Positions 1 to 64,000 of a stretch of 64,000 bases of DNA are shown here, in pieces. The notes under the pieces were generated by a model. That model searched no databases and was not told the origin of the DNA. It saw nothing but the letters and a program-made list of their open reading frames with translations. Position numbers and translations under genes: made by a program. The DNA comes from Hydrogenophaga sp. GTDB lineage: Bacteria; Pseudomonadota; Gammaproteobacteria; Burkholderiales; Burkholderiaceae_C. Numbering within the stretch: position 1 is the stretch's first letter; every line of letters starts with the position of its first letter. Where the stretch lies: the NCBI RefSeq assembly GCF_030373225.1, contig NZ_JAUCZG010000002.1, forward strand, positions 124,001-188,000. Direction: 5' to 3'.

Positions 1-1
1 C

Positions 2-709
2 TGGCCCGGCTGGGCGGCGGTGATCCTGGCGCTGGCGCTGTGTGCGCTCTACGGCCTGCTGGTCGAGGTGCTCGCGGTGCGGCCCTTCGTCAACCGCGGC
101 TCCGACGCCTGGCTCATGGCCACGGTGGCCATGGGCATGGTGCTCGACAACGTGGTCATGTTCACCTACGGCAAGGAGCCGCGCAGCCTGCCGTCTCCGC
201 TGGCGCAGGCGCCGCTGGAGATCGCCGGCACCAACCTCGGCGTCTACCCGCTGCAGCTGCTGATTCCGGTGGTGGGCCTGGCGCTGGCCGCCGTGCTGCA
301 TACGCTGTCGCGCCGCACGCGCTGGGGCGTTGCCATGCTGGCCGTGGTGCAGAACCGCCCGGCTGCGCGGCTGATGGGCATTCCGATCCGGCGCGCGGTG
401 GCGGTGGCGTTCGCGCTGTCCACGCTGTTCGCCGGCGTCGCGGGCGTGCTGATCGCGCCGCTGTTCAACGTGCATTCCGACATGGGAACGCTGTTCGGGC
501 TGAAGGCCTTTGCGGTGGCCATCCTGGGCGGCATCACCAGCGCCTGGGGCGTGATGATCGCCGGCCTGCTGTTCGGTGTGGTCGAGGCCATGATCACCTC
601 CACGCTCGGCTCGGGCTACACGCAGATCATCACCTTCGCGCTGGTGATCGTGGCGCTGGCCTGGCGACCCAACGGGCTGTTTGGCCGTGCCGAGGTGAAG
701 AAGGTATGA
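2..709 (+). CDS. livH: Branched-chain amino acid type ABC transporter permease, LivH family (5' end outside window)
   Basis: Inner-membrane permease subunit of a HAAT-family importer. The reading frame is open from the window edge (it reads WPGWAAVILA before the GTG that the ORF track uses), so the true start lies to the left. At least five hydrophobic segments are visible, with the LivH-like stretch LGGITSAWGVMIAGLLFGVVEA near the C-terminus. The stop codon overlaps the ATG of the next gene (ATGA), which indicates translational coupling with the LivMGF fusion. Substrate cannot be read from sequence: LivH-type permeases also serve amides, urea and aromatic acids, and the downstream aldolase and acyl-CoA ligase leave an aromatic or organic acid possible. 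Confidence 0.9.
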   Translation, partial: WPGWAAVILALALCALYGLLVEVLAVRPFVNRGSDAWLMATVAMGMVLDNVVMFTYGKEPRSLPSPLAQAPLEIAGTNLGVYPLQLLIPVVGLALAAVLHTLSRRTRWGVAMLAVVQNRPAARLMGIPIRRAVAVAFALSTLFAGVAGVLIAPLFNVHSDMGTLFGLKAFAVAILGGITSAWGVMIAGLLFGVVEAMITSTLGSGYTQIITFALVIVALAWRPNGLFGRAEVKKV

Positions 710-3264
710 GCACGCGCCCTTCCTCCAAACCGCTCCTGGGTCTGGGCAGCGGCTGGCAGATCGCCGCGGTGGCCGCCGTGCTCGCGCTGGGTGCCGTGCT
801 CGCGCTCACGCTCAACGGCTACTGGGTCTTCGTGCTGGCCAACGTGGCGCTGCTGGCCATCGTGGGTGTGGGCCTGAACGTGCTGGTCGGCCTCACTGGC
901 CAGGTCTCGTTCGGCCACGTGGGGTTCTATGCCATCGGCGCCTACACCATGGCCATCCTCACCACCAAGACCGGCCTGAGCTTCTGGCTGGTGTGGCCGA
1001 TCGCGGCACTCATCGGCGGGCTGTTCGGTGCGCTGGTGGCCCTGCCGGCGCTGCGCGTGAAAGGCCCGTACCTGGCCATGATCACCATCGCGTTTGGCCT
1101 GATCGTGGAGCACAGCATCGTCGAGGCCAGCGGCCTCACCGGCGGGCAGAACGGCATCATGGGCCTGAGCGCCCCGTCGCTGGGCAGCCTGGCCCAGGGC
1201 GAACGCGCGATGGCGCTGCTGGCCATCGAAGCCGCCGGGCTGGCGCTGGCCGCCTATGCCTGGCTGTCGCGAGGCACCTGGGGCGCAGCCATGCGCGCGG
1301 TGCGCGACGCCGAGACGGCGGCCGAATCGGTGGGCCTGAACCCGCTGACCATCAAGACCGTGGCGTTCGCCGTCTCAGCCCTGTGCGCCGCCGCAGCCGG
1401 CGCCTTGTTCGCCCCGCTCTCGGGCTTCGTCACGCCGCACACCTTCGGCTTCGTGCAGTCCATCCTGTTCGTGCTGGTGGTCATGATCGGCGGCGCGGGC
1501 TCGGTGGCCGGCCCGCTGGTGGGCGCCATCATCGTCGGCCTGCTGCCCGAGCTGCTCTCGGGCCTGGAGGAATACCGCCTGCTCTTCTTCGGCGCCATGC
1601 TGCTGCTGGTGCTGTGGGTCGCACCCGACGGTGTGGCCGGCCTGGTGCGCCGCCTGCGCGAGCGCCTGCTGCCGCGCAGCGCTGCTGCAGTTTCGGCGCC
1701 TGGCAGCGCCACGCTGGCCCTGCCCGCGCGCGTGCGCCAACCCATCACCGCGCAAGGCCTGACCATGCAGTTCGGCGGCGTGCGCGCCGTGTCCGACCTG
1801 CACTTCACCGCGCCGGCTGGCCAGGTCACCAGCCTGATCGGCCCCAACGGCGCGGGCAAGTCCACCGCGCTCAACATACTGGGCGGTTTTTATCTGCCCA
1901 CCGCGGGCGCCTTCGCGCTCGGCGGCCAGGCCTTGCAGGGCCAGAACGCCATGCAGATCTCGCGCTGCGGCGTGGCCCGCACCTACCAGACGTCCCAGCT
2001 CTTCGGGTCCCTGAGCGTGCAGGACAACGTGGTGATCGCCATGCAGCGCGGTGCGCTCGGCCCGCTGCTCGGCAGCGCGCGGCGCAGCGCCCCCGCACTC
2101 ACCGGGCGCGCGCGACAACTGCTCGCCTTCTGCGGCTACACCGGCCACCCCGACACGCTGGCCGGCGACCTGCCGCATGTGGACCGCCGGCTGGTGGAGA
2201 TTGCGCGATCGCTCGCCACCGACCCCGACGCCCTGCTGCTCGACGAGCCCGCCGCCGGCCTCTCGCGCGAGGACAAGCTGCGCCTGGGCACGCTGCTGCA
2301 ACGCATCGCCGACGCGGGCCTGACCGTGCTGCTGGTCGAACACGACATGACCCTGGTGATGGACATCAGCCACCAGGTGGTGGTGCTCGATGCAGGTGTG
2401 AGGCTGGCCGTGGGCTCGCCGGTGGAAGTGCAGGCCGACACTGCCGTGCAACTGGCCTACCTGGGCGAAGCCCTGGAGACTGAAGCTTCAATACCGCGCG
2501 ACAACACCACGCACCGGCCCGAGATGCTCGGCGTGGGCTCACTCGTCGCGGGCTACGGCGCCTCACCCGTGCTGCACGGCATCGACCTGCAGGTGCGGCG
2601 TGGCGAGGTGGTGGCGCTGCTGGGCGCCAACGGCGCGGGCAAGTCCACGCTGATGAAGGCGCTGGCGGGCCTGCACCGCCCCATCCAGGGCGGCATCCAC
2701 CTCGAAGGTCGCGAACTCATGAACATGGGCGCCGAACAGGTGGTGGCCCAGGGCGTGGTGCTGGTGCCCGAAGGCCGCCAGGTGTTTCCCGAACTCAGCG
2801 TGCTCGACAATATCCGCCTGGGCGCTTTCCTGCAGACCGGGGAGCGCGACGCGCGGGTCGAGGAACAGTTGCAGCGCTTTCCGCGCCTGCGCGAGCGCCT
2901 GCACCAGCGCGCCGGCCTGCTCTCGGGCGGTGAACAGCAGATGCTGGCCATCGCACGCGCCCTGATGTCGCGCCCGCGCATCCTGCTGCTCGACGAACCC
3001 TCGCTGGGTCTCGCACCCAAGGTGATCGCCGAGCTCTTCGCCGCGCTCGACGCGCTGCGCCGCGAAGGCATGACGCTGCTGCTGGTGGACCAGATGGCGG
3101 GCCTCGCGCTGGCGCTGGCCGACCGCGCGTATGTGATGGAAGAGGGCCGCATCGTGGCGCAGGGCAGCTCGGCGGAGATCGCGGCCAACGGCGCGCTGGC
3201 GCAGGCCTACCTGGGCGACGCCCACGCGAAACCTGCCCCGCGGGAGGCGGCCAGCGTGGACTGA
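706..3264 (+). CDS. LivM-LivG-LivF triple fusion: ABC importer permease plus two ATPase domains
   Basis: An 852-residue protein starting at the ATG that overlaps the livH stop; the ORF track start at 40 is a shadow extension. Residues about 1-325 are a LivM permease (GLNVLVGLTGQVSFGHVGFY, then RVKGPYLAMITIAFGLI). About 345-590 is a LivG-like ATPase with Walker A GPNGAGKST and Walker B ALLLDEPAAGL. About 605-840 is a LivF-like ATPase with Walker A GANGAGKST, signature LLSGGEQQMLAIARAL and Walker B ILLLDEPSLGL. LivG and LivF are usually separate genes. The LivG half has LPHVDRRLVEIARSL where a signature of the YGQQ or SGGQ kind is expected, so the two nucleotide sites may be unequal. No substrate-binding protein gene is in the window. 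Confidence 0.93.
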   Translation: MSTRPSSKPLLGLGSGWQIAAVAAVLALGAVLALTLNGYWVFVLANVALLAIVGVGLNVLVGLTGQVSFGHVGFYAIGAYTMAILTTKTGLSFWLVWPIAALIGGLFGALVALPALRVKGPYLAMITIAFGLIVEHSIVEASGLTGGQNGIMGLSAPSLGSLAQGERAMALLAIEAAGLALAAYAWLSRGTWGAAMRAVRDAETAAESVGLNPLTIKTVAFAVSALCAAAAGALFAPLSGFVTPHTFGFVQSILFVLVVMIGGAGSVAGPLVGAIIVGLLPELLSGLEEYRLLFFGAMLLLVLWVAPDGVAGLVRRLRERLLPRSAAAVSAPGSATLALPARVRQPITAQGLTMQFGGVRAVSDLHFTAPAGQVTSLIGPNGAGKSTALNILGGFYLPTAGAFALGGQALQGQNAMQISRCGVARTYQTSQLFGSLSVQDNVVIAMQRGALGPLLGSARRSAPALTGRARQLLAFCGYTGHPDTLAGDLPHVDRRLVEIARSLATDPDALLLDEPAAGLSREDKLRLGTLLQRIADAGLTVLLVEHDMTLVMDISHQVVVLDAGVRLAVGSPVEVQADTAVQLAYLGEALETEASIPRDNTTHRPEMLGVGSLVAGYGASPVLHGIDLQVRRGEVVALLGANGAGKSTLMKALAGLHRPIQGGIHLEGRELMNMGAEQVVAQGVVLVPEGRQVFPELSVLDNIRLGAFLQTGERDARVEEQLQRFPRLRERLHQRAGLLSGGEQQMLAIARALMSRPRILLLDEPSLGLAPKVIAELFAALDALRREGMTLLLVDQMAGLALALADRAYVMEEGRIVAQGSSAEIAANGALAQAYLGDAHAKPAPREAASVD

Positions 3265-3267
3265 GGA

Positions 3268-3296
3268 CCGCATACGATGCGGTGGGCCCGCCCACC
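3268..3296 (+). terminator. Two overlapping hairpins after the Liv fusion gene
   Basis: CCGCAT-ACG-ATGCGG (3268-3282) overlaps GGTGGGC-CC-GCCCACC (3281-3296) immediately after the stop codon at 3264. The two stems share two bases, so they are mutually exclusive at the join. No T-tract follows, so this may be a weak or Rho-assisted terminator, or a processing hairpin in front of the aldolase gene 36 bases on. Confidence 0.35.
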
Positions 3297-3331
3297 GGGA
3301 GCAGGCCACCCCACCCTCACCCACGCCGCTC

Positions 3332-4054
3332 ATGAACCACGAAACCGACTACCACGCCGAGCCCTGTCGGCAAGCCCGCACCGACCTGGCGCTGGCCCTG
3401 CGCGCCGCCGCGCGCTTCGGCCTGTCCGAAGGCGTCTGCAACCACTTCAGCCTGGAGCTGCCCGACGGCTCGGGCCGCTTCCTGCTGAACCCGCGCGGAC
3501 TGCTGTGGAGCGAGGTGCAGGCCGACGACATCGTGATGGTGGACGTGCACGGCGAGGCCCTGGCCGGACGCCACCCGGTGGAGTCCACCGCCATGCACAT
3601 CCACAGCGGCATCCACCGGCTGGCCCGGCAGGCCGTGGTGCTGCACACGCACATGCCCTATGCCACGGCGCTCACGCTCACGCAAGACCGCGCGCTGGAC
3701 ACGACCCTGTCGCAGAACGCCATGCGCTTCCATGGCCGGGTGGCCATCGACCCGCACTACAACGGCCTGGCGCTGGACGCGCGCGAGGGTGAACGCATCG
3801 CGCGCGCCATGGGCACGGCCGACATCGCCTTTCTGGCCAACCACGGCGTGGTGGTGTGCGGCCCTCGCATCGACCACGCCTTCGACGACCTCCACTACCT
3901 CGAGCGCGCCTGCATGGCGCAGGTGCTGGCCCAGTCCACCGGGCGGCCGCTGGCGCCAGCCGACGCGGCCACCGCCGCACGCGTGGCCAGCCAGATGCAC
4001 AGCGAGCGCCTGCAGTCCGAGCTCTTCTTCGAGGCCCTGCGCCGCACCGTCTGA
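3332..4054 (+). CDS. Class II aldolase/adducin family protein
   Basis: A 240-residue single-domain protein of the class II aldolase fold (fuculose-1-phosphate aldolase, RhaD and adducin head relatives). These enzymes use a divalent metal bound by three histidines. The paired metal histidines are seen in VLHTHMPYATAL and the third in LANHGVVVCG; SEGVCNHFSLELP near residue 35 is the usual substrate-loop region. It starts 68 bases after the Liv fusion gene on the same strand. Family members near acyl-CoA and transporter genes are often unassigned aldolases or decarboxylases, so the substrate is unknown. Length is typical. Confidence 0.85.
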   Translation: MNHETDYHAEPCRQARTDLALALRAAARFGLSEGVCNHFSLELPDGSGRFLLNPRGLLWSEVQADDIVMVDVHGEALAGRHPVESTAMHIHSGIHRLARQAVVLHTHMPYATALTLTQDRALDTTLSQNAMRFHGRVAIDPHYNGLALDAREGERIARAMGTADIAFLANHGVVVCGPRIDHAFDDLHYLERACMAQVLAQSTGRPLAPADAATAARVASQMHSERLQSELFFEALRRTV

Positions 4055-4201
4055 GCCTGCGGGCGCTTGCCGCCGGCGGATCGAGGGCGCGTTGCGTCAC
4101 CACCAGGACAGCCCCACAGGGCAAACCCCATGCGCGCGCCACCGGGCTTCGTGCCCAATGCTCAGTGGCCCGAGCGTTCGGCGCCGCCAAGGAGTTTCCC
4201 G

Positions 4202-5875
4202 ATGAGCCAGCCGATCCTCGACCATGTCTACACGCACGAACGCGAGCGCGCTGACCAGCCTTTCCTGACGCAGCCCGTCGGCCAGGGCGAGGTCGTCACC
4301 TTCACCTGGGGCCAGACGATGGACCAGGCACGGCGCATGGCAGCCCACCTGCGGGCCCAGGGCTTCGAGCCCGGCGCACGCATCGCCATGCTGGCCAAGA
4401 ACAGCGCGCACTTCTTCATGGTCGACCTGGCGGTCTGGATGGCCGGCGGCACCACGGTGGCGATCTTTCCCACCGAGTCGGCCCACAACATCCGATACGT
4501 GCTCGAGCACAGCGAAGCGCGCCTGCTGTTCGTGGGCAAGCTCGACGACTGGGAACGCCAGGCCGCCGGCGTGCCCTCCAGCCTGCCCTGCATCGCGCTG
4601 CCGCTGGCGCCCGAGTGCGGATTCGAGCGCTGGGACGACATCGTCGCCCGCACCGAGCCGCTGACCGGCGAGCCTCAGCGCGCGACCGACGAACTGGCCC
4701 TGCTGCTCTACACCTCGGGCTCTACCGGCCAGCCCAAGGGCGTGATGCAGACCTTCGGCAGCGTGAGCGCGGCCACCGAGTGCATCGCCCAGGAGATGAG
4801 CCAGCGCTTTCCCGAGGGCACCGAGCTGCGCGTGCTGTCGTATCTGCCGCTGGCGCACTGTTTCGAGCGCGCCTGGGTGGAATGCCAGGCCTTTGTGCGC
4901 GGCGACATGCAGGTGTATTTCACCGACACCGCGGCCACCTTCATGCAGGACCTTCAGCGCGCGCGGCCCACGCTGTTCATCTCGGTGCCGCGCCTGTGGA
5001 CCAAATTCCAGCAGGGTGTGCTGGCGAAGATGCCGGCGGCCCAGCTCGATGCGATGCTCGACAACCCGGCCACCGCCGCGGCGGTCGGTGCGAAGGTGCT
5101 CGCCAGCCTGGGGCTGGACCAGGTGAAGAACGCCGGCAGCGGCTCTGCCCCCCTGCCCGCCGAGCTGCTGGTGTGGTACCGGCGCCTGGGCCTGAACCTG
5201 TTCGAGGGCTACGGCATGACCGAAGACTTCGCCTACTCGCACGGCGGCGACGGAGACGCTTCGCTGCCGGGTCACGTGGGCCGGCCCTACCCCGGCGTGC
5301 AGGCCCGACTGGCCGACGACGGCGAGATCCTCGTCAAGTCGCCCGGGCGCATGGCCGGGTACTACAAGCAGCCCGAACTCAACGCCGAGGCCTTCACCGA
5401 CGACGGCTTCTTCCACACCGGCGACCTCGGCGTGCTCAATGCCGACGGCGTGCTGCGCATCACCGGGCGCAAGAAGGAACTCTTCAAGACCGCCAAGGGC
5501 AAGTACGTGGCGCCGGTGCCGATCGAGAACCTGCTCAATGCCCACCCGATGGTGGAGCTGGCCCTGGTCTCGGGCGTGGGCCAGGCCACGCCATACGCGG
5601 TGCTGGTGCTCGACGAAGCTCTGCGCCCGCGACTGGTCGACCCCGCCGTTCGGGCAGAAACGCAGGCCGCGCTGGAGGCGCTGCTTCAGCAGGTCAACGA
5701 CCAACTCGCGAGCTACGAGAAACTGCAGTTCCTGGTCGTGGCCAGCGAGCCCTGGAGCATCGAGAACGGCTGCCTCACGCCCACCATGAAAATCAAGCGC
5801 AGCCGCATCGAGGCCGCGCTGGAGCCGCACCTGCCGCAGTGGTACGAGCAGCCCCGTGCGGTGGTCTGGGCCTGA
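4202..5875 (+). CDS. AMP-dependent long-chain-type acyl-CoA synthetase
   Basis: A 557-residue adenylate-forming enzyme that would activate a carboxylic acid through an acyl-AMP to the CoA thioester. The start at 4202 was chosen because AAGGAG lies 6 bases upstream and the protein begins MSQPILDHVYTHERERADQP; the longer track ORF adds an unlikely N-terminus. Motifs in order: LLYTSGSTGQPKGVMQ (phosphate loop), EGYGMTED, HTGDLGVL, GRKKELFKTAKGKYVAP and, near the C-terminus, PTMKIKRSRIE with the catalytic lysine. The KTAKGKYV hinge resembles long-chain (FAA/ACSL-like) rather than short-chain ligases. Substrate is not certain; the neighbouring importer may supply it. Confidence 0.88.
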   Translation: MSQPILDHVYTHERERADQPFLTQPVGQGEVVTFTWGQTMDQARRMAAHLRAQGFEPGARIAMLAKNSAHFFMVDLAVWMAGGTTVAIFPTESAHNIRYVLEHSEARLLFVGKLDDWERQAAGVPSSLPCIALPLAPECGFERWDDIVARTEPLTGEPQRATDELALLLYTSGSTGQPKGVMQTFGSVSAATECIAQEMSQRFPEGTELRVLSYLPLAHCFERAWVECQAFVRGDMQVYFTDTAATFMQDLQRARPTLFISVPRLWTKFQQGVLAKMPAAQLDAMLDNPATAAAVGAKVLASLGLDQVKNAGSGSAPLPAELLVWYRRLGLNLFEGYGMTEDFAYSHGGDGDASLPGHVGRPYPGVQARLADDGEILVKSPGRMAGYYKQPELNAEAFTDDGFFHTGDLGVLNADGVLRITGRKKELFKTAKGKYVAPVPIENLLNAHPMVELALVSGVGQATPYAVLVLDEALRPRLVDPAVRAETQAALEALLQQVNDQLASYEKLQFLVVASEPWSIENGCLTPTMKIKRSRIEAALEPHLPQWYEQPRAVVWA

Positions 5876-5890
5876 GGCCTTGCCTGCCCG

Positions 5891-6133
5891 TCACAGGCTC
5901 TGGAACGCGCTTTCTTGCGGGGTGAGCAGGCCCGCCACCGCGTCCGGCGTCAAGGGCTTGACCGCATGGTGGCGGATCAGGCCGATGGTGTTCGCCGTGG
6001 CCTGATCGACCGACCACGACGACGAGGTCAGCATGTTCAGCGCAAACGCCGCCTTCGGGTGGAGCCGCTCGCTCAGCGCGCGGGCCACCGCGAAGCCGTT
6101 CATGCCGGGCATGTTGATGTCCAGAAACACCAG
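5891..6133 (-). pseudogene. Truncated response-regulator receiver domain remnant
   Basis: The reading frame gives FLDINMPGMNGFAVARALSE, the phosphoacceptor-aspartate block of a CheY-like receiver domain, and later HHAVKPLTPDAV with the conserved lysine-proline. The first half of the domain (acidic pocket) is absent: an in-frame TGA stands directly before CTG-GTG-TTT-CTG at 6134-6136. Only a GTG at 6130 could start translation, giving 79 residues that cannot form a receiver fold. This looks like the 3' end of a lost regulator gene. Confidence 0.6.
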
Positions 6134-6202
6134 TCAAAAGACACACCGCCAGCGAGGCGGTACGGCCCGGCGTGCAGGGCGTCACGCCATGGCCTGCGTG
6201 GC

Positions 6203-6219
6203 GACCGCAGGCTGCGGTC
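6203..6219 (-). terminator. Hairpin just after the orphan hypothetical gene
   Basis: GACCGCAG-G-CTGCGGTC is a perfect 8-bp inverted repeat, 9 bases past the stop of the leftward gene ending at 6229. No T-tract follows on that strand. It could act as an intrinsic-like terminator or 3' stabilising hairpin. Confidence 0.35.
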
Positions 6220-6228
6220 CGGGCCGCG

Positions 6229-6777
6229 TCAGATGAAGCGCTCGATATGAATCAACGCGCCTTCGTCGAAATGGTCGAAGTTGCGGTGGATGGCGTGCGC
6301 CGCCCGGATGAGGTCGGCCTCGACAAAGCGCGGGCAGTCGATCGCCCAGAGTTGCAACGGAATGTTGGCGGCGGCCGCCAGCATGGGCCCGCTGGGCGCC
6401 CAGAACAGCGTGCCGCTGTCATGGCCGACCCGCAGGTCCTGGAAGTTGTACTGGTAGCGGCGCGTGAACATGACCGCCACGAAACGCAGTGCCGCCGCCA
6501 TCGCCACCGCCTGCGTCTGGCCGTCCGAGACGAACTGGTGCTGCACGTACTGCATGCCCAGCTCCAGCGTGGGCAGGTCTTCGATGCCGGGGATCACCGG
6601 GTACGGCGCCAGTGCAGCGCGGTCGGTCTGCAGCTTGTTGCCCATGAGCTTGAGCGCACGCCGCGCCGCCTGCACGAACAGCAGACGAGGCACCGGCTGG
6701 CAGGCGGCCTCGGGGTCGATCCGCACCACGGCGCAGGTGCCCGGGCGCTTGCTCCGGTCGTCAGGCTCGTTGTTCAT
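6229..6777 (-). CDS. Hypothetical protein, no recognised domain
   Basis: A 182-residue soluble protein beginning MNNEPDDRSKRPGT. No signal peptide, membrane segment or known motif was recognised. The C-terminal half is rich in aromatic residues (RRYQYNFQDLRVGHDSG, LQLWAIDCPRF) and ends DEGALIHIERFI. Its codon use is like that of its neighbours and a hairpin follows the stop, so it is probably a real gene. It sits alone between a regulator remnant and an MscS gene; no function is proposed. Confidence 0.6.
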   Translation of the reverse strand: MNNEPDDRSKRPGTCAVVRIDPEAACQPVPRLLFVQAARRALKLMGNKLQTDRAALAPYPVIPGIEDLPTLELGMQYVQHQFVSDGQTQAVAMAAALRFVAVMFTRRYQYNFQDLRVGHDSGTLFWAPSGPMLAAAANIPLQLWAIDCPRFVEADLIRAAHAIHRNFDHFDEGALIHIERFI

Positions 6778-7018
6778 GGCGTTTCGTGCAGCGGGTCGCC
6801 GTCAAGCCAGCCGATGCAGCTGCGTGCCCACGCTGCCGCTGAAGGCCAGTGGCCGATGGCCGGGCAGGCGGTTGGCGAGATGCGCGCCAGGCATGGCTGC
6901 GGGAGATACGTCCACGGGAGTTCCTGGTGGGTTGAGATACCTCCTGTATCGGTCGCGCCCGCAGGATCTTGATGGCTGGACCGGCATCGGCACGCGGTCG
7001 CCGGCGTGCGCGTGCGGA

Positions 7019-8125
7019 TCAGCCCGCTTGATCGACCTGCAGCGGGCTGCCCACCTGCGGTTGGGCGGGCAGGTCGCCCGACAGCTCGGCGCGCTGCCGC
7101 GGGAGACAGTCTGCGTACCCGCGTTGCATGAAATCCAGCAGACCTTCGCGCACCTCGCAGCGCAGGTTCCAACTCGCCGAGGCCGAGACCGAGGTCACCA
7201 GGCAACGCAACTGCATGGCCTGCGCACCGGCTTCCGTCACCTGGAGCGTCGCCAGGCGCCGGTCCCAATGCGCCGAGGCTTCGCACAGCCGTTGCAGTTC
7301 GGCGCGCAGCGGCGCCAGCGGCATGCGGTAGTCCACCCACAAAAACACCGTTCCGATGAGCTCCGAACTGCTCCTCGTCCAGTTCTGGAACGGCTTCTCG
7401 ATCCAGTACTGCAGGGGCACGATCAGGCGGCGCTGGTCCCAGATGCGAACCACCACATAGGTGCCGGTGATTTCCTCGATCACGCCCCATTCGTTCTCGA
7501 CGATGACCACATCGCCGAGGCGGATGGGCTGGCTCAGCCCGATCTGCAGGCCGGCGATCAGGTTGCCCAGCACGGGGCGCGCCGCAAAGCCAGCCACGAT
7601 ACCGACCACCCCGGCCGACGCCAGCAGACTGGCCCCGATCTGGCGCGCCGCGGGAAAGGTCATCAGCATCAAGGCCAGCCCGACCAGCACCACCAGGCCC
7701 TGCAGGGACCGCGCCAGCACCCGCGTTTGCGTCTGGATGCGGCGCGCCTCGAGGTTGTTGGCCATTTCCGTCGGATGGGCCGCTATCACGCCTTGCCCCA
7801 GGCCCCGCACGGCGTTGGACACCAACCATGTCGCGCAGCCGATCAGCAGCAAGGCCATCGCACGCTGAACGCCGCCAAGCCCCGGTGCATCGTCGGGCGC
7901 GCCCTGCAGCACCAGGTTGACGAACAACATCGGCAACAAGCCAATGGACGGGGAGCGGATGCTGGTGGCCACGCTGGCCGCCACCGGCGCGTCCCGCGTG
8001 GCACGCCGCACCACCCGTTCGCCCACCCGGAACACCAGACTGGCAGCGAGAACGCCCACCAGCATGCTGCCCAGCATGGGCAGCCAGGTCACGAGCGCGG
8101 GTGGAAACCAGAAGGGAAAGTTCAT
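7019..8125 (-). CDS. Mechanosensitive ion channel family protein (MscS type)
   Basis: A 368-residue inner-membrane protein. Four or five hydrophobic segments occupy residues about 10-200. The MscS pore helix and beta-domain block follows at about 185-260: SAGVVGIVAGFAARPVLGNLIAGLQIGL, then PIRLGDVVIVENEWGVIEEITGTYVVVRIWDQRRLIVP. The C-terminal region (about 265-368) is the mixed alpha/beta vestibule domain. Such channels open under membrane tension and release solutes on osmotic downshift. Expressed alone, with no obvious partner gene. The large overlapping leftward ORF 6774-7829 is a shadow. Confidence 0.9.
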   Translation of the reverse strand: MNFPFWFPPALVTWLPMLGSMLVGVLAASLVFRVGERVVRRATRDAPVAASVATSIRSPSIGLLPMLFVNLVLQGAPDDAPGLGGVQRAMALLLIGCATWLVSNAVRGLGQGVIAAHPTEMANNLEARRIQTQTRVLARSLQGLVVLVGLALMLMTFPAARQIGASLLASAGVVGIVAGFAARPVLGNLIAGLQIGLSQPIRLGDVVIVENEWGVIEEITGTYVVVRIWDQRRLIVPLQYWIEKPFQNWTRSSSELIGTVFLWVDYRMPLAPLRAELQRLCEASAHWDRRLATLQVTEAGAQAMQLRCLVTSVSASASWNLRCEVREGLLDFMQRGYADCLPRQRAELSGDLPAQPQVGSPLQVDQAG

Positions 8126-8224
8126 GTCGCAGGGTAATGCATCCAGGGGCCAGCGAGACCCGGGCGAAAAACCTGGGTCATCGCACCGGTATGCCCCTCG
8201 TCAGCGGGGTGCTCGCTCGCCGGG

Positions 8225-8743
8225 TCAGCGCCCGCGCACCAGCCACAGGGCGCCGTGCGCCAGCGCCACCTCTTCGCAATCGACCTCGCAGGCCGGCCCG
8301 GCCCGGTCGATCACCAGGAAATCCCCAGGCGCATCGAGCGCGATCAGCGGGTGGTGCCAGGTGCCGCGAGCGTAGTTGACGCCCTGCCCCGGCCCGGCCA
8401 GAAAACAGCGGATGCCCTGCGGCCCGGGTGCATCGCCCGGCGGCGCGACCACCACCAGAAACGGCACGGGTGCCAGCGCGACGAACGCCTGGCTGCCCAG
8501 GAGATGGCGCTCCATCACCGTGATGGCCAGCGGGAAGCGCCTTGGCAAGGCCTTGAAAAGGCTCACCACGGTGTGACCACCCTCGGCGGTGTCGACTTGC
8601 GCGAGATCGTGGTAACGCTCGGCAAAACCCTGGTTGATGGTGAAGTGGTGCGCCGCGTCGCTGGCCTCGATCACGTCGCCGAACGGACGAAAGGCCTCTG
8701 CGGTGAGGGCTTCAATGGTCAGGGTGTTGGGCGTGGTTGTCAT
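8225..8743 (-). CDS. allA: Ureidoglycolate lyase
   Basis: A 172-residue protein matching the AllA family, which splits ureidoglycolate into glyoxylate and urea at the end of purine (allantoin) breakdown. Characteristic blocks: LTAEAFRPFGDVIEA near the N-terminus, QGFAERYHDLA, ALPRRFPLAITVMERHLLGSQAF and YARGTWHHPLIALDAPGDFLVIDR, the cupin-like core. The start is the ATG of MTTTPNTLTIEALT; the ORF track extends it far upstream without support. No other purine-degradation genes are in the window, so it appears detached from an allantoin operon. Confidence 0.9.
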   Translation of the reverse strand: MTTTPNTLTIEALTAEAFRPFGDVIEASDAAHHFTINQGFAERYHDLAQVDTAEGGHTVVSLFKALPRRFPLAITVMERHLLGSQAFVALAPVPFLVVVAPPGDAPGPQGIRCFLAGPGQGVNYARGTWHHPLIALDAPGDFLVIDRAGPACEVDCEEVALAHGALWLVRGR

Positions 8744-9082
8744 GGGTTCTCGGCCGTCGATGCCTTGCCGTTCAGCATTGTTCACTTCCGGCACCGGACC
8801 GGCGCCCTGGACGAGGGGGTTCTGGTGCGTGCCGCCGTGGTTGGAGCAGGCGGATTGTCGCCGCCGCAGGACCCGGACCATCACGCCGGCTCGGCGCGGT
8901 GCATCCGATGGCCGGTCTGCAAGGCGTCCGGGGAACCCTGGTGGGATGCATGCCGCAAGCACCAGGACACCCCGGACGAAATCACCCACGCGTTGCGCGC
9001 GCTCAATGCGTGGCGCTGCCCGAGGCCAACAATCACACCATCGTTCACGCATCTCCAGCGCTTTCCGGGACAAGGTACCCCC
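8744..9082. other. Intergenic region between divergent allA and hydrolase genes
   Basis: 339 bases with no convincing gene. Several short open frames cross it on both strands but none has a recognisable motif or ribosome binding site. It must hold the divergent promoters for allA and the hydrolase; no clear sigma-70 pair was picked out. Confidence 0.5.
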
Positions 9083-9736
9083 ATGACGACCCTGCTCACG
9101 ACCGAGCCCGTTCAACTCGGACCTTTGGCACTGCCGGGCGATCTGGTGCTGCCGCACCGCCCACTCGGCCTGGTGATGTTCGTCCACGGCAGCGGCAGCG
9201 GGCGCCACAGTCCGCGCAACAGGTGGGTGGCCGACGTCTTTCATCGGCACCACCTGGGCACGCTGTTGTTCGACCTGCTGACCGAAGAGGAGGCGCAGGA
9301 CCGGCGCAAGGTGTTCGACATCGAATTGCTGGGCCGGCGCGTGGTCGAGGCCATCCACTGGACCAGCCACCACCCCGAACTGGCCCACCTGCACCTCGGG
9401 CTGTTCGGCGCCAGCACGGGTGCGGCGGCGGCCCTGGTCGCTGCCGCCGGGCAGCCCGCCAGGGTGGCGGCTGTGGTCTCGCGCGGCGGGCGACCCGATC
9501 TGGCCATGGACGCCCTGCCGCAGGTGCAGGCGCCCACCTTGCTGATCGTGGGCGGGCTCGACACCGAGGTGCTGGCGCTCAACCGCCAGGCCCTGCGCCG
9601 GCTGAAAGCGCCCCGGCGACTGGAAGTGGTGCCCGGTGCGAACCATCTGTTCGAAGAACCGGGTGCGCTGGGCAGCGTGGCGATCTTCGCCTCCTGCTGG
9701 TTCGAGCAGTACCTGGGCATCGAGAGACACCCGTGA
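9083..9736 (+). CDS. Alpha/beta-hydrolase, dienelactone-hydrolase-like
   Basis: A 217-residue alpha/beta-hydrolase. The oxyanion region is VMFVHGSGSGRHSPRN; the nucleophile elbow is LFGASTGAAAAL; the acid is in LLIVGGLDTEV; the histidine is in VPGANHLFEEPG near the C-terminus. Its last codons overlap the next gene by GTGA, so hydrolase and phosphoribosyltransferase are translated together. In other bacteria these two domains occur side by side or fused, but no reaction is established for the pair. The start at 9083 follows the family N-terminus; the longer track ORF is not supported. Confidence 0.82.
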   Translation: MTTLLTTEPVQLGPLALPGDLVLPHRPLGLVMFVHGSGSGRHSPRNRWVADVFHRHHLGTLLFDLLTEEEAQDRRKVFDIELLGRRVVEAIHWTSHHPELAHLHLGLFGASTGAAAALVAAAGQPARVAAVVSRGGRPDLAMDALPQVQAPTLLIVGGLDTEVLALNRQALRRLKAPRRLEVVPGANHLFEEPGALGSVAIFASCWFEQYLGIERHP

Positions 9737-10446
9737 GCAAACCCGTGTGGATCGACACCCAGGCCACAGCGCACCCAGGCAGCGCGATGGCACCGGCCAC
9801 GGTCTTCCGGAACCGCGCCCAGGCCGGCCGCGCACTGGCCAGCGAGTTGCTGCAACTGGGCCTGCAAGGTCGTGTGGTGGTGCTGGCATTGCCGCGCGGC
9901 GGCGTGCCGGTGGCCGCAGAAATCGCCAGCGCGCTGGGGGCACCGCTGGACCTGTTGCTGGTCCGCAAGATCGGCGCGCCGTTCCAGCCCGAACTGGCGG
10001 TCGCCGCGGTGGTCGATGGCTCGCCACCCGAGCTGGTGGTCAACGAAGACGCCGCCGGGCTGCCCGGCGTCAACGATGCCTGGATCCAGCAACAGCTGCC
10101 GGCCGCGCTGCGCGAGATCGAGCGGCGCCGGGGCGTGTACCTGGCGGGACGACCGCCGCAGCCGGTCGAGGGGGCCACCGTCATCGTGGTCGACGACGGC
10201 GTGGCCACCGGCACCACCCTGCGGGCCGCGCTGCGCGCGCTGCGCCGGCGCCGCCCGGCCCGCCTGATCGTCGCGGTGCCGGTGGGGCCTCGTGCCACCA
10301 TGGTCGGCTTGAGCGACGAGGTGGACCAGGTGGTCTGCCTGCTGGAGCCCCGGCCGTTTCGCGCCATCGGCCTGCACTACCTCGACTTCCACCAGCTGAC
10401 CGACGACGAGGTGCGGGCGGCGCTGGGTACCGCCCAGCCCGGTTGA
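9733..10446 (+). CDS. Phosphoribosyltransferase domain protein
   Basis: A 237-residue type I phosphoribosyltransferase fold. The PRPP-binding motif is VIVVDDGVATGTTLRAA at about residue 155-172; the upstream LALPRGGVPVAAEIASAL and LLLVRKIGAPFQPELA blocks are typical of the uncharacterised PRTase family that accompanies dienelactone-hydrolase-like proteins. The GTG start at 9733 overlaps the preceding stop; an ATG at 9787 is an alternative that would still keep the domain. Acceptor base unknown. It ends 6 bases from the convergent CheB/CheR gene. Confidence 0.82.
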   Translation: MSKPVWIDTQATAHPGSAMAPATVFRNRAQAGRALASELLQLGLQGRVVVLALPRGGVPVAAEIASALGAPLDLLLVRKIGAPFQPELAVAAVVDGSPPELVVNEDAAGLPGVNDAWIQQQLPAALREIERRRGVYLAGRPPQPVEGATVIVVDDGVATGTTLRAALRALRRRRPARLIVAVPVGPRATMVGLSDEVDQVVCLLEPRPFRAIGLHYLDFHQLTDDEVRAALGTAQPG

Positions 10447-10452
10447 AGCCGC

Positions 10453-13392
10453 TCAGGCCCGGGGAGGCGCCTCCCTGGCGAAACTCACCAGCACCAGGTC
10501 GGCGATGCGGCTCTTGTCGGCCACGCGGCGGGTGCGCACCCGCAGGTGTTGCACACCGATGCCGTCGAAGGCGTGGCTGAGCGAGCGCTCTTCGGCGGGA
10601 CGCTGGCCCGTCCGCACCGCGTCGAGCAGCTCGTGCATGGCGGCAAAGTCCCACTGCCGGTTGGCGATCTCGTAGAAGCCGCGGCCCAGGGTGCCTTCCG
10701 GCTGACCCCCGAACAGGTCGAGAAAGGCGCGGTTGGCGGTGAGCACCTGCAGCTGGTCGTCGAGCACCACCAGCGGTTCGTACACCGTGTCCACCACCGC
10801 CTCGGCCAGGTCGCGCGCCTGGCGCATCGCCAGCGCCAGCACGCGTTCGGTCACATCGTTGAAGGTCAGCACCACGCCGTCGATCACGTTGTCCACCGTG
10901 CGGTAGGGCTTGATGCGCGCGAGGTACCAGGTGTTGCCGGTGGTGCGCACCTCGCGCTCCAGCGGCGTGAGCGTGTCCAGCACGCCCTGCGCGTCGCCCA
11001 GCAGGTCCACATCCTGCAGGTCGCAGCGGATGTCGGCCAGCGGGCGGCCCACGTCGGAGGGCACCAGCCGGAACACCGAGGTGGCGTCGCGGGTGAAGCG
11101 GCGGATCAGCAGGCGGCGGTCGAGAAAGACCGAACCCACGTTGATGTTGTCGAGCAGGTTCTTCATGTCGTCCTGCATGCCGGTGAGCTGTTCCACCTTG
11201 GTCTGCAGTTCCGAGTTCACCGTGACCAGCTCCTCGTTGACCGACTGCAGCTCCTCCTTCGAGGTTTCCAGCTCCTCGTTGGTGGACTGCAGTTCTTCGT
11301 TGGTGGACTGCAACTCCTCGTTGGTCGACTGCAGTTCCTCGTTGGAAATCTGCTGCTCCTCCACCATCGCGCCCAGCGTCTGCTTGCTCAGCATCAGCTC
11401 GTGTTCCAGCGCCTGCAGCCGCTGTGCCTCGGTGCTGGCAGCGGCCTTGCGCCGCCGCGTCGGCCCGCGCGCCGGCGACGGGTCCAGCTCCTGGAAGCTG
11501 AACAGCAGCAGGCTGCGGCTGGGCTCGGGTCCGGCGATCGCGCGCACGCTCAGCGTCACGGTCTGCACGCTGTCATCGACCTTGTGCAGCACCTCGCAGC
11601 GGGTCGGGCTCAGGTCGCCCGCTGCGGCCTTCTGCAAGGCCGCACGCACATCGACCTGCAGGCTCTCGGTGGACATGTCCACCACGTTGTGCGTGGGCTG
11701 GCCCGGGGCCAGCCGCAGGTAGCGGCCGGTCTCGCCGTGCACGAACAGGATGTCGCCCTGCAGGTCGGTGAGCACCGAGGCCGGCGCGAAGGCCTGCAGC
11801 AGGGTGCGCCGCGCGAGGTCGGCGGCGGCGGCCTCGCGCGGCTTGGTCACCGCCGGCGGCATGGCCGTGCCCGCCGGGTCGGTGGTCCACGACAGGCGGC
11901 TGCTGATCACCGCGCGCCGCGAGGCCAGGGTGGGCCGGGCGCGGTAGATGTTGAGCCGCCGGTCCAGGGTTTCGAACAGCTCGCCGTGGCTGCCGATGCT
12001 CTCCGACGGCGACAGGCACAGCACACCGCCGGGGCGCAGCGCGTAATGAAAGATCGGCACCAGCCGGTCCTGCAGTTCGGGCTCGAGGTAGATCAGCACA
12101 TTGCGGCAGGTCAGCAGGTCCAGCCGGGTGAAGGGCGGGTCCTTGATGACGCTCTGCACCGCAAACACCACCATCTCGCGGATTTCCTTGCGCACCCGGT
12201 AACCGCCCTCCTCCTTGATGAAAAAGCGGCGCAGGCGCTCGGGCGTGACGTCCTGCGCGATGTTGGGCGGGTACAGGCCCGCACGGGCCACGGCCACCGC
12301 GTCGGCGTCGATGTCGGTGCCATAGATCAGCACCGGCCAGTCGCGCCGCTGTTCATCGGCCAGCTCGCGCATCAACATGGCCACCGAATAGGCCTCTTCA
12401 CCGGTGGCACAACCGGCCACCCAGACGCGCAGGGTCTCGTGTTCGCCCCGGTGCGCCAGCAACGCCGGCAGCACCTCGCGCTTGAGCGTGTCGAACACCG
12501 CCGCATCGCGAAAGAAGCTCGTGACGTTGATCAGCAACTCGCGAAACAGCGTCTGCACCTCGGGCGGATGCTCCTTGAGGTAGCGCTCGTAGGTGGCCAG
12601 GTCCTCGATGCCCTGCTGCGTCATGCGCCGCTCGATGCGCCGACCCAGGGTGCTCTTCTTGTACTGCGAGAAATCGTGGCCGGTGCCCAGGCGCAGTTGC
12701 ATGAGCACGCCCGCCAGCTGGCGCGAGGCGGCGCTGTCGTCGGCGCTGCGAGGGCGGGCACCGAGCCGGCGGGCATGCGCCAGCAGCAGCGCCGGCATCG
12801 CCTCGACCGCCAGCGCCTGGGTGGCAAAGCCCGACTTCAGCGCGCTGGCCGGCATGCCGTCGAAACGTGCGCTGGAGGGCTCCTGCACCAGGCCCAGGCC
12901 ACCCGCGCCGTGCACGGCACGGATGCCCAGCGTGCCGTCGGTGCCGGTGCCCGAGAGAATGATGGCCACCGCCGCTTCGCCCTGGTCGGCCGCCAGTGCG
13001 CGGAAGAAACTGTCGATCGGCAGGTGGCGCCCGCGCGGCTCGCTCGGCAGGCTCAGGCCGAGCACGCCGCCCGCAATCACCAGGTCGCGGTTGGGCGGAA
13101 TCACATGCACCCGGTTCGCCTGCACCGGCATGCCGTCGGTGGCCTCCACCACCGGCATGGTGGTGCTGCGGCGCAGGATCTCGGCCAGGATGCTCGGGTG
13201 GGTGGGGTCGAGGTGTTGCACCAGCACGAAGCCCATGCCGCTGTCCGGCGGCATGGCGCGCAGGAACTGCTCGAACGCCTCCAGCCCGCCGGCCGAAGCG
13301 CCGAGCGCCACCACCGGACAGGGGGGAGCGCCTGTCGGCGCATCGGCGTCCGGGCGGGTGCCGGACGGTGGGGGCTGTTTTTTCGTGACCAT
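10453..13392 (-). CDS. CheB-CheR fusion with coiled coil and PAS domains
   Basis: A 979-residue cytosolic protein. A CheB methylesterase domain (about 25-205) has its triad in GASAGGLEAF, VQHLDPTHPS and ILSGTGTDGTLGI. A CheR methyltransferase domain (about 220-485) has WVAGCATGEEAYSVAML and DLLTCRNVLIYLEPELQ. A linker leads to a coiled coil (about 665-735) made of near-identical NEELQSTNEELQS repeats, then two PAS domains (about 735-850 and 860-965). There is no kinase domain or CheY-like domain, and no MCP in the window. It lies 79 bases after the NarL-type regulator gene on the same strand, so it may be an output or input partner of the kinase pair upstream. Confidence 0.93.
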   Translation of the reverse strand: MVTKKQPPPSGTRPDADAPTGAPPCPVVALGASAGGLEAFEQFLRAMPPDSGMGFVLVQHLDPTHPSILAEILRRSTTMPVVEATDGMPVQANRVHVIPPNRDLVIAGGVLGLSLPSEPRGRHLPIDSFFRALAADQGEAAVAIILSGTGTDGTLGIRAVHGAGGLGLVQEPSSARFDGMPASALKSGFATQALAVEAMPALLLAHARRLGARPRSADDSAASRQLAGVLMQLRLGTGHDFSQYKKSTLGRRIERRMTQQGIEDLATYERYLKEHPPEVQTLFRELLINVTSFFRDAAVFDTLKREVLPALLAHRGEHETLRVWVAGCATGEEAYSVAMLMRELADEQRRDWPVLIYGTDIDADAVAVARAGLYPPNIAQDVTPERLRRFFIKEEGGYRVRKEIREMVVFAVQSVIKDPPFTRLDLLTCRNVLIYLEPELQDRLVPIFHYALRPGGVLCLSPSESIGSHGELFETLDRRLNIYRARPTLASRRAVISSRLSWTTDPAGTAMPPAVTKPREAAAADLARRTLLQAFAPASVLTDLQGDILFVHGETGRYLRLAPGQPTHNVVDMSTESLQVDVRAALQKAAAGDLSPTRCEVLHKVDDSVQTVTLSVRAIAGPEPSRSLLLFSFQELDPSPARGPTRRRKAAASTEAQRLQALEHELMLSKQTLGAMVEEQQISNEELQSTNEELQSTNEELQSTNEELETSKEELQSVNEELVTVNSELQTKVEQLTGMQDDMKNLLDNINVGSVFLDRRLLIRRFTRDATSVFRLVPSDVGRPLADIRCDLQDVDLLGDAQGVLDTLTPLEREVRTTGNTWYLARIKPYRTVDNVIDGVVLTFNDVTERVLALAMRQARDLAEAVVDTVYEPLVVLDDQLQVLTANRAFLDLFGGQPEGTLGRGFYEIANRQWDFAAMHELLDAVRTGQRPAEERSLSHAFDGIGVQHLRVRTRRVADKSRIADLVLVSFAREAPPRA

Positions 13393-13471
13393 GTCCGCTC
13401 CTCGATGCCGGGTATTGTCGCCCGGTCAACCCCGCCGGGGACTCCGGCGGGACCAGGCACCTGCCTGAGCC

Positions 13472-14158
13472 TCAGGCGGGACCCGGGCCAGCACCGAGGT
13501 CGACCTTGCCGACCTGGTGTTCCAGCCCGAAGCGGATCAGCGCGGCGGTGCTGTCGAGCTGCAGCTTCTCCAGGATGCGGGTCTTGTGGGTGCTCACCGT
13601 CTTGATCGACAGGTGCAGCGATTCGGCAATGTCCACCATGCGCTCGCCCGCGACGATGCGCTGCATGATCTCCAGCTCGCGGTTGGACAGCATGCCCAGG
13701 TCGGAGGCCGGGCGGCGGCCGGTGAGTTGCTGCACCACCCGCTCGGCCAGCACCGCGGTCACGAAGACACCGCCCGAGGCGACCTTGCGCACCGCCGCCA
13801 CCAGCTCTTCGCTGGCGCTGTCCTTGGTCACATAACCGCTGGCGCCGGCCTGGAAGGCACGCAGCGCGTACTGCTCTTCGCTGTGCATGGTGAGCACCAG
13901 CACCGCCACGCCGGGAAAACCTTCCTTGATGCGGTGGATCAGGTCGAGCCCGCTCATGCCGGGCAGGGAGAGGTCGGCGATCACCAGGTCGAAGGACTCG
14001 CGCCGCAGGCATTCCAGGGCCTGGAAGCCGGTGCCGGCTTCGGTGATGGACCACCGGTTGCCCTGGGGATCGAGCAGGCGCTTGAGCCCCTCGCGCACCA
14101 CGGTGTGGTCGTCCACCAGCAGCAGGCGCAAGGGTTCGTGCATCCGCTCGCCGCTCAT
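13472..14158 (-). CDS. NarL/LuxR-family response regulator
   Basis: A 228-residue two-domain regulator. The receiver (about 10-125) has LLLVDDHTVVREGL, phosphoacceptor Asp in LVIADLSLPGMSG and the lysine in GYVTKDSASEE. The LuxR helix-turn-helix (about 150-215) reads LSNRELEIMQRIVAGERMVDIAESL, then SIKTVSTHKTRILEKL, like the UvrY/BvgA group. The ATG at 14158 overlaps the stop of the kinase gene before it (ATGA); a second Met five residues on is possible. It is the only DNA-binding partner of the two kinases upstream. Confidence 0.93.
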   Translation of the reverse strand: MSGERMHEPLRLLLVDDHTVVREGLKRLLDPQGNRWSITEAGTGFQALECLRRESFDLVIADLSLPGMSGLDLIHRIKEGFPGVAVLVLTMHSEEQYALRAFQAGASGYVTKDSASEELVAAVRKVASGGVFVTAVLAERVVQQLTGRRPASDLGMLSNRELEIMQRIVAGERMVDIAESLHLSIKTVSTHKTRILEKLQLDSTAALIRFGLEHQVGKVDLGAGPGPA

Positions 14159-15297
14159 GCCGGTCGTCCCGCCCGGTCCACCGGTGTGTCCTTGAGGTCC
14201 AGGTTCTGCGTCAAGCGCAGGCCGAACCAGCCGGAGCCATCGGGCGCGGTGTCGAGGTCCAGCCGGCCCCCGAGCAGGCGGGCGCGGTGCTCCAGGATCA
14301 GCGAAGGTTCGGAGCGCGCGTCCAGGCGCCAGGGTGAGCCGGGTTCGCTGGCGCGCGCGCGCAGGCTCAGGATGAACTGCCCCAGCGGTCGCTGCACCGC
14401 GATGTCGAGGTCCGAGGCATGGGTCTCGTGCAGCAGGTACGAGAGCGATTCCTGGAAGAACCGGTAGAGCCCCAGCGAAACCGCCCGGCCCAGCGGCGGC
14501 AGGTCGTGGTCCATGTGCAGGGCCAGCTTGAGGTTGAGCCGGCGCGCCGTGTCCTTGGCCAGCCACTCGATCGCCGGGTGCAGCCCCAGGTCGTCGAGCA
14601 TGGGTGGGCGCAGGTCGATCGTGATGCGCCGCACCAGCGCCAGCGCCTGGTCGATGTCGGCGGCCAGCGCCGCGCAGCCGGGCAGGCCGGCCAGTCCGAT
14701 CTTGATCGCGCTCAGGCGCTGGCCCAGGTCTTCATGCAGCTCCAGCGCCATGCGACGGCGCTCCGATTCGCGGGCGTCGGCGTCGATGGCGGCAATGCGG
14801 CGCTCGACCTCGGAGCGCACCCGCTCGGTCACATCGGTGATGGACACCCGCAGGGACGGCGCTGCGTTCTCACCCGACACCCGCACGCTGTTGATGGCGG
14901 CAAACCAGTGCCGTGTGCGGCCGGAGGAGTTCATCGTGAGGTCGATGCGCTGCGGGGTTTCGCGCCCCAGCGCCCAGCGCAGGTAGAGGTGCCAGCGATC
15001 GGCATCGTTGGAGCCGACAAAACGCGCCAGCGGAAGGCCCAGCAGGCTCGAACGCGGCTGCCCCAGCAGGCCGGCACCGGTCAGGTTGATCTGGCTGATG
15101 CAACCCTGTGCGTCCAGCGTGCAATAGCCCACGGGGGCAAAGTCGTACAGGTCGCGGTAGCGATCGTGCGCTGCGGCCAGGTCGGACTGCGCGCGCCGCA
15201 GTTCCTCGTTCTGCTGAACCAGCTCGACCTGGTGCACGTGCAACTCGTGCTCCAGGGCTTCGAGGCTCGCGGCGGGGGTGCCCGGTGACTCGCTCAT
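14155..15297 (-). CDS. PAS histidine kinase of HisKA_3 type with degenerate ATP-binding domain
   Basis: A 380-residue cytosolic protein: coiled coil (about 10-45), PAS (about 45-170, LYDFAPVGYCTLDAQGCIS), HisKA_3 dimerisation domain with the phospho-histidine in MALELHEDLGQRLSAIK, and a C-terminal GHKL-like region. The ATP site is eroded: the N-box reads FFQESLSYLLHETHAS where an Asn is expected, no DxGxG box is present, and the lid block is SLILEHRARLLGG. The preceding kinase has all three. RBS GGAG lies 7 bases before the ATG. It may be phosphorylated in trans or act as a regulatory subunit. Confidence 0.88.
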   Translation of the reverse strand: MSESPGTPAASLEALEHELHVHQVELVQQNEELRRAQSDLAAAHDRYRDLYDFAPVGYCTLDAQGCISQINLTGAGLLGQPRSSLLGLPLARFVGSNDADRWHLYLRWALGRETPQRIDLTMNSSGRTRHWFAAINSVRVSGENAAPSLRVSITDVTERVRSEVERRIAAIDADARESERRRMALELHEDLGQRLSAIKIGLAGLPGCAALAADIDQALALVRRITIDLRPPMLDDLGLHPAIEWLAKDTARRLNLKLALHMDHDLPPLGRAVSLGLYRFFQESLSYLLHETHASDLDIAVQRPLGQFILSLRARASEPGSPWRLDARSEPSLILEHRARLLGGRLDLDTAPDGSGWFGLRLTQNLDLKDTPVDRAGRPA

Positions 15298-15310
15298 GGT
15301 GGTGACTCCC

Positions 15311-16855
15311 TCATTCAAGGCTGCCGCGGGTGGATTCATCGAACAACGGCTCCTGCGTGTGGCCGACATCGTCGTCATCCCGGGTGGCCGGCGGCTGCAC
15401 CAGGGGCACGTGCACCAACAGCCGGGCACCGCCCCCGGACGCGTTGGCCACCGAGAGTCGCCCACCCAGCATCAGCACCCGCTCGCGGATGCCCAGCAGG
15501 CCGAACGAGCCCGGGTTGCGCGTCCGCTTGCCCAGGGGGAAGCCCACGCCGTTGTCCTGGATGGCCAGCTGCAGTACATCGGCCGTGCACGACAGATCGA
15601 GCTGCACCCGTGTGGCGTGGGCATGGCGTGTGATGTTGGTCAAGGCTTCCTGCACGATGCGGTAGAGCGTGGTCGAAAGCTCCGGGGAAAGCAGACGCAC
15701 GCAATCGCCCAGCCGGGTGTGCACCTCGATGCCGGTGCGCCGCTTGAACTCCTTGACCAGCCAGTCGATCGCCTCGGCCAGGCCCAGGTCGTCGAGCATC
15801 AGCGGGCGCAGGTCCATGGAAATGCGGCGCGCCGAAGCCACCGTTTCGTCCAGCATGTCGAGCATGATCTGTGCACGCTCGCCCACGCCCATGCCGGGGT
15901 GGTCGCGCTGGCAGGAAATCATTTCCAGCTTGAGCGCGGTGAGCCGCTGGCCGAGCTCGTCGTGCAGCTCGCGCGCGATGCGCCGGCGCTCCTCTTCGCG
16001 CGCGGCCACCAGGTTGGCCGACAACTCGCGCAAGGTGCGGCGCGAGCGAAGGAGGTTCTGCTTCTCGCGTGAACGCTGGGTGATGTCGTTGATCACCATC
16101 TGCACAAAACTGTGTTCGTGGTCGGGCAACACCGCCACCACCATCTCGACCTGGAGCAACGCTCCGTCGGCGCGCTGCAAGGCGCCCACCACCACCGACA
16201 CGCCGTCCGCCTGCTCCAGGTCCTGCAGCTTGCTGCGCACCGGGGCGTGCGAGTCGGGCGAGAGCAGCTCGAAGATGGACCGCCCCACCAGCCGCTCGGG
16301 CTGATCGAGCCCCACCAGCCGCGCACAGGCCGGATTGGCGAAGACCACGCGGTCCCGCTCGGTGATCCAGATCGCCACCGGCGCGCGCTCGAACACCGAG
16401 CGCAGGCGCTGGTTGAGCTGCTCGATCACGGAGGTCATGCGGTTGACCTCGCTGAGGTCGCGCAGCACCGCCGTGCAATGGGCGTGCCCGCCCTCAGGCA
16501 GTACCCCGTCGCTCTTGAAGATGGCGGCCTCCAGCGCAAACTCTTCGCCGTTGGCACGCAGGCCGAGCAGCTGGCCACGCCGGCCCATCGGGCGCTCGAT
16601 TTCGCCGGATGCGCAGAACCTTTGCACATGGTCATGGTGCGCGGCGCGCAAACGCGGCGGGATCAGGCTGCCGAGATCGAGGCCCAGCGCCTGCTCGCTG
16701 GTGAGACCGAACATGCTCAGCCCCGCCGGATTGATCGCGACGATGCGCTGCTGCCGATCGACCGTGATCACCGCCTCCAGTGCCGCATGGGCCAGTCGAG
16801 GCTCCGCCAAAGCTTGTGAGGCCGGGGGCACACGGTCCATGCTTTCAGAAATCAT
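15311..16855 (-). CDS. Two-PAS sensor histidine kinase of HisKA_3 type
   Basis: A 514-residue soluble kinase. Two PAS domains span about 15-135 (LAHAALEAVITVDRQQRIVAIN) and 150-275 (VFERAPVAIWITERDRVVFAN). The HisKA_3 block ARELHDELGQRLTALKLEM carries the phospho-histidine; the ATPase has the N-box IVQEALTNITRHAHA, DNGVGFPLG and FGLLGIRERVLMLGG. No membrane segment is visible, so the signal is probably internal, such as redox, flavin or heme through PAS. Start chosen at MISESMDRVPP; a GTG or further upstream codons are possible. It is the first gene of the kinase-kinase-regulator-CheBR set and is divergent from the FNR-family gene. Confidence 0.9.
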   Translation of the reverse strand: MISESMDRVPPASQALAEPRLAHAALEAVITVDRQQRIVAINPAGLSMFGLTSEQALGLDLGSLIPPRLRAAHHDHVQRFCASGEIERPMGRRGQLLGLRANGEEFALEAAIFKSDGVLPEGGHAHCTAVLRDLSEVNRMTSVIEQLNQRLRSVFERAPVAIWITERDRVVFANPACARLVGLDQPERLVGRSIFELLSPDSHAPVRSKLQDLEQADGVSVVVGALQRADGALLQVEMVVAVLPDHEHSFVQMVINDITQRSREKQNLLRSRRTLRELSANLVAAREEERRRIARELHDELGQRLTALKLEMISCQRDHPGMGVGERAQIMLDMLDETVASARRISMDLRPLMLDDLGLAEAIDWLVKEFKRRTGIEVHTRLGDCVRLLSPELSTTLYRIVQEALTNITRHAHATRVQLDLSCTADVLQLAIQDNGVGFPLGKRTRNPGSFGLLGIRERVLMLGGRLSVANASGGGARLLVHVPLVQPPATRDDDDVGHTQEPLFDESTRGSLE

Positions 16856-16943
16856 GTTGTCTCGGCTCGATTGGGTCACTGCAAAACATCTTAGAAAGCT
16901 TCCCCGATATCGGCCAGCGCCAAAACCCCAATACCCGGGCCCC

Positions 16944-16957
16944 TTGATGCAGGTCAA
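16944..16957. promoter_or_regulatory. FNR-type box in front of the kinase and regulator genes
   Basis: TTGATGCAGGTCAA fits TTGAT-N4-ATCAA at 9 of 10 positions. It lies in the 277-base divergent region, 89 bases from the kinase start and 175 from the FNR-family start. It could control either gene, including autoregulation. Confidence 0.6.
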
Positions 16958-16972
16958 TGCCTCGTCGGGAAG

Positions 16973-17003
16973 GGTAGGAATTTTCCTAACCAGGGGTAGG
17001 AAT
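16973..17003. promoter_or_regulatory. Inverted and direct repeats of GGTAGGAAT, possible NarL/BvgA-type operator
   Basis: GGTAGGAA-TT-TTCCTAACC contains the perfect dyad TAGGAA-N2-TTCCTA, followed 4 bases later by another GGTAGGAAT. The half-site TTTCCTA resembles the heptad bound by BvgA-like NarL regulators. The site lies between the kinase operon, which encodes such a regulator, and the FNR-family gene. Assigning it to that regulator is inference. Confidence 0.4.
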
Positions 17004-17132
17004 GGGTCACATCACGCGCAGCCGCTTTCCGAACGCAGGTCGCGCCGGACTCCGATGGTGCGCGGTGGCCCGGCGGCGCATCCTTGAAGCTGTGAACCAG
17101 GACAACAAACCAGCCACCCAGGAGATCCCTTG

Positions 17133-17981
17133 ATGCCTTGCTCCACCACGATGATCCGCACGAACCAGGCCGAAGCCGACAACGGTTCGCAGAATGCCCG
17201 CAGCACCCTGGCCGACCTGTTGCGACTGTTGGGCAACGACCCGACGGCGACCTCGCACCAGGCGGCCAGCCAGATACCGGTGGGCCTGCGGCGCGTGGCT
17301 GCGGGAGATCACCTGGTTCACATGGGTGCACCGAGCGACACCTTGTACTTTGTGAGCACCGGCACCTTCAAGATCTTTCGCACCGACGAGGACGGCTACG
17401 AACAGGTGCTCGCGTTCGCCGGGCGCCGCGAGGTGCTGGCCTTCGATGCGCTGTGCATGGAGACCCACCCCACCGCCGTCACCGCGCTGGAGGACTCCAC
17501 CGTCTACGTGATCCGCAAGTCCGAACTGCCGGCCTTGAGCCGCGCCGAACCGGCGTTCGAGCGCGAGCTGCAGCGCGCCGGCAGCCGCGCGCTGACGCGG
17601 ACCAACGATCTGGTGGACGTGATGGCCGCCGTGGCCGCCGAGGTGCGACTGGCGCGTTTTCTGTTGCAGCTCTCGCGCCAGATGGCCGCCAGCGGCCAGT
17701 CGCCACGGCGCTTCCACCTGCGCATGGGTCGGCGCGACATCGCCAGCATGCTCGGCGTGGCGCACGAAACCGTGAGCCGCTCGTTCACCGCGCTGTCGAT
17801 GAACCGCCTCATCCACGTGAGCGATCGCGATGTGGAAATCCTCGACATGGACGGTCTGAAGACCTATTCGCGCAGCACCCGCCGCTCGATGGACGATGTG
17901 GGTGTGCCGGGCACACGCCGACAGCCCGGCCGGCGCACCACTGCCCGCAAACCCATCGCCTTGCATGGCCTGCCCGCATGA
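17133..17981 (+). CDS. Crp/FNR-family transcription regulator without iron-sulphur cysteines
   Basis: A 282-residue regulator. GGAG is 8 bases before the ATG at 17133; the TTG in the ORF track is one codon earlier. The cyclic-nucleotide-like effector domain covers about 40-150 (GDHLVHMGAPSDTLYFVSTG, EVLAFDALCMETHP), followed by the dimer helix and a winged helix with GRRDIASMLGVAHETVSRSF. The E-xx-S-R of the recognition helix is that of FNR, which reads TTGAT half-sites. The four cluster cysteines of FNR are not present: only Cys3 and about Cys108 are seen. Direct oxygen sensing by a 4Fe-4S cluster is therefore unlikely. A basic tail of about 35 residues follows the HTH. Confidence 0.92.
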   Translation: MPCSTTMIRTNQAEADNGSQNARSTLADLLRLLGNDPTATSHQAASQIPVGLRRVAAGDHLVHMGAPSDTLYFVSTGTFKIFRTDEDGYEQVLAFAGRREVLAFDALCMETHPTAVTALEDSTVYVIRKSELPALSRAEPAFERELQRAGSRALTRTNDLVDVMAAVAAEVRLARFLLQLSRQMAASGQSPRRFHLRMGRRDIASMLGVAHETVSRSFTALSMNRLIHVSDRDVEILDMDGLKTYSRSTRRSMDDVGVPGTRRQPGRRTTARKPIALHGLPA

Positions 17982-18056
17982 GGTCAACGCGCCGGTGAAG
18001 TGGTTCGGACCGGCCTGGCTTTGAAAATCGTTGGGTTGTTGCACCAAAGACGAGTG

Positions 18057-18073
18057 CCCCACAGCCTGTGGGG
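18057..18073. terminator. Hairpin between convergent genes
   Basis: CCCCACAG-C-CTGTGGGG is a perfect 8-bp dyad in the 109-base space between the convergent FNR-family and lipoprotein genes. It has no T-tract on either side. It could end transcription from both directions with Rho help. Confidence 0.4.
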
Positions 18074-18090
18074 TCGGCAGTGGCTGCGCC

Positions 18091-18555
18091 TCAGGGTTCG
18101 GCGCGCCAGCTGCCGTCGGGCTGGCGGCAGGCCGTGCCCCACATCTGTTCCACGCGGCCACCGATCACGGCGCTCACCTGGTATTCGCGGCAAGGGCCCT
18201 GCTCACTGCCCCAGGTGCGTGTGGGCACCACGGTGTAGCGGTAGCCGGTGTCGGGGTTGACCCACTGGCTGGGCACGCCGGTGCGCACCGTCTCGAGCGT
18301 CTGGGCGGTCAGGTAGCGGTCGCGTTCGGCCATCGAGCGGCCCACGGTGCCACCCACGGCCACACCGGTGAGCGTGCCCAGGATGACAGCCGCGGTGCGC
18401 CCGCTGCCGTGGCCGAACTGGGAACCCACCACCCCGCCGATCAGGCCGCCGATCACCATGCCGCTCTGCTCCTGCGTCATGGGGGTCTGGCAGGCACTCA
18501 GTGCGAGGGTGGCCGTGAGGAGTGCGGGAAGCGTGCGTTGGAAGAATCGGCTCAT
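18091..18555 (-). CDS. Glycine-zipper 2TM-type outer-membrane lipoprotein
   Basis: A 154-residue lipoprotein starting MSRFFQRTLPALL. A signal peptide ends at the lipobox LALSAC (Cys about 20). A glycine-zipper segment follows: GMVIGGLIGGVVGSQFGHGSG, then AAVILGTLTGVAVGGTVGRSM. The C-terminal half (about 90-154) is a small soluble domain with YRYTVVPTRTWGS and two cysteines. This is the architecture of the 17-kDa-antigen/SlyB-like envelope lipoproteins. An FNR-like dyad lies 72 bases upstream, at the spacing of a class II promoter. The longer ORF in the track adds an unsupported leader. Confidence 0.82.
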   Translation of the reverse strand: MSRFFQRTLPALLTATLALSACQTPMTQEQSGMVIGGLIGGVVGSQFGHGSGRTAAVILGTLTGVAVGGTVGRSMAERDRYLTAQTLETVRTGVPSQWVNPDTGYRYTVVPTRTWGSEQGPCREYQVSAVIGGRVEQMWGTACRQPDGSWRAEP

Positions 18556-18626
18556 GGTGAAAGTGTCCCTGTGGGGCGCTTTGTGCAGCGGTCCCCCGAG
18601 TCTGCGCAATGCCGCGGGCAGGCGGC

Positions 18627-18640
18627 TTGAGCCTGCTCAA
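18627..18640 (-). promoter_or_regulatory. FNR-like perfect dyad upstream of the glycine-zipper lipoprotein
   Basis: TTGAG-CCTG-CTCAA is a perfect 5-bp inverted repeat of FNR spacing. Its centre is about 32 bases from a weak -10-like CAGACT on the minus strand, the distance expected for FNR class II activation of the lipoprotein gene. Confidence 0.5.
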
Positions 18641-18670
18641 TCGCACCGCAAGCGCGCGACCCCCGCCAGC

Positions 18671-18919
18671 TCACAACGGAATGACGCGCGCCAGCACCGC
18701 ACCCCGCGCGATGAGATCGCCCTCGGGCACCAGGATGCTTTCGAGCACGCCGGTGTGCGGCGCGGCGATGTCCACCGTCTGGTGCACCAGCCTGGCCTGG
18801 GCCAGCAACTCGCCCGCGCGCACCACGTCGCCCTCGCTCACCAGCCAGCGTTCCAGGCGCGCCTGGTCGCCCGCTTCCAGCGTCAGCCACAAATGGGGGT
18901 CCAGCATCACATCGTTCAT
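18671..18919 (-). CDS. Small biotin/lipoyl-fold protein lacking the modified lysine
   Basis: An 82-residue protein starting MNDVMLDPHLWLTLEAGD, with GGAG 8 bases upstream. The whole chain matches a single lipoyl/biotinyl hammerhead domain: WLVSEGDVVRAGELLAQ, HQTVDIAAPHTGVLES and LVPEGDLIARGAVLARV. In lipoyl domains the turn reads D-K-A-T-V-E-V; here it aligns with V-H-Q-T-V-D-I, so the swinging-arm lysine is a histidine, and the protein contains no lysine at all. It cannot carry biotin or lipoate by the usual linkage. It shares an FNR-dyad promoter region with the divergent host-attachment gene. Confidence 0.75.
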   Translation of the reverse strand: MNDVMLDPHLWLTLEAGDQARLERWLVSEGDVVRAGELLAQARLVHQTVDIAAPHTGVLESILVPEGDLIARGAVLARVIPL

Positions 18920-18969
18920 CGGGGTTCTCCGGCTCTGGCGCCATGCTGACGCGCCGGCGTGGTGCGGCA

Positions 18970-18983
18970 TTGATCGAACTCAA
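18970..18983. promoter_or_regulatory. FNR-like box in a divergent promoter
   Basis: TTGAT-CGAA-CTCAA lies between the lipoyl-fold gene (start 51 bases left) and the host-attachment gene (start 66 bases right). For the rightward gene a -10-like TAGATT is centred 32 bases from the box, which would place the box at about -41.5, the class II FNR position. Confidence 0.6.
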
Positions 18984-19048
18984 CGCCGGACGCTCCCGCC
19001 GCTTCTAGATTGGTGGCCCCGTTCCCGACAACAAAGGCACAAGTCATC

Positions 19049-19498
19049 ATGAAAAAGCACTGGATTCTGGTCGCCAACGGGTCGCTTGCCCGTCTGTTCA
19101 GCCGCACGGGTGTGGGCGATCCACTGGTGGCGCTGGAGACCATCGATTTCCCCGAGGGCCGGCTCAAGGGCATCGACCTGCAGCGCGACCGCCAGGGCCA
19201 CGAGAGCAGCGACAACAGCAGCGCCGCCGCGCACTTCGAGCCGCACACCACCGCCCGAAAAAAGATGCTGCACCAGTTCGCGCGGGAACTGGCCGAGCGC
19301 CTGCAGGACGGCCTGGCCGCAGGGGCCTACGACGCCCTGTGGATCAGCGCTTCCAGCCCCATGCTGGGCGAACTCAAGGCCGCGCTGAGCCAGGGCGTGG
19401 CCGCCCGGCTGCAGTGGGTGCACGACGCCGACTTCACCGGGCTTGACCTGGCCAGCCTGGAGACCCGGCTGCGCGAACTGGAGCGCCCGGCGCGCTGA
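19049..19498 (+). CDS. Host attachment protein family (AtsE-like)
   Basis: A 149-residue cytosolic-type protein: KKHWILVANGSLARLFSR at the N-terminus, then FPEGRLKGIDLQRDRQGHESSD, HTTARKKMLHQFARELAERL and ISASSPMLGELKAAL. This is the 'protein required for attachment to host cells' family, a fold related to release-factor/translation-associated nucleotide domains. The name comes from a plant-associated homologue and says little about role here. Start at ATG 19049; the track start is upstream shadow. An FNR-like box lies at class II spacing, so expression under low oxygen or stress is likely. Confidence 0.82.
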   Translation: MKKHWILVANGSLARLFSRTGVGDPLVALETIDFPEGRLKGIDLQRDRQGHESSDNSSAAAHFEPHTTARKKMLHQFARELAERLQDGLAAGAYDALWISASSPMLGELKAALSQGVAARLQWVHDADFTGLDLASLETRLRELERPAR

Positions 19499-19539
19499 CC
19501 GCGGGTGCCGAAGGCGCATGCGGCCGGTCTTCAGCCCGC

Positions 19540-19553
19540 TTGAGGCAGATCAA
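19540..19553 (+). promoter_or_regulatory. FNR-like box upstream of the small gene and HtrA
   Basis: TTGAG-GCAG-ATCAA matches the FNR consensus at 9 of 10 positions. It ends 58 bases before the ATG at 19612. No good -10 element was found at the expected place (nearest GACCAT). Confidence 0.5.
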
Positions 19554-19611
19554 TCGCTCGCACCGCCCGTGGTGCGACCATGACGGCGCAGCAACTTACA
19601 GGAGACTGTCC

Positions 19612-19833
19612 ATGAAAGATCTTGACGCCAGCCTCGGGCTGGACGCACTGGAGGGCAACGCGCGGGCGCCGTTTCTCACCAGAAGCCCGACCGACCTCAC
19701 GCTGCCGGGGAAGAAAAGCGTGGGCGTGTTGCGCATGAGCCGGCTCAACGACCCGATCGATGTCGCCGAGGCGCACGTGCGTGCGCTCATCCTGGGCTTG
19801 CTGGAACACATCCACCGCTCCCAGGCGAAGTGA
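19612..19833 (+). CDS. Small hypothetical protein co-translated with HtrA protease
   Basis: A 73-residue protein, MKDLDASLGLDALEG through EHIHRSQAK, with AGGAGA 6 bases before the ATG. No signal peptide or known motif; the C-terminal part (DVAEAHVRALILGLLEHIH) looks like one amphipathic helix. Its stop overlaps the GTG start of the HtrA-like gene (GTGA), so the two are coupled. An FNR-like box lies upstream. Not recognised; possibly a partner or regulator of the protease or a stress protein. Confidence 0.62.
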   Translation: MKDLDASLGLDALEGNARAPFLTRSPTDLTLPGKKSVGVLRMSRLNDPIDVAEAHVRALILGLLEHIHRSQAK

Positions 19834-21212
19834 AGGCTTTCTGCTGGCGGCCTGGCGCCGTTGCACTGCTTTGCAGCGCAATCGCGGTGCCTCTGGCTGC
19901 CCAGCCGGTGGGGGAGGCACTGGCGCTGCCGGGTGGCTTCACGCCCAACCACCGGGCGATCGCCCAGCTGGCGGGTCCGGCCGTGGTCGGCGTCGAGGTG
20001 GTCGGCATGCGCTCGCCAGCCTCCACCGTGTGGACGCCCGACGACGAGACACCGGTGCTGCCGTTCAAGGGCAAGTTGCCGTTTCAAGGCCAGGGGTCGG
20101 GCTTCATCATCAGCCGCGACGGCCTGGTGCTCACGAGTGCCCATGTGGTGCAGGACGTGCGGCGCATCACGGTGCGCCTGAGCGACCGGCGCCAGTTTCG
20201 CGCGCAACTGCTCGGCATCGACCCGACCACCGACGTGGCGCTGCTGCGCGTGAACGCGACCGACCTGCCGGTGCTGCGCCTGGGGCAGGTGGAGCTGCTG
20301 CAGGTCGGCGACCCGGTGGTGACCATCGGCTCGCCGTTCGGGCTGGAGCAAAGCGTGTCGCACGGCATCGTCAGCGCCCTGGGCCGCGCACTGCCCGGCT
20401 ACGCCGCGGTGCCGCACATCCAGACCGACGTGCCGGTCAACCCGGGCCACTCCGGCGGGCCGCTGCTCGATGCCGGCGGCTCGGTGGTCGGCATCAATTC
20501 GCAGATCTTCACCTTCTCCGGGGGTTACCAGGGCCTGTCGTTCGCGGTGCCGATCGATGTGGCGCTGCGGGTGAAAGACCAGCTGCTGGCCCACGGCCGC
20601 ATGGTGCACGGCTACCTCGGTGTCGCGGTCCAGAACCTCGACCTCACGCTGGCGCGCGCCTTCGGCCTGGACCAGCCCCGCGGTGCGCTGGTCAGCGACG
20701 TGGAGACCGGCAGCGCCGCCGACAAGGGCGGCCTGCGCACAGGCGATGTCATCACCGCCTTCAATGGCGAGACGCTGGGCCACGCCGGGGAGCTCACCAG
20801 TCACCTGGGCGTGGCCACGGCCGGCGAGCGGGTGCGGCTGGCGCTGTGGCGGGACGGCAAGGCCCACGAGCTGGTGGTGCGGCTGGACCGGGCCGAGGAC
20901 CTCACCGGCACCAGCGTGCCCGAGGCGCCGGCCGATGCGCGGGGACAGCAGGAACCGGGCTGGGGCCTGCGTCCCCTGAACGCTCAGGAGCGCAGCCTGC
21001 TGGGTGTGCCGGGTGGCCTGTTTGTCGACGAAGTGAGTGCACTGACGGCGCAGGCCGGGCTGCTCGCCGGCGACGTCCTGCTGGCGATCAACCTCACGCC
21101 GGTGCAGTCCACCGACGATGTGCGCCGGCTGCTGCGCCAGCGTCCGTTGAGCGCGGCCCTGCTGGTCGACCGCGACGGCACGCGCCTGTACATCCCGCTC
21201 GAACTCGACTGA
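19830..21212 (+). CDS. HtrA/DegP-like periplasmic serine protease with two PDZ domains
   Basis: A 460-residue protein with a signal peptide (cleavage after about VPLAAQP, residue 25). The trypsin-like domain (about 60-250) has the triad in LTSAHVVQDV, TTDVALLRV and NPGHSGGPLLDAG. The usual GNSGGPL is changed to GHSGGPL, keeping the serine. PDZ1 is about 255-350 (GYLGVAVQNLDL, GLRTGDVITAFNGE) and PDZ2 about 375-455 (GLLAGDVLLAINLTPV). HtrA proteases refold or degrade damaged envelope proteins. The GTG start overlaps the small gene before it, and the cluster carries FNR-like sites. Confidence 0.9.
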   Translation: MKAFCWRPGAVALLCSAIAVPLAAQPVGEALALPGGFTPNHRAIAQLAGPAVVGVEVVGMRSPASTVWTPDDETPVLPFKGKLPFQGQGSGFIISRDGLVLTSAHVVQDVRRITVRLSDRRQFRAQLLGIDPTTDVALLRVNATDLPVLRLGQVELLQVGDPVVTIGSPFGLEQSVSHGIVSALGRALPGYAAVPHIQTDVPVNPGHSGGPLLDAGGSVVGINSQIFTFSGGYQGLSFAVPIDVALRVKDQLLAHGRMVHGYLGVAVQNLDLTLARAFGLDQPRGALVSDVETGSAADKGGLRTGDVITAFNGETLGHAGELTSHLGVATAGERVRLALWRDGKAHELVVRLDRAEDLTGTSVPEAPADARGQQEPGWGLRPLNAQERSLLGVPGGLFVDEVSALTAQAGLLAGDVLLAINLTPVQSTDDVRRLLRQRPLSAALLVDRDGTRLYIPLELD

Positions 21213-21244
21213 AGACCGACGGCGAAGCGTCGCCCGCCCGGACG

Positions 21245-21279
21245 AAAAAAAGGACACCGCCCGTCCCCGGGCGGTGTCC
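21245..21279 (-). terminator. Rho-independent terminator for the leftward LVIVD-repeat gene
   Basis: A perfect 12-bp stem, GGACACCGCCCG/CGGGCGGTGTCC, with a 4-base loop at 21252-21279, followed on the minus strand by seven T (A7 at 21245-21251). It lies 60 bases past the stop of the leftward gene and also separates it from the convergent HtrA gene. Confidence 0.88.
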
Positions 21280-21338
21280 ACCAAGGAGATGCCCCACCGA
21301 TGAAGGAGCATCCCGATCCCGACAGGCCGGCGAGAGCC

Positions 21339-24300
21339 TCACTTGAGGACGCTGAGGCCACCCGCTCCCGCTGCCACATACACGCGGCCGTTGTGGATGG
21401 CGGTGGCGGCGGCCCCGCCGACCACACCCTTGATCGCCATCAGGTTCGGTGCGGCCAGGTTGCTCCAGTCGAGCTTGACCACGCCGGCGTCGCCGTAGCC
21501 CACATAGAACAGCAGCCGTGGCGTGCTCAGGGTGTAGACCGAGCCGGCACCGTTGCTCAGCAGCTGGTTGGCCGGGAAGACCTGCGGCGTCATGTAGAGC
21601 GCACCGCCTTCGGTGTCCTCAAAGCCGGCGAGCTTCTGCAGCTTGAAATAACCAGCGGCCGTGGGTCGGCATTCGGCCACGCCGCCCTGCTTCGAACTGA
21701 GCTTGGTGACGTCGGTCACCGCCAGACACGCGTCGGGCGCCTGACCCATGGGCACCACCGCCGGGCGCTCCAGGGTGGCCGGGCGGATCAGGTCGGCCAT
21801 GCGGTAGGCCACCAGGCCGAAGCTGTCGTAGCTGAAGTAGGCGATGTCGCCCACCACATGCACGTCCACGCTCTTGCCGTCGGCCGAACCGAAGGCGTTG
21901 TCGTCGTCGGACTTGAGCGGCTCGAAGGTCTTGATCAGATGCTCGGCCACGTTGAGGTCCTGCGCCAGGCCGGTGGCCAGGAAGTCCGTCATGTCGACCA
22001 CCGAGATGCCGTAAGCCCCCGCGGCCACCACCGCGTAGGTGCGCTGGGTGGCGTCGTTCCTCCACAACTTGACCGTGGCCGCGCGTCCCAGCGGGGGGCG
22101 CCCAGTGGTGCCCTCGGAATCACCGATGTTGGCCACCACATGGGCGCCGGTGGCGGGGTCGGCCGTGGTGTCGTAGACCGTCAGGCCGTTGTCACCGTCG
22201 GCCACGATGGCGTACTTGCCCCGCAAGGTCGCACCATAAGCGTGGTCCTGGCCCGTCACACTGATCAGGCCCACGCCACCCGCTTCGGTGTTGTGCTCGA
22301 AGATGCTGCCTTTGGCGTCGAGGATGGCAGGGCTGCCCACCTGTGCAGCGCCGCTGGTCACGGCCGACACATCGACCCGGCGCACGCCCAGGCTCTGGCT
22401 CATCACGTAGGCGTGGTTGGGGTTGTCGCCGAAGGCCACCTTGAAGGCGTGGGGTGTGGGCTGCACACCATCGGGGGAGGTGGCGTATTCGTCAGCGAGC
22501 GTGTTGGCCACCAGGTGGAGGTCGTCGATGGGCGTGAAGCCGTTGGCGATGTGCCAGACGCTCATGCCGTGCGGGCCGTCGGCCAGGTAGAGGTGGTTGC
22601 CCGCCACCGTCACGCCCTCGCTGTGTCCGATGGCGATGGGCTGTCCGGCAGAACCGTCTTCGCGGGCACCCACTTCATTGGTGCTCACCAGATTCACGGG
22701 CACCGCAAACCGGTTGACCACCGCGACGCCTGCGCCGGTCAGGTTCTTGACGTCGACATAGCTCACACCGCCAGCACCCGACGACTGCACCAGGTCCACC
22801 TGGCCTTCGGCACGGGTGTCCCGGTTGGCCAGCATGAACAAGGCACCTCCGTGGCCGTTGATCTCACCGGTGACCAGCATCACCGGTGCGGCGTAGTTGC
22901 CGTTGGCGTCTGCGGTCAGGAATCTGGGCAGCGACTCGTCACCCACCGGCACCGGTGTCATGTCGAAGGAGGTGACGAACTCGTAGTCGGGCCAGTAGAC
23001 GCGGGGTTCGGTCACACCCCCGATCGTGTTGTTGTCGAACGGCGCACCAGGGTTGTTCCAGTGGGCGGCCGGTTCTTCGGCGCCGCTGACCACCACCACA
23101 CCGGCGAAGTGGTCGGTGAAGTAGGCGTGGTACTTCGTGTTGTCGTCCGGGTCCGGCACCACACGAACGTCCATCACGCCGGCTTCCTTGAGCATGCCCG
23201 AGCCGAAGTGAGACAGGATGCCTTTCTTGTCCACGTTGATCGGTGGCTCATCGGGGCCGTGGGCAGGCGCGGCCGGCACATACCCTTCGTACACCGGGAC
23301 GAGCGGGTTGCTCACGTCCACCGCCACCAGACCACCCAGCGAGTAGGCAATGAAGGCCATGGTCTTGCCACCGATGAGCTGCACATCCATGGTGCGCACG
23401 TTGTAGTACTCACGGCCGTAGCGGTCGAACTCGGCCCAGGGGTAAGCCGGCAGATCGTTCTTGTTTTTCAGTTCAACGGCGGCCTGTTCGTAGGTGGGCA
23501 TGCCGTCGGCGTCCAGGAAAGACGGGTCGGCCAGCAAGGCTGTGTTGCAGGCGGGTTTGCGGTCCGGATAGCCGAACCAGTCTTCCTGCGCGGTGTTGGC
23601 GCAGTCGGTGTAGAGGTTGTAGATGCCTTCGCGTGCCAGCGTGGCGGGGTTGTAGATGCCCATGCCCAGATAGCCCAGCGCGGCGTACAGCTTGCCGTCC
23701 TGCAGCTTCAGGCTTTGCGGACCGCCCCACGGGTTTTCACCGGCATAGGTGAGCGTGTAGGCCTGCACCGCCGGTGCGTCGATGGTGACCGCACCGTCGG
23801 AGGTGGCATCCATCAGGTTGCTCAGCCGCGTCTTCTGGATGCCGTAGGCACCGTTGGCGATGAAGATCTCGTCGTCGGTGGTGTCGCCGTCTGTGCCCTT
23901 GGTGTCCACCAGCAGGTCGTTCACCGGGCCACTCTCGTGCACCGTCTCCACTTCGGTGAGCAGGTTGCCACCACCGTCCACGGTGGTGAACCCCGGCGCG
24001 GTGTAACCCACCTGCATGGTGCGCAGGTAGGTCATGGCCGCCGGGTTGGTGATGTCCACCACACCAATGCCTTGCTCACCCATGGACAACAACGCAAAGC
24101 TCCTGCCGCCATAGGACTTGACCACGGTGATGTGCTCGATGTATCCCGGCGCACGGACTTCGCTCACCGCGCCCTTGCTCATGCCGATGGGCGTGGCCGC
24201 GAAGCGGTTGGCCATGGTGAACAGGGTCCAGTCGGCGGTGCCGTCGTTGTAGAGCTCCACGTCCTGCGTGCCGCCCCCGATCTGGGCGGCCAGCGTGTCG

Positions 24301-24455
24301 ATGTTGGCTTCGATGATGGTGGTGGGCGTGAGGGCGAGGGTGTCGCTGCCACTGCCGCCGCAACCGCTGGCCACCAGGGCGGCGGTGCACACCGCGCTCA
24401 GGCCGGCGGCCCACAGCGGACGGCGCACCAGGGGCTGAAGGAGTCTGAAGGTCAT
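21339..24455 (-). CDS. LVIVD-repeat (beta-propeller-like) surface lipoprotein
   Basis: A 1038-residue exported lipoprotein; AGAGGA lies 7 bases before the ATG at 24455, and the lipobox is VASGC (Cys about 27). The mature chain has many LVIVD-like propeller blades: GIGVVDITNPAAMTYLRT, GLVAVDVSNPLVPVYEG, GMSVWHIANGFTPIDD, GISVVDMTDF and GGLSVLK at the very end. Family members are found in envelopes of environmental bacteria and their ligand is unknown. It is transcribed as a single gene ending in a strong terminator. Two FNR-like dyads in the divergent promoter suggest anaerobic or redox control. Confidence 0.82.
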   Translation of the reverse strand: MTFRLLQPLVRRPLWAAGLSAVCTAALVASGCGGSGSDTLALTPTTIIEANIDTLAAQIGGGTQDVELYNDGTADWTLFTMANRFAATPIGMSKGAVSEVRAPGYIEHITVVKSYGGRSFALLSMGEQGIGVVDITNPAAMTYLRTMQVGYTAPGFTTVDGGGNLLTEVETVHESGPVNDLLVDTKGTDGDTTDDEIFIANGAYGIQKTRLSNLMDATSDGAVTIDAPAVQAYTLTYAGENPWGGPQSLKLQDGKLYAALGYLGMGIYNPATLAREGIYNLYTDCANTAQEDWFGYPDRKPACNTALLADPSFLDADGMPTYEQAAVELKNKNDLPAYPWAEFDRYGREYYNVRTMDVQLIGGKTMAFIAYSLGGLVAVDVSNPLVPVYEGYVPAAPAHGPDEPPINVDKKGILSHFGSGMLKEAGVMDVRVVPDPDDNTKYHAYFTDHFAGVVVVSGAEEPAAHWNNPGAPFDNNTIGGVTEPRVYWPDYEFVTSFDMTPVPVGDESLPRFLTADANGNYAAPVMLVTGEINGHGGALFMLANRDTRAEGQVDLVQSSGAGGVSYVDVKNLTGAGVAVVNRFAVPVNLVSTNEVGAREDGSAGQPIAIGHSEGVTVAGNHLYLADGPHGMSVWHIANGFTPIDDLHLVANTLADEYATSPDGVQPTPHAFKVAFGDNPNHAYVMSQSLGVRRVDVSAVTSGAAQVGSPAILDAKGSIFEHNTEAGGVGLISVTGQDHAYGATLRGKYAIVADGDNGLTVYDTTADPATGAHVVANIGDSEGTTGRPPLGRAATVKLWRNDATQRTYAVVAAGAYGISVVDMTDFLATGLAQDLNVAEHLIKTFEPLKSDDDNAFGSADGKSVDVHVVGDIAYFSYDSFGLVAYRMADLIRPATLERPAVVPMGQAPDACLAVTDVTKLSSKQGGVAECRPTAAGYFKLQKLAGFEDTEGGALYMTPQVFPANQLLSNGAGSVYTLSTPRLLFYVGYGDAGVVKLDWSNLAAPNLMAIKGVVGGAAATAIHNGRVYVAAGAGGLSVLK

Positions 24456-24547
24456 GTGAAAGTCCTCTGAGGTGAAGTGATTCGTGCAGGCGACTGAAAG
24501 CAAATGAAACCGCCCCACCAGTTTCAAAGCCGGCCGGTGCGCGGTCA

Positions 24548-24561
24548 TTGAGCGCGCTCAA
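24548..24561. promoter_or_regulatory. FNR-like perfect dyad in the LVIVD/secreted-protein divergent promoter
   Basis: TTGAG-CGCG-CTCAA, a perfect inverted repeat 93 bases upstream of the leftward LVIVD gene. It could serve that gene as a class II site with a leader of about 58 bases. Confidence 0.5.
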
Positions 24562-24614
24562 GCCCCGGCGCACCGGGCCGTTCTGCAACACCGCTGCCAC
24601 ACACCACCGGTTCA

Positions 24615-24628
24615 TTGAGCACACTCAA
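24615..24628. promoter_or_regulatory. Second FNR-like perfect dyad in the same divergent promoter
   Basis: TTGAG-CACA-CTCAA, a perfect inverted repeat 67 bases (centre to centre) from the first. A -10-like CACAAT lies at 24655-24660. Class II spacing would put the start of transcription almost on the ATG at 24666, so the rightward message could be nearly leaderless. Confidence 0.5.
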
Positions 24629-24665
24629 TGACACCTGGCCACGGCGGCCACCCCCACAATGGCCG

Positions 24666-25601
24666 ATGCATGCCGCCCGAAGAACCCACCGCCGACTTGA
24701 CGCACTGGATCCCCGCCGCTGGGCGCCGGGGCTGCTGCTGCTGGCCACGCTGTCCAGCCTCCCGGCCGGGGCACAGACCCCCTCACCCGATGCCTTGCGC
24801 GCCCGGTTCGCCGCGTTGCGCGACCAGGGCGCAGACCCGCTGGCCGAGCGTTCGGTCTACCTGCGCTCCACCGAATCGGCCGACCGCATGCAGGGCGAGG
24901 TGCATGCGCTGATCAACCAGCCCTTCGAGCGGGTGCGCGAGGAACTGGGCAAGGCCGACAGCTGGTGCGATGTGCTGATCCTGCACATCAACATGAAGTA
25001 CTGCCGCGCCGTTCGAACCGCTGGCGGCGAGGAGCTGGTCTCGGGCGTGGGCCGCAAGTTCGACCAGCCCCTGTCGGAGGTGCACTGGGTGCGCTTCGGC
25101 TTCAAGGTGGCGGCCGATCGCAGCGACCACCTGCTGGTCGAGCTGCGTGCCCCCAGCGGCCCGCTGTCCACGCGCGACTACCGCATCGTGGTCGAGGCGG
25201 TGCCGCAGCCCGAAGGCCAGTCGCTGGTGCGCATGACGTATTCCTACGGTTTCGGCACGGCCGCGCGCTGGGCCATGAAGACCTACCTGGCCACCCTGGG
25301 CAGCGGCAAGTCGGGCTTCAGCGTGGTGGGCCGAACCGCCAACGGCCAGCCGATCCGGGTGGAAGGTGTGCGCGGCGTGGTCGAACGCAACACCTTGCGC
25401 TACTACCTGGCACTGCAGTCGCACCTGCAGTCACGCGGGGCACCGGGCGCGGGCGAGTGGCGGCAGAGCCTGGCGCTCTGGTTCAACGCGACCGAGCGCC
25501 ATGCCGAACAGCTGCACGAGATGGAACGCGCGGACTATGTCGCGATGAAGCTGAAGGAGGTCAGGCGCCAGGAGACGGTGGCGCCACCCCCACCGGGTTG
25601 A
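24666..25601 (+). CDS. Secreted protein of unknown function, divergent from the LVIVD gene
   Basis: A 311-residue protein starting at ATG 24666 (MHAARRTHRRLDALDPRR). A signal peptide with WAPGLLLLATLSSLPAGAQ ends near residue 35. The rest looks like one soluble periplasmic domain, with LINQPFERVREELGKADSW, HINMKYCRAVRT (possible disulphide with the earlier SWCD) and YSYGFGTAARWAMKTYLATL. It resembles the layout of a START/SRPBCC-like helix-grip domain, but that is only an impression. No clear ribosome site; the dyad spacing leaves almost no leader. The shared promoter suggests a role with the LVIVD lipoprotein. Confidence 0.75.
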   Translation: MHAARRTHRRLDALDPRRWAPGLLLLATLSSLPAGAQTPSPDALRARFAALRDQGADPLAERSVYLRSTESADRMQGEVHALINQPFERVREELGKADSWCDVLILHINMKYCRAVRTAGGEELVSGVGRKFDQPLSEVHWVRFGFKVAADRSDHLLVELRAPSGPLSTRDYRIVVEAVPQPEGQSLVRMTYSYGFGTAARWAMKTYLATLGSGKSGFSVVGRTANGQPIRVEGVRGVVERNTLRYYLALQSHLQSRGAPGAGEWRQSLALWFNATERHAEQLHEMERADYVAMKLKEVRRQETVAPPPPG

Positions 25602-25630
25602 ACTTCAGTTGGCGCATCCGCCCGCCAGAC

Positions 25631-26551
25631 TCACGGCACGGCGGCGTTGGCCAGCGCCGGTCCGAAGGCGCGCATCAGCACCTGGATCCGGGCCGAGTCC
25701 TTCAGCTCCGGATGCGTGACCAGCCACAGCGGCGTCACCAGCTCCTCGATCGAGGCGGTCAGCGGCTGCAGGTCCGGAATGCTCGGCTCGATGAAGGCCG
25801 GCAGCAGGGCAATGCCGATGCCGGCGCGCGCCATGTTGGCGGCGTGGCTGAAGTTGTCCACCCGCAGCACCACCTGTTCGGCCGGCACGCGCGCGGCCAG
25901 CCAGCGATCGAACTTCAGGTCGTGGGCATCGCGCTCGAAACCGATCCAGCGCCGCTGGCTGGTCAGGTCGTCGAGGTCCTGAAGCGCCACCTTGCCCCGC
26001 CCCGTGCGCCGCGTGTACACCTTGAACGCCAGGTCGGCCAGCCGCCGGCCCACCAGCCAGTCCGGCACCGTGTCGGCGATGCGGATCGCGATGTCGGCCT
26101 CGCGCCGACGCAGATTGACGTGTTCGCGGGTGCTGACCAGCTCGATCTGCACTTCCGGGAACGACGACCGGAACTGCGCCAGCACCGCAGGCAGCAAATG
26201 ATCAATGACGATGGACGACACGCTCACGCGCACATCGCCACTGGGCCGAAGGTCGGCACCGCTGGCGCGCATCTCGGCGCCGCTGGCCAGGGGCTCGAAC
26301 TCCCGCGCCGCGCGCTCGATCTCGTGCCCCGCCGCCGTGAGGGTGTAGCGGGGCCGTCCGCGGTTGAACACCTTGGTGTCGAGCCGCGACTCGATGAGGT
26401 CGAGTTTGCGCAGCAAGGTCGAATGGGTCATGCCCAGCGGCCCGAAAGCCTTGGCCACGCTGCCGTGGCGTGCCACCGCCAGCACGGTCTGGAAGTCGGA
26501 CCAGTTCAGCCGCAGGCGGAGTTCGTCGGGGTGGGCACCGGCTCTTCGCAT
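25631..26551 (-). CDS. LysR-family transcription regulator
   Basis: A 306-residue LysR regulator. The winged helix (about 12-75) reads LNWSDFQTVLAVARHGSVAKAFGPLGMTHSTLLRKLDLIESRL; the effector domain (about 100-300) has GDVRVSVSSIVIDHLLP and the family's IGIALLPAFIEPSIPDLQPL. It is divergent from the glucan/trehalose operon, 116 bases from its first gene, so it could regulate that operon; LysR regulators more often control the divergent gene. The inducer is unknown. Confidence 0.88.
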   Translation of the reverse strand: MRRAGAHPDELRLRLNWSDFQTVLAVARHGSVAKAFGPLGMTHSTLLRKLDLIESRLDTKVFNRGRPRYTLTAAGHEIERAAREFEPLASGAEMRASGADLRPSGDVRVSVSSIVIDHLLPAVLAQFRSSFPEVQIELVSTREHVNLRRREADIAIRIADTVPDWLVGRRLADLAFKVYTRRTGRGKVALQDLDDLTSQRRWIGFERDAHDLKFDRWLAARVPAEQVVLRVDNFSHAANMARAGIGIALLPAFIEPSIPDLQPLTASIEELVTPLWLVTHPELKDSARIQVLMRAFGPALANAAVP

Positions 26552-26626
26552 GGCTCAGCCGGGCACGTTTGCGCGCCCGGGGCAGGTGTTGCCAATGATC
26601 ATTTTTGCAAACTTCAACTTCAAAAC

Positions 26627-26654
26627 TTGATTCCCATTTCGCACGGATCATAAG
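26627..26654 (+). promoter_or_regulatory. Candidate sigma-70 promoter of the glucan/trehalose operon
   Basis: TTGATT-N16-CATAAG lies in an unusually AT-rich patch (about 26600-26660) and ends 13 bases before the ATG of the small leading gene. Each hexamer matches consensus at 4 of 6 positions. Confidence 0.35.
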
Positions 26655-26667
26655 TTACTGTGAAGAC

Positions 26668-27000
26668 ATGACAGAGAACACGGGTCGTTCAGGCGCTGCA
26701 TCGCGCCGCAAGCGTTTGGTGGCGGGTCCGAAGAACCTGCTCGATCTTGAGGCCGGCCAGGTCCCGGAGCAGGTCGTGCTGGAACTGAAGCGGCGCGTGC
26801 TCGACATCGAGGCGGGCTACCGGGAGATCGCGCAGAAGATGGGTCAGCTCTACATGTACGCCGATCGGCAAGGGCTCGCCCTGCTGACCCGGTACCTCGA
26901 TCGGCCGATGCGCAACGCTTCCGACAATGAACGCGCGATGGTGTCGATCCTTGATGAACTGCAGCTCGATGCGAGCCGCCGCACAACCGGAAGCAACTGA
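26668..27000 (+). CDS. Small hypothetical protein leading the glucan/trehalose operon
   Basis: A 110-residue soluble, basic protein, [21 protein letters not shown] through ASRRTTGSN. Predicted mostly helical: [38 protein letters not shown]. No known motif was recognised. Its stop is one base before the ATG of glgB, so it is the first gene of the operon and coupled to glgB. It could be a regulator or assembly factor for glucan enzymes; that is speculation from position. The start is the ATG at 26668, with no strong ribosome site. Confidence 0.6.
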
Positions 27001-27001
27001 C

Positions 27002-28923
27002 ATGAAAACACCCATCCTGCTGAAACCCGCCGCCCGACCGGACAGCGCGCTCGGGGAACAGGACATCCACCTGTTCCGCGAAGGCACGCACTCGCGGCTG
27101 CACGAAAAACTGGGTTGCCACCTCGAAGCCACCGGCGCCCGTTTTGCGCTGTGGGCGCCCAACGCCCGCGCCGTGTCGGTGATCGGGGATTTCAACGACT
27201 GGAACGCCGAGGCCGATCAGGCCCGGCTGCGGGACGACGGCTCGGGCATCTGGGAGCGCGAGGTTCGCGGTGTCCAGGCCGGGCATCGCTACAAGTTCCT
27301 GGTGCACACGCAGGCCGGTGCGCGGCTCGAGAAGGCAGACCCGTTTGCCTTTCGCAGCGAAGCGGCGCCGGCCACCGCCTCCATCGCCTGGAGCCTGGAC
27401 GGCCACGACTGGGCCGACGCAGCATGGATGGCGGGACGTGCCACGAACCACGCGTTGAACGCCCCGATGTCCGTCTACGAAGTGCACCTCGGGTCGTGGC
27501 GGCGCGACAAGACCGGCGAGATGCTCGACTACCGCAGCATGGCGCCGCTGCTGACGCAGCATGTGAAGGAGATGGGCTTCACCCACGTCGAGCTGATGCC
27601 GATCACGGAGCATCCGTTCTATGGCTCCTGGGGCTACCAGACCACCGGCTATTTCGCCGCCACATCGCGCTACGGAACGCCGCAGGACTTCAAGTGCCTG
27701 GTCGATACGCTGCACCAGGCCGGCATCGGTGTGATCCTGGACTGGGTGCCCTCGCACTTTCCTGCCGACGCCCACGGGCTGGCGCAGTTCGACGGCACGC
27801 ATCTGTATGAGCACGCCGATCCGCGCCAGGGTTTTCACCCGGAATGGAATTCCTCGATCTTCAACTACGGGCGCAATGAGGTTCGTTCGTTCCTGTTGTC
27901 CAGCGCGATGTTCTGGCTGGGCGAGTACCACATCGATGCGCTGCGCGTGGACGCCGTGGCCTCCATGCTCTACCTCGACTACTCGCGCAAGGAAGGCGAA
28001 TGGATACCGAACGTGCATGGCGGACGCGAGAACCTGGAGGCGATCGCCTTCCTGCGGCAACTCAACGAATCGGCCTACCGCGACCACCCCGGCGTGCAGG
28101 TGATCGCCGAGGAGTCCACGGCCTGGCCGATGGTGTCCCGGCCCACCTGGGTGGGTGGTCTGGGCTTCGGCATGAAATGGAACATGGGCTGGATGCACGA
28201 CACGCTGAGCTACATGCACGAAGACCCGATCCACCGGCGCTGGCACCACGGGGAGCTGACGTTTTCCCTGGCCTATGCCTTCAACGAAAACTTCATGCTG
28301 CCGCTCTCGCACGACGAGGTGGTCCACGGCAAGGGATCGCTGATCGAGAAGATGCCCGGCGACGACTGGCAGAAGTTCGCCAACCTGCGACTGCTCTACG
28401 GCCACATGTGGGCCCACCCGGGCAAGAAGCTCCTGTTCATGGGTTGTGAATTCGGCCAGCGGCGCGAGTGGAACCACGACAGCGAACTCGACTGGGGACT
28501 GATCGACGGCAGTGTGTTCCACGGTGGCCTGCAGCGCTGGGTCTCGGACCTGAACCGCCTCTACCGCAGCGAGCCCGCCCTGCATGAGCTGGACTTCGAT
28601 GCCGCCGGTTTCGAATGGGTCGACGGGGCCGACGCCGAGAGCAGCGTGGTGAGCTACCTGCGCAAGTCGGGCAGCGGTGAAGCGCTGCTGGTGGTGGCCA
28701 ACTTCACGCCCATGCCGCGCGAGAACCACCTCGTGGGCGTGCCCGCCCCGGGCCGATGGCGCGAGTTGCTCAACAGCGACGCGGCCATCTACGGCGGCAG
28801 CGGCGTGGGCAATCAGGGCGGCGTGGACAGCGTGCCGGTCGCCGCGCACGGCCGCTTTCAGGCCCTGAACCTGCGACTGCCGCCGCTGGGCGTGCTGGTC
28901 CTCAAACTCGAAGGAGCCACAGC

Positions 28924-28927
<4 letters not shown>
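27002..28927 (+). CDS. glgB: 1,4-alpha-glucan branching enzyme
   Basis: A 641-residue GH13 enzyme that makes alpha-1,6 branches in glycogen-like glucan. A CBM48 domain (about 25-120, [24 protein letters not shown]) precedes the (beta/alpha)8 barrel. Catalytic blocks: [15 protein letters not shown] (Asp about 317), [11 protein letters not shown] (Glu about 370) and [14 protein letters not shown] (Asp about 437). The C-terminal beta domain ends [14 protein letters not shown]. This is the short GlgB form with a single N-terminal module. The last codons overlap glgE (GTGA). Confidence 0.96.
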
Positions 28928-30954
<2,027 letters not shown>

Positions 30955-30957
30955 GAG

Positions 30958-33900
30958 ATGCCGATGATCGATGAAACCAGGCGCACAGCGATCGGGGACA
31001 ACGCCCCGGTCACGACGGCGGGCGAACCGGCCAGCGATCCGCTGTGGTACCGCGACGCGGTCATTTACGAACTGCACATCAAGGCCTACGCCGATGCCAA
31101 CGGCGACGGCATTGGTGACTTCCGGGGCCTGACCGAACGGCTCGACCATGTGCAGTCGCTCGGGGTCAACACCATCTGGCTGCTGCCGTTCTATCCGTCA
31201 CCGCAACGCGACGACGGCTACGACGTGGCCGACTACGAGGACGTGCACCCGAGCTACGGCACGCTGGACGACTTCAAGGCCTTCGTGATCGAGGCGCATC
31301 GGCGCGGCCTGCGCGTGATCACCGAACTGGTCGTCAACCACACCTCCGACCAGCATCCCTGGTTTCAGGCGGCGCGGCGCGCGCCCAAGGGCTCGCCCGA
31401 GCGCAACTTCTATGTCTGGAGCGACGACAACACGCTGTACTCGGGCACGCGCATCATCTTCACCGACACCGAGAAGTCGAACTGGACCTGGGACGAGGTC
31501 GCCCAGCAGTACTTCTGGCACCGCTTCTTCAGCCACCAGCCCGACCTGAACTTCGACAACCCGCTGGTGCTTGAGGCCGTGCTCAAGACCATGGAGTTCT
31601 GGCTCGAGATGGGCGTGGACGGCTTCCGGCTCGACGCGATTCCCTACCTGATCGAGCGCGACGGCACGAGCAACGAGAACCTGCGCGAGACCCACACGGT
31701 GATCAAGGCGATCCGCGCGCGCATCGAGGCGCGCTTCCCCGGCCGCCTGCTGCTGGCCGAGGCCAACATGTGGCCCGAGGACGTGCGTGAGTATTTCGGT
31801 GATGCCGACGAATGCCAGATGGCCTACCACTTCCCGCTGATGCCGCGCATGTACATGGCCATCGCCCAGGAAGACCGGCACCCGATCGTGGAGATCCTGG
31901 CGCAGACGCCCGAGATCCCCGACGGTTGCCAGTGGGCGGTGTTCCTGCGCAACCACGACGAGCTCACGCTGGAGATGGTCACCAGCAAGGAGCGCGACTA
32001 CATGTACCGCATGTACGCGTCGGACGCGCGGGCGCGGATCAACCTGGGCATCCGCCGCCGGCTCGCGCCGCTGCTGGAGAACGACCGTGCGCGCATCGAG
32101 CTGATGAATGGCCTGCTGCTGTCGATGCCGGGCACGCCGGTCCTGTACTACGGTGACGAGATCGGCATGGGAGACAACATCTTTCTCGGCGACCGCGATG
32201 GCGTGCGCACCCCGATGCAGTGGACCAGCGACCGCAATGGCGGCTTCTCGCGCGCCGATCCGCAGCGCCTGTACCTGCCGCCGATCCAGGACCCGATCTA
32301 CGGCTTCGAGGCGCTGAACGTCGAGGCACAGGCACGCGAACCGTCGTCGTTGATGAACTGGACCAAGCGCATGCTGGCCATGCGCAACGCCACCCAGGCA
32401 TTCGGGCGCGGGCGCTTCACGATGCTGCATCCGGGCAACCGCAAGGTGCTGGCCTACGTGCGCGAGCATGGCGAAGACGTGATCCTGTGCGTCTTCAACG
32501 TCAGCCGCGTGGCGCAACCGGTCGAGCTGGCACTGGAGGCCCACAAGGGCCGCGTGCCGGTGGAAATGATGGGGCGCAGCCCGTTCCCGCCGATCGGCGA
32601 CCTGCCCTACCTGCTGACCCTGCCGGCCTACGGCTTCTTCTGGTTTCGCCTCTCGCTGGACGCCGCGCCCCCGCCCTGGCATGCGGAACGTCTGGCGCTG
32701 GAGGACCTGCCGGTTCTCGTGCTGTTCGACAACTGGAACAGCTTCTTCCGTGGCAACGTCGTGCCCTGGCGCATCGGCATGGCCGAGAAGACGCGCACCC
32801 AGTTCGAGCGCGAGCTGATGCCCCGCTTCATGCAACGCCAGCGCTGGTACGCCGCCAAGGGCGAGCCCCTGGAACGCGCCACCCTGGCGGTGCACAGCAT
32901 GCTGGAAGAAGGGAACTCGCAGTGGCTGCTGGCGCTGATCGACACCCAGGGACCGGCAGAGCCCGCCCGCTATTTCGCGCCCCTGGTGATCGCCTTTGAA
33001 GACGACGACGAAGAGCGCACCCGCGCACTGATGCCGGTGGCCGTGACCAAGGTGCGCCAGCAGGCCACCATGGGCGTGCTGGCCGACGCGATGGGCGACG
33101 AGGCTTTCTGCCGCGCCATGGTGAGCGCCATCGGCGCACGGCGCGAGACGGTGGCCGACGGCGGCGTGGTGCGCTTCGTGCCCACCGACGCCTACCGGGC
33201 TGTCATTGGCGACGCGCTGCAGTCGGCCACGCCCTTGCAGCGGCTGACCACGAGCAGCAACTCGATCAGCCTGCTCGGCGAGCAGATCTTCCTCAAGGCC
33301 TACCGGCGCCTGCATGCGGGGATCAGCCCCGAGCTGGAAATGGGCTGCTTTCTCACCGATGTGGCGCGCTACCCGCACTGCGTTGCCGTGGCCGGCAGCG
33401 TCGAGTACCACGCCCGGGACGGCACGGTCTGGGTGCTGGCGCTGTTGCAGGCGCAGGTGAAAAACCAGGGCGATGCATGGACCTTCACGGTCGACCAGCT
33501 GGCCCGGCTGCTCGAATCGGTGCGCAACGTCGACACCGATCTGCAGGACGGCATGGACGCCATGGCACAGCGGGCGGAGGTGCTGGCACGGCGGGTGGCA
33601 GCGCTGCACGTCGCACTCGCCCAACCCCATGGTTTGCCGGCCTTCGACCCGGAGCCGATCCGTGTCGCCGACCTGGTGCACTGGTCGTCGGCCGTGCGTG
33701 CCGAACTCGAGCAGACGCTCGAGCTGCTGATGCAGCGCCGCGCCAGCCTGAGCGAACCGCTGGCGGCGCTGGCATCGCGCGTGGTCGCCGCGCGCGCCGC
33801 GCTCGACGCCCGCATCGCCCTGGCCGCGGCCACCGCCCCGAGCGGCGTGAAGACCCGCCTGCACGGCGACCTGCACCTGCAACAGGTGCTGATCGCGCAG

Positions 33901-34314
33901 GACGACTTCCTGATCATCGATTTCGAGGGCGAGCCGCAGCGCCCGCTCGAGCAGCGGCGTGCCAGGCACAGCGCACTGCGCGACGTGGCCGGCATGTTGC
34001 GCTCGTTCGACTACGCACGACACACGGCGCTGCACCAGACCGCACAAGGCAGCGTCGAGCTGGAGCGGCTGGCGCCGGGCGCCCGGCTCTGGGAGAGGCA
34101 CATCCGGCAGGCGTTCCTCGGTGCCTACCGCGAGGTCGCGGTGGCCGGCGGGCTGTATGCAGATGCCGCCGCGTTCGAACAGGCCGGTGCGTGGCTCGAC
34201 CTGTTCGAGCTCGAGAAGGCGCTGTACGAGCTGCGCTACGAACTGGACAACCGTCCCGAATGGGTCGGCGTGCCGCTGGCCGGCATCGCCGCGCTGGCCG
34301 GCATTGACAACTAG
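30958..34314 (+). CDS. treS: Trehalose synthase-maltokinase fusion
   Basis: An 1118-residue bifunctional protein. Residues about 25-570 are GH13 trehalose synthase (trehalose to maltose): [50 protein letters not shown] and [13 protein letters not shown]. Residues about 590-1118 are maltokinase: [16 protein letters not shown] at the cap, [15 protein letters not shown], the catalytic [12 protein letters not shown] and the Mg-binding [15 protein letters not shown]. Maltose made by the first half can be phosphorylated by the second and passed to GlgE. The start gives MPMIDETR; a second ATG two codons later has equally good context. The gene starts four bases after the glgE stop. Confidence 0.96.
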
Positions 34315-34329
34315 ACACCTGGAGTCGAC

Positions 34330-35010
34330 ATGGAAAACATCGATGTGATGCTGGTCCCGCTGCGCGGGCTGCTGCTGGAGATCGGCAACTTCCTGCCGCG
34401 CCTGGGGGTGGCGCTGGCGGTGATCGTGGTGGGCTGGCTGCTGGCCAAGGGTTTGCGCATGGGCGTGGTGAAGGCCCTGCGGGCGCTCAACTTCCACATC
34501 CTGACCGAGCGGGCCGGCATCGACGGCTTCCTGAAGCAGGGCGGCAGCGAGAAGGACACCGCCGAGTGGTTCGGCATCATTGCCTACGCGCTGGTGCTGA
34601 TCGCCTCATTGATCGTGGCCTTCAACACGCTGGGCCTGACCCAGGTGACCGATCTGCTGGGCAAGGTGCTGCTGTTCGTGCCCCGGCTGCTGGTCGCGCT
34701 GCTGGTGGTCGTGTTCGGCAGCTATTTCTCGCGCTTCGTGGCGAACGCGGTGCAGCGCTACTTCCGGGCAGCGGGCATCAGCGATGCCGAGCTGCTGGCC
34801 AGCGGGGTGCGCTACGCGGTCATGGCCTTCGTGCTCCTGCTGGCCATCGACCACCTGGACATCGGTGGCGGCCTGATCCAGCACACCTTCCTGATCCTGC
34901 TGGCGGGTGTGGTGTTCGCGCTGGCGCTGGCGTTCGGGCTGGGCGCGCGTGAGCGCGCTGCCCAGCTGATCGAACGGTGGTTTCCACGCGACCCGGCGGA
35001 CCGGACCTGA
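34330..35010 (+). CDS. TM-helix-repeat membrane protein, MscS-like pore without beta domain
   Basis: A 226-residue membrane protein with GGAG 6-9 bases before its ATG. Two copies of the conserved TM-helix repeat are visible (about 15-60, FLPRLGVALAVIVVGWLLAKGLRMGV; about 110-150, FVPRLLVALLVVVFGSYFSRFVANAV), with five hydrophobic segments in all. The last, FLILLAGVVFALALAFGLGARERAAQLIERW, resembles the MscS pore-helix region, but the cytosolic beta domain is missing. It sits inside the trehalose operon and its stop overlaps the glgX start, so it may pass or sense solute during osmotic shifts. Confidence 0.85.
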   Translation: MENIDVMLVPLRGLLLEIGNFLPRLGVALAVIVVGWLLAKGLRMGVVKALRALNFHILTERAGIDGFLKQGGSEKDTAEWFGIIAYALVLIASLIVAFNTLGLTQVTDLLGKVLLFVPRLLVALLVVVFGSYFSRFVANAVQRYFRAAGISDAELLASGVRYAVMAFVLLLAIDHLDIGGGLIQHTFLILLAGVVFALALAFGLGARERAAQLIERWFPRDPADRT

Positions 35011-37148
35011 TGGCCGCCACCGTCATCGATGCGCTGTGGCCCGGCAAACCGTATCCGAGGGGAGCCACCTGGGACGGCATGGGCGTCAACTTCGCGCTGT
35101 TCTCGGAATCGGCCGAGCGGGTCGAGCTGTGCCTGTTCGACGCGAGCGGGCGCAACGAGATCGCCCGCCTGGCCCTGCGCGAGCAGACCGACCAGGTGTT
35201 CCACGGCTACCTGCCCCAGGCCCGCCCGGGCCTGCTTTATGGCTACCGGGTGTACGGGCCCTACCGTCCGCAAGACGGTCACCGCTTCAACGGCAACAAG
35301 CTGCTGCTCGATCCGTACGCCCGCAACATCGTCGGTGCCATCCGCTGGCACGACGCGCTGTTCGGCTACCGGGTCGGCAGCGCCCAGGCCGACCTGTCGT
35401 TCGACCGGCGCGACAGCGCTCCCTACCTGCCGCGCTGCAAGGTCATCGAGACGGCGTTCACCTGGGGTGACGACCGTCCGCCCAACGTGCCCTGGCACGA
35501 GACGGTGATCTACGAACTGCACGTTGGCGGCTTCACGCGGCTGCACCCCGACGTGCCGCCCGCGCTTCGAGGCACCTATGCCGGACTGGCCTGTGCCCCG
35601 GTGATCGACCACTTCAAACGCCTGGGCGTGACCACGGTGGAGCTGATGCCGGTGCACTCGTTTCTCGACGACCGCCACCTGGTTGAACGGGGTCTGCGCA
35701 ACCACTGGGGCTACAACACCATCGGCTACTTCGCGCCCGAGCACCGCTACAGCGCCAGCGGCAAGATCGGCGAGTTCAAGACCATGGTGCGAACCCTGCA
35801 CGAGGCGGGCATCGAAGTCATCCTCGACGTGGTCTACAACCACACGGCCGAAGGCAACGAGCTCGGGCCGACGCTGGCCTTTCGCGGCATCGACAACGCG
35901 TCCTACTACCGCCTTGCACAGGACAGCCCGCGCCACTACCAGGACTTCACCGGCTGCGGCAACACGCTGAACATGCAGCATCCGCGTGTGCTGCAACTGC
36001 TGATGGACTCGCTGCGCTACTGGGTCACGGAGATGCACGTGGACGGCTTCCGTTTCGACCTCGCCTCGGCACTGGCCCGCGAGCTCCACGCGGTCGACCG
36101 GCTCAGCGCATTCTTCGACATTCTGCGCCAGGACCCGGTGCTGTCCCGCGTGAAGCTGATCGCCGAGCCCTGGGACCTGGGCTCAGGCGGTTACCAGGTG
36201 GGCAACTTTCCTGTCGGCTGGGCCGAGTGGAACGACAAGTACCGCGACACCATGCGCGCCTACTGGAAGGGCGAAGGCGGCGTCATCGGTGAATTCGCAC
36301 AGCGCCTCACCGGCTCGAGCGACCTTTACAACCGCAGCAGCCGCAAGCCCTACGCGAGCATCAACTTCATCGCCGCGCACGACGGTTTCCCGCTCGCCGA
36401 CGTGGTGTCGTACAACGACAAGCACAACGAGGCCAACGGCGAGGAAAACCGCGACGGCCACAGCCACAACCTGTCGTGGAACTGCGGCGTCGAGGGCCCG
36501 ACCGACGACCCCGGCGTGCTCGCCCTGCGCGCACGCCAGCAGCGCAACTTCATCACCACGCTGCTGCTCTCGCAAGGGGTGCCCATGTTGCTCGCCGGCG
36601 ACGAGATGGGTCGCACCCAGCGTGGCAACAACAATGCCTACTGCCAGGACAACGACATCAGCTGGCTCGACTGGACCGCCAGCGACGACCGGCGATCCCT
36701 GCTGGCCTTCACGCAGCGCGTGATGGCGCTGCGCGCCGCCCACCCGGTGTTTCGCCGGCGCGACTTTTTCCAGGGCCGCCCGCTGCACGGCAGCACCGTG
36801 CGCGACATCGTCTGGTTGCAGCCCCACGGCACCGAGATGGGCGAGCAGGAGTGGGGGCAGGACCACGCGCGGGCGCTCGCGGTGTTTCTGTCGGGCGACG
36901 CCCTCAACGAGGTGGACGGGCGCGGCCGCGCCGTGCGCGACGACAGCTTCCTGGTGATGTTCAACGCCGACGCCAACGAGGTCCGGTTTGTCGTGCCCGC
37001 GGGCCTGGTCCCGCTGGCCGGCGAGCTGCTGATCGACACCTCGACCGATGCACAACCGGCCGACACCCCCTTCGACCCCACACAGCCCTATGTGCTGGCT
37101 GCGCGTTCGCTCGCACTCGTGCGCTTCAAGAGGACCCCTGCGCCATGA
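35010..37148 (+). CDS. glgX: Glycogen debranching enzyme (isoamylase type)
   Basis: A 712-residue GH13_11 enzyme that hydrolyses alpha-1,6 branches of glycogen or limit dextrin. The ATG shares its A with the preceding TGA. CBM48 at about 10-110 (PRGATWDGMGVNFALFSESAERVELCLFD), barrel at about 170-600. Motifs: LDVVYNHTAEGNELGP, MHVDGFRFDLASALAREL (nucleophile), VKLIAEPWDLGSGGYQVGNFP (acid/base) and NFIAAHDGFPLADVVSYNDKHNEANGE. Length is normal for GlgX. It probably makes linear chains for TreY. The last bases overlap treZ (ATGA). Confidence 0.95.
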   Translation: MAATVIDALWPGKPYPRGATWDGMGVNFALFSESAERVELCLFDASGRNEIARLALREQTDQVFHGYLPQARPGLLYGYRVYGPYRPQDGHRFNGNKLLLDPYARNIVGAIRWHDALFGYRVGSAQADLSFDRRDSAPYLPRCKVIETAFTWGDDRPPNVPWHETVIYELHVGGFTRLHPDVPPALRGTYAGLACAPVIDHFKRLGVTTVELMPVHSFLDDRHLVERGLRNHWGYNTIGYFAPEHRYSASGKIGEFKTMVRTLHEAGIEVILDVVYNHTAEGNELGPTLAFRGIDNASYYRLAQDSPRHYQDFTGCGNTLNMQHPRVLQLLMDSLRYWVTEMHVDGFRFDLASALARELHAVDRLSAFFDILRQDPVLSRVKLIAEPWDLGSGGYQVGNFPVGWAEWNDKYRDTMRAYWKGEGGVIGEFAQRLTGSSDLYNRSSRKPYASINFIAAHDGFPLADVVSYNDKHNEANGEENRDGHSHNLSWNCGVEGPTDDPGVLALRARQQRNFITTLLLSQGVPMLLAGDEMGRTQRGNNNAYCQDNDISWLDWTASDDRRSLLAFTQRVMALRAAHPVFRRRDFFQGRPLHGSTVRDIVWLQPHGTEMGEQEWGQDHARALAVFLSGDALNEVDGRGRAVRDDSFLVMFNADANEVRFVVPAGLVPLAGELLIDTSTDAQPADTPFDPTQPYVLAARSLALVRFKRTPAP

Positions 37149-38980
37149 AACGCCTGCACGAAATGCCCTTCGGGGCGGCGCCGACCGACAGCGGCGGCGC
37201 GAGGGTTCGCCTGTGGGCGCCGGCCGCCACCGGGGTGGTGCTGGTGCGCAGCGGCGACGGACCGGACCAGGGCAGCTTCCCCATGAAGGCGCTGGACGAC
37301 GGCTGGCACGAGCTGGAACTGCCGCGCGCCCATGCCCGCACCGACTACGCGTTCTGCATCGACGGTGGCCCGGTCGTGCCGGACCCGGCCTCGCGCTGCC
37401 AGCGCAGCGGCGTGCATGGCCCGAGCAGTTTCATCGACCCGTGGCGCTTCGACTGGAACGACGCTGCCTGGCGCGGCCGGCCCTGGCACGAGGCGGTGAT
37501 CTACGAACTGCACGTGGGCTGTCTCACCACCGAGGGCACGTTTGCCTCGGCGATCTCCCGGCTGGACGCCCTGGTGGCGCTGGGCGTCACGGCCATCGAG
37601 CTGATGCCGGTGGCCGAATTCGAAGGCCGGCATGGCTGGGGCTATGACGGCGTGCTGCCGTTCGCGCCCAAGGCCGCCTATGGCACGCCCGACGACCTCA
37701 AACGCCTGGTCTGCGCGGCCCACCAGCGCGGGCTGATGGTGTTCATGGACGTGGTCTACAACCACTTCGGCCCCGACGGCAATTACCTGCACGCCTATGC
37801 GCCGGGCTTCTTCAACCCGGACCTGGCCACGCCCTGGGGCGCCGCGATCAACCTGGACGGCCCGGGGAGCCGGTGGGTGCGCGACTTCTTCATCCACAAC
37901 GCGCTCTACTGGATCGAGGAGTTCCATCTCGACGGCCTGCGCATCGACGCGGTGCATGCCATGCACGACAGCAGCTCGCCGCATTTCATCGACGAACTCG
38001 TGGCCGCCGTGCGCGCCGGGCCGGGGCGCGACCGGCAGGTGCATCTGGTGCTGGAGAACGACCTCAACGACGCCGCCCGCCTGCGTCGCGACGACACCGG
38101 AGCACCGCTGCTGGCCGATGCGCAGTGGAACGACGATGTGCATCACGCCGTGCACGTCCTGGCCACCGGCGAGACGGACGGTTACTACGTCGACTACGCC
38201 GCCGAGCCGGTGCGGCTGTTCGGCCGCGCCCTGGCCGAGGGTTTTGGATTCCAGGGCGATCCGTCACCCTACCGTGGCGGCGAACGGCGCGGCACGCCCT
38301 CGGCGCACCTGTCGCCGCTGGCCTTTGTCAATTCGCTGCAGACCCACGACCAGGTCGGCAACCGGGCATTCGGCGAGCGCATCGCCACGCTGGCGGCGGC
38401 GGCCGAGCGCAGCGAAGCGCTGCGCGCACTGCTGGCGTGTGTGCTGCTGGCGCCGTCACCGCCGATGCTGTTCATGGGCGAGGAATGGGCGGCGAGCACG
38501 CCGTTTCTCTACTTCTGCGACTACCAGGGCGAGCTGGCCCGGGCCGTGACCCAGGGACGGCGCGCCGAGTTCGGCCGGTTTGCCCGCTTCAGCGACCCCG
38601 ACGCCCGAGACGCCATTCCCGATCCGAACGCCGCAACCACCTTCGCCATGAGCCAGCTCGACTGGTCGGAGCGCGAACAGTCGCCGCACGCCGAATGGCT
38701 GGTGCTGACCAGCGAGCTGCTGCGCCTGCGGCAAGCGCAGCTCATGCCCTGGCTGCGGGACGTGCGCAGCGGTGTCATGACGCAGGCAGCGCCCGGCACG
38801 CTGGCCATCTGCTGGCCGCTGGGCGGCGCACGACGCTGGCATCTGCTGGCGCAACTGGCCCCGCACGAAAGCCCGGCCGGCGTGGCGAGCGAGCCGCCGG
38901 GTGCGGTGGTGTACCGCAGCCATGCCGCGGGTGCGCGGCTGGCCCCCTGGTCGGTGCAGTTTTCGATCGAGACGCCATGA
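37145..38980 (+). CDS. treZ: Malto-oligosyltrehalose trehalohydrolase
   Basis: A 611-residue GH13_10 enzyme that releases trehalose from maltooligosyltrehalose made by TreY. N-terminal beta domain (about 15-100), barrel with HEAVIYELHVGCLTTEGTF, FMDVVYNHFGPDGNYLHAYAP, FHLDGLRIDAVHAMHD (nucleophile), HLVLENDLND (acid) and FVNSLQTHDQVGNRAFGER. C-terminal beta domain ends WSVQFSIETP. Both ends overlap neighbours by ATGA, so translation of glgX, treZ and treY is coupled. Confidence 0.96.
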   Translation: MKRLHEMPFGAAPTDSGGARVRLWAPAATGVVLVRSGDGPDQGSFPMKALDDGWHELELPRAHARTDYAFCIDGGPVVPDPASRCQRSGVHGPSSFIDPWRFDWNDAAWRGRPWHEAVIYELHVGCLTTEGTFASAISRLDALVALGVTAIELMPVAEFEGRHGWGYDGVLPFAPKAAYGTPDDLKRLVCAAHQRGLMVFMDVVYNHFGPDGNYLHAYAPGFFNPDLATPWGAAINLDGPGSRWVRDFFIHNALYWIEEFHLDGLRIDAVHAMHDSSSPHFIDELVAAVRAGPGRDRQVHLVLENDLNDAARLRRDDTGAPLLADAQWNDDVHHAVHVLATGETDGYYVDYAAEPVRLFGRALAEGFGFQGDPSPYRGGERRGTPSAHLSPLAFVNSLQTHDQVGNRAFGERIATLAAAAERSEALRALLACVLLAPSPPMLFMGEEWAASTPFLYFCDYQGELARAVTQGRRAEFGRFARFSDPDARDAIPDPNAATTFAMSQLDWSEREQSPHAEWLVLTSELLRLRQAQLMPWLRDVRSGVMTQAAPGTLAICWPLGGARRWHLLAQLAPHESPAGVASEPPGAVVYRSHAAGARLAPWSVQFSIETP

Positions 38981-41934
38981 GCGACCACTCCCCGGCGCGG
39001 CAGGCGATCGTGCCGCGCGCCACCTACCGCGTGCAGTTGAACGCAGGCTTTCGCTTCAGCGACGCGGGCGCACTCGTGCCCTACCTGGCCGACCTGGGCA
39101 TCAGCCACCTCTACATCTCCCCGCCGCTGCGGGCGCGAACCGGAAGCCAGCACGGCTACGACGTGGTCGACCACGGCATGCTCAACCCCGAGCTGGGCAC
39201 GCGGGCCGATTTCGACCAGCTGGTGGCCGCCCTGCACGAGCGCGCCATGGGGCTGCTGGTCGACATCGTGCCCAACCACATGGGGGTGCTCGGCGGAGAC
39301 AACGCCTGGTGGCTCGACGTGCTGGAAAACGGCGCGGCATCGGTCTTTGCCGAGCATTTCGACATCGAATGGCGAAACGCCGATCCGGTGCTGCGTGACA
39401 AGGTGCTGTTGCCGGTGCTGGGCGACCAGTACGGCGCAGAGCTCGAAAAGGGTGACATCCGCCTGGCCTTCGATGCCGCTGGTGGCTGCTTCACGCTGGC
39501 CTACCACGAACACCGATTGCCGATCGACCCGAGCGGCTACGGGTCCTTGCTGAGACTGGCCCAGCGCTGCCTGGTGCCGGGCGACAGGGCCAGCGTGCGG
39601 GGCAACGGGCTCTCGGGCCTGGCCACGCTGTTCGACCGCCTGCCGGCGCGCGGTGAAACCGATGCCTCGGCGCGCGAGCGCCGCCAGCACGACCAGCGTC
39701 GGCTGAAGACGTCGCTGGCGCGGCAGGTGCAGGGTTTCCCTGCGCTGGCGGCGGCGATCGGGCAGGTGGTCACCGCGATGAACGGGCGGCCGGGCGAGCG
39801 CAGCAGTTTCGACGCGCTGGACGCGCTCATCGACACACAGGCCTACCGGCTCGCCCACTGGCGCATCGCTTCCGACGAGATCAACTACCGCCGCTTCTTC
39901 GACATCAACGAACTCGCTGCGCTGCGCATGGAGCGCCCCGAGGTGTTCGAGGCCACGCACCGCCTGCTGCTCGAACTGGCCACCGGTGGTGCCATCGACG
40001 GCCTGCGCATCGACCATCCCGACGGCATGGCCGACCCGGCGGGTTATTTCGAACGCCTGCAGCGGCGCTATGCCGAGCTGGCGGGACTGCCGGTGCCCAC
40101 CGGGCGGCGTGGCGACGCAGCGCCCGACCTGCCGCTGTATGTGGTGGTCGAGAAGATCGTGGCGCCGCACGAGGCGGTGCCGGACGACTGGGCGGTTCAC
40201 GGCACCACCGGCTACCGCTTCGCCAACGTGATCAACGGCCTGATGATCGACGGCGCCGCCAAGACCCGGCTCGACCGCGTGTGGCGCTCCTTCGTGGGCG
40301 ACGAGGCGGTGGACTTCGACACGCTGGCCTGGCATTGCCGGCATGTGGTGATGGAGGGAACACTGGCCGGCGAGCTCTCGGTGCTCGGCGCGTCGCTGCT
40401 GCGCCTGGCCCGAGAAGACCGCCGCACGCGCGACTTCACGCTGAATTCGCTGCGGCAGGCCCTCGCCGAGGTGGTTGCGTCGTTCCCGGTCTACCGCACC
40501 TACATGCTGCACAAGCCGAGCGCGCAGGACCGCAAGTTCATCGACTGGGCCATTGGCCGCGCCCGCCGGCGCAGCCTGGCGGGGGCCCCGGGTGTGTTCG
40601 ACTTCCTGCGCCGGGTGCTGATCGGTCGCCCGCTGAGCGGCGCACCGGTCGGCCTGGGTGTGCGCTACCGGGAATTTGCGCGCCGGCTGCAGCAGTACAC
40701 CGCGCCGGTGGCGGCCAAAGGCATCGAGGACACGGCGCTGTACCGCCACCACCGGCTGGTGTCGGTGAACGACGTGGGAGGCGACCCCGATGCGTTCGGC
40801 ATGTCGGTCGATGCCTTCCACGGGGCGAGTCTTGACCGCTCGCTGCGCTGGCCGGACACGATGCTGGCGACCTCCACCCACGACGCCAAACGCTCGGAAG
40901 ATGTTCGCTTGCGCATCGACGTGATCAGCGAAATGCCCGCGGCCTGGCGGCTCACCGTGCGCCGCTGGAGCCGCCTGAACCGCAGCCACAAGCGCACCGT
41001 GGACGGCGCGCGCGCACCCACGCGCAACGACGAGTACCTGCTCTACCAGCTGCTGCTGGGCAGCCTGCCCGTGGGCGAAATCGACGACGCCGGACTGGCC
41101 GGGTTTGCGCTGCGGATCGAGCAGGTGATGCTCAAGTCGGCGCGCGAGTCGAAGGCGGTGACCAGCTGGATGAACCCCAACGAAGCCTACGAAGCGGCGC
41201 TGACCGCGTTCGTGCGCGCCTTGCTGGGACGCCGCGAGCGCAACCTGTTTCTCGAGGACCTGCAGGGCACGGTCGCTGTGGTCGCGTGGCACGGCGCGCT
41301 CAACGGGCTGACGATGGCACTGGTCAAGACCCTGTCTCCCGGCGTGCCCGATTTTTACCAGGGGCACGAAGCGATCGAGCTGTCGCTGGTCGACCCGGAC
41401 AACCGCCGCCCGGTGGACTTTGCCCACCGCCGTCAGCTGCTGGACGAAGCACGCAACATCAAAGCCCTGCCCGACCGGGGTGCGGCCTTGCGCGCGCTGC
41501 TGGCCCGGGCGGTCGACGGTCGTGCCAAGTTCTGGGTGACCTGGCAGGCACTGCAGCTGCGGCAGGCCCGGGCCCAGCTGCTGCGCCATGGGGACTACCT
41601 GCCGCTCCAGGTGCAGGGCGAGCGCAGCGCCAACGTGATCGCCTTTGCCAGACGCCACGCCGGCGCCTGCGTGGTGGTGGTCGGCACCCGCCTGAGTGCC
41701 GCCTTCGGCCTGCCCCCGGGCACCGCGCCCGTGGGCGACTGCTGGGGCGACACCGCCATCGTGTGGCCGCCAGGTGCAGCCTGGGGCGCCGCCGCGCGCG
41801 GGCTCACCGATGGGGTGAGCGGCCGGCGCCACGGCCCACCGGGCACCAGGCTGCTGCTGGCCGATGTGCTGCGAGAATTTCCGGTGGCGGCGCTCTTCAG
41901 CACCGACGCAGGAACCCATGAGCCACGAGACTGA
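38977..41934 (+). CDS. treY: Malto-oligosyltrehalose synthase
   Basis: A 985-residue GH13_26 enzyme that converts the reducing end of maltodextrin into a trehalosyl unit. Motifs: PRATYRVQLNAGFRFSDAGALVPYL, GLLVDIVPNHMGVLGGDN, GAIDGLRIDHPDGMADPAGYF (nucleophile), LYVVVEKIVAPHEAVPDDW (acid) and MLATSTHDAKRSEDVRLRI. The C-terminal region has GVPDFYQGHEAIELSLVDPDNRRPVDF. Length is slightly above the common 850-950. It pairs with treZ upstream. Its end overlaps the next start by 17 bases. Confidence 0.96.
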   Translation: MSDHSPARQAIVPRATYRVQLNAGFRFSDAGALVPYLADLGISHLYISPPLRARTGSQHGYDVVDHGMLNPELGTRADFDQLVAALHERAMGLLVDIVPNHMGVLGGDNAWWLDVLENGAASVFAEHFDIEWRNADPVLRDKVLLPVLGDQYGAELEKGDIRLAFDAAGGCFTLAYHEHRLPIDPSGYGSLLRLAQRCLVPGDRASVRGNGLSGLATLFDRLPARGETDASARERRQHDQRRLKTSLARQVQGFPALAAAIGQVVTAMNGRPGERSSFDALDALIDTQAYRLAHWRIASDEINYRRFFDINELAALRMERPEVFEATHRLLLELATGGAIDGLRIDHPDGMADPAGYFERLQRRYAELAGLPVPTGRRGDAAPDLPLYVVVEKIVAPHEAVPDDWAVHGTTGYRFANVINGLMIDGAAKTRLDRVWRSFVGDEAVDFDTLAWHCRHVVMEGTLAGELSVLGASLLRLAREDRRTRDFTLNSLRQALAEVVASFPVYRTYMLHKPSAQDRKFIDWAIGRARRRSLAGAPGVFDFLRRVLIGRPLSGAPVGLGVRYREFARRLQQYTAPVAAKGIEDTALYRHHRLVSVNDVGGDPDAFGMSVDAFHGASLDRSLRWPDTMLATSTHDAKRSEDVRLRIDVISEMPAAWRLTVRRWSRLNRSHKRTVDGARAPTRNDEYLLYQLLLGSLPVGEIDDAGLAGFALRIEQVMLKSARESKAVTSWMNPNEAYEAALTAFVRALLGRRERNLFLEDLQGTVAVVAWHGALNGLTMALVKTLSPGVPDFYQGHEAIELSLVDPDNRRPVDFAHRRQLLDEARNIKALPDRGAALRALLARAVDGRAKFWVTWQALQLRQARAQLLRHGDYLPLQVQGERSANVIAFARRHAGACVVVVGTRLSAAFGLPPGTAPVGDCWGDTAIVWPPGAAWGAAARGLTDGVSGRRHGPPGTRLLLADVLREFPVAALFSTDAGTHEPRD

Positions 41935-43096
41935 CGACAGCGCCCTCCCCCTGATCGATGCCTGCACCGGGGCCGCCCTGGCGCTGCTGCAGGCCAACCT
42001 GACGCCGCACGGCATTCTGGCGGCCAGCCGCACCGAGGCGGCCGAGGCGCGCCGCTACACCCGCACCTTCGGGCGCGACGCGGCGATCTGCGTCATGGCG
42101 ATGTGTGGCAGCGGCATCGACGCGCTGGAGACGGGCGCGGTGGCCAGCCTCGATGCACTGGCCGCACAGCAGGCAGCGAACGGCCAGATCCCGAAATACG
42201 TGGACCCGCAGGGCCAGGACGCCGACTTCTGGTACCTCGGCTGCATCGACGCGACCCTGTGGTGGCTGATCGCGGTGGACCATGTGCGCGCTGCCGGGCG
42301 GGTCAGCCCGACGCGCTGGCAGGCGGGCGTGGACCGCGCCATCGCCTGGCTGCTGGCACAGGAGCACCAGCGCTTTCGGCTGCTGCAGCAGAACGAGGCC
42401 AGCGACTGGGCCGACATCATGCCGCGCTCGGGCTACGTGCTCTACACCAACGCGCTGTGGTACGACGTCAAGCGGCGCTTCGGACTGGCCGATGCCCAAG
42501 CCACGCACCACCACTTCAACCACCTCTTCGACCCCTTTCAGCGCGACCTGCCCGAATACCACCGGGCGCGCCTGCTGCGCCACTACGCGCGGCGCGGCCG
42601 GAGCGACCCGGGCCTGTACCTGAGCTTTGTCAACCTGGCCGTGTCCGGGCACGAAGGCGATGTGTTCGGCAACCTCATGGCCGTGCTCAACGGACTGGCC
42701 GACACCGCCAAGTGCCAGCGCATCGTGCAGACCATCCAGCAGGCGCATGCGGACGACCCCTGGCCGGTGCGGGTCGTGCTGCATCCGCTGTCACGCCAGC
42801 ACGAACTCTGGCGGCCGTACATGGCGCGGCACCAGCAGAACAGCGTGCACCAGTACCACAACGGCGGCATCTGGCCCTTCGTGGGCGGCTACTGGGTGAT
42901 GGCGCTGGCGCAACTCGGCCTGCGCGAGCAGGCGTGGTCGGCGCTGGCGCGGCTGGCCCGGGCGAACGAGCAGGACGGCTGGCGCTTCACCGAATGGTTT
43001 CACGGCCGCACGCTCAAGCCCATGGGCATGGCCGGACAAAGCTGGAACGCCGCCACCTTCCTGCTCGCGCGGCGAGCGCTCGACGCAGTGCGTTGA
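41918..43096 (+). CDS. Amylo-alpha-1,6-glucosidase-like (alpha/alpha)6 glycosidase
   Basis: A 392-residue soluble protein with an (alpha/alpha)6-barrel pattern: YTRTFGRDAAICVMAMCGSG, QIPKYVDPQGQDADFWYLGCIDATLWWL, QQNEASDWADIMPRSGYVLYTNALWY and HNGGIWPFVGGYWVMALA. These resemble the catalytic half of amylo-1,6-glucosidases and GH63/GH100-type enzymes. WADIMPR and the preceding DATLWWL hold candidate acidic residues. It lacks the N-terminal domain of full debranching enzymes. As the last gene of the operon it probably trims glucan or oligosaccharides; its exact bond is not known. A perfect hairpin follows the stop. Confidence 0.78.
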   Translation: MSHETDDSALPLIDACTGAALALLQANLTPHGILAASRTEAAEARRYTRTFGRDAAICVMAMCGSGIDALETGAVASLDALAAQQAANGQIPKYVDPQGQDADFWYLGCIDATLWWLIAVDHVRAAGRVSPTRWQAGVDRAIAWLLAQEHQRFRLLQQNEASDWADIMPRSGYVLYTNALWYDVKRRFGLADAQATHHHFNHLFDPFQRDLPEYHRARLLRHYARRGRSDPGLYLSFVNLAVSGHEGDVFGNLMAVLNGLADTAKCQRIVQTIQQAHADDPWPVRVVLHPLSRQHELWRPYMARHQQNSVHQYHNGGIWPFVGGYWVMALAQLGLREQAWSALARLARANEQDGWRFTEWFHGRTLKPMGMAGQSWNAATFLLARRALDAVR

Positions 43097-43121
43097 GCAT
43101 CCGGCAGTCGGAACCGGATGC
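43097..43121 (+). terminator. Hairpin ending the glucan/trehalose operon
   Basis: GCATCCGG-N9-CCGGATGC is a perfect 8-bp dyad starting right after the stop at 43096. There is no T-tract. It marks the likely 3' end of the nine-gene message. Confidence 0.5.
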
Positions 43122-43214
43122 ACACTGCCCCCGGCCTCCCGTGCGGCCGTCATGGTTCGGAATGCTGGTCTTTTCGCAAGGCTCTTCCAGCATTCAACCC
43201 AGGCCGGCAAGCCC

Positions 43215-43730
43215 GTGAACACGTTCAAACGATCCGCACCCCTTTACATCGCCGCCATGGGACTCGCTGCGCTCCCGGCGGCAGCGGCCGTCGGCGTGCG
43301 CTTTGTCGAGGGCGCGCCCAAGGACCGGTTCGAGATCACCAACCGCGCTGCGTGCGCCCTGCGCGATACCGAAGTCGTCATCGACCTCAGGCCCTCGGCC
43401 GCGGGCCTTGTCTTCGATGTCACCGCCCTGGGGGCCGGCGTCGAGGTGTTTCAGCCACTGGAGATCGTCGCCGGCGCCGACGCACTGGCCTCGGTGTCCA
43501 GCGTGGTGGACGGCGACAGACAGGTCGTGCTGTCGATCCGCCGCCTGGCGCCGGCGGCACGCATCGCCTTCACCATCGACGTCGACGACACGCTCGGCCC
43601 ACGCGGCATCACGGTGTCCGGTTCGGAAATCGAAGGGGCCGTCGTGCGGGTGAACACGGCGGGCGCGACCGCCTCCGGTCGTTTTTCAAACAACGGCGAA
43701 GCCGTGGTGCCAACGCCTGGCTGCCGTTGA
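43215..43730 (+). CDS. Secreted protein resembling aggregation factor core proteins
   Basis: A 171-residue exported protein. The GTG at 43215 gives a clean signal peptide (NTFKRSAPLYIAAMGLAALPAAAAVG); the ATG at 43152 would add a strange leader. The mature chain is a predicted all-beta domain: VRFVEGAPKDRFEITNRAACAL, IDLRPSAAGLVFDVTALGAGVEVFQPLEI, RIAFTIDVDDTLGPRGITVSGSEIEGAVVRV. This matches my memory of the 'aggregation factor core' family of marine and soil proteobacteria, whose role is not established. Ends with a cysteine that could pair with the one in AACAL. Confidence 0.65.
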   Translation: MNTFKRSAPLYIAAMGLAALPAAAAVGVRFVEGAPKDRFEITNRAACALRDTEVVIDLRPSAAGLVFDVTALGAGVEVFQPLEIVAGADALASVSSVVDGDRQVVLSIRRLAPAARIAFTIDVDDTLGPRGITVSGSEIEGAVVRVNTAGATASGRFSNNGEAVVPTPGCR

Positions 43731-43810
43731 CGGGCGTCGTGCCCTGCCGGGCCAAACGTTTCCGGGCATGGCGGCCGGGCGGCCAGCCCAACGAGCCCGG
43801 CCATTCGCCT

Positions 43811-44173
43811 TCAACCGGCTTCTGACTTTGAATGGCGAAGATAGAGGCAGGCCAGTCCAATGGGCGCAAGAACCATCGCCGAACCCCAACACAGGGCGAT
43901 GGTGAGACATTTCATGAGCATCATGACGATGGCATTCACGACCAACAGGTTCTCACCCATGACAAAGCGGACCGCGCTCTCGTATGCAAAACGGGCGTAG
44001 GGATACAGCAGGGAATGGATGGCAAAAAAAGGCAGCGCATCCAGGGGAAGCCGCTGCGCTGCCCTGGCCACGACGAGCCAGGCGAATGCGGCGAAAAGAA
44101 CGCCAAAAAAGAGCTGCCGAAAATAGTATTTTCTGGTCAGACCGCCCAATGTTTTCTGAATGACTGGATGCAC
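43811..44173 (-). CDS. Small hypothetical membrane protein
   Basis: A 120-residue protein. The GTG at 44173 was preferred to the TTG in the track because AGGGGA lies 7 bases upstream. Three to four hydrophobic segments: FGVLFAAFAWLVVARAA, LPFFAIHSLLYPYARFA, NLLVVNAIVMMLMKCLTIAL and GSAMVLAPIGLACLYL. Basic N-terminus (QKTLGGLTRKYYFRQ). Base composition is lower in GC than its neighbours, and the flanks are too, which may indicate acquisition. No family recognised. Confidence 0.55.
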   Translation of the reverse strand: MHPVIQKTLGGLTRKYYFRQLFFGVLFAAFAWLVVARAAQRLPLDALPFFAIHSLLYPYARFAYESAVRFVMGENLLVVNAIVMMLMKCLTIALCWGSAMVLAPIGLACLYLRHSKSEAG

Positions 44174-44500
44174 CCGTTTCCCCTTTCGTTTGGGTGAAAT
44201 GCCCAAAGCGGGGGGCAGTCTAGTGCCGGGGTATTTTCAGTTCACTACTGTTCCAGCACTATTTTTTCGCGGCAGCTCACGCGTCAATTCCGGACAGAAA
44301 CAGAGCGCCACACGCCACCTGGATTTTCAAACCCGGGTGCGCTTTCGAACAGACGGCGGGGCTGGCTTGCAGCAGACTCGTCGCTGGTGCCGAAGCCCAC
44401 AGCCTTGTCTGGACAGCTCCAGGCACTCCACTCAGACGCTGCACCGCCCCACACCGAACGCATGGCCGTTCAACGGTGCACATCCAACCCGGGAAACCCC
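44174..44500. other. Intergenic region between the small membrane protein and DJ-1-like genes
   Basis: 327 bases of relatively AT-rich DNA (for example ATTTTCAGTTCACTACTG at about 44232). It should contain the two divergent promoters. No gene, dyad or recognisable operator was seen. Confidence 0.5.
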
Positions 44501-45184
44501 ATGAAAATCTTGATGATCCTGACCTCGCACGACCAACTCGGCAACACCGGCAAGAAGACGGGTTTCTGGCTGGAGGAGTTCGCTGCGCCCTGGTACGTTT
44601 TCAAGGACGCTGGCGCCGAGATCGTGCTCGCCTCTCCCAAGGGCGGGCAGCCACCCCTGGACCCCACCAGCGACGCCGAAGACGCGCAGACCGATGACAC
44701 CCGCCGGTTCAGAAACGACCCGGCGGCCATCGAAACACTGGCCCACACCACCCGGCTGGCCGAGGTGTCCGGCGAGGGCTTCGACGCGGTGTTTTTCCCC
44801 GGCGGCCATGGCCCCCTGTGGGACCTCGCCGAAGACAAACATTCGATCCAGTTGATCGAGTCGATGTTTGCTGCCGGCAAGACGGTGTCGGCGGTTTGCC
44901 ATGCACCGGCCGTGTTCCGCCACACGAAATCGGCCGACGGCGCGCCACTGGTCAAGGGCAGGAAGGTCACGGGTTTCACCAACACCGAGGAAGAAGCCGT
45001 GCAACTGACCCGGATCGTGCCGTTCCTGATCCAGGACATGCTCGCGTCCAACGGAGCGCTGTACCAGAAGGGCGAGGACTGGCAGTCCTTCGTGGTCACC
45101 GACGGCCATCTGATCACGGGACAAAACCCCGCTTCATCGGCCGCTGCCGCGCGCGCCGTGCTCGCACAACTGCAGGCGACCTGA
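44501..45184 (+). CDS. DJ-1/PfpI family (type 1 glutamine amidotransferase-like) protein
   Basis: A 227-residue protein of the DJ-1/PfpI superfamily, close to the HchA/glyoxalase III-like or NonF group. MKILMILTSHDQLGNTGKKTGFWLEE opens the chain with the conserved glutamate pocket (FWLEEFAAPW). FDAVFFPGGHGPLWDL and the nucleophile elbow VSAVCHAPAVF follow, with Cys-His in tandem. Such proteins act as glyoxalases, deglycases or stress chaperones; which applies here is not known. Single gene with a start clearly at 44501. Confidence 0.85.
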   Translation: MKILMILTSHDQLGNTGKKTGFWLEEFAAPWYVFKDAGAEIVLASPKGGQPPLDPTSDAEDAQTDDTRRFRNDPAAIETLAHTTRLAEVSGEGFDAVFFPGGHGPLWDLAEDKHSIQLIESMFAAGKTVSAVCHAPAVFRHTKSADGAPLVKGRKVTGFTNTEEEAVQLTRIVPFLIQDMLASNGALYQKGEDWQSFVVTDGHLITGQNPASSAAAARAVLAQLQAT

Positions 45185-45210
45185 AAGGCCCGGGCGCGCC
45201 GGGGACCCCC

Positions 45211-46212
45211 TCAGCGCACGGGTACCGCCGCCTGCACAAAGCGGGCGATGCGGCGCACGGCTTCACGCCCTTCGGGCACCAGCGCGGCGTGCATCTGGAA
45301 GTCGTGCCACAGGCCATGCCATTCCTGCCAGGTCACGGCCACACCGGCGCCCAGCAAGCTCGAGTACAGGCGCCTTGCCTCCCGACAGAACAACTCGCTG
45401 CTGGAGGACTGGATGAGGACCGGGGGCAAGTGACGCAGGTCGGCGTGGATCGGGGTCACCAGCGGCGAGGATCGCATGGCGGGCGCCACGTAGCCGTCCC
45501 GTGTCCAGGTCACCCAGCCGGGCGTCAGCAGTCGGTCCGTGCTGCGGTCCGGCAGGTGGACGAGGGTCCAGTCCACGCAGGGAGAGATCAGCACCAGCGA
45601 CCCGGGAAGCGACTGCCCGCGCTCCCTGCGCAGCAGCGTGAGGGTGAGTGCCAGATGAGCGCCCGTCGAATCACCGGCGAACACCATCTTCCGCACATCC
45701 ATGCCCTGTTTCTCCAGCGTCGCCACAAAGGCCTGGGCATCTTCCAGCTGCGCCGGGTAGGGATGCTCGGGTGCGAGCCGGTACGCCGGCACATGGACCA
45801 CCCTGCGGGCCTCCAGCGCCAGCAGGCGTGTGAGGCTTCGATGCGTGTCGGGTGAGCACACGGTGTAGCCACCGCCATGGAAGTACACGATGGCAGCGTC
45901 GCTGTTCACCGGGCCCGGGGGCAGGTGCCGGTCGCAGGGTCGGTCATTCAGGTGCAGCCGCTGCGTCAGCACGCCTTGGCCCTGGGGTAGGGTCCATCGC
46001 AGCAAACCCGTCAGCAGCCGCTGCAGGCGAAGCGGTGTGCGCGGGCTCATCCAGGGGCGGACGAGCCAGCGCAGCTGGGCCCCGACCAGCCTGGCCTGAA
46101 AGGACAGTGTCCGTCCTGCGTTGACCGACTCGTGGCCCGCTGCGTCCCGGGGCGGCCCTGGCGCATCCGGAATCGAGGTGGCTTCCACCGGGCTGTGGAT
46201 GGACGTTCTCAT
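45211..46212 (-). CDS. HSL-family alpha/beta-hydrolase (esterase/lipase)
   Basis: A 333-residue protein starting MRTSIHSPVEATSI. The hormone-sensitive-lipase oxyanion motif is IVYFHGGGYTVCSPDTH; PAYRLAPEHPYPAQLEDA is the typical following helix; the nucleophile elbow is FAGDSTGAHLAL. The catalytic acid block is LIQSSSSELFCREARRLY, where HSL enzymes usually have D in a DPLRDE-like stretch, so a Glu may serve. The histidine is in WHGLWHDFQMH. Likely acts on short acyl esters. It follows the repeat lipoprotein by 32 bases on the same strand. Confidence 0.87.
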   Translation of the reverse strand: MRTSIHSPVEATSIPDAPGPPRDAAGHESVNAGRTLSFQARLVGAQLRWLVRPWMSPRTPLRLQRLLTGLLRWTLPQGQGVLTQRLHLNDRPCDRHLPPGPVNSDAAIVYFHGGGYTVCSPDTHRSLTRLLALEARRVVHVPAYRLAPEHPYPAQLEDAQAFVATLEKQGMDVRKMVFAGDSTGAHLALTLTLLRRERGQSLPGSLVLISPCVDWTLVHLPDRSTDRLLTPGWVTWTRDGYVAPAMRSSPLVTPIHADLRHLPPVLIQSSSSELFCREARRLYSSLLGAGVAVTWQEWHGLWHDFQMHAALVPEGREAVRRIARFVQAAVPVR

Positions 46213-46244
46213 GGCGGCGGCTCGCTGCCTGGCTGCCGGCGCCC

Positions 46245-47717
46245 TCACAGCGGGCTGGCCGGACGGCAGATCCAGGTGCCGCTGCATTGGACGGGCCGGA
46301 CGTACAGATGCCGAGCAACGCCGGGTTGCGAGAAGCCGCCCGGGAAAAACATCACCGGTCCGTGGAAGATCGAGCCCAGCTCCCCCTCGGTGTTGGCCTG
46401 CGCCACCAGCGCCGAGGTGCTGGTGGTTGCGGGCAAGGCCAGGTATTCGAACGTGGCCGACTGCGCGATGTCCCTCACGTACACGTTCCTGAATGCATCG
46501 TTTCCAGGGTTGCCGGAAAAGGCGTATTCGCCGATGAAGCGGTAGCCCTGCCGGCCCTGCGCGTTGGCCTGCGCCAGAAAGGTGTCGGGCGTGGCGGCGG
46601 TCGTGGTGGTCTGCAGCTCGTAGGTGTAGCGCGCGCCGCTGCTGTCCCGGCTGTAGATCGCAACCGTGCTGCCGCCGATCGTGAACTCTCCCAGAAAGAA
46701 GAAGCCCCGGTCGCCCTGTGCGTTGGCCTGGTTCAGGAAGCCCGCGCTGGAGCTCTGGCTGGGCAGCAGTTCGTGGCTGAACGGCGCGAAGCCCCCGGCA
46801 TCCCTGACGTAGACCACGCTGTCCACCAGAAAGGTGCTGTGGGCGAACCCGCGCGCGCCCTGGGCGTTGAGCTGCGCCAGCAGCCCCGCGGCGTTGCCCG
46901 GTGGATCGAGCGCTTCCCAGCTGTAGGTGGTGGGCAGGTCCCTCACGTAGAGGTTGATGAAGTCGTTGCCGCTGGCGGCAAAACCGGTGAGGTAGGCGTA
47001 GCCGCTGGCGCCCTGCGCATTGGCCTGCGCCAGCAAGCCGGCACGGTCTTCGCGGTAGGTGTCCGACAAATACACAGGCCTGACGACACCGGCCACCAGG
47101 TTGCGGCAGGTGAGCACCACCGATGAGACGCTGGCACTGGCCGTGCCGGAGGCCTGGGTCAACACACAGGTTTGCCCGGCGGGCTGCGTGAGCACCGAGA
47201 CGGCGTAGGCCGCATTGACCGACACGCTGGTCGGGAAGGTGAAGCCACCGTTGGAACCCACCGTGAGGTCATCGCCCCCGTTGTTCTGCAGCTCCACGAC
47301 CTTGCCCGTACCAAGACCGTTCACACTGCCGCCGATGGTGACGGTGTTGGACGCCAATGCCTCGCAACTCACCTCCACGGTGGCGACGTTGCCCGAGGCG
47401 TTGCCGCTGCCCTGGCTCACGGAACAGCGCTGGCCCGCGGGATGCGAGCGCACGGTCACGGCATAGGCCGCATTCGCCAGCACGGACGTGGGAAAGTTGA
47501 ACGCCCCGTTGACGCCCAGCGTGAGGGTGTCGATGCCGTTGTTCGAGACCGACACGGTCTGGCCTGTGGCCAGACCCCTGAGTTGTCCACCAATGGTGTA
47601 GGCGGCAACTGGAGAGCCATCGCTGTCGCCGTCGCCGCCACCCCCACCACACGCCGCCAGCAGGGCGACCAGAAGAAGCCACGGAACGGTTCTGAAAAAG
47701 GCCGGTGATCGACGCAT
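46245..47717 (-). CDS. Repeat-built lipoprotein
   Basis: A 490-residue lipoprotein; AAGGAAA precedes the ATG and the lipobox is LLAAC followed by GGGGGDGDSDGS, a flexible linker. Two tandem repeats of about 80 residues follow (IGGQLRGLATGQTVSVSNNG... and IGGSVNGLGTGKVVELQNNG...), each with a likely disulphide. Then five repeats of about 45-60 residues open with LLAQANAQGxxGY and close with YVRD plus an aromatic-Glu. The first type resembles Ig-like or carboxypeptidase-regulatory domains of surface proteins; the second was not recognised. Probably outer-membrane or surface anchored. Confidence 0.75.
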   Translation of the reverse strand: MRRSPAFFRTVPWLLLVALLAACGGGGGDGDSDGSPVAAYTIGGQLRGLATGQTVSVSNNGIDTLTLGVNGAFNFPTSVLANAAYAVTVRSHPAGQRCSVSQGSGNASGNVATVEVSCEALASNTVTIGGSVNGLGTGKVVELQNNGGDDLTVGSNGGFTFPTSVSVNAAYAVSVLTQPAGQTCVLTQASGTASASVSSVVLTCRNLVAGVVRPVYLSDTYREDRAGLLAQANAQGASGYAYLTGFAASGNDFINLYVRDLPTTYSWEALDPPGNAAGLLAQLNAQGARGFAHSTFLVDSVVYVRDAGGFAPFSHELLPSQSSSAGFLNQANAQGDRGFFFLGEFTIGGSTVAIYSRDSSGARYTYELQTTTTAATPDTFLAQANAQGRQGYRFIGEYAFSGNPGNDAFRNVYVRDIAQSATFEYLALPATTSTSALVAQANTEGELGSIFHGPVMFFPGGFSQPGVARHLYVRPVQCSGTWICRPASPL

Positions 47718-47920
47718 GAGGGTTTCCTTGCTTTGAGAACGACCGGTTCATTCTCAAGTTCGCCAATCCACCCGGGAACCCTTCTCAAGTCGGGTTCATC
47801 GTCCGCTTTGGGCAAGGCCCCCAGCGACCCGACCTCGGTAGGGTTCCTTCATGACGCTGACGGCAAGACACTGCTCATGGCCGGCCCGTTCCGGCAGCCT
47901 CTCATCAGGGAATGTTCAAC

Positions 47921-48322
47921 ATGAAGTCACTCGGTATCCTGTTCACCACGGCGCTTGTCGCAGCCATCACCGGATGCGCCGGAAACGTCAAGGCCCCTCA
48001 CATCTATTCGCCGGAAGAAACGCGATCAGGCGGCATCGGGACCTCGATCATTCCCAGGGGATCGACCGGTGAGATCTCGTACTGCGATGCCGGCATGGCC
48101 TTCCAGGTGAAGTCGCGAAGAGACCAGGCCTACGCGGCGATTGCCGCCGCCTGCCAGGGTGAAGACAGATACACCATCGTTGGCGACTATTCCTCAGGCG
48201 GCCAGGCCCGAACCGTGGTGGGTGGCATCGAAACCAGCTGCCCGGGACTGGCCGGGCGCAAGATCATCTTCAAGTGCACCGGCCCGGCACCGCGACCCAG
48301 CGGACTGCGCAGCAACCAGTAG
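47921..48322 (+). CDS. Small hypothetical lipoprotein
   Basis: A 133-residue exported protein. Start at ATG 47921 is preferred because AGGG is 10 bases upstream; the ATG at 47912 is too close to it. Signal peptide with lipobox AAITGC (Cys about 19). The mature part has GEISYCDAGMAFQVKSRRDQAYAAIAAAC and ETSCPGLAGRKIIFKC, four cysteines that may form two disulphides. No family recognised. It is followed 11 bases later by another lipoprotein gene, probably in the same message. Confidence 0.68.
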   Translation: MKSLGILFTTALVAAITGCAGNVKAPHIYSPEETRSGGIGTSIIPRGSTGEISYCDAGMAFQVKSRRDQAYAAIAAACQGEDRYTIVGDYSSGGQARTVVGGIETSCPGLAGRKIIFKCTGPAPRPSGLRSNQ

Positions 48323-48333
48323 CCTGAACAGCC

Positions 48334-48741
48334 ATGAAAAAAATTGTTCTCATTCTGGCGCTGTGCGCCCTGGGCGGATGCGCGCTCACCACGGTCAACG
48401 AAGAAAGCGTCAAGCAGGGCATGCCCGAAGCCAAGGTGTTCGAGCTGCGGGGCGCCGGCTACAACTACGACCGTGTCTGGAAGGCAGCCATGAGCGCCAT
48501 GGGCAACGGCATGGTCATCATCGACAGCCACAAGCCGTCCGGTGCCATCCGCTCGCGCATGAGCCACGGGCCCACGGGAAAAGTGGTGGGCTTCTTCATC
48601 CGGCCCACCACACCCACGGCAAGCCACTACCAGATCGAGATCGTGAGCCGGGAACCGGTCAGTCTGTTCAAACTGCCCGAGCCCACCAGCTGGGAGCCGT
48701 CGGTGCTGGCGGACTTCAAGGCCGCACTGTCGCAAAAATGA
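48334..48741 (+). CDS. Small hypothetical lipoprotein
   Basis: A 135-residue protein with a clear lipoprotein signal, MKKIVLILALCALGGC (Cys about 16). The mature domain, with FELRGAGYNYDRVWKAAMSAMGNGMVIIDSHKPSGAIRSRM and HYQIEIVSREP, resembles small periplasmic alpha/beta domains that bind the outer membrane, such as the NlpC/BamC-like helix-grip forms, but this is not firm. It ends 91 bases before a response-regulator gene. Confidence 0.68.
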   Translation: MKKIVLILALCALGGCALTTVNEESVKQGMPEAKVFELRGAGYNYDRVWKAAMSAMGNGMVIIDSHKPSGAIRSRMSHGPTGKVVGFFIRPTTPTASHYQIEIVSREPVSLFKLPEPTSWEPSVLADFKAALSQK

Positions 48742-48832
48742 TGGAGCGCTGAACCGCATCGGCGGCGATTTCCGCGATCGCCTGCAAGCACGCGATGGGC
48801 GCTAAGCTGTCGCACACCCACCCGACCGTTCC

Positions 48833-49498
48833 ATGCCGCCAAGCTCCTACGTCATCGTGCTCGACGACCACCCGCTGGTGGGCCGCGGCATGGCGCAGTA
48901 CCTGCAGTCGCTCCACCCCGCGTTGACGGTCTGTGTGGCTGCCAGCTGGGACGAGGTGCAGGACCTCCTGCAATCGGGCGGCTGCCCGCTGTTGCTGGTG
49001 GCCGACGTCTGGCTGGCCGACAGCAGCAGCCTGGGGTCGCTGGCGCAGTGGCGCTTGCACTGCGGGGAAACGCCGTGGCTGGCCATGAGCGGCGACGACG
49101 ACCCCTCGGTGCACCTGCGTGTGCAAGGCGCGGGCGCACAAGGCTTCGTGCACAAGCAGGCCACGCCCGAGGTCTTTGCACGCGCCTTTGCAGCCCTGCT
49201 GGCAGGCCAGCGCTGGTTCGAGCCGGATGCGGCACATCCGGCCCCGGCGCACCGCAGCCGGGAATGGGCTGTGACACCCGCGGAACTGGGCCTGACGCCG
49301 CGCCAGGGCGAGATCCTGGCGCTGGTGTTGCGCGGTCTGCCCAACAAACGCATCGCGCACACGCTCGATGTGTCCGAGAGCACGGTGAAGGAACACCTCA
49401 CCGGCATTCTGGAGCGCCTGGGTGTGAAGACCCGGGTCGAGATACTGACCCACCTGCGCGGGCGTCGGCTGGTTCTGGAGCCGCCGCCATGCGCATGA
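48833..49498 (+). CDS. LuxR-family response regulator
   Basis: A 221-residue regulator. The receiver (about 5-125) has YVIVLDDHPLVGRGM, phosphoacceptor Asp in LLLVADVWLADSS, and the lysine in GFVHKQATPEV. The LuxR HTH (about 150-210) is LTPRQGEILALVLRGLPNKRIAHTLDVSESTVKEHLTGIL. The last bases overlap the hybrid kinase gene, which is therefore its likely partner. Family members often control motility, exopolymer or substrate use; none is indicated here. Confidence 0.9.
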   Translation: MPPSSYVIVLDDHPLVGRGMAQYLQSLHPALTVCVAASWDEVQDLLQSGGCPLLLVADVWLADSSSLGSLAQWRLHCGETPWLAMSGDDDPSVHLRVQGAGAQGFVHKQATPEVFARAFAALLAGQRWFEPDAAHPAPAHRSREWAVTPAELGLTPRQGEILALVLRGLPNKRIAHTLDVSESTVKEHLTGILERLGVKTRVEILTHLRGRRLVLEPPPCA

Positions 49499-51279
49499 CC
49501 GAAACCTTCGGTCCCCTGCTGCCCGTCGACACCCGCGATCTGTCTGCCGCCGGCAGGGTCCAGATGCTGGACCTGACCTTCGCTCGCCACCGCCTGGGCA
49601 TTTCGATCATGCCCCTGGTGGCAGCGCCATTGGTCTGGTTCCTGTCGCGGCTGCAGGACGCGACCTGGCTGGCCGTGTGGGCGGGAGCCTTCTTTCTGTC
49701 GGCACTGGCCATGCGGGTCATCGGACGGCACTTTGCGCGCGACCTGAGGGTGCTGGACGCCGGGTCCTTGCTGCACAAGTGGCAGCCCCGCATTGAAAAC
49801 ATCGCGCTGCTGCACGGCGCTGGCCTGAGCGCTTCCGTGGTGCTCACGGCGGGGCAGGCCCCGTATGAGTTCGCGTTGTTGCTCTTTGCATCGCTGGCCT
49901 GCATCGCGGCGGCCAATGCCACCCACCAGAACGCGACGATGAGTGTTTTCCTGCGCTTCTTCTTCTCCGGCTGGGTCACCTGCACCCTGCTCAGCGTGTG
50001 GGCGTTTCCGTCGCATTGGCCGTATGTGTTGCCACTGTGCCTGCTGTTCAGCGTCGGTGTGTACCGCGATGCCCTGATCTCCCACCGCTTCTTTGTGGAG
50101 CAGGTCCGGCTGGAAGAGCGCAGCCAGCAGCTGATCGAACAGCTCAAGGCCGCCCGGCAGGGCGCGGAGCTTGCGCTGCAGGAAAAGAACCTCTTCCTGT
50201 CCACCGCCAGCCACGACCTGCGCCAGCCGATCCACGCCATGTCCTTGCTGGTGGAAGCGATTGCCCAGCGCAACCAGGAGCCGGGTCTCAAACCGCTGCT
50301 GGCCGATCTGAAGACCGGCATGGATTCGATGAACTTCATGTTCACCTCCCTGCTCGACCTGACCCGGCTGGAGAACGGCACCGTCACGCAGCGTGCCGCC
50401 CCGGTGGCACTCAAGGCCTTGCTGCGCGACACCGCCATTCTGTTCCGGGAGCAGGCGAGCCAGCGGGGTCTGGCGCTGCGCCTGCATCTGCCGCGGGAAG
50501 CGGCTCATGTCTGGGCCGATCCCGGCCTGCTGCGCCAGGCCCTGGTCAACCTGGTGCACAACGCACTGCGCTACACCGAGCGCGGCGGCATCCTGATCGG
50601 GCTGCGGCGTCGCGATTTGCATTGGCAGGTCGAGGTCTGGGACACGGGTGTGGGCATCGCGGAAGAAGACGGACCACAGATCTTCTCCCCCTGGTTCCGC
50701 AACCAGCACGCCTGGCGCCTGGACAGCGCAGGACATGGCCTGGGGCTGGCTGTGGCGGCGCGCTGCGCCCGGCTCATGGACGCCACCCTGGGCTTTCAGT
50801 CGCGCCTGGCCAGAGGATCGCGTTTCTGGCTGCGGCTGCCGGTGCATGTGGCACCGGTCGACCCGCCTGCGCCCGAGGTGCACACCCTGACACCGCTGCC
50901 GCCGCTGCACGGCCGCTGCCTGGTGCTCGATGACGACCCACAGGTGCTGACGGCGTGGAAGGCCTTGCTGGAGGGTTGGGGCGTGAGCGGCCGCTACGCC
51001 ACCACAGCCCGGGAAGCGCTGCAACACCTGGACGCCGGTTTCACGCCCCAGGCGGTGTTTTGCGACCAGCGACTGCGCTCGGGCGAAAGCGGGTTCGAGA
51101 TCCTCAAGATGGTTCTGGGCCGCTGTCCGCTGGCGGCCGGTGCCATGGTGAGCGGTGAGTTCGCGTCGCAGGATCTGCAGGAGGCCGAGCGCGAGGGATA
51201 TCTGGTCTTGCGAAAACCCTTGGACCCGATCGTGCTGCATGCGCTGTTGTCGACCTGGCATGACGCCAGCCAGCCCTGA
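49489..51279 (+). CDS. Membrane hybrid histidine kinase
   Basis: A 596-residue protein. GGAG lies 8 bases before the ATG at 49489. Six hydrophobic segments (about 35-195) form a membrane sensor; a coiled coil (about 200-235) leads to HisKA with FLSTASHDLRQPIHAMSLL, HATPase with N-box QALVNLVHNALRYTE, DTGVGIAEED and GLGLAVAARCARLM, and a C-terminal receiver (about 470-596) with CLVLDDDPQ and VFCDQRLRSGESG. The short histidine block HDLRQPIHAM is the form of HWE-free hybrid kinases common in Burkholderiales. Co-translated with the LuxR regulator. Confidence 0.9.
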   Translation: MRMTETFGPLLPVDTRDLSAAGRVQMLDLTFARHRLGISIMPLVAAPLVWFLSRLQDATWLAVWAGAFFLSALAMRVIGRHFARDLRVLDAGSLLHKWQPRIENIALLHGAGLSASVVLTAGQAPYEFALLLFASLACIAAANATHQNATMSVFLRFFFSGWVTCTLLSVWAFPSHWPYVLPLCLLFSVGVYRDALISHRFFVEQVRLEERSQQLIEQLKAARQGAELALQEKNLFLSTASHDLRQPIHAMSLLVEAIAQRNQEPGLKPLLADLKTGMDSMNFMFTSLLDLTRLENGTVTQRAAPVALKALLRDTAILFREQASQRGLALRLHLPREAAHVWADPGLLRQALVNLVHNALRYTERGGILIGLRRRDLHWQVEVWDTGVGIAEEDGPQIFSPWFRNQHAWRLDSAGHGLGLAVAARCARLMDATLGFQSRLARGSRFWLRLPVHVAPVDPPAPEVHTLTPLPPLHGRCLVLDDDPQVLTAWKALLEGWGVSGRYATTAREALQHLDAGFTPQAVFCDQRLRSGESGFEILKMVLGRCPLAAGAMVSGEFASQDLQEAEREGYLVLRKPLDPIVLHALLSTWHDASQP

Positions 51280-51319
51280 GAGGCCATCCCGGCTCGCAGC
51301 GCGGGTCAGGGTCTGCCAC

Positions 51320-51353
51320 GGGGCCCCGCGGAAGGTGGAGCCGTCGGGGCCCC
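51320..51353. terminator. GGGGCCCC-flanked hairpin between convergent genes
   Basis: GGGGCCCC-N18-GGGGCCCC, whose two copies can pair with each other, fills the space between the hybrid kinase and the convergent LysR gene. There is no T-tract. Likely a two-way transcription barrier. Confidence 0.4.
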
Positions 51354-51354
51354 T

Positions 51355-52227
51355 TCAGCCCAAGCCCTTGGCCAGGGCCTCGAACACCACCCGGATGCGC
51401 CGGGAGGTGCGCAGTTCGCGGTGGCTGACCAGCCAGATCGGAAAGCGCACGGGGGGCACCTCGTCGAGCACGCGCACGATGCCTTCTGTGTCGCTTGCGA
51501 TCTCGTCCATCATGGCGCCAATGCCCATGCCCTGGCGCACCAATGACCAGTGCGCGACCGAATGCTCTGCATAGCAGCTGAAGTTCGCCTCGGTGAGCGG
51601 CAGGCCGTGCTGGCGCAGATAGCCAAGATACTGACCGGTGCGGTCCGAGCCCACAAAAGCCAGGTGGGCGGCCTCTTCGGCGCTGCGCGGATGGCCGTGG
51701 ATGCGCACCCAGTCCTCAGACGCGTAAAAGCTGGCCGAGGCCTCGCGGATGAGCCGGGCGATCAGGTCGGGCTGCTCCGGCTTGACGTGACGAATGGCGA
51801 TGTCGGCCTCCCGGCGCAGCAGATCGCTCAGCGCATTGGAGGAGATCACCTCGATGGCGATGCCCGGCTCCTGCTCGCGCAGCCGGCGCACCAGGGGAGG
51901 CAACACGTGGGCCGCCACCGCGTCGGTGGCCGAGACGGAAACCACACCACCCACGGCCTGCGAGCGGCCGGTGGCCGCCAGGCCCAGCGCCTCGGCGGCG
52001 GTTCCCATCGTGCGCGCGTGTTCCAGGAGTTCCAGCCCGGTGGGCGTGAGCGCCATGGCCTTGCCCACACGCTCGAACAAGGTCACGCCCATGCGCTGCT
52101 CGATGGCCGCCACCTGGCGGCTCAGCGTGGGTTGGGTGAGTCCGAGCTTGCGGGCGGCGGCCGACAACGAACCCGTCTCGGCCGTTTCAAGAAAGGCCTT
52201 CAGCTGGTTCCAGTCGAGTTGATTCAT
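51355..52227 (-). CDS. LysR-family transcription regulator
   Basis: A 290-residue LysR regulator. HTH: MNQLDWNQLKAFLETAETGSLSAAARKLGLTQPTLSRQVAAIEQRM. Effector domain about 90-285, with GVVSVSATDAVAAHVLPPLV and GIGAMMDEIASDTEGI. It is divergent from the methyltransferase gene; ATGCA-N10-TGCAAT at about 52234-52253 in the spacer has the size of a LysR box but is imperfect. Inducer unknown. Confidence 0.88.
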   Translation of the reverse strand: MNQLDWNQLKAFLETAETGSLSAAARKLGLTQPTLSRQVAAIEQRMGVTLFERVGKAMALTPTGLELLEHARTMGTAAEALGLAATGRSQAVGGVVSVSATDAVAAHVLPPLVRRLREQEPGIAIEVISSNALSDLLRREADIAIRHVKPEQPDLIARLIREASASFYASEDWVRIHGHPRSAEEAAHLAFVGSDRTGQYLGYLRQHGLPLTEANFSCYAEHSVAHWSLVRQGMGIGAMMDEIASDTEGIVRVLDEVPPVRFPIWLVSHRELRTSRRIRVVFEALAKGLG

Positions 52228-52391
52228 ACGTCAATGCATATCTTCACTGCAATTAACCGCGATTCCCTGCGGTGCGGCGCATGGATAGTATCCCGCTGCC
52301 ACCCATTCCCATCATCCATTCGTTCGCAAACATGGCCTTCCACAGCAACGCTCCCACCGTGACCTCAGGACCCTTTTCTCAAACCCGCGCC

Positions 52392-53030
52392 ATGGCGCGC
52401 ACCAAGGCGCTTTTCTGGGACCGCGTGGCGCACAAATACGCGGCCGACCCGATTGCCGACCTGGCCGGCTATGACGCCACGCTGCGGCGCGTGCGCGGCT
52501 TGTTGACCGACGATCAGGACGTGCTGGAGATCGGCTGCGGCACGGGCACGACAGCGTTGCAGCTGGCGCCCTCCACCCGCAGCCTGCTGGCCACCGACCT
52601 CTCGGCCAACATGATTGCCATCGCGCGGGAGAAGCTGGCGTCGCAGCCTGTGGCGCAGCTGAGCTTTGCTGTGGCCGATGCGGACATGCCGTCGTTCGGA
52701 CAGGGGGCCTACCACGCGGTGCTGGCCTTCAACCTGCTGCACCTGGTGAACGATCTTGATCAGGCCGTGTCGGTTGCGGTACAGGCGTTGAAGCCGGGTG
52801 GCCTGTTGATTTCCAAGACGCCCTGCCTGGCGGAGATGAATCCCCTCATTCCCCGCGTGGCGCTGCCCTTGATGCGCGCCATCGGGAAAGCGCCTCACGT
52901 CCTCTGTTTCAAGGCAGGCGAATTGCAGTCGGCCATCACCCGGCACGGCATGGAGATCGTCTCGGTGGAGCGGCACGGCACGCGCGGCAAGGACATCCGG
53001 TGCTTCATCGTGGCGCGCAAGACGGCCTGA
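52392..53030 (+). CDS. SAM-dependent methyltransferase
   Basis: A 212-residue class I methyltransferase. The start at MARTKALFWDRVAHKYAADP was chosen because family members begin there; ATGs at 52272 and 52332 are possible upstream starts. The SAM-binding glycine motif is VLEIGCGTGTTALQLAP, the acidic loop LLATDLSANMIAIARE, and motif post-I is VLAFNLLHLVNDL. The acceptor substrate is unknown. It is divergent from a LysR regulator that may control it. Confidence 0.85.
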   Translation: MARTKALFWDRVAHKYAADPIADLAGYDATLRRVRGLLTDDQDVLEIGCGTGTTALQLAPSTRSLLATDLSANMIAIAREKLASQPVAQLSFAVADADMPSFGQGAYHAVLAFNLLHLVNDLDQAVSVAVQALKPGGLLISKTPCLAEMNPLIPRVALPLMRAIGKAPHVLCFKAGELQSAITRHGMEIVSVERHGTRGKDIRCFIVARKTA

Positions 53031-53139
53031 GTTTGCCGACCCTGAGCCCGAGGCCGGTCGAGCCTGTCACGGCATTCATGGCTGCCGGCAGAATTCAGGA
53101 TCTGGCCCCGAAACCCTTGTCACCTTGTCTGGAGGATCC

Positions 53140-53502
53140 ATGTCTGGAGGCAACTGGAAAGAAATGTATGCCGCCGCCGAAGGTGGCGATCTGGCACTGG
53201 TCGAATACCACGTGAAGCGCGGTGTGGACGTCAACTACGCCCATCCCGAGTTTTTGTCCACGCCGCTCGTGGCGACCATTCTGGCGAGACAGGAAGAGGT
53301 TGCCCGTTTTCTGCTCGAGTCCGGGGCCGACCCCAGGCTTCACTCGGAGTTTGATGCCATGACCCCTGTCGAGGCAGCGCGACACGTCGGCCTGGCCGGG
53401 CTGGAGGCCTGGCTGGTGCAGCTGGGGGCCACACCTGCGCCTCCCATGCAACAACAGCGCAGGGGTTGGCTGGGCAGGCTCATCGGACGGGGGCGCCGTT
53501 GA
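53140..53502 (+). CDS. Small ankyrin-repeat protein
   Basis: A 120-residue protein with GGAGG 5 bases before the ATG. Three ankyrin-like repeats: MYAAAEGGDLALVEYHVKRGVDVNY, LVATILARQEEVARFLLESGADPRL and TPVEAARHVGLAGLEAWLVQLGA. A basic tail RRGWLGRLIGRGRR follows and could bind membrane or nucleic acid. Such small ankyrin proteins mediate protein binding; the partner is unknown. It precedes a BamE-like gene by 35 bases. Confidence 0.8.
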   Translation: MSGGNWKEMYAAAEGGDLALVEYHVKRGVDVNYAHPEFLSTPLVATILARQEEVARFLLESGADPRLHSEFDAMTPVEAARHVGLAGLEAWLVQLGATPAPPMQQQRRGWLGRLIGRGRR

Positions 53503-53537
53503 CGGTCCGCGCGAGCGCCCTCTTCGGATCGCAAGCC

Positions 53538-53825
53538 ATGCTGTCCATCCAGCTTCTGGCCCTCTGTGTGCTGGCCTGCGTGGGCACATCCACCAGGGCC
53601 GAAGACGCCGCAGAACGAAAGTTCGTTCGAAAGGGCATGGGAGAGGGTGAGGTGCTTTTCAGGATCGGCAAGCCCGACCACGAAGCGTTCAGGCGCGTGG
53701 TCCGGGGAGAACCCGAAGAGAAGACCTGGACCTACTTTCCACACGCCAGAGACCGTCAGACCCTGACCGTCCTCACCTTTCACTCGGGTGTGGTGACGCA
53801 GATCGATCGAAAAGTGGCGAGGTGA
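53538..53825 (+). CDS. Small secreted BamE/SmpA-like protein
   Basis: A 95-residue exported protein starting MLSIQLLALCVLACVG with a signal peptide ending near STRA. The mature part has FVRKGMGEGEVLFRIGKPDHEAF and EKTWTYFPHARDRQTLTVLTFHSGVVTQIDRKV, the pattern of SmpA/OmlA (BamE) domains, in which a GMxxxEVxxxxGxP turn precedes a beta sheet. True BamE is a lipoprotein; here Cys in LACVG is not a good lipobox. Role not known. Confidence 0.7.
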   Translation: MLSIQLLALCVLACVGTSTRAEDAAERKFVRKGMGEGEVLFRIGKPDHEAFRRVVRGEPEEKTWTYFPHARDRQTLTVLTFHSGVVTQIDRKVAR

Positions 53826-53867
53826 TCTGCCCCCCCGGCAGGCTCCGGCCCCGGGCGGGTGAGCGGT

Positions 53868-54932
53868 TCAGGGTGTGGCGGCAGCCACCCGCCCCCGTAT
53901 CTCGACTTCCACGCGGCGGTTGTCCTGCAGGCAGGCGATGAGCTGCGAACGCGGCTGCTTGTCCTCGCAGCGTTTGACGGGCTGTTCCGAACCCTTGCCT
54001 TCCACCACGAACAGCGCCGGGGGCAAGCCGCGGGCGACGAGGTGGTCGCGCACGGCGGTGGCGCGTTGCAGCGACAGCGGCTGGTTGTGCTGCGCGCTGC
54101 CCAGGCGGTCGGTGTGGCCGACCAGCACGATGCGCTCGATGCCCCGAAGGCCTTTGGCGCGCTCGGCCAGCAGATCCAGCCGGGCGCGGCCGGCGGCGCG
54201 GATGTCGCTGACGCTGGCGCGGTCGAAGTCGAACAGGGCATCGGTGGTGAGCACCAGGCGCTCGATCACCACCTCCCGAACCACCGGTGCCACCGCAGCG
54301 GCGGCCGGTGCCGGCGCCGCACAGGCGGCCGCACCGCGGTCCATCGCGTCGGCCTGCTGTTCGGCGATGCCGATGTAGGGGTTGGCATGGCGCCAGCCGC
54401 CTTCGGCGTACTCGTGGCCGGACCAGACCAGCTGAACCTCCAGGCAGGCGGCCTGCGCGACCACGCAGGCGGCAGCGGGGGTGGACTTCACCCGGGCCGC
54501 GCGGGTCCACAGGTCTTCGCGCAGGCGAACGCTGTTGCCGACGGCGGGCGTCCGGTCGGCCGGCGGCTTGCCTTGTTCCAGCGCGTCCACCAGGGCCTTC
54601 GATTCGGCAAGCGCCTCCTCGATCACACGGCTGCGGTCGTTCTCGTGGTAGTTCTGCTGCGCCATGTCGAGCCAGCACTGCGCCTTGGCCCAGTGCGGGT
54701 TGCCGGTGGGCACGCGGCCGTTCTGGTTGAGCCCGGCCAGGCGCTGGCGCAGGGCGCTGATGGCACGGTGATCGGCGCGGATGGCTTCGTCGGTGAGACG
54801 CTCGGGCGCCGCGTGGGGCGGCAGCGCGCCGGGGGCACGGTCGGTGACACGCGGGTCGGTGACGGCGCAGCCGGCCAGGCCGATGCCCAGGCCCAGGCCC
54901 AGCGCGATGAGGGGCAGTGAAGGTGTTTTCAT
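53868..54932 (-). CDS. OmpA-family outer-membrane lipoprotein
   Basis: A 354-residue lipoprotein; lipobox GIGLAGC (Cys about 22). Residues about 40-215 form an uncharacterised N-terminal domain with helical blocks (LTDEAIRADHRAISALRQRLAG, AKAQCWLDMAQQNYHENDRSRVIEEA). An alanine/proline linker (about 215-232) leads to an OmpA/MotB peptidoglycan-binding domain at about 235-345: LFDFDRASVSDIRAAGRARLDLLAERAKG, IVLVGHTDRLGSAQHNQPLSLQRATAVRDHLV and NRRVEVEIRG. The start MKTPSLPLIALG was chosen for the signal peptide. It lies 23 bases after a truncated barrel gene on the same strand. Confidence 0.87.
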   Translation of the reverse strand: MKTPSLPLIALGLGLGIGLAGCAVTDPRVTDRAPGALPPHAAPERLTDEAIRADHRAISALRQRLAGLNQNGRVPTGNPHWAKAQCWLDMAQQNYHENDRSRVIEEALAESKALVDALEQGKPPADRTPAVGNSVRLREDLWTRAARVKSTPAAACVVAQAACLEVQLVWSGHEYAEGGWRHANPYIGIAEQQADAMDRGAAACAAPAPAAAAVAPVVREVVIERLVLTTDALFDFDRASVSDIRAAGRARLDLLAERAKGLRGIERIVLVGHTDRLGSAQHNQPLSLQRATAVRDHLVARGLPPALFVVEGKGSEQPVKRCEDKQPRSQLIACLQDNRRVEVEIRGRVAAATP

Positions 54933-54955
54933 GGCGTGCAGGGTTCTGTGTCGCT

Positions 54956-55115
54956 TCAACGGGGCAGCGAACGGTTGGTGACCGCGTCGTCGTCGCGGAA
55001 CAGGGTTTCGTCGAACTTGAAGCGCAGGCGGAGGTAGACGCCTTTGCGGGTGTAGGCCGAGCCCTGGAGCTCGTCGTCGGAGAAGCCGCGCAGGTTGTAG
55101 CCCACCGAGCGGGCC
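54956..55115 (-). pseudogene. 3' stub of an outer-membrane beta-barrel protein gene
   Basis: In a frame not shown by the ORF track the minus strand reads SVGYNLRGFSDDELQGSAYTR then KGVYLRLRFKFDETLF and ends RDDDAVTNRSLPR-stop. This is the pattern of the last beta-strands of a large outer-membrane protein. No start codon or upstream part of such a gene exists: the frame runs into the promoter region of the dehalogenase-like gene. Its stop lies 23 bases before the OmpA-type gene, as if the two had once been an operon. Confidence 0.6.
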
Positions 55116-55185
55116 TCAGGGCGGTGCGGAAGGGCCCAAGCCGGGCAGCTTGATACAGTTCAGGCCCGCCCACGCAGGAGGCTCC

Positions 55186-57291
55186 ATGGCCCGACTCTTT
55201 TCCAACCGTGATCGCCCCTTTGACCTCGGTGTCTTGCCAACCGAACTTCTGCTGCGTGGCACCGTGGAGCCGGTCGCTGGTGCGCGCCAGCCGGAAGATG
55301 CAAGCCCGCCGGGTGCCGACGCGATGCTGGGTGCGCTGCCCGAATACAGGGCGCTGTTCGACAGCCACCTGGATGGCGCGACCGCGCCCGCGCAAGCGCC
55401 GGTGCCCGCTGACCTCGTCACCCGCGCACGCAACCTCAAGGCCTCGGCCTACTTTCTGGAAGCCACGCTGGCCGGTGTCTGCGAGCTTGAACCACAGGAC
55501 TGGCTGCAGGCGGAACACCCCGCGCACACCCACGCCTTCGTGCTGCTGGTCGAATTCAGCCGCGAACCCAAGCCTGGCGAGCCGGGCGCGCCTTGGATCT
55601 GCGGCACCAACGCCGAGCGCACCGACCTGCGGTGTGCCGAAGTGGCGGTGGTCATGGCGGGCTACATCCGCGCGCTGGGCTGGTCGGCGCGCGGGCACGT
55701 GGCCGGCCAGACGCAGGTGCATCTGGCCACCCTGGCCCAGCGCGCCGGCGTGGCGAAAGCCGTCGATGGCGTGCTGGCGATGCCCTTTTCCACACGCGGC
55801 TTTCGCATCGGCGTGGTCACCACCGACTATCCGCTGGCCACCGATCTGCCGATCGCACCCGAAGCCTCGCTGGCCTGGCCGGACGCCGAAACCTACATGG
55901 GTGCCATGGGCACCCGGCCCGGCTTCGAAGACGATGAGCTGGCGCGGCGCCCGGTGCACATGGGCCGCTACGCGATGGAGCGCATCCGCCGTGTTGACGA
56001 GCCCACCACGCTGGTGCTGCGCGACGAAATCCGCCGCGTGCCCAAGCGCGCCGACCTGTTCACACGCGCGCTGGCCGGCGACCTGGGCGACAAAGCCAGG
56101 ACCGAGCGCAGCCGCTTTGCCGTCAAGCATCCGCTGGCCTTTGCCATGACGCCCCTGATCCGCGGCCTGGTGCCTCTGCAGGGAACGCGCGAACCGCTGC
56201 AGCCCACCGGCCTGGGCGGTGATCTGTCGGACCCGCAGCGCAACGCCGACGCCATCAAGGCGCTGGCCCACGTGATGGGCGCCGACCTGGTGGGCATCTG
56301 CGAGGCCGAGCCCTGGATGTACTACTCCCACGACGAGGTCGAGGGCCGGCCGATCGAGCCCTACCACCGCTATGCGGTGGTGATGCTCATCGACCAGGGA
56401 TTCGAGACCATGGAGGGCGCCTCGGGCGATGACTGGATCTCGGGTGCGCAGTCGATGCGGGCCTACCTGCGTGGGGCCACGATGGCCGGCGTGATGGCGG
56501 CCCACGTGCGGCGCATGGGGTACTCGGCGCGCGCACACTCCAACGCCCATTCCGAACTGCTGCACCTGCCAGCCGTGCTGATGGCCGGCCTGGGCGAGCT
56601 CTCGCGCATTGGCGAGCTGATCCTCAATCCTTTCATTGGCCCACGTTCGAAGTCGGTGCTGTTCACGACCGACCTTCCGCTGGCGGTGGACAAGCCGATC
56701 GACTTCGGTCTTCAGGCCATGTGCCATCTGTGCATGAAGTGCGCGCGCGAGTGCCCCTGCAACGCCATCCCATTCGGGCCGAAGGTGATGTTCAACGGCT
56801 ACGAGATCTGGAAGCCCGACGTCGAAAAATGCGGCAAGTACCGGCTCACCAACATGAAGGGATCGGCCTGCGGCCGCTGCATGAAGACCTGCCCCTACAA
56901 CCGGGAGGATCTGGTCGAGTCCGAGCGTCTGCTGTGGCTGTCCATCGACGTGCCGGCCTCGCGCCGCCAGCTCATTGCCCACGACGACAGCAGCGGCGGT
57001 GGCCAGCGCAACGCGGTCAAGCGCTGGTGGTTCGATCTGGAGATCGTGGACGGTGCGGCGGTCACCCCTGCGGGCGGCGTGAACGAGCGCGACCTGGACC
57101 CGTCGCGCACCGACAAGCTGGCAGCGGTGCAGAAGCTCGCGTTCTATCCGCCCGCGCTGCAGCCCGCCGGTGGCACGACCTTGCAGACGGTGTCGCCCAT
57201 CGACCGCCAGGCCGGCTTGCAGGCCTATGCGGCGGCCGAGTCACCCGTGGCGGCGCGCCGACGTCGCAGCAACCGCACGCCAGACGCCTGA
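55186..57291 (+). CDS. Reductive-dehalogenase-type corrinoid/iron-sulphur protein with duplicated corrinoid domain
   Basis: A 701-residue protein with AGGAGG 5 bases before the ATG. Residues about 90-215 and 355-500 are two copies of the reductive dehalogenase corrinoid fold, each with an LxGxCExEPxxW block, an RxxGxSARxH block and a TTDxPLAxDxPI end. Only the second is followed by ferredoxin-like motifs, MCHLCMKCARECPCNA and ACGRCMKTCPYNRED (about 502-580). There is no Tat leader or RdhB anchor gene, so it resembles the soluble catabolic RdhA group rather than respiratory enzymes. Residues about 590-701 hold an arginine-rich tail. Substrate unknown; QueG is less likely given length and the RdhA-type blocks. 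Confidence 0.78.
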   Translation: MARLFSNRDRPFDLGVLPTELLLRGTVEPVAGARQPEDASPPGADAMLGALPEYRALFDSHLDGATAPAQAPVPADLVTRARNLKASAYFLEATLAGVCELEPQDWLQAEHPAHTHAFVLLVEFSREPKPGEPGAPWICGTNAERTDLRCAEVAVVMAGYIRALGWSARGHVAGQTQVHLATLAQRAGVAKAVDGVLAMPFSTRGFRIGVVTTDYPLATDLPIAPEASLAWPDAETYMGAMGTRPGFEDDELARRPVHMGRYAMERIRRVDEPTTLVLRDEIRRVPKRADLFTRALAGDLGDKARTERSRFAVKHPLAFAMTPLIRGLVPLQGTREPLQPTGLGGDLSDPQRNADAIKALAHVMGADLVGICEAEPWMYYSHDEVEGRPIEPYHRYAVVMLIDQGFETMEGASGDDWISGAQSMRAYLRGATMAGVMAAHVRRMGYSARAHSNAHSELLHLPAVLMAGLGELSRIGELILNPFIGPRSKSVLFTTDLPLAVDKPIDFGLQAMCHLCMKCARECPCNAIPFGPKVMFNGYEIWKPDVEKCGKYRLTNMKGSACGRCMKTCPYNREDLVESERLLWLSIDVPASRRQLIAHDDSSGGGQRNAVKRWWFDLEIVDGAAVTPAGGVNERDLDPSRTDKLAAVQKLAFYPPALQPAGGTTLQTVSPIDRQAGLQAYAAAESPVAARRRRSNRTPDA

Positions 57292-58142
57292 AGTCCCGCG
57301 TTGCGATCCATCGGGTGGCAAGCCGGCTGCTCCGCGCGATGTTTTTTGGGGTAGCCGATGGGGAACTCGCCCGACGCCAAAAACCCCTTGTGATTTGAAG
57401 CCTCACAGCAACCTGCAACACGACACTGTGTCGCTGTGTGTGGTGCAGATTGAACCTTGTGTCTACTTGGCGAGGTGGCTAGATCTTGTGGCTTGGACTA
57501 CCGCACAACATCCATCCTGAAGGGCGGCTGTGCAGCGGTTGCAGACGATGGGGATGCAATGACGCGCGCGTGGTCGTTGCCATACTGCAGTCATTCAGTC
57601 CCTGGCAGTGAGTGGGCTTGAGGGTCAGCTTTCTGTGGTGCTGCAGACTTCGCAGGACTAGGTGTGGCGCACACACGGCGTTTGGATGCGCCGCCCCCCA
57701 GATGTTCTTCCTCCAGCAAGCGCCCGCCGCTAGCATTTCAGACACGCACGACCATCTCGCGACGCTCCAGGGTCATAGCTTTCGGTCAACGACAGCCTTG
57801 AGCGCGTGGTACATAAGTGTCAGTCAGCGCACATGCGCCTGAGCTTTGCGTTCTCGTACTGCAACAATCGTAGCTGGGACAGTTGCGAGACCGCCCACGA
57901 TGCGTGTTGAACAGGTCGAACTTAAAGCCATGCACTCCAAGCAGGTATCCGCATCGGCCCTTGTGCTCGCCAAAGACGGCGCGGATTCACCTGCGGCTGT
58001 GGTGGCTCGATGAACTCGGCCAGCATCTGAATCGAAATCACTTGCTCCACCGTGCGGCGCAGCACGCCGCTCTGAATCGCCCGGAGGGTGGCCACTTGGA
58101 ATGGGACTATCGCCGAAGCGAAGGTGGAAAATTGAGCAGCTA
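57292..58142. other. 851-base non-coding stretch with decayed insertion-element DNA
   Basis: No intact gene between the dehalogenase-like and heme-ATPase genes. Composition is lower in GC than the flanks. Open frames on both strands are broken by stops, and part of the stretch reads as an IS3-type remnant (see that entry). 57300-57740 and 57900-58140 were not recognised. Confidence 0.6.
57743..57895 (-). mobile_element. IS3-family transposase remnant
   Basis: The minus strand, read across frameshifts, gives SQLRLLQYENAKLRRMCAD, then LMYHALKAVVDRKL-stop, and from an ATG overlapping that stop MTLERREMVVRV. This is the layout of an IS3-type element: the end of OrfA (LExENxRLKxxxAxxxLxxxALKxxxxKK) and the start of OrfB (RREMV). 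Frameshifts and stops show it is dead. Inverted repeats were not found. Confidence 0.5.
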
Positions 58143-58967
58143 TTAACCGTGCCACACCTTCTCCGTAGCCAGTGGTGGCGCCATCAGCACGATCGGCAGC
58201 CCATCTGAGATCGATCTCTCAACTCCGACACGCAAGCCAAAGACGGACTGAATGCCCACCTCTGTCAGGACCTCCACCGGAGGTGCGTCCTTGACCAGAC
58301 GGCCATTGCTGAACACGAGGACACGGTCAGCATATCGGCTTACCATGTTGAGGTCGTGCATCACTGCCACGACCGTAGCACCCTGCCTTGACTGGTGCCA
58401 CGCATGGTCGAGCACCGCCTTTTGCTGCGCGAGGTCCAGCGCAGAGGTAGGCTCGTCCAACAACAGCAAGCGGTCCGACGGTTCGTCCCATATCTGTGCG
58501 AGAACGCGTGCGAACTGAACCCGCTGGCGCTCACCACCCGACAAGGTGGTAAAGCGTCGATGCGAAAACTCGTCCAGCGCCAGTGCACTCAGTGTTTCGT
58601 TCACCACCCGCACTGCGGTATGGATAGATTCCCCGCGATGCGGCAGGCGACCCATTGCCACCACTTCGCGCACCGTGAAGTCGAACGCGAGTTGTGAGCT
58701 CTGCGGCATCACCGCCATGCGCCGCGCCAGATCGCCGCGCTTCCATTCGGAAAGTGAGCGGCCCAGCAGTGTGATTGCGCCAACTGACTCCCATTCACCC
58801 GTGACCGCCTTGAGCACCGAGGACTTGCCTGCGCCATTCGGTCCGATGATGGCCACAAATTCGCCGGGTGCGATGCGCAGATCGTCGATCAGCACAAGAT
58901 CGCCGCCACCGCGAGACACACGTAGGCCACTCACCATGAGCGCGGAAGGCCTCACAGACCCGCTCAT
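58143..58967 (-). CDS. hmuV: Heme ABC transporter ATP-binding protein
   Basis: A 274-residue ATPase of the FecE/HmuV group, driving import of heme across the inner membrane. Walker A IIGPNGAGKSSVLK, Q-loop VMPQSSQLAFDF, signature TTLSGGERQRVQFARVLAQIW, Walker B LLLLDEPTSALD and switch VVAVMHDLNMVSRYADRVL. ATG at 58967 overlaps the hmuU stop. Last gene of the heme operon; nearest downstream DNA is the IS remnant. Confidence 0.92.
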   Translation of the reverse strand: MSGSVRPSALMVSGLRVSRGGGDLVLIDDLRIAPGEFVAIIGPNGAGKSSVLKAVTGEWESVGAITLLGRSLSEWKRGDLARRMAVMPQSSQLAFDFTVREVVAMGRLPHRGESIHTAVRVVNETLSALALDEFSHRRFTTLSGGERQRVQFARVLAQIWDEPSDRLLLLDEPTSALDLAQQKAVLDHAWHQSRQGATVVAVMHDLNMVSRYADRVLVFSNGRLVKDAPPVEVLTEVGIQSVFGLRVGVERSISDGLPIVLMAPPLATEKVWHG

Positions 58968-60022
58968 GGACGCGCTTCCTCCGTGCCCTGGCGGCGACGC
59001 AACAACCACAGGAAGAATGGAGCACCAATGAAAGCGGTGAGGATGCCGATGGGTAGCTCGGCGGGCCGCACCGCGGTGCGTGCGACCATGTCGCCCGCGG
59101 TCAACACCATGGCGCCCAACAGTGATGCCAGCGGCAACACCAGTCGGTGGTCCGGCCCAACCAACAGGCGCGCCATGTGCGGTGCCACCAGACCAACAAA
59201 CCCGATCACACCGCTGACGGCGACCACCGCGCCGGCCGATGCGGCGGTGAGCGCAATGACCGTTCGCTTGAGCGACTCAACCGCCACTCCCAAGTGCAGC
59301 GCCTCTGACTCGCCCAGCAACAAAGCATTGAGCTGATGAGCCAACCACGGCCCCACCAGCACCATGAGCACGATGGCCGGCGCTGCGCCCAGCAGCGAAG
59401 ACCATGTCGCTCCGCCCATGCTTCCCAGGCTCCAGAAGGTAAGGTTACGCAGTTGCTCGTCGGTGGCCAGGTAGGTGAGCAAGCCAATGCCCGCTCCAGT
59501 GAGCGCATTGATGGCGATACCGCACAGGAGCATGGTGGTGGCATCGAGCACGCCATCGCGCTGCGAAAGGCGAAATACCAGCGTGGCGGTGGCCAGGGCG
59601 CCAAGAAATGCCGCCACGGGCAAGGTCCACACACCGAGCACCAGGGCCAGACCGTGCAGCACCGTGGCGCCCAGCACGATCACGGAAACGGCACCCAATG
59701 CCGCACCCGCGGATACCCCGATGAGCGCTGGATCAGCCAACGGGTTGCGAAACAAGGCCTGCATCATCACACCGGCACATGCCAGCCCCGCGCCCGCCAG
59801 CAGCGCGAGCAGCACACGCGGTAGCCGTACGTTCAGTACCACGACGCGCTGCGCGTCAGTTATGTCGGGATGGGCTTGCCCCAGCAGGATGGCCACCACC
59901 TTGCCCGGTGCGATGGCCACCGCCCCGGTTCCTATGGCGATCACCGCCGTGGCCAGAAACATCAAGGCAGTGATGATCAACACCCATGGCGCGGCGCGTT
60001 GTCGGGTCCAGACCTGACTCAT
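58964..60022 (-). CDS. hmuU: Heme ABC transporter permease (FecCD family)
   Basis: A 352-residue inner-membrane permease with about ten hydrophobic segments. FecCD blocks: LNVRLPRVLLALLAGAGLACAGVMMQALFRNPLADPALIGVSAGAALG, then GVIGFVGLVAPHMARLLVGPDHRLVLPLASLLGA and the C-terminal ELPIGILTAFIGAPFFLWLL. Coupled to hmuT (overlap of 4) and hmuV. The neighbours make heme rather than siderophore or cobalamin the likely cargo. Confidence 0.93.
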   Translation of the reverse strand: MSQVWTRQRAAPWVLIITALMFLATAVIAIGTGAVAIAPGKVVAILLGQAHPDITDAQRVVVLNVRLPRVLLALLAGAGLACAGVMMQALFRNPLADPALIGVSAGAALGAVSVIVLGATVLHGLALVLGVWTLPVAAFLGALATATLVFRLSQRDGVLDATTMLLCGIAINALTGAGIGLLTYLATDEQLRNLTFWSLGSMGGATWSSLLGAAPAIVLMVLVGPWLAHQLNALLLGESEALHLGVAVESLKRTVIALTAASAGAVVAVSGVIGFVGLVAPHMARLLVGPDHRLVLPLASLLGAMVLTAGDMVARTAVRPAELPIGILTAFIGAPFFLWLLRRRQGTEEARP

Positions 60023-60909
60023 GGAAAGCCCGGATGGATCTGCCGTGCCAGCGTGCGCACACCCTGTGGCGTGAAGATGCCCATGCCTTGAAGGAAGTGG
60101 CCTGGTACGGTGATGAGCCTCCCTCCCTTGCCCGCGGGTGTATCCATTGCACCTGGCGCGCGCAGGGCCACAGGTACGCCGTCGACAGGCGAAGTGCCGT
60201 CCTGGTTTGTCAGGATGAATTCCGGTGCGGCGACGATCATGGCCTCGGTGCTCATCACCTTGAAGCCTTCAATATCCTGCGCTACGTTAATAGCACCGGC
60301 CAGTTCCAGCAGGGCCGCGACATTGGTGTTTCGGCCGCCGACCAGCGTGGGTCGGCTGCCACCGGCCAGTATGAACAACGCTCTCGGCCGGCGAGACTGG
60401 CGTGCCACGTCTGCACGAACCACGGCCATCTCCCGATGAAACCTGGCGATCAGAGCCTCTCCTTCGCTCTCTCGCCCAAGCAGCTCGGCCACCACGCGAA
60501 TGCGCTTTTCGACACCGTCAGGCGTTTGGTCTGCGCTAAGCACATGCACGGCAACACCGGCTGCGCGCAGTTGTTCAAGGGTTTGCGGCACGGTCCACTC
60601 GTTGGTCACAAGCACCCTGGTCGGCGACACCGAGAGCATGGGTTCGGCCGAGGTTTGCCGAAAGCCCGGCAGACGCGGCACGGCCTTTAGCTCGGTAAGG
60701 TGATCTGATCCGCCCCCCAGTGCCACGATCTGCTGCCCCCCACCCAGTGCGACCACGATCTCGGCAACGTAGCTGTTGGTCACAATCCATCGTTCTGCGC
60801 GCCCCTTTGCCTGAGCGCTCGCAGTGGCAGCTGTCACGAGCGTCAGCCCTGCGCCGAGCAACATGCCAAACGTGCGACGACTGCAATTCACGTCGTTGGG
60901 CAGGTTCAC
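60019..60909 (-). CDS. hmuT: Periplasmic heme-binding protein
   Basis: A 296-residue substrate-binding protein. GTG start overlapping the hmuS stop. Signal region with SRRTFGMLLGAGLTLVTAATASAQA, possibly Tat-like (twin Arg) ending near residue 33. The binding domain has NSYVAEIVVALGGGQQIVALGG, PMLSVSPTRVLVTNEWTVPQTLEQLRAAGV and AGAINVAQDIEGFKVMSTEAM, matching HmuT/BtuF-like proteins. The heme-ligand tyrosine of HmuT is usually in this N-terminal lobe; Tyr in NSYVAE is a candidate. Confidence 0.9.
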   Translation of the reverse strand: MNLPNDVNCSRRTFGMLLGAGLTLVTAATASAQAKGRAERWIVTNSYVAEIVVALGGGQQIVALGGGSDHLTELKAVPRLPGFRQTSAEPMLSVSPTRVLVTNEWTVPQTLEQLRAAGVAVHVLSADQTPDGVEKRIRVVAELLGRESEGEALIARFHREMAVVRADVARQSRRPRALFILAGGSRPTLVGGRNTNVAALLELAGAINVAQDIEGFKVMSTEAMIVAAPEFILTNQDGTSPVDGVPVALRAPGAMDTPAGKGGRLITVPGHFLQGMGIFTPQGVRTLARQIHPGFP

Positions 60910-61874
60910 AGGGTTACCCCCGTCTCCAGCCCCGCCAGCCAGGCACCAGCCCGCGCGGGCGATTCATCCGGGACAAGGTCAATGGAACCGCCGTCGGCTT
61001 CAAGCAGGCGAACGCCGATGGAGCCGTCCGGTGACTGCACTTGCAGGGCTTCGATCACCCCCGCCATTCGCAGGTGCAGCTTACAGGCGGCATCGACCGC
61101 GTGCACAGCGGGAGGTGTCGACGAGGTTTTTCTCAGTGGGCCTTGGTAGCGGGCGGCCACGCCGCGTCCTCGAACGTCGACCGAAACCTCTTTGACATGC
61201 CCGCAGGCAAGCAGGGCTGCCTGGCCCAGGGATGCTGCAGCTTTGCCCTGCGCCATGAGTTGCTTGGCAGTTTCGTTCCGGCCTGACAGAGGCAACACAA
61301 GATGTGGCGCGTTCGCCTCCACCGTGGCGGACCAGACTGAGCTCGCGTGTTGCAACGGGTGCGCCTTCAGCCAGGGCATCGCAACTTCCCGACCTGACTT
61401 GGACATGAGGAACAGGCGTCCGATGGCATCGCCCTGGGCATCGAACCAGTTCAGGCTCACCGTATGTCCATGGGCGTCGTGCTCTTCAAACAAGAAGCAG
61501 CGGCTTATACCCTGCGAGGTGACCAGCGCATCGTGCTGTGACGTCCGAAAACGCAGGAGAGTCTGGTCAACATCGACGCGTGCGTCGTCCATGATGAACA
61601 AGCCCACACCCAGACGGTTGCGAGCAGCGAGCAGAAGCTTGCCCCACGCTTCACAGGGCGCGAGCAGCTCCGTGAGATCTGTGTACAACTCGGTCGCGCC
61701 ATGACCCATTCGACTGGCCAAGAGGGCCGCCTCGGGCACCCCAAGGCGCTGTGCTGCATCCGGTCCATGCAAGTGGTGGTGCTGCTGCAGAAGGTCCGAC
61801 CATGCGCTGCGCAGGGCGTCAGGATTGGCCAGCAGATACGCCGCGCGGTTCTCGACCGTGGTGTCTATCGTCAT
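60906..61874 (-). CDS. hmuS: Heme-handling/degrading protein, HmuS/ChuS family
   Basis: A 322-residue cytosolic protein; GGAG is 6 bases before the ATG at 61874. Two weakly related halves, as in ChuS/HmuS: LGVPEAALLASRMGHGATELYTDLTELL, GVGLFIMDDARVDVDQTLL, CFLFEEHDAHGHTVSLNWFDAQGDAIGRLF and, in the second half, VSVDVRGRGVAARYQGPL. ChuS-type proteins store or open the heme ring to release iron. Slightly shorter than the usual 340-350 residues. Positioned between receptor and hmuT. Confidence 0.87.
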   Translation of the reverse strand: MTIDTTVENRAAYLLANPDALRSAWSDLLQQHHHLHGPDAAQRLGVPEAALLASRMGHGATELYTDLTELLAPCEAWGKLLLAARNRLGVGLFIMDDARVDVDQTLLRFRTSQHDALVTSQGISRCFLFEEHDAHGHTVSLNWFDAQGDAIGRLFLMSKSGREVAMPWLKAHPLQHASSVWSATVEANAPHLVLPLSGRNETAKQLMAQGKAAASLGQAALLACGHVKEVSVDVRGRGVAARYQGPLRKTSSTPPAVHAVDAACKLHLRMAGVIEALQVQSPDGSIGVRLLEADGGSIDLVPDESPARAGAWLAGLETGVTL

Positions 61875-61885
61875 GCTCTTCTCCT

Positions 61886-63841
61886 TCAGAATCGGTAGGT
61901 AGTAGTCGCATACCAGAAGCGCGCAGGTGGATCCTGCACAGACCCTGTCGCGCTGTAGTTGGCGGGCTGGCGTCGATTGTTGAGGTTGTCCACACCCAAT
62001 GCCAGCGACCATGCAGGGCTGACCTGATAGCCGAGCTTCACATCCAGCGTACCGAAGTTGCTGTTGGTGGGCGGCGGCGTGACCGCAGGCGGGGTCACCG
62101 CAACGCTGGCGTAGTAGTCGCGCAGGTAGCGCCCTTGCACATCGAGGCGCCAGGAACCTTGCTCGTAGCGCGCCCCCGCTCGCAGGGTGTGCCTGGCGCG
62201 CTGAATCAGGCGGGCACCTGTCTGACCGTCTGTGGCGTCGAGATAGTCCCAACCTCCTGTGATCGACCAGCGCGGGTTCAGCTGCCAAGTGGTGCCAAGT
62301 TCGGAGCCGCGCAATCTGGCCTTGCCAATGTTGGTGTAGACGGCTCGGGTGGTCACACCCACGGGATCACCCGGCAGGGCAGCGCGATTGACGGTCTGGA
62401 TCAGGTTGGTCACCCGCGAGTCAAACAACACCCATTCGCCCGACCAGCTCGATGCCGAGTAGCCCGCCACCAGCTCCCAGGCCTTGTTGGTTTCCGGCTG
62501 GATATCGGCTTGCCCCAGGATCAATGAGCGCCCGCGTGTGAACCGCGCATATTGCTCCAGCGCTGAGGGGGCCCGGTAGGCCTCGCCATAGCCAACACGA
62601 AAACTCCAGGGTCCAGGCGAATATCCGAGCGAGACCCGTGGTGTGGTGGCACTGCCGAAGGTGGAGAAATCGTCCCACCGAAGTCCTGCAAGTAGTCTCC
62701 AGGCGGGGGCCAGTCTCCATTCGTCCTGCAACAGCACATGTTGGTTGGTGGTCCTGGCCACTTGCGCCACGATGCTCACGTTCAGATCTTCATCGCGCTG
62801 TCCGGCTCCCACCACCAGGGTGTGCTGTCCGAGGTCCAGAGCGTACCGGGCATCCAGTTGAGTCTGGTCGTAGTCCGTGGTTTCAATGGTCGGGAAACTG
62901 CGCGTGGTGGACGCCTTGCTGTTGCCGTGTGAAAGGTCCACCGACAGCGCTCCCTGCCCTACCGCGCCCGTGTACCGCAAGGCGGCGGTGTAACGCTCTT
63001 CACGTTCATGGGTGGTGAAGTCGGTGATGGGTGCGCGTGCCGTGCGACCCGGCCCCATGTCATCCTGGTCAACAGATTCCAGCAACCAGCGCAGCTGTTG
63101 GCCTGGCACCAGTTGCACCACACCTTCGTAGTTCAGGTAGGTTTCGTCGATCTTGCTGAGGTCGTAGGTAGTCATTGCTGTGCCTGGGTAGCGAAACAGA
63201 TCGCGCTGGCGCTGCTCGACGCTGAAGCGGTGGCCCGCGCCTTGGGTTCCCACGTACAAGGTGGCGCCGGCGATGGCCGTCCCACGATCACCGCCCTGTA
63301 CGGCGCCCAGTGTCAGGCGTGTGCTGCCCCGCTTTACTTGGCCCGGTTGTGGGGCCTTGGTGATCACGTTGATCACGCCGCCGGTGGCGTCGGCCCCATA
63401 CAACGCAGACATGGGGCCACGCACGATTTCGATGCGCTCCACATCTTCTGTGGAAAGCAGGTTCAAGCCTGATGTGCCGTATTTTCCCGTGCGGCGCAGG
63501 CCATCGACCAGGATCAGCACTGGGGAGCCCGCGTTGGAAATGAGGCCGCGCATGGCCACAAATGCACTGGTGCCGTTGGCGCGCGCATCGACACCCGTCG
63601 CCAGCTTCAACGCCTCGGTCACGCTGGTACCGGCATAGGCCTCAAGGTCTTTGGCAGAGATGACTTGTACCGAAGCCTGCACATCCTGAATGGGTTGTTC
63701 GCGCGAAGTGGCGGTGATGACAACCGCCCGAAGCGTTGCGTCAGAGGAGGCAGTGGGTTGCGCGAGAGCAGTTTGAAAAACGGAAAGTGCGAAGCACAAG
63801 GAGATGGTGAGGCGGCTAGCTTGCATGATTGTTGGAGGCAT
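61886..63841 (-). CDS. TonB-dependent outer-membrane receptor, probably for heme
   Basis: A 651-residue barrel receptor. Signal peptide ending QTALAQP, then a TonB-box-like AVVITATSREQPIQDV and plug domain with TGVDARANGTSAFVAMRGL and EIVRGPMSALYGADATGGVINVITK. The barrel ends RFWYATTTYRF, with a terminal Phe. The FRAP motif of heme receptors appears as EAYRAPSALEQY; no NPNL motif follows, giving IQPETNKAWELVAGY instead, as in BtuB/CirA-like receptors. The hmuSTUV genes behind it favour heme. Start could also be the second Met (MQASRL). The 159 bases to the window edge show no convincing Fur box. Confidence 0.87.
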   Translation of the reverse strand: MPPTIMQASRLTISLCFALSVFQTALAQPTASSDATLRAVVITATSREQPIQDVQASVQVISAKDLEAYAGTSVTEALKLATGVDARANGTSAFVAMRGLISNAGSPVLILVDGLRRTGKYGTSGLNLLSTEDVERIEIVRGPMSALYGADATGGVINVITKAPQPGQVKRGSTRLTLGAVQGGDRGTAIAGATLYVGTQGAGHRFSVEQRQRDLFRYPGTAMTTYDLSKIDETYLNYEGVVQLVPGQQLRWLLESVDQDDMGPGRTARAPITDFTTHEREERYTAALRYTGAVGQGALSVDLSHGNSKASTTRSFPTIETTDYDQTQLDARYALDLGQHTLVVGAGQRDEDLNVSIVAQVARTTNQHVLLQDEWRLAPAWRLLAGLRWDDFSTFGSATTPRVSLGYSPGPWSFRVGYGEAYRAPSALEQYARFTRGRSLILGQADIQPETNKAWELVAGYSASSWSGEWVLFDSRVTNLIQTVNRAALPGDPVGVTTRAVYTNIGKARLRGSELGTTWQLNPRWSITGGWDYLDATDGQTGARLIQRARHTLRAGARYEQGSWRLDVQGRYLRDYYASVAVTPPAVTPPPTNSNFGTLDVKLGYQVSPAWSLALGVDNLNNRRQPANYSATGSVQDPPARFWYATTTYRF

Positions 63842-64000
63842 ATAAGGAGTTCGGGGTGAGGGCTCTGAATTCGATACGAGGGGTAATCAGCTATGACCTG
63901 CGGCGTTCAGACAGGGCAGATGCAAGGGGGGGTATGGCATGCCAACGCGCGAGCGCCGCGACAGGACCGCGCTGTCCGCCACGGGAAGGCAACAGCCTGG

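Follow-up and report, generated by a model that had tools for sequence, protein, structure and literature searches.

Why does the RdhA protein encoded in a 64,000-nucleotide stretch of Hydrogenophaga sp. DNA (the window) contain two corrinoid-fold domains and a single Fe-S module? A sequence-only reading of the window had described this composition, and homology, cysteine positions and predicted fold agree with it. The same reading had considered the duplication unusual for an RdhA. A single domain is the rule for respiratory RdhAs only; the catabolic enzymes BhbA, NpRdhA and JtRdhA have two. The two-corrinoid-domain architecture is already known, and the duplication is real but ordinary, being common to the whole enzyme class. 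The puzzle of the second domain has already been answered, because the NpRdhA literature describes both the N-terminal domain and the lack of a Tat signal and RdhB. By analogy with NpRdhA, RdhA is very probably an orthologue of that enzyme, a catabolic reductive dehalogenase that is cytoplasmic, tolerates oxygen and acts on an ortho-halogenated phenol, and in which the N-terminal copy is vestigial, lacks cobalamin and replaces the second subunit of a dimer.

Table 1. Features of the rdhA locus (positions in the window)
Feature	Position	Strand	Basis
Remnant (54 codons, 3' end) of an outer-membrane beta-barrel gene, at the rdhA junction	54957..55120	-	Long frames in relatives L065, L066, L067
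Shine-Dalgarno-like AGGAGG, 4 bases 5' of the rdhA ATG	55176..55181	+	Direct sequence reading
rdhA, probable catabolic (NpRdhA-type, reductase-less) reductive dehalogenase	55186..57291	+	ATG at 55186, stop ending at 57291, 701 aa; full-length PDB 4RAS/6ZXU match; TIGR02486
Probable vestigial N-terminal corrinoid-fold copy, residues 70-226	55393..55863	+	Repeat comparison, TIGR02486, predicted fold, replaced Ser/Tyr/Lys
Inter-copy linker, residues 227-342, with L291, F311, A312	55864..56211	+	Aligned with NpRdhA pocket residues F290, F310, P311 (PMC7565698)
Predicted catalytic corrinoid-binding copy, residues 343-508, with S423, Y427, K489	56212..56709	+	Mapped from NpRdhA S422, Y426, K488
Two [4Fe-4S] motifs and predicted substrate-binding R553	56722..56892	+	C513, C516, C519, C523, C549, C562, C565, C569

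The internal repeat of RdhA

BLASTP shows RdhA residues 70-226 to be homologous to residues 343-508 (E=2e-21, with 34% identity in 177 aligned columns). Profiles built from each copy retrieve the other, and the profile-profile comparison that the sequence-only reading had proposed as a check aligned the two over 157 columns (probability 99.8%, E=5e-28). A repeat this strong lies well outside what chance would produce, and the repeated block order suggested for the two halves is borne out, although the limits given for them (90-215 and 355-500) were slightly too narrow. The ARGH (168-171) and ARAH (447-450) motifs are exact, as is TTDxPLAxDxPI, which reads TTDYPLATDLPI (212-223) in the first copy and TTDLPLAVDKPI (494-505) in the second. 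The LxGxCExEPxxW motif is present but looser than described, the second copy reading LVGICEAEPW rather than EPxxW. The cysteine motifs had been placed after the second copy only, and eight cluster cysteines, invariant in all 50 aligned sequences, do lie downstream of the C-terminal copy alone.

The N-terminal copy by itself matches TIGR02486 (E=5.8e-6), and no Pfam model was found for it. An AlphaFold2 model of residues 60-345, built on an alignment of 45 sequences, is confident over about residues 60-240 (blocks mostly >90) and poor beyond. Foldseek searches with this model placed NpRdhA first, followed by PceA-type reductive dehalogenases (E about 1e-7); QueG was matched at an E value of about 1e-5 and human MMACHC/CblC weakly (E=0.011). 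Over long ranges the rmsd to NpRdhA is large, which probably reflects the low confidence of the model's tail. As modelled, the N-terminal copy keeps the corrinoid fold of reductive dehalogenases and QueG. The profile-profile and predicted-fold matches together rule out an unrelated linker in the N-terminal region.

Class assignment, active site and proposed function

RdhA scores 173.8 bits against NCBIfam TIGR02486, above the cut-off of 160.35. A phmmer search of the PDB matched residues 3-695 to the NpRdhA structures 4RAS, 6ZXU and 6ZY0 with more than 1000 bits, and the match to the respiratory enzyme PceA was confined to the catalytic core. Identity to the product of the Nitratireductor pacificus NpRdhA gene is about 65% over 676 residues. 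Matches to Fer4 models in the Fe-S region are weak. RdhA has, ahead of its catalytic core, the duplicate of the cobalamin-binding core that defines catabolic RdhAs (PMC10463259), and after the second copy two [4Fe-4S] motifs; it also has the catalytic Tyr and Lys and the substrate-binding Ser and Arg of these enzymes. As the sequence-only reading had stated, no twin-arginine signal can be read in the N-terminus MARLFSNRDRPFD, and no RdhB-like gene is found among the neighbouring genes. These two absences are likewise characteristic of catabolic RdhAs, whereas the respiratory enzymes combine a Tat signal, an RdhB partner and a single corrinoid domain; L103, used for comparison, carries SRRDFGK and a single domain. 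Domain-model searches returned no reductase-domain match, and the chain stops at residue 701. RdhA thus does not have the C-terminal phthalate-dioxygenase-reductase domain of the self-sufficient BhbA-type subclass.

TIGR02486 spans respiratory and catabolic RdhAs, BhbA included, and its match would also suit an unrelated linker joined to either a respiratory RdhA or a relative of QueG. The missing Tat signal and adjacent RdhB, the catabolic architecture over the full length, the homology of the N-terminal region to the C-terminal copy and the score of 11.6 bits against the QueG model (cut-off 200) leave this reading next to no probability, and the full-length NpRdhA match and the copy-versus-copy profile match refute it. 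The sequence-only reading had also offered several roles for the first copy. The fold of this copy is retained and several of its positions are invariant across homologues, so it is under selection, which could point to a function as a second, active carrier of cobamide or as a regulatory domain that binds a ligand. Such a role is very improbable. NpRdhA, at 65% identity, binds no cobalamin in its N-terminal domain (PMC10463259), and the N-terminal residues aligned with S423, Y427 and K489 are A143, D147 and R207; across the family these sites are mostly Ala or Lys, Asp, and Arg or Ala, respectively. Mean column entropy in the homologue alignment is 1.29 bits for the N-terminal copy and 0.67 bits for the C-terminal copy, and the former evolves faster. 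What conservation it has is explained by structural constraint on an intramolecular partner. The NpRdhA structure, as described in PMC10463259, and the lost catalytic residues speak against a second cobamide site, and among the roles proposed earlier, the dead domain and the intramolecular partner stand.

The alignment bears on the substrate as well. The pocket departs from that of NpRdhA at three positions (L291 for F290, A312 for P311 and G420 for A419), so the substrate may differ from that of NpRdhA; A312 (38 of 47 homologues) and G420 (35 of 47) are the commoner states. We tentatively suggest, at low confidence, that the pocket of the betaproteobacterial clade carrying G420, A312 and L291 fits a bulkier or otherwise different halogenated phenol than that of NpRdhA and that this clade forms a distinct substrate group among reductase-less catabolic RdhAs. 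Recruitment of the RdhA fold, through the same pocket changes, to a compound outside the ortho-halogenated phenols is less probable still, since the triad that contacts the phenol hydroxyl (S423, K489 and R553) and the acid Y427 are invariant in all 47 homologues and every characterised catabolic RdhA acts on ortho-halogenated phenols (PMC10463259). The roles of the corresponding Tyr, Lys, Ser and Arg in NpRdhA have been described (PMC7565698).

The preferred reading remains an NpRdhA-type enzyme, and its most likely function is to remove halogen reductively from ortho-halogenated phenols with electrons from NAD(P)H and so to supply the PobA and LigA steps. We infer the substrate, activity, redox partner and cofactor occupancy by analogy with characterised enzymes. 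As in NpRdhA, base-off cobalamin would be held in the C-terminal copy, and electrons from NAD(P)H would arrive through an unlinked reductase and a ferredoxin or flavodoxin, crossing the two [4Fe-4S] clusters (residues 513-569) to the cobalt. S423, K489 and R553 would hold the hydroxyl group of the phenol, with the halogen as a ligand of cobalt and Y427 as the proton donor. The vestigial N-terminal copy, free of cobalamin, would fill the position that a second subunit has in respiratory dimers, so that the enzyme stays monomeric. Once dehalogenated, the phenol (4-hydroxybenzoate, for instance) could undergo ring cleavage via PobA and protocatechuate 4,5-dioxygenase. The host genome encodes CobS, PobA and the LigA subunit of protocatechuate 4,5-dioxygenase, and the PobA/LigA route is plausible for this host because in Comamonas 7D-2 ligAB lies next to bhbA on the bromoxynil plasmid.

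Distribution and genomic setting of rdhA

A pattern scan of 85,462 species genomes found RdhA relatives at 48 loci, a lower bound because such a scan finds mainly close relatives. Most are in Burkholderiales, and others occur in Nitratireductor, Rhodoplanes and Rokubacteria. Within the host genus, 4 of 36 genomes (the host included) encode a reductase-less RdhA of at least 88% identity, and 3 of 36 encode a BhbA-like RdhA in long frames. Hydrogenophaga strain IBVHS1 has a copy at 88% identity. The duplication is conserved in homologues, being seen in NpRdhA, BhbA and the proteins of a repeat tree of 21 N-terminal copies, 21 C-terminal copies and three single-domain RdhAs. All N-terminal copies grouped together (SH-aLRT 98), as did all C-terminal copies (95), with BhbA represented in both groups. 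This topology is consistent with a single duplication that predates the divergence of the BhbA and NpRdhA branches; its rooting is uncertain because the tree is short and long branches meet. The BhbA-like rdhA frames of two same-genus relatives (L007 and L008, in G027 and G010) exceed 1400 codons and lie near the BhbA of pBHB in this tree. RdhA is one more NpRdhA-type enzyme from Burkholderiales of fresh water and soil and a useful one to consider for bioremediation, and its apparently vestigial domain is kept across Proteobacteria and Rokubacteria.

The neighbours of rdhA are an OmpA-family gene, the truncated barrel gene, a degenerate IS-like sequence and a haem-uptake-like operon; no redox-partner, transporter or aromatic-degradation gene lies next to it. 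Three relatives (G003, G010 and G022) keep the barrel gene in long frames beside the OmpA-family gene, and its remnant here forms the left edge of an insertion. Because similarity to relatives stops at 55109 and similarity to other rdhA loci is limited to about 55142-57297, rdhA appears to have been inserted as a short segment. Clustering of neighbouring ORFs at 49 loci revealed no conserved rdhA operon: only rdhA and antisense frames are common near the closest homologues, and a LysR-like ORF occurs near seven more distant ones. What we take to be a sulfatase-like ORF lies near rdhA at L033, L042, L043 and L058, possibly in relation to sulfated halophenols.

On the minus strand 3' of rdhA, positions 57500-58140 hold degenerate coding remnants, including QLRLLQYENAKLRRMCAD, which we take to resemble the end of an IS3-family OrfA. 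Beyond them, convergent to rdhA (58143-63841, minus strand), lie genes for an ABC ATPase, a FecCD permease, a periplasmic binding protein, HemS/ChuX and a TonB receptor. The receptor scores 179 bits against the BtuB model, the best in the genome and under the 599.7 cut-off. We considered B12 uptake for this locus, but haem uptake is more likely because the locus includes HemS/ChuX.

Comparison with known dehalogenases

RdhA most resembles NpRdhA of N. pacificus (PDB 4RAS and 6ZXU), with which it shares length, domain order, a probably vestigial N-terminal copy, the eight Fe-S cysteines, the catalytic Ser, Tyr, Lys and Arg, and the lack of a reductase domain, Tat signal and RdhB. The NpRdhA structure 4RAS was released in 2014. 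The absence of a Tat signal and of RdhB has been noted for NpRdhA (PMC4771760), and the same architecture and active site, with a vestigial non-binding N-terminal domain, are described in two further studies (PMC10463259; PMC7565698). Its N-terminal copy is free of cobalamin and lies against the catalytic core in the manner of the second subunit in respiratory dimers (PMC10463259); NpRdhA is monomeric because this domain occupies that place. RdhA is about 65% identical to NpRdhA and differs from it in the three pocket residues and in having no ferredoxin or ferredoxin-reductase gene alongside.

BhbA, of the bromoxynil pathway of Comamonas sp. 7D-2, also combines a duplicated corrinoid core with an Fe-S module, at about 40% identity to RdhA, but, unlike RdhA, it has a C-terminal reductase domain; bhbA adjoins ligAB on the conjugative plasmid pBHB, whereas rdhA here does not. 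PceA of Sulfurospirillum multivorans (PDB 4UQU) shares the catalytic corrinoid and Fe-S core and, unlike RdhA, has a single corrinoid domain and is Tat-exported, membrane-anchored and dimeric.
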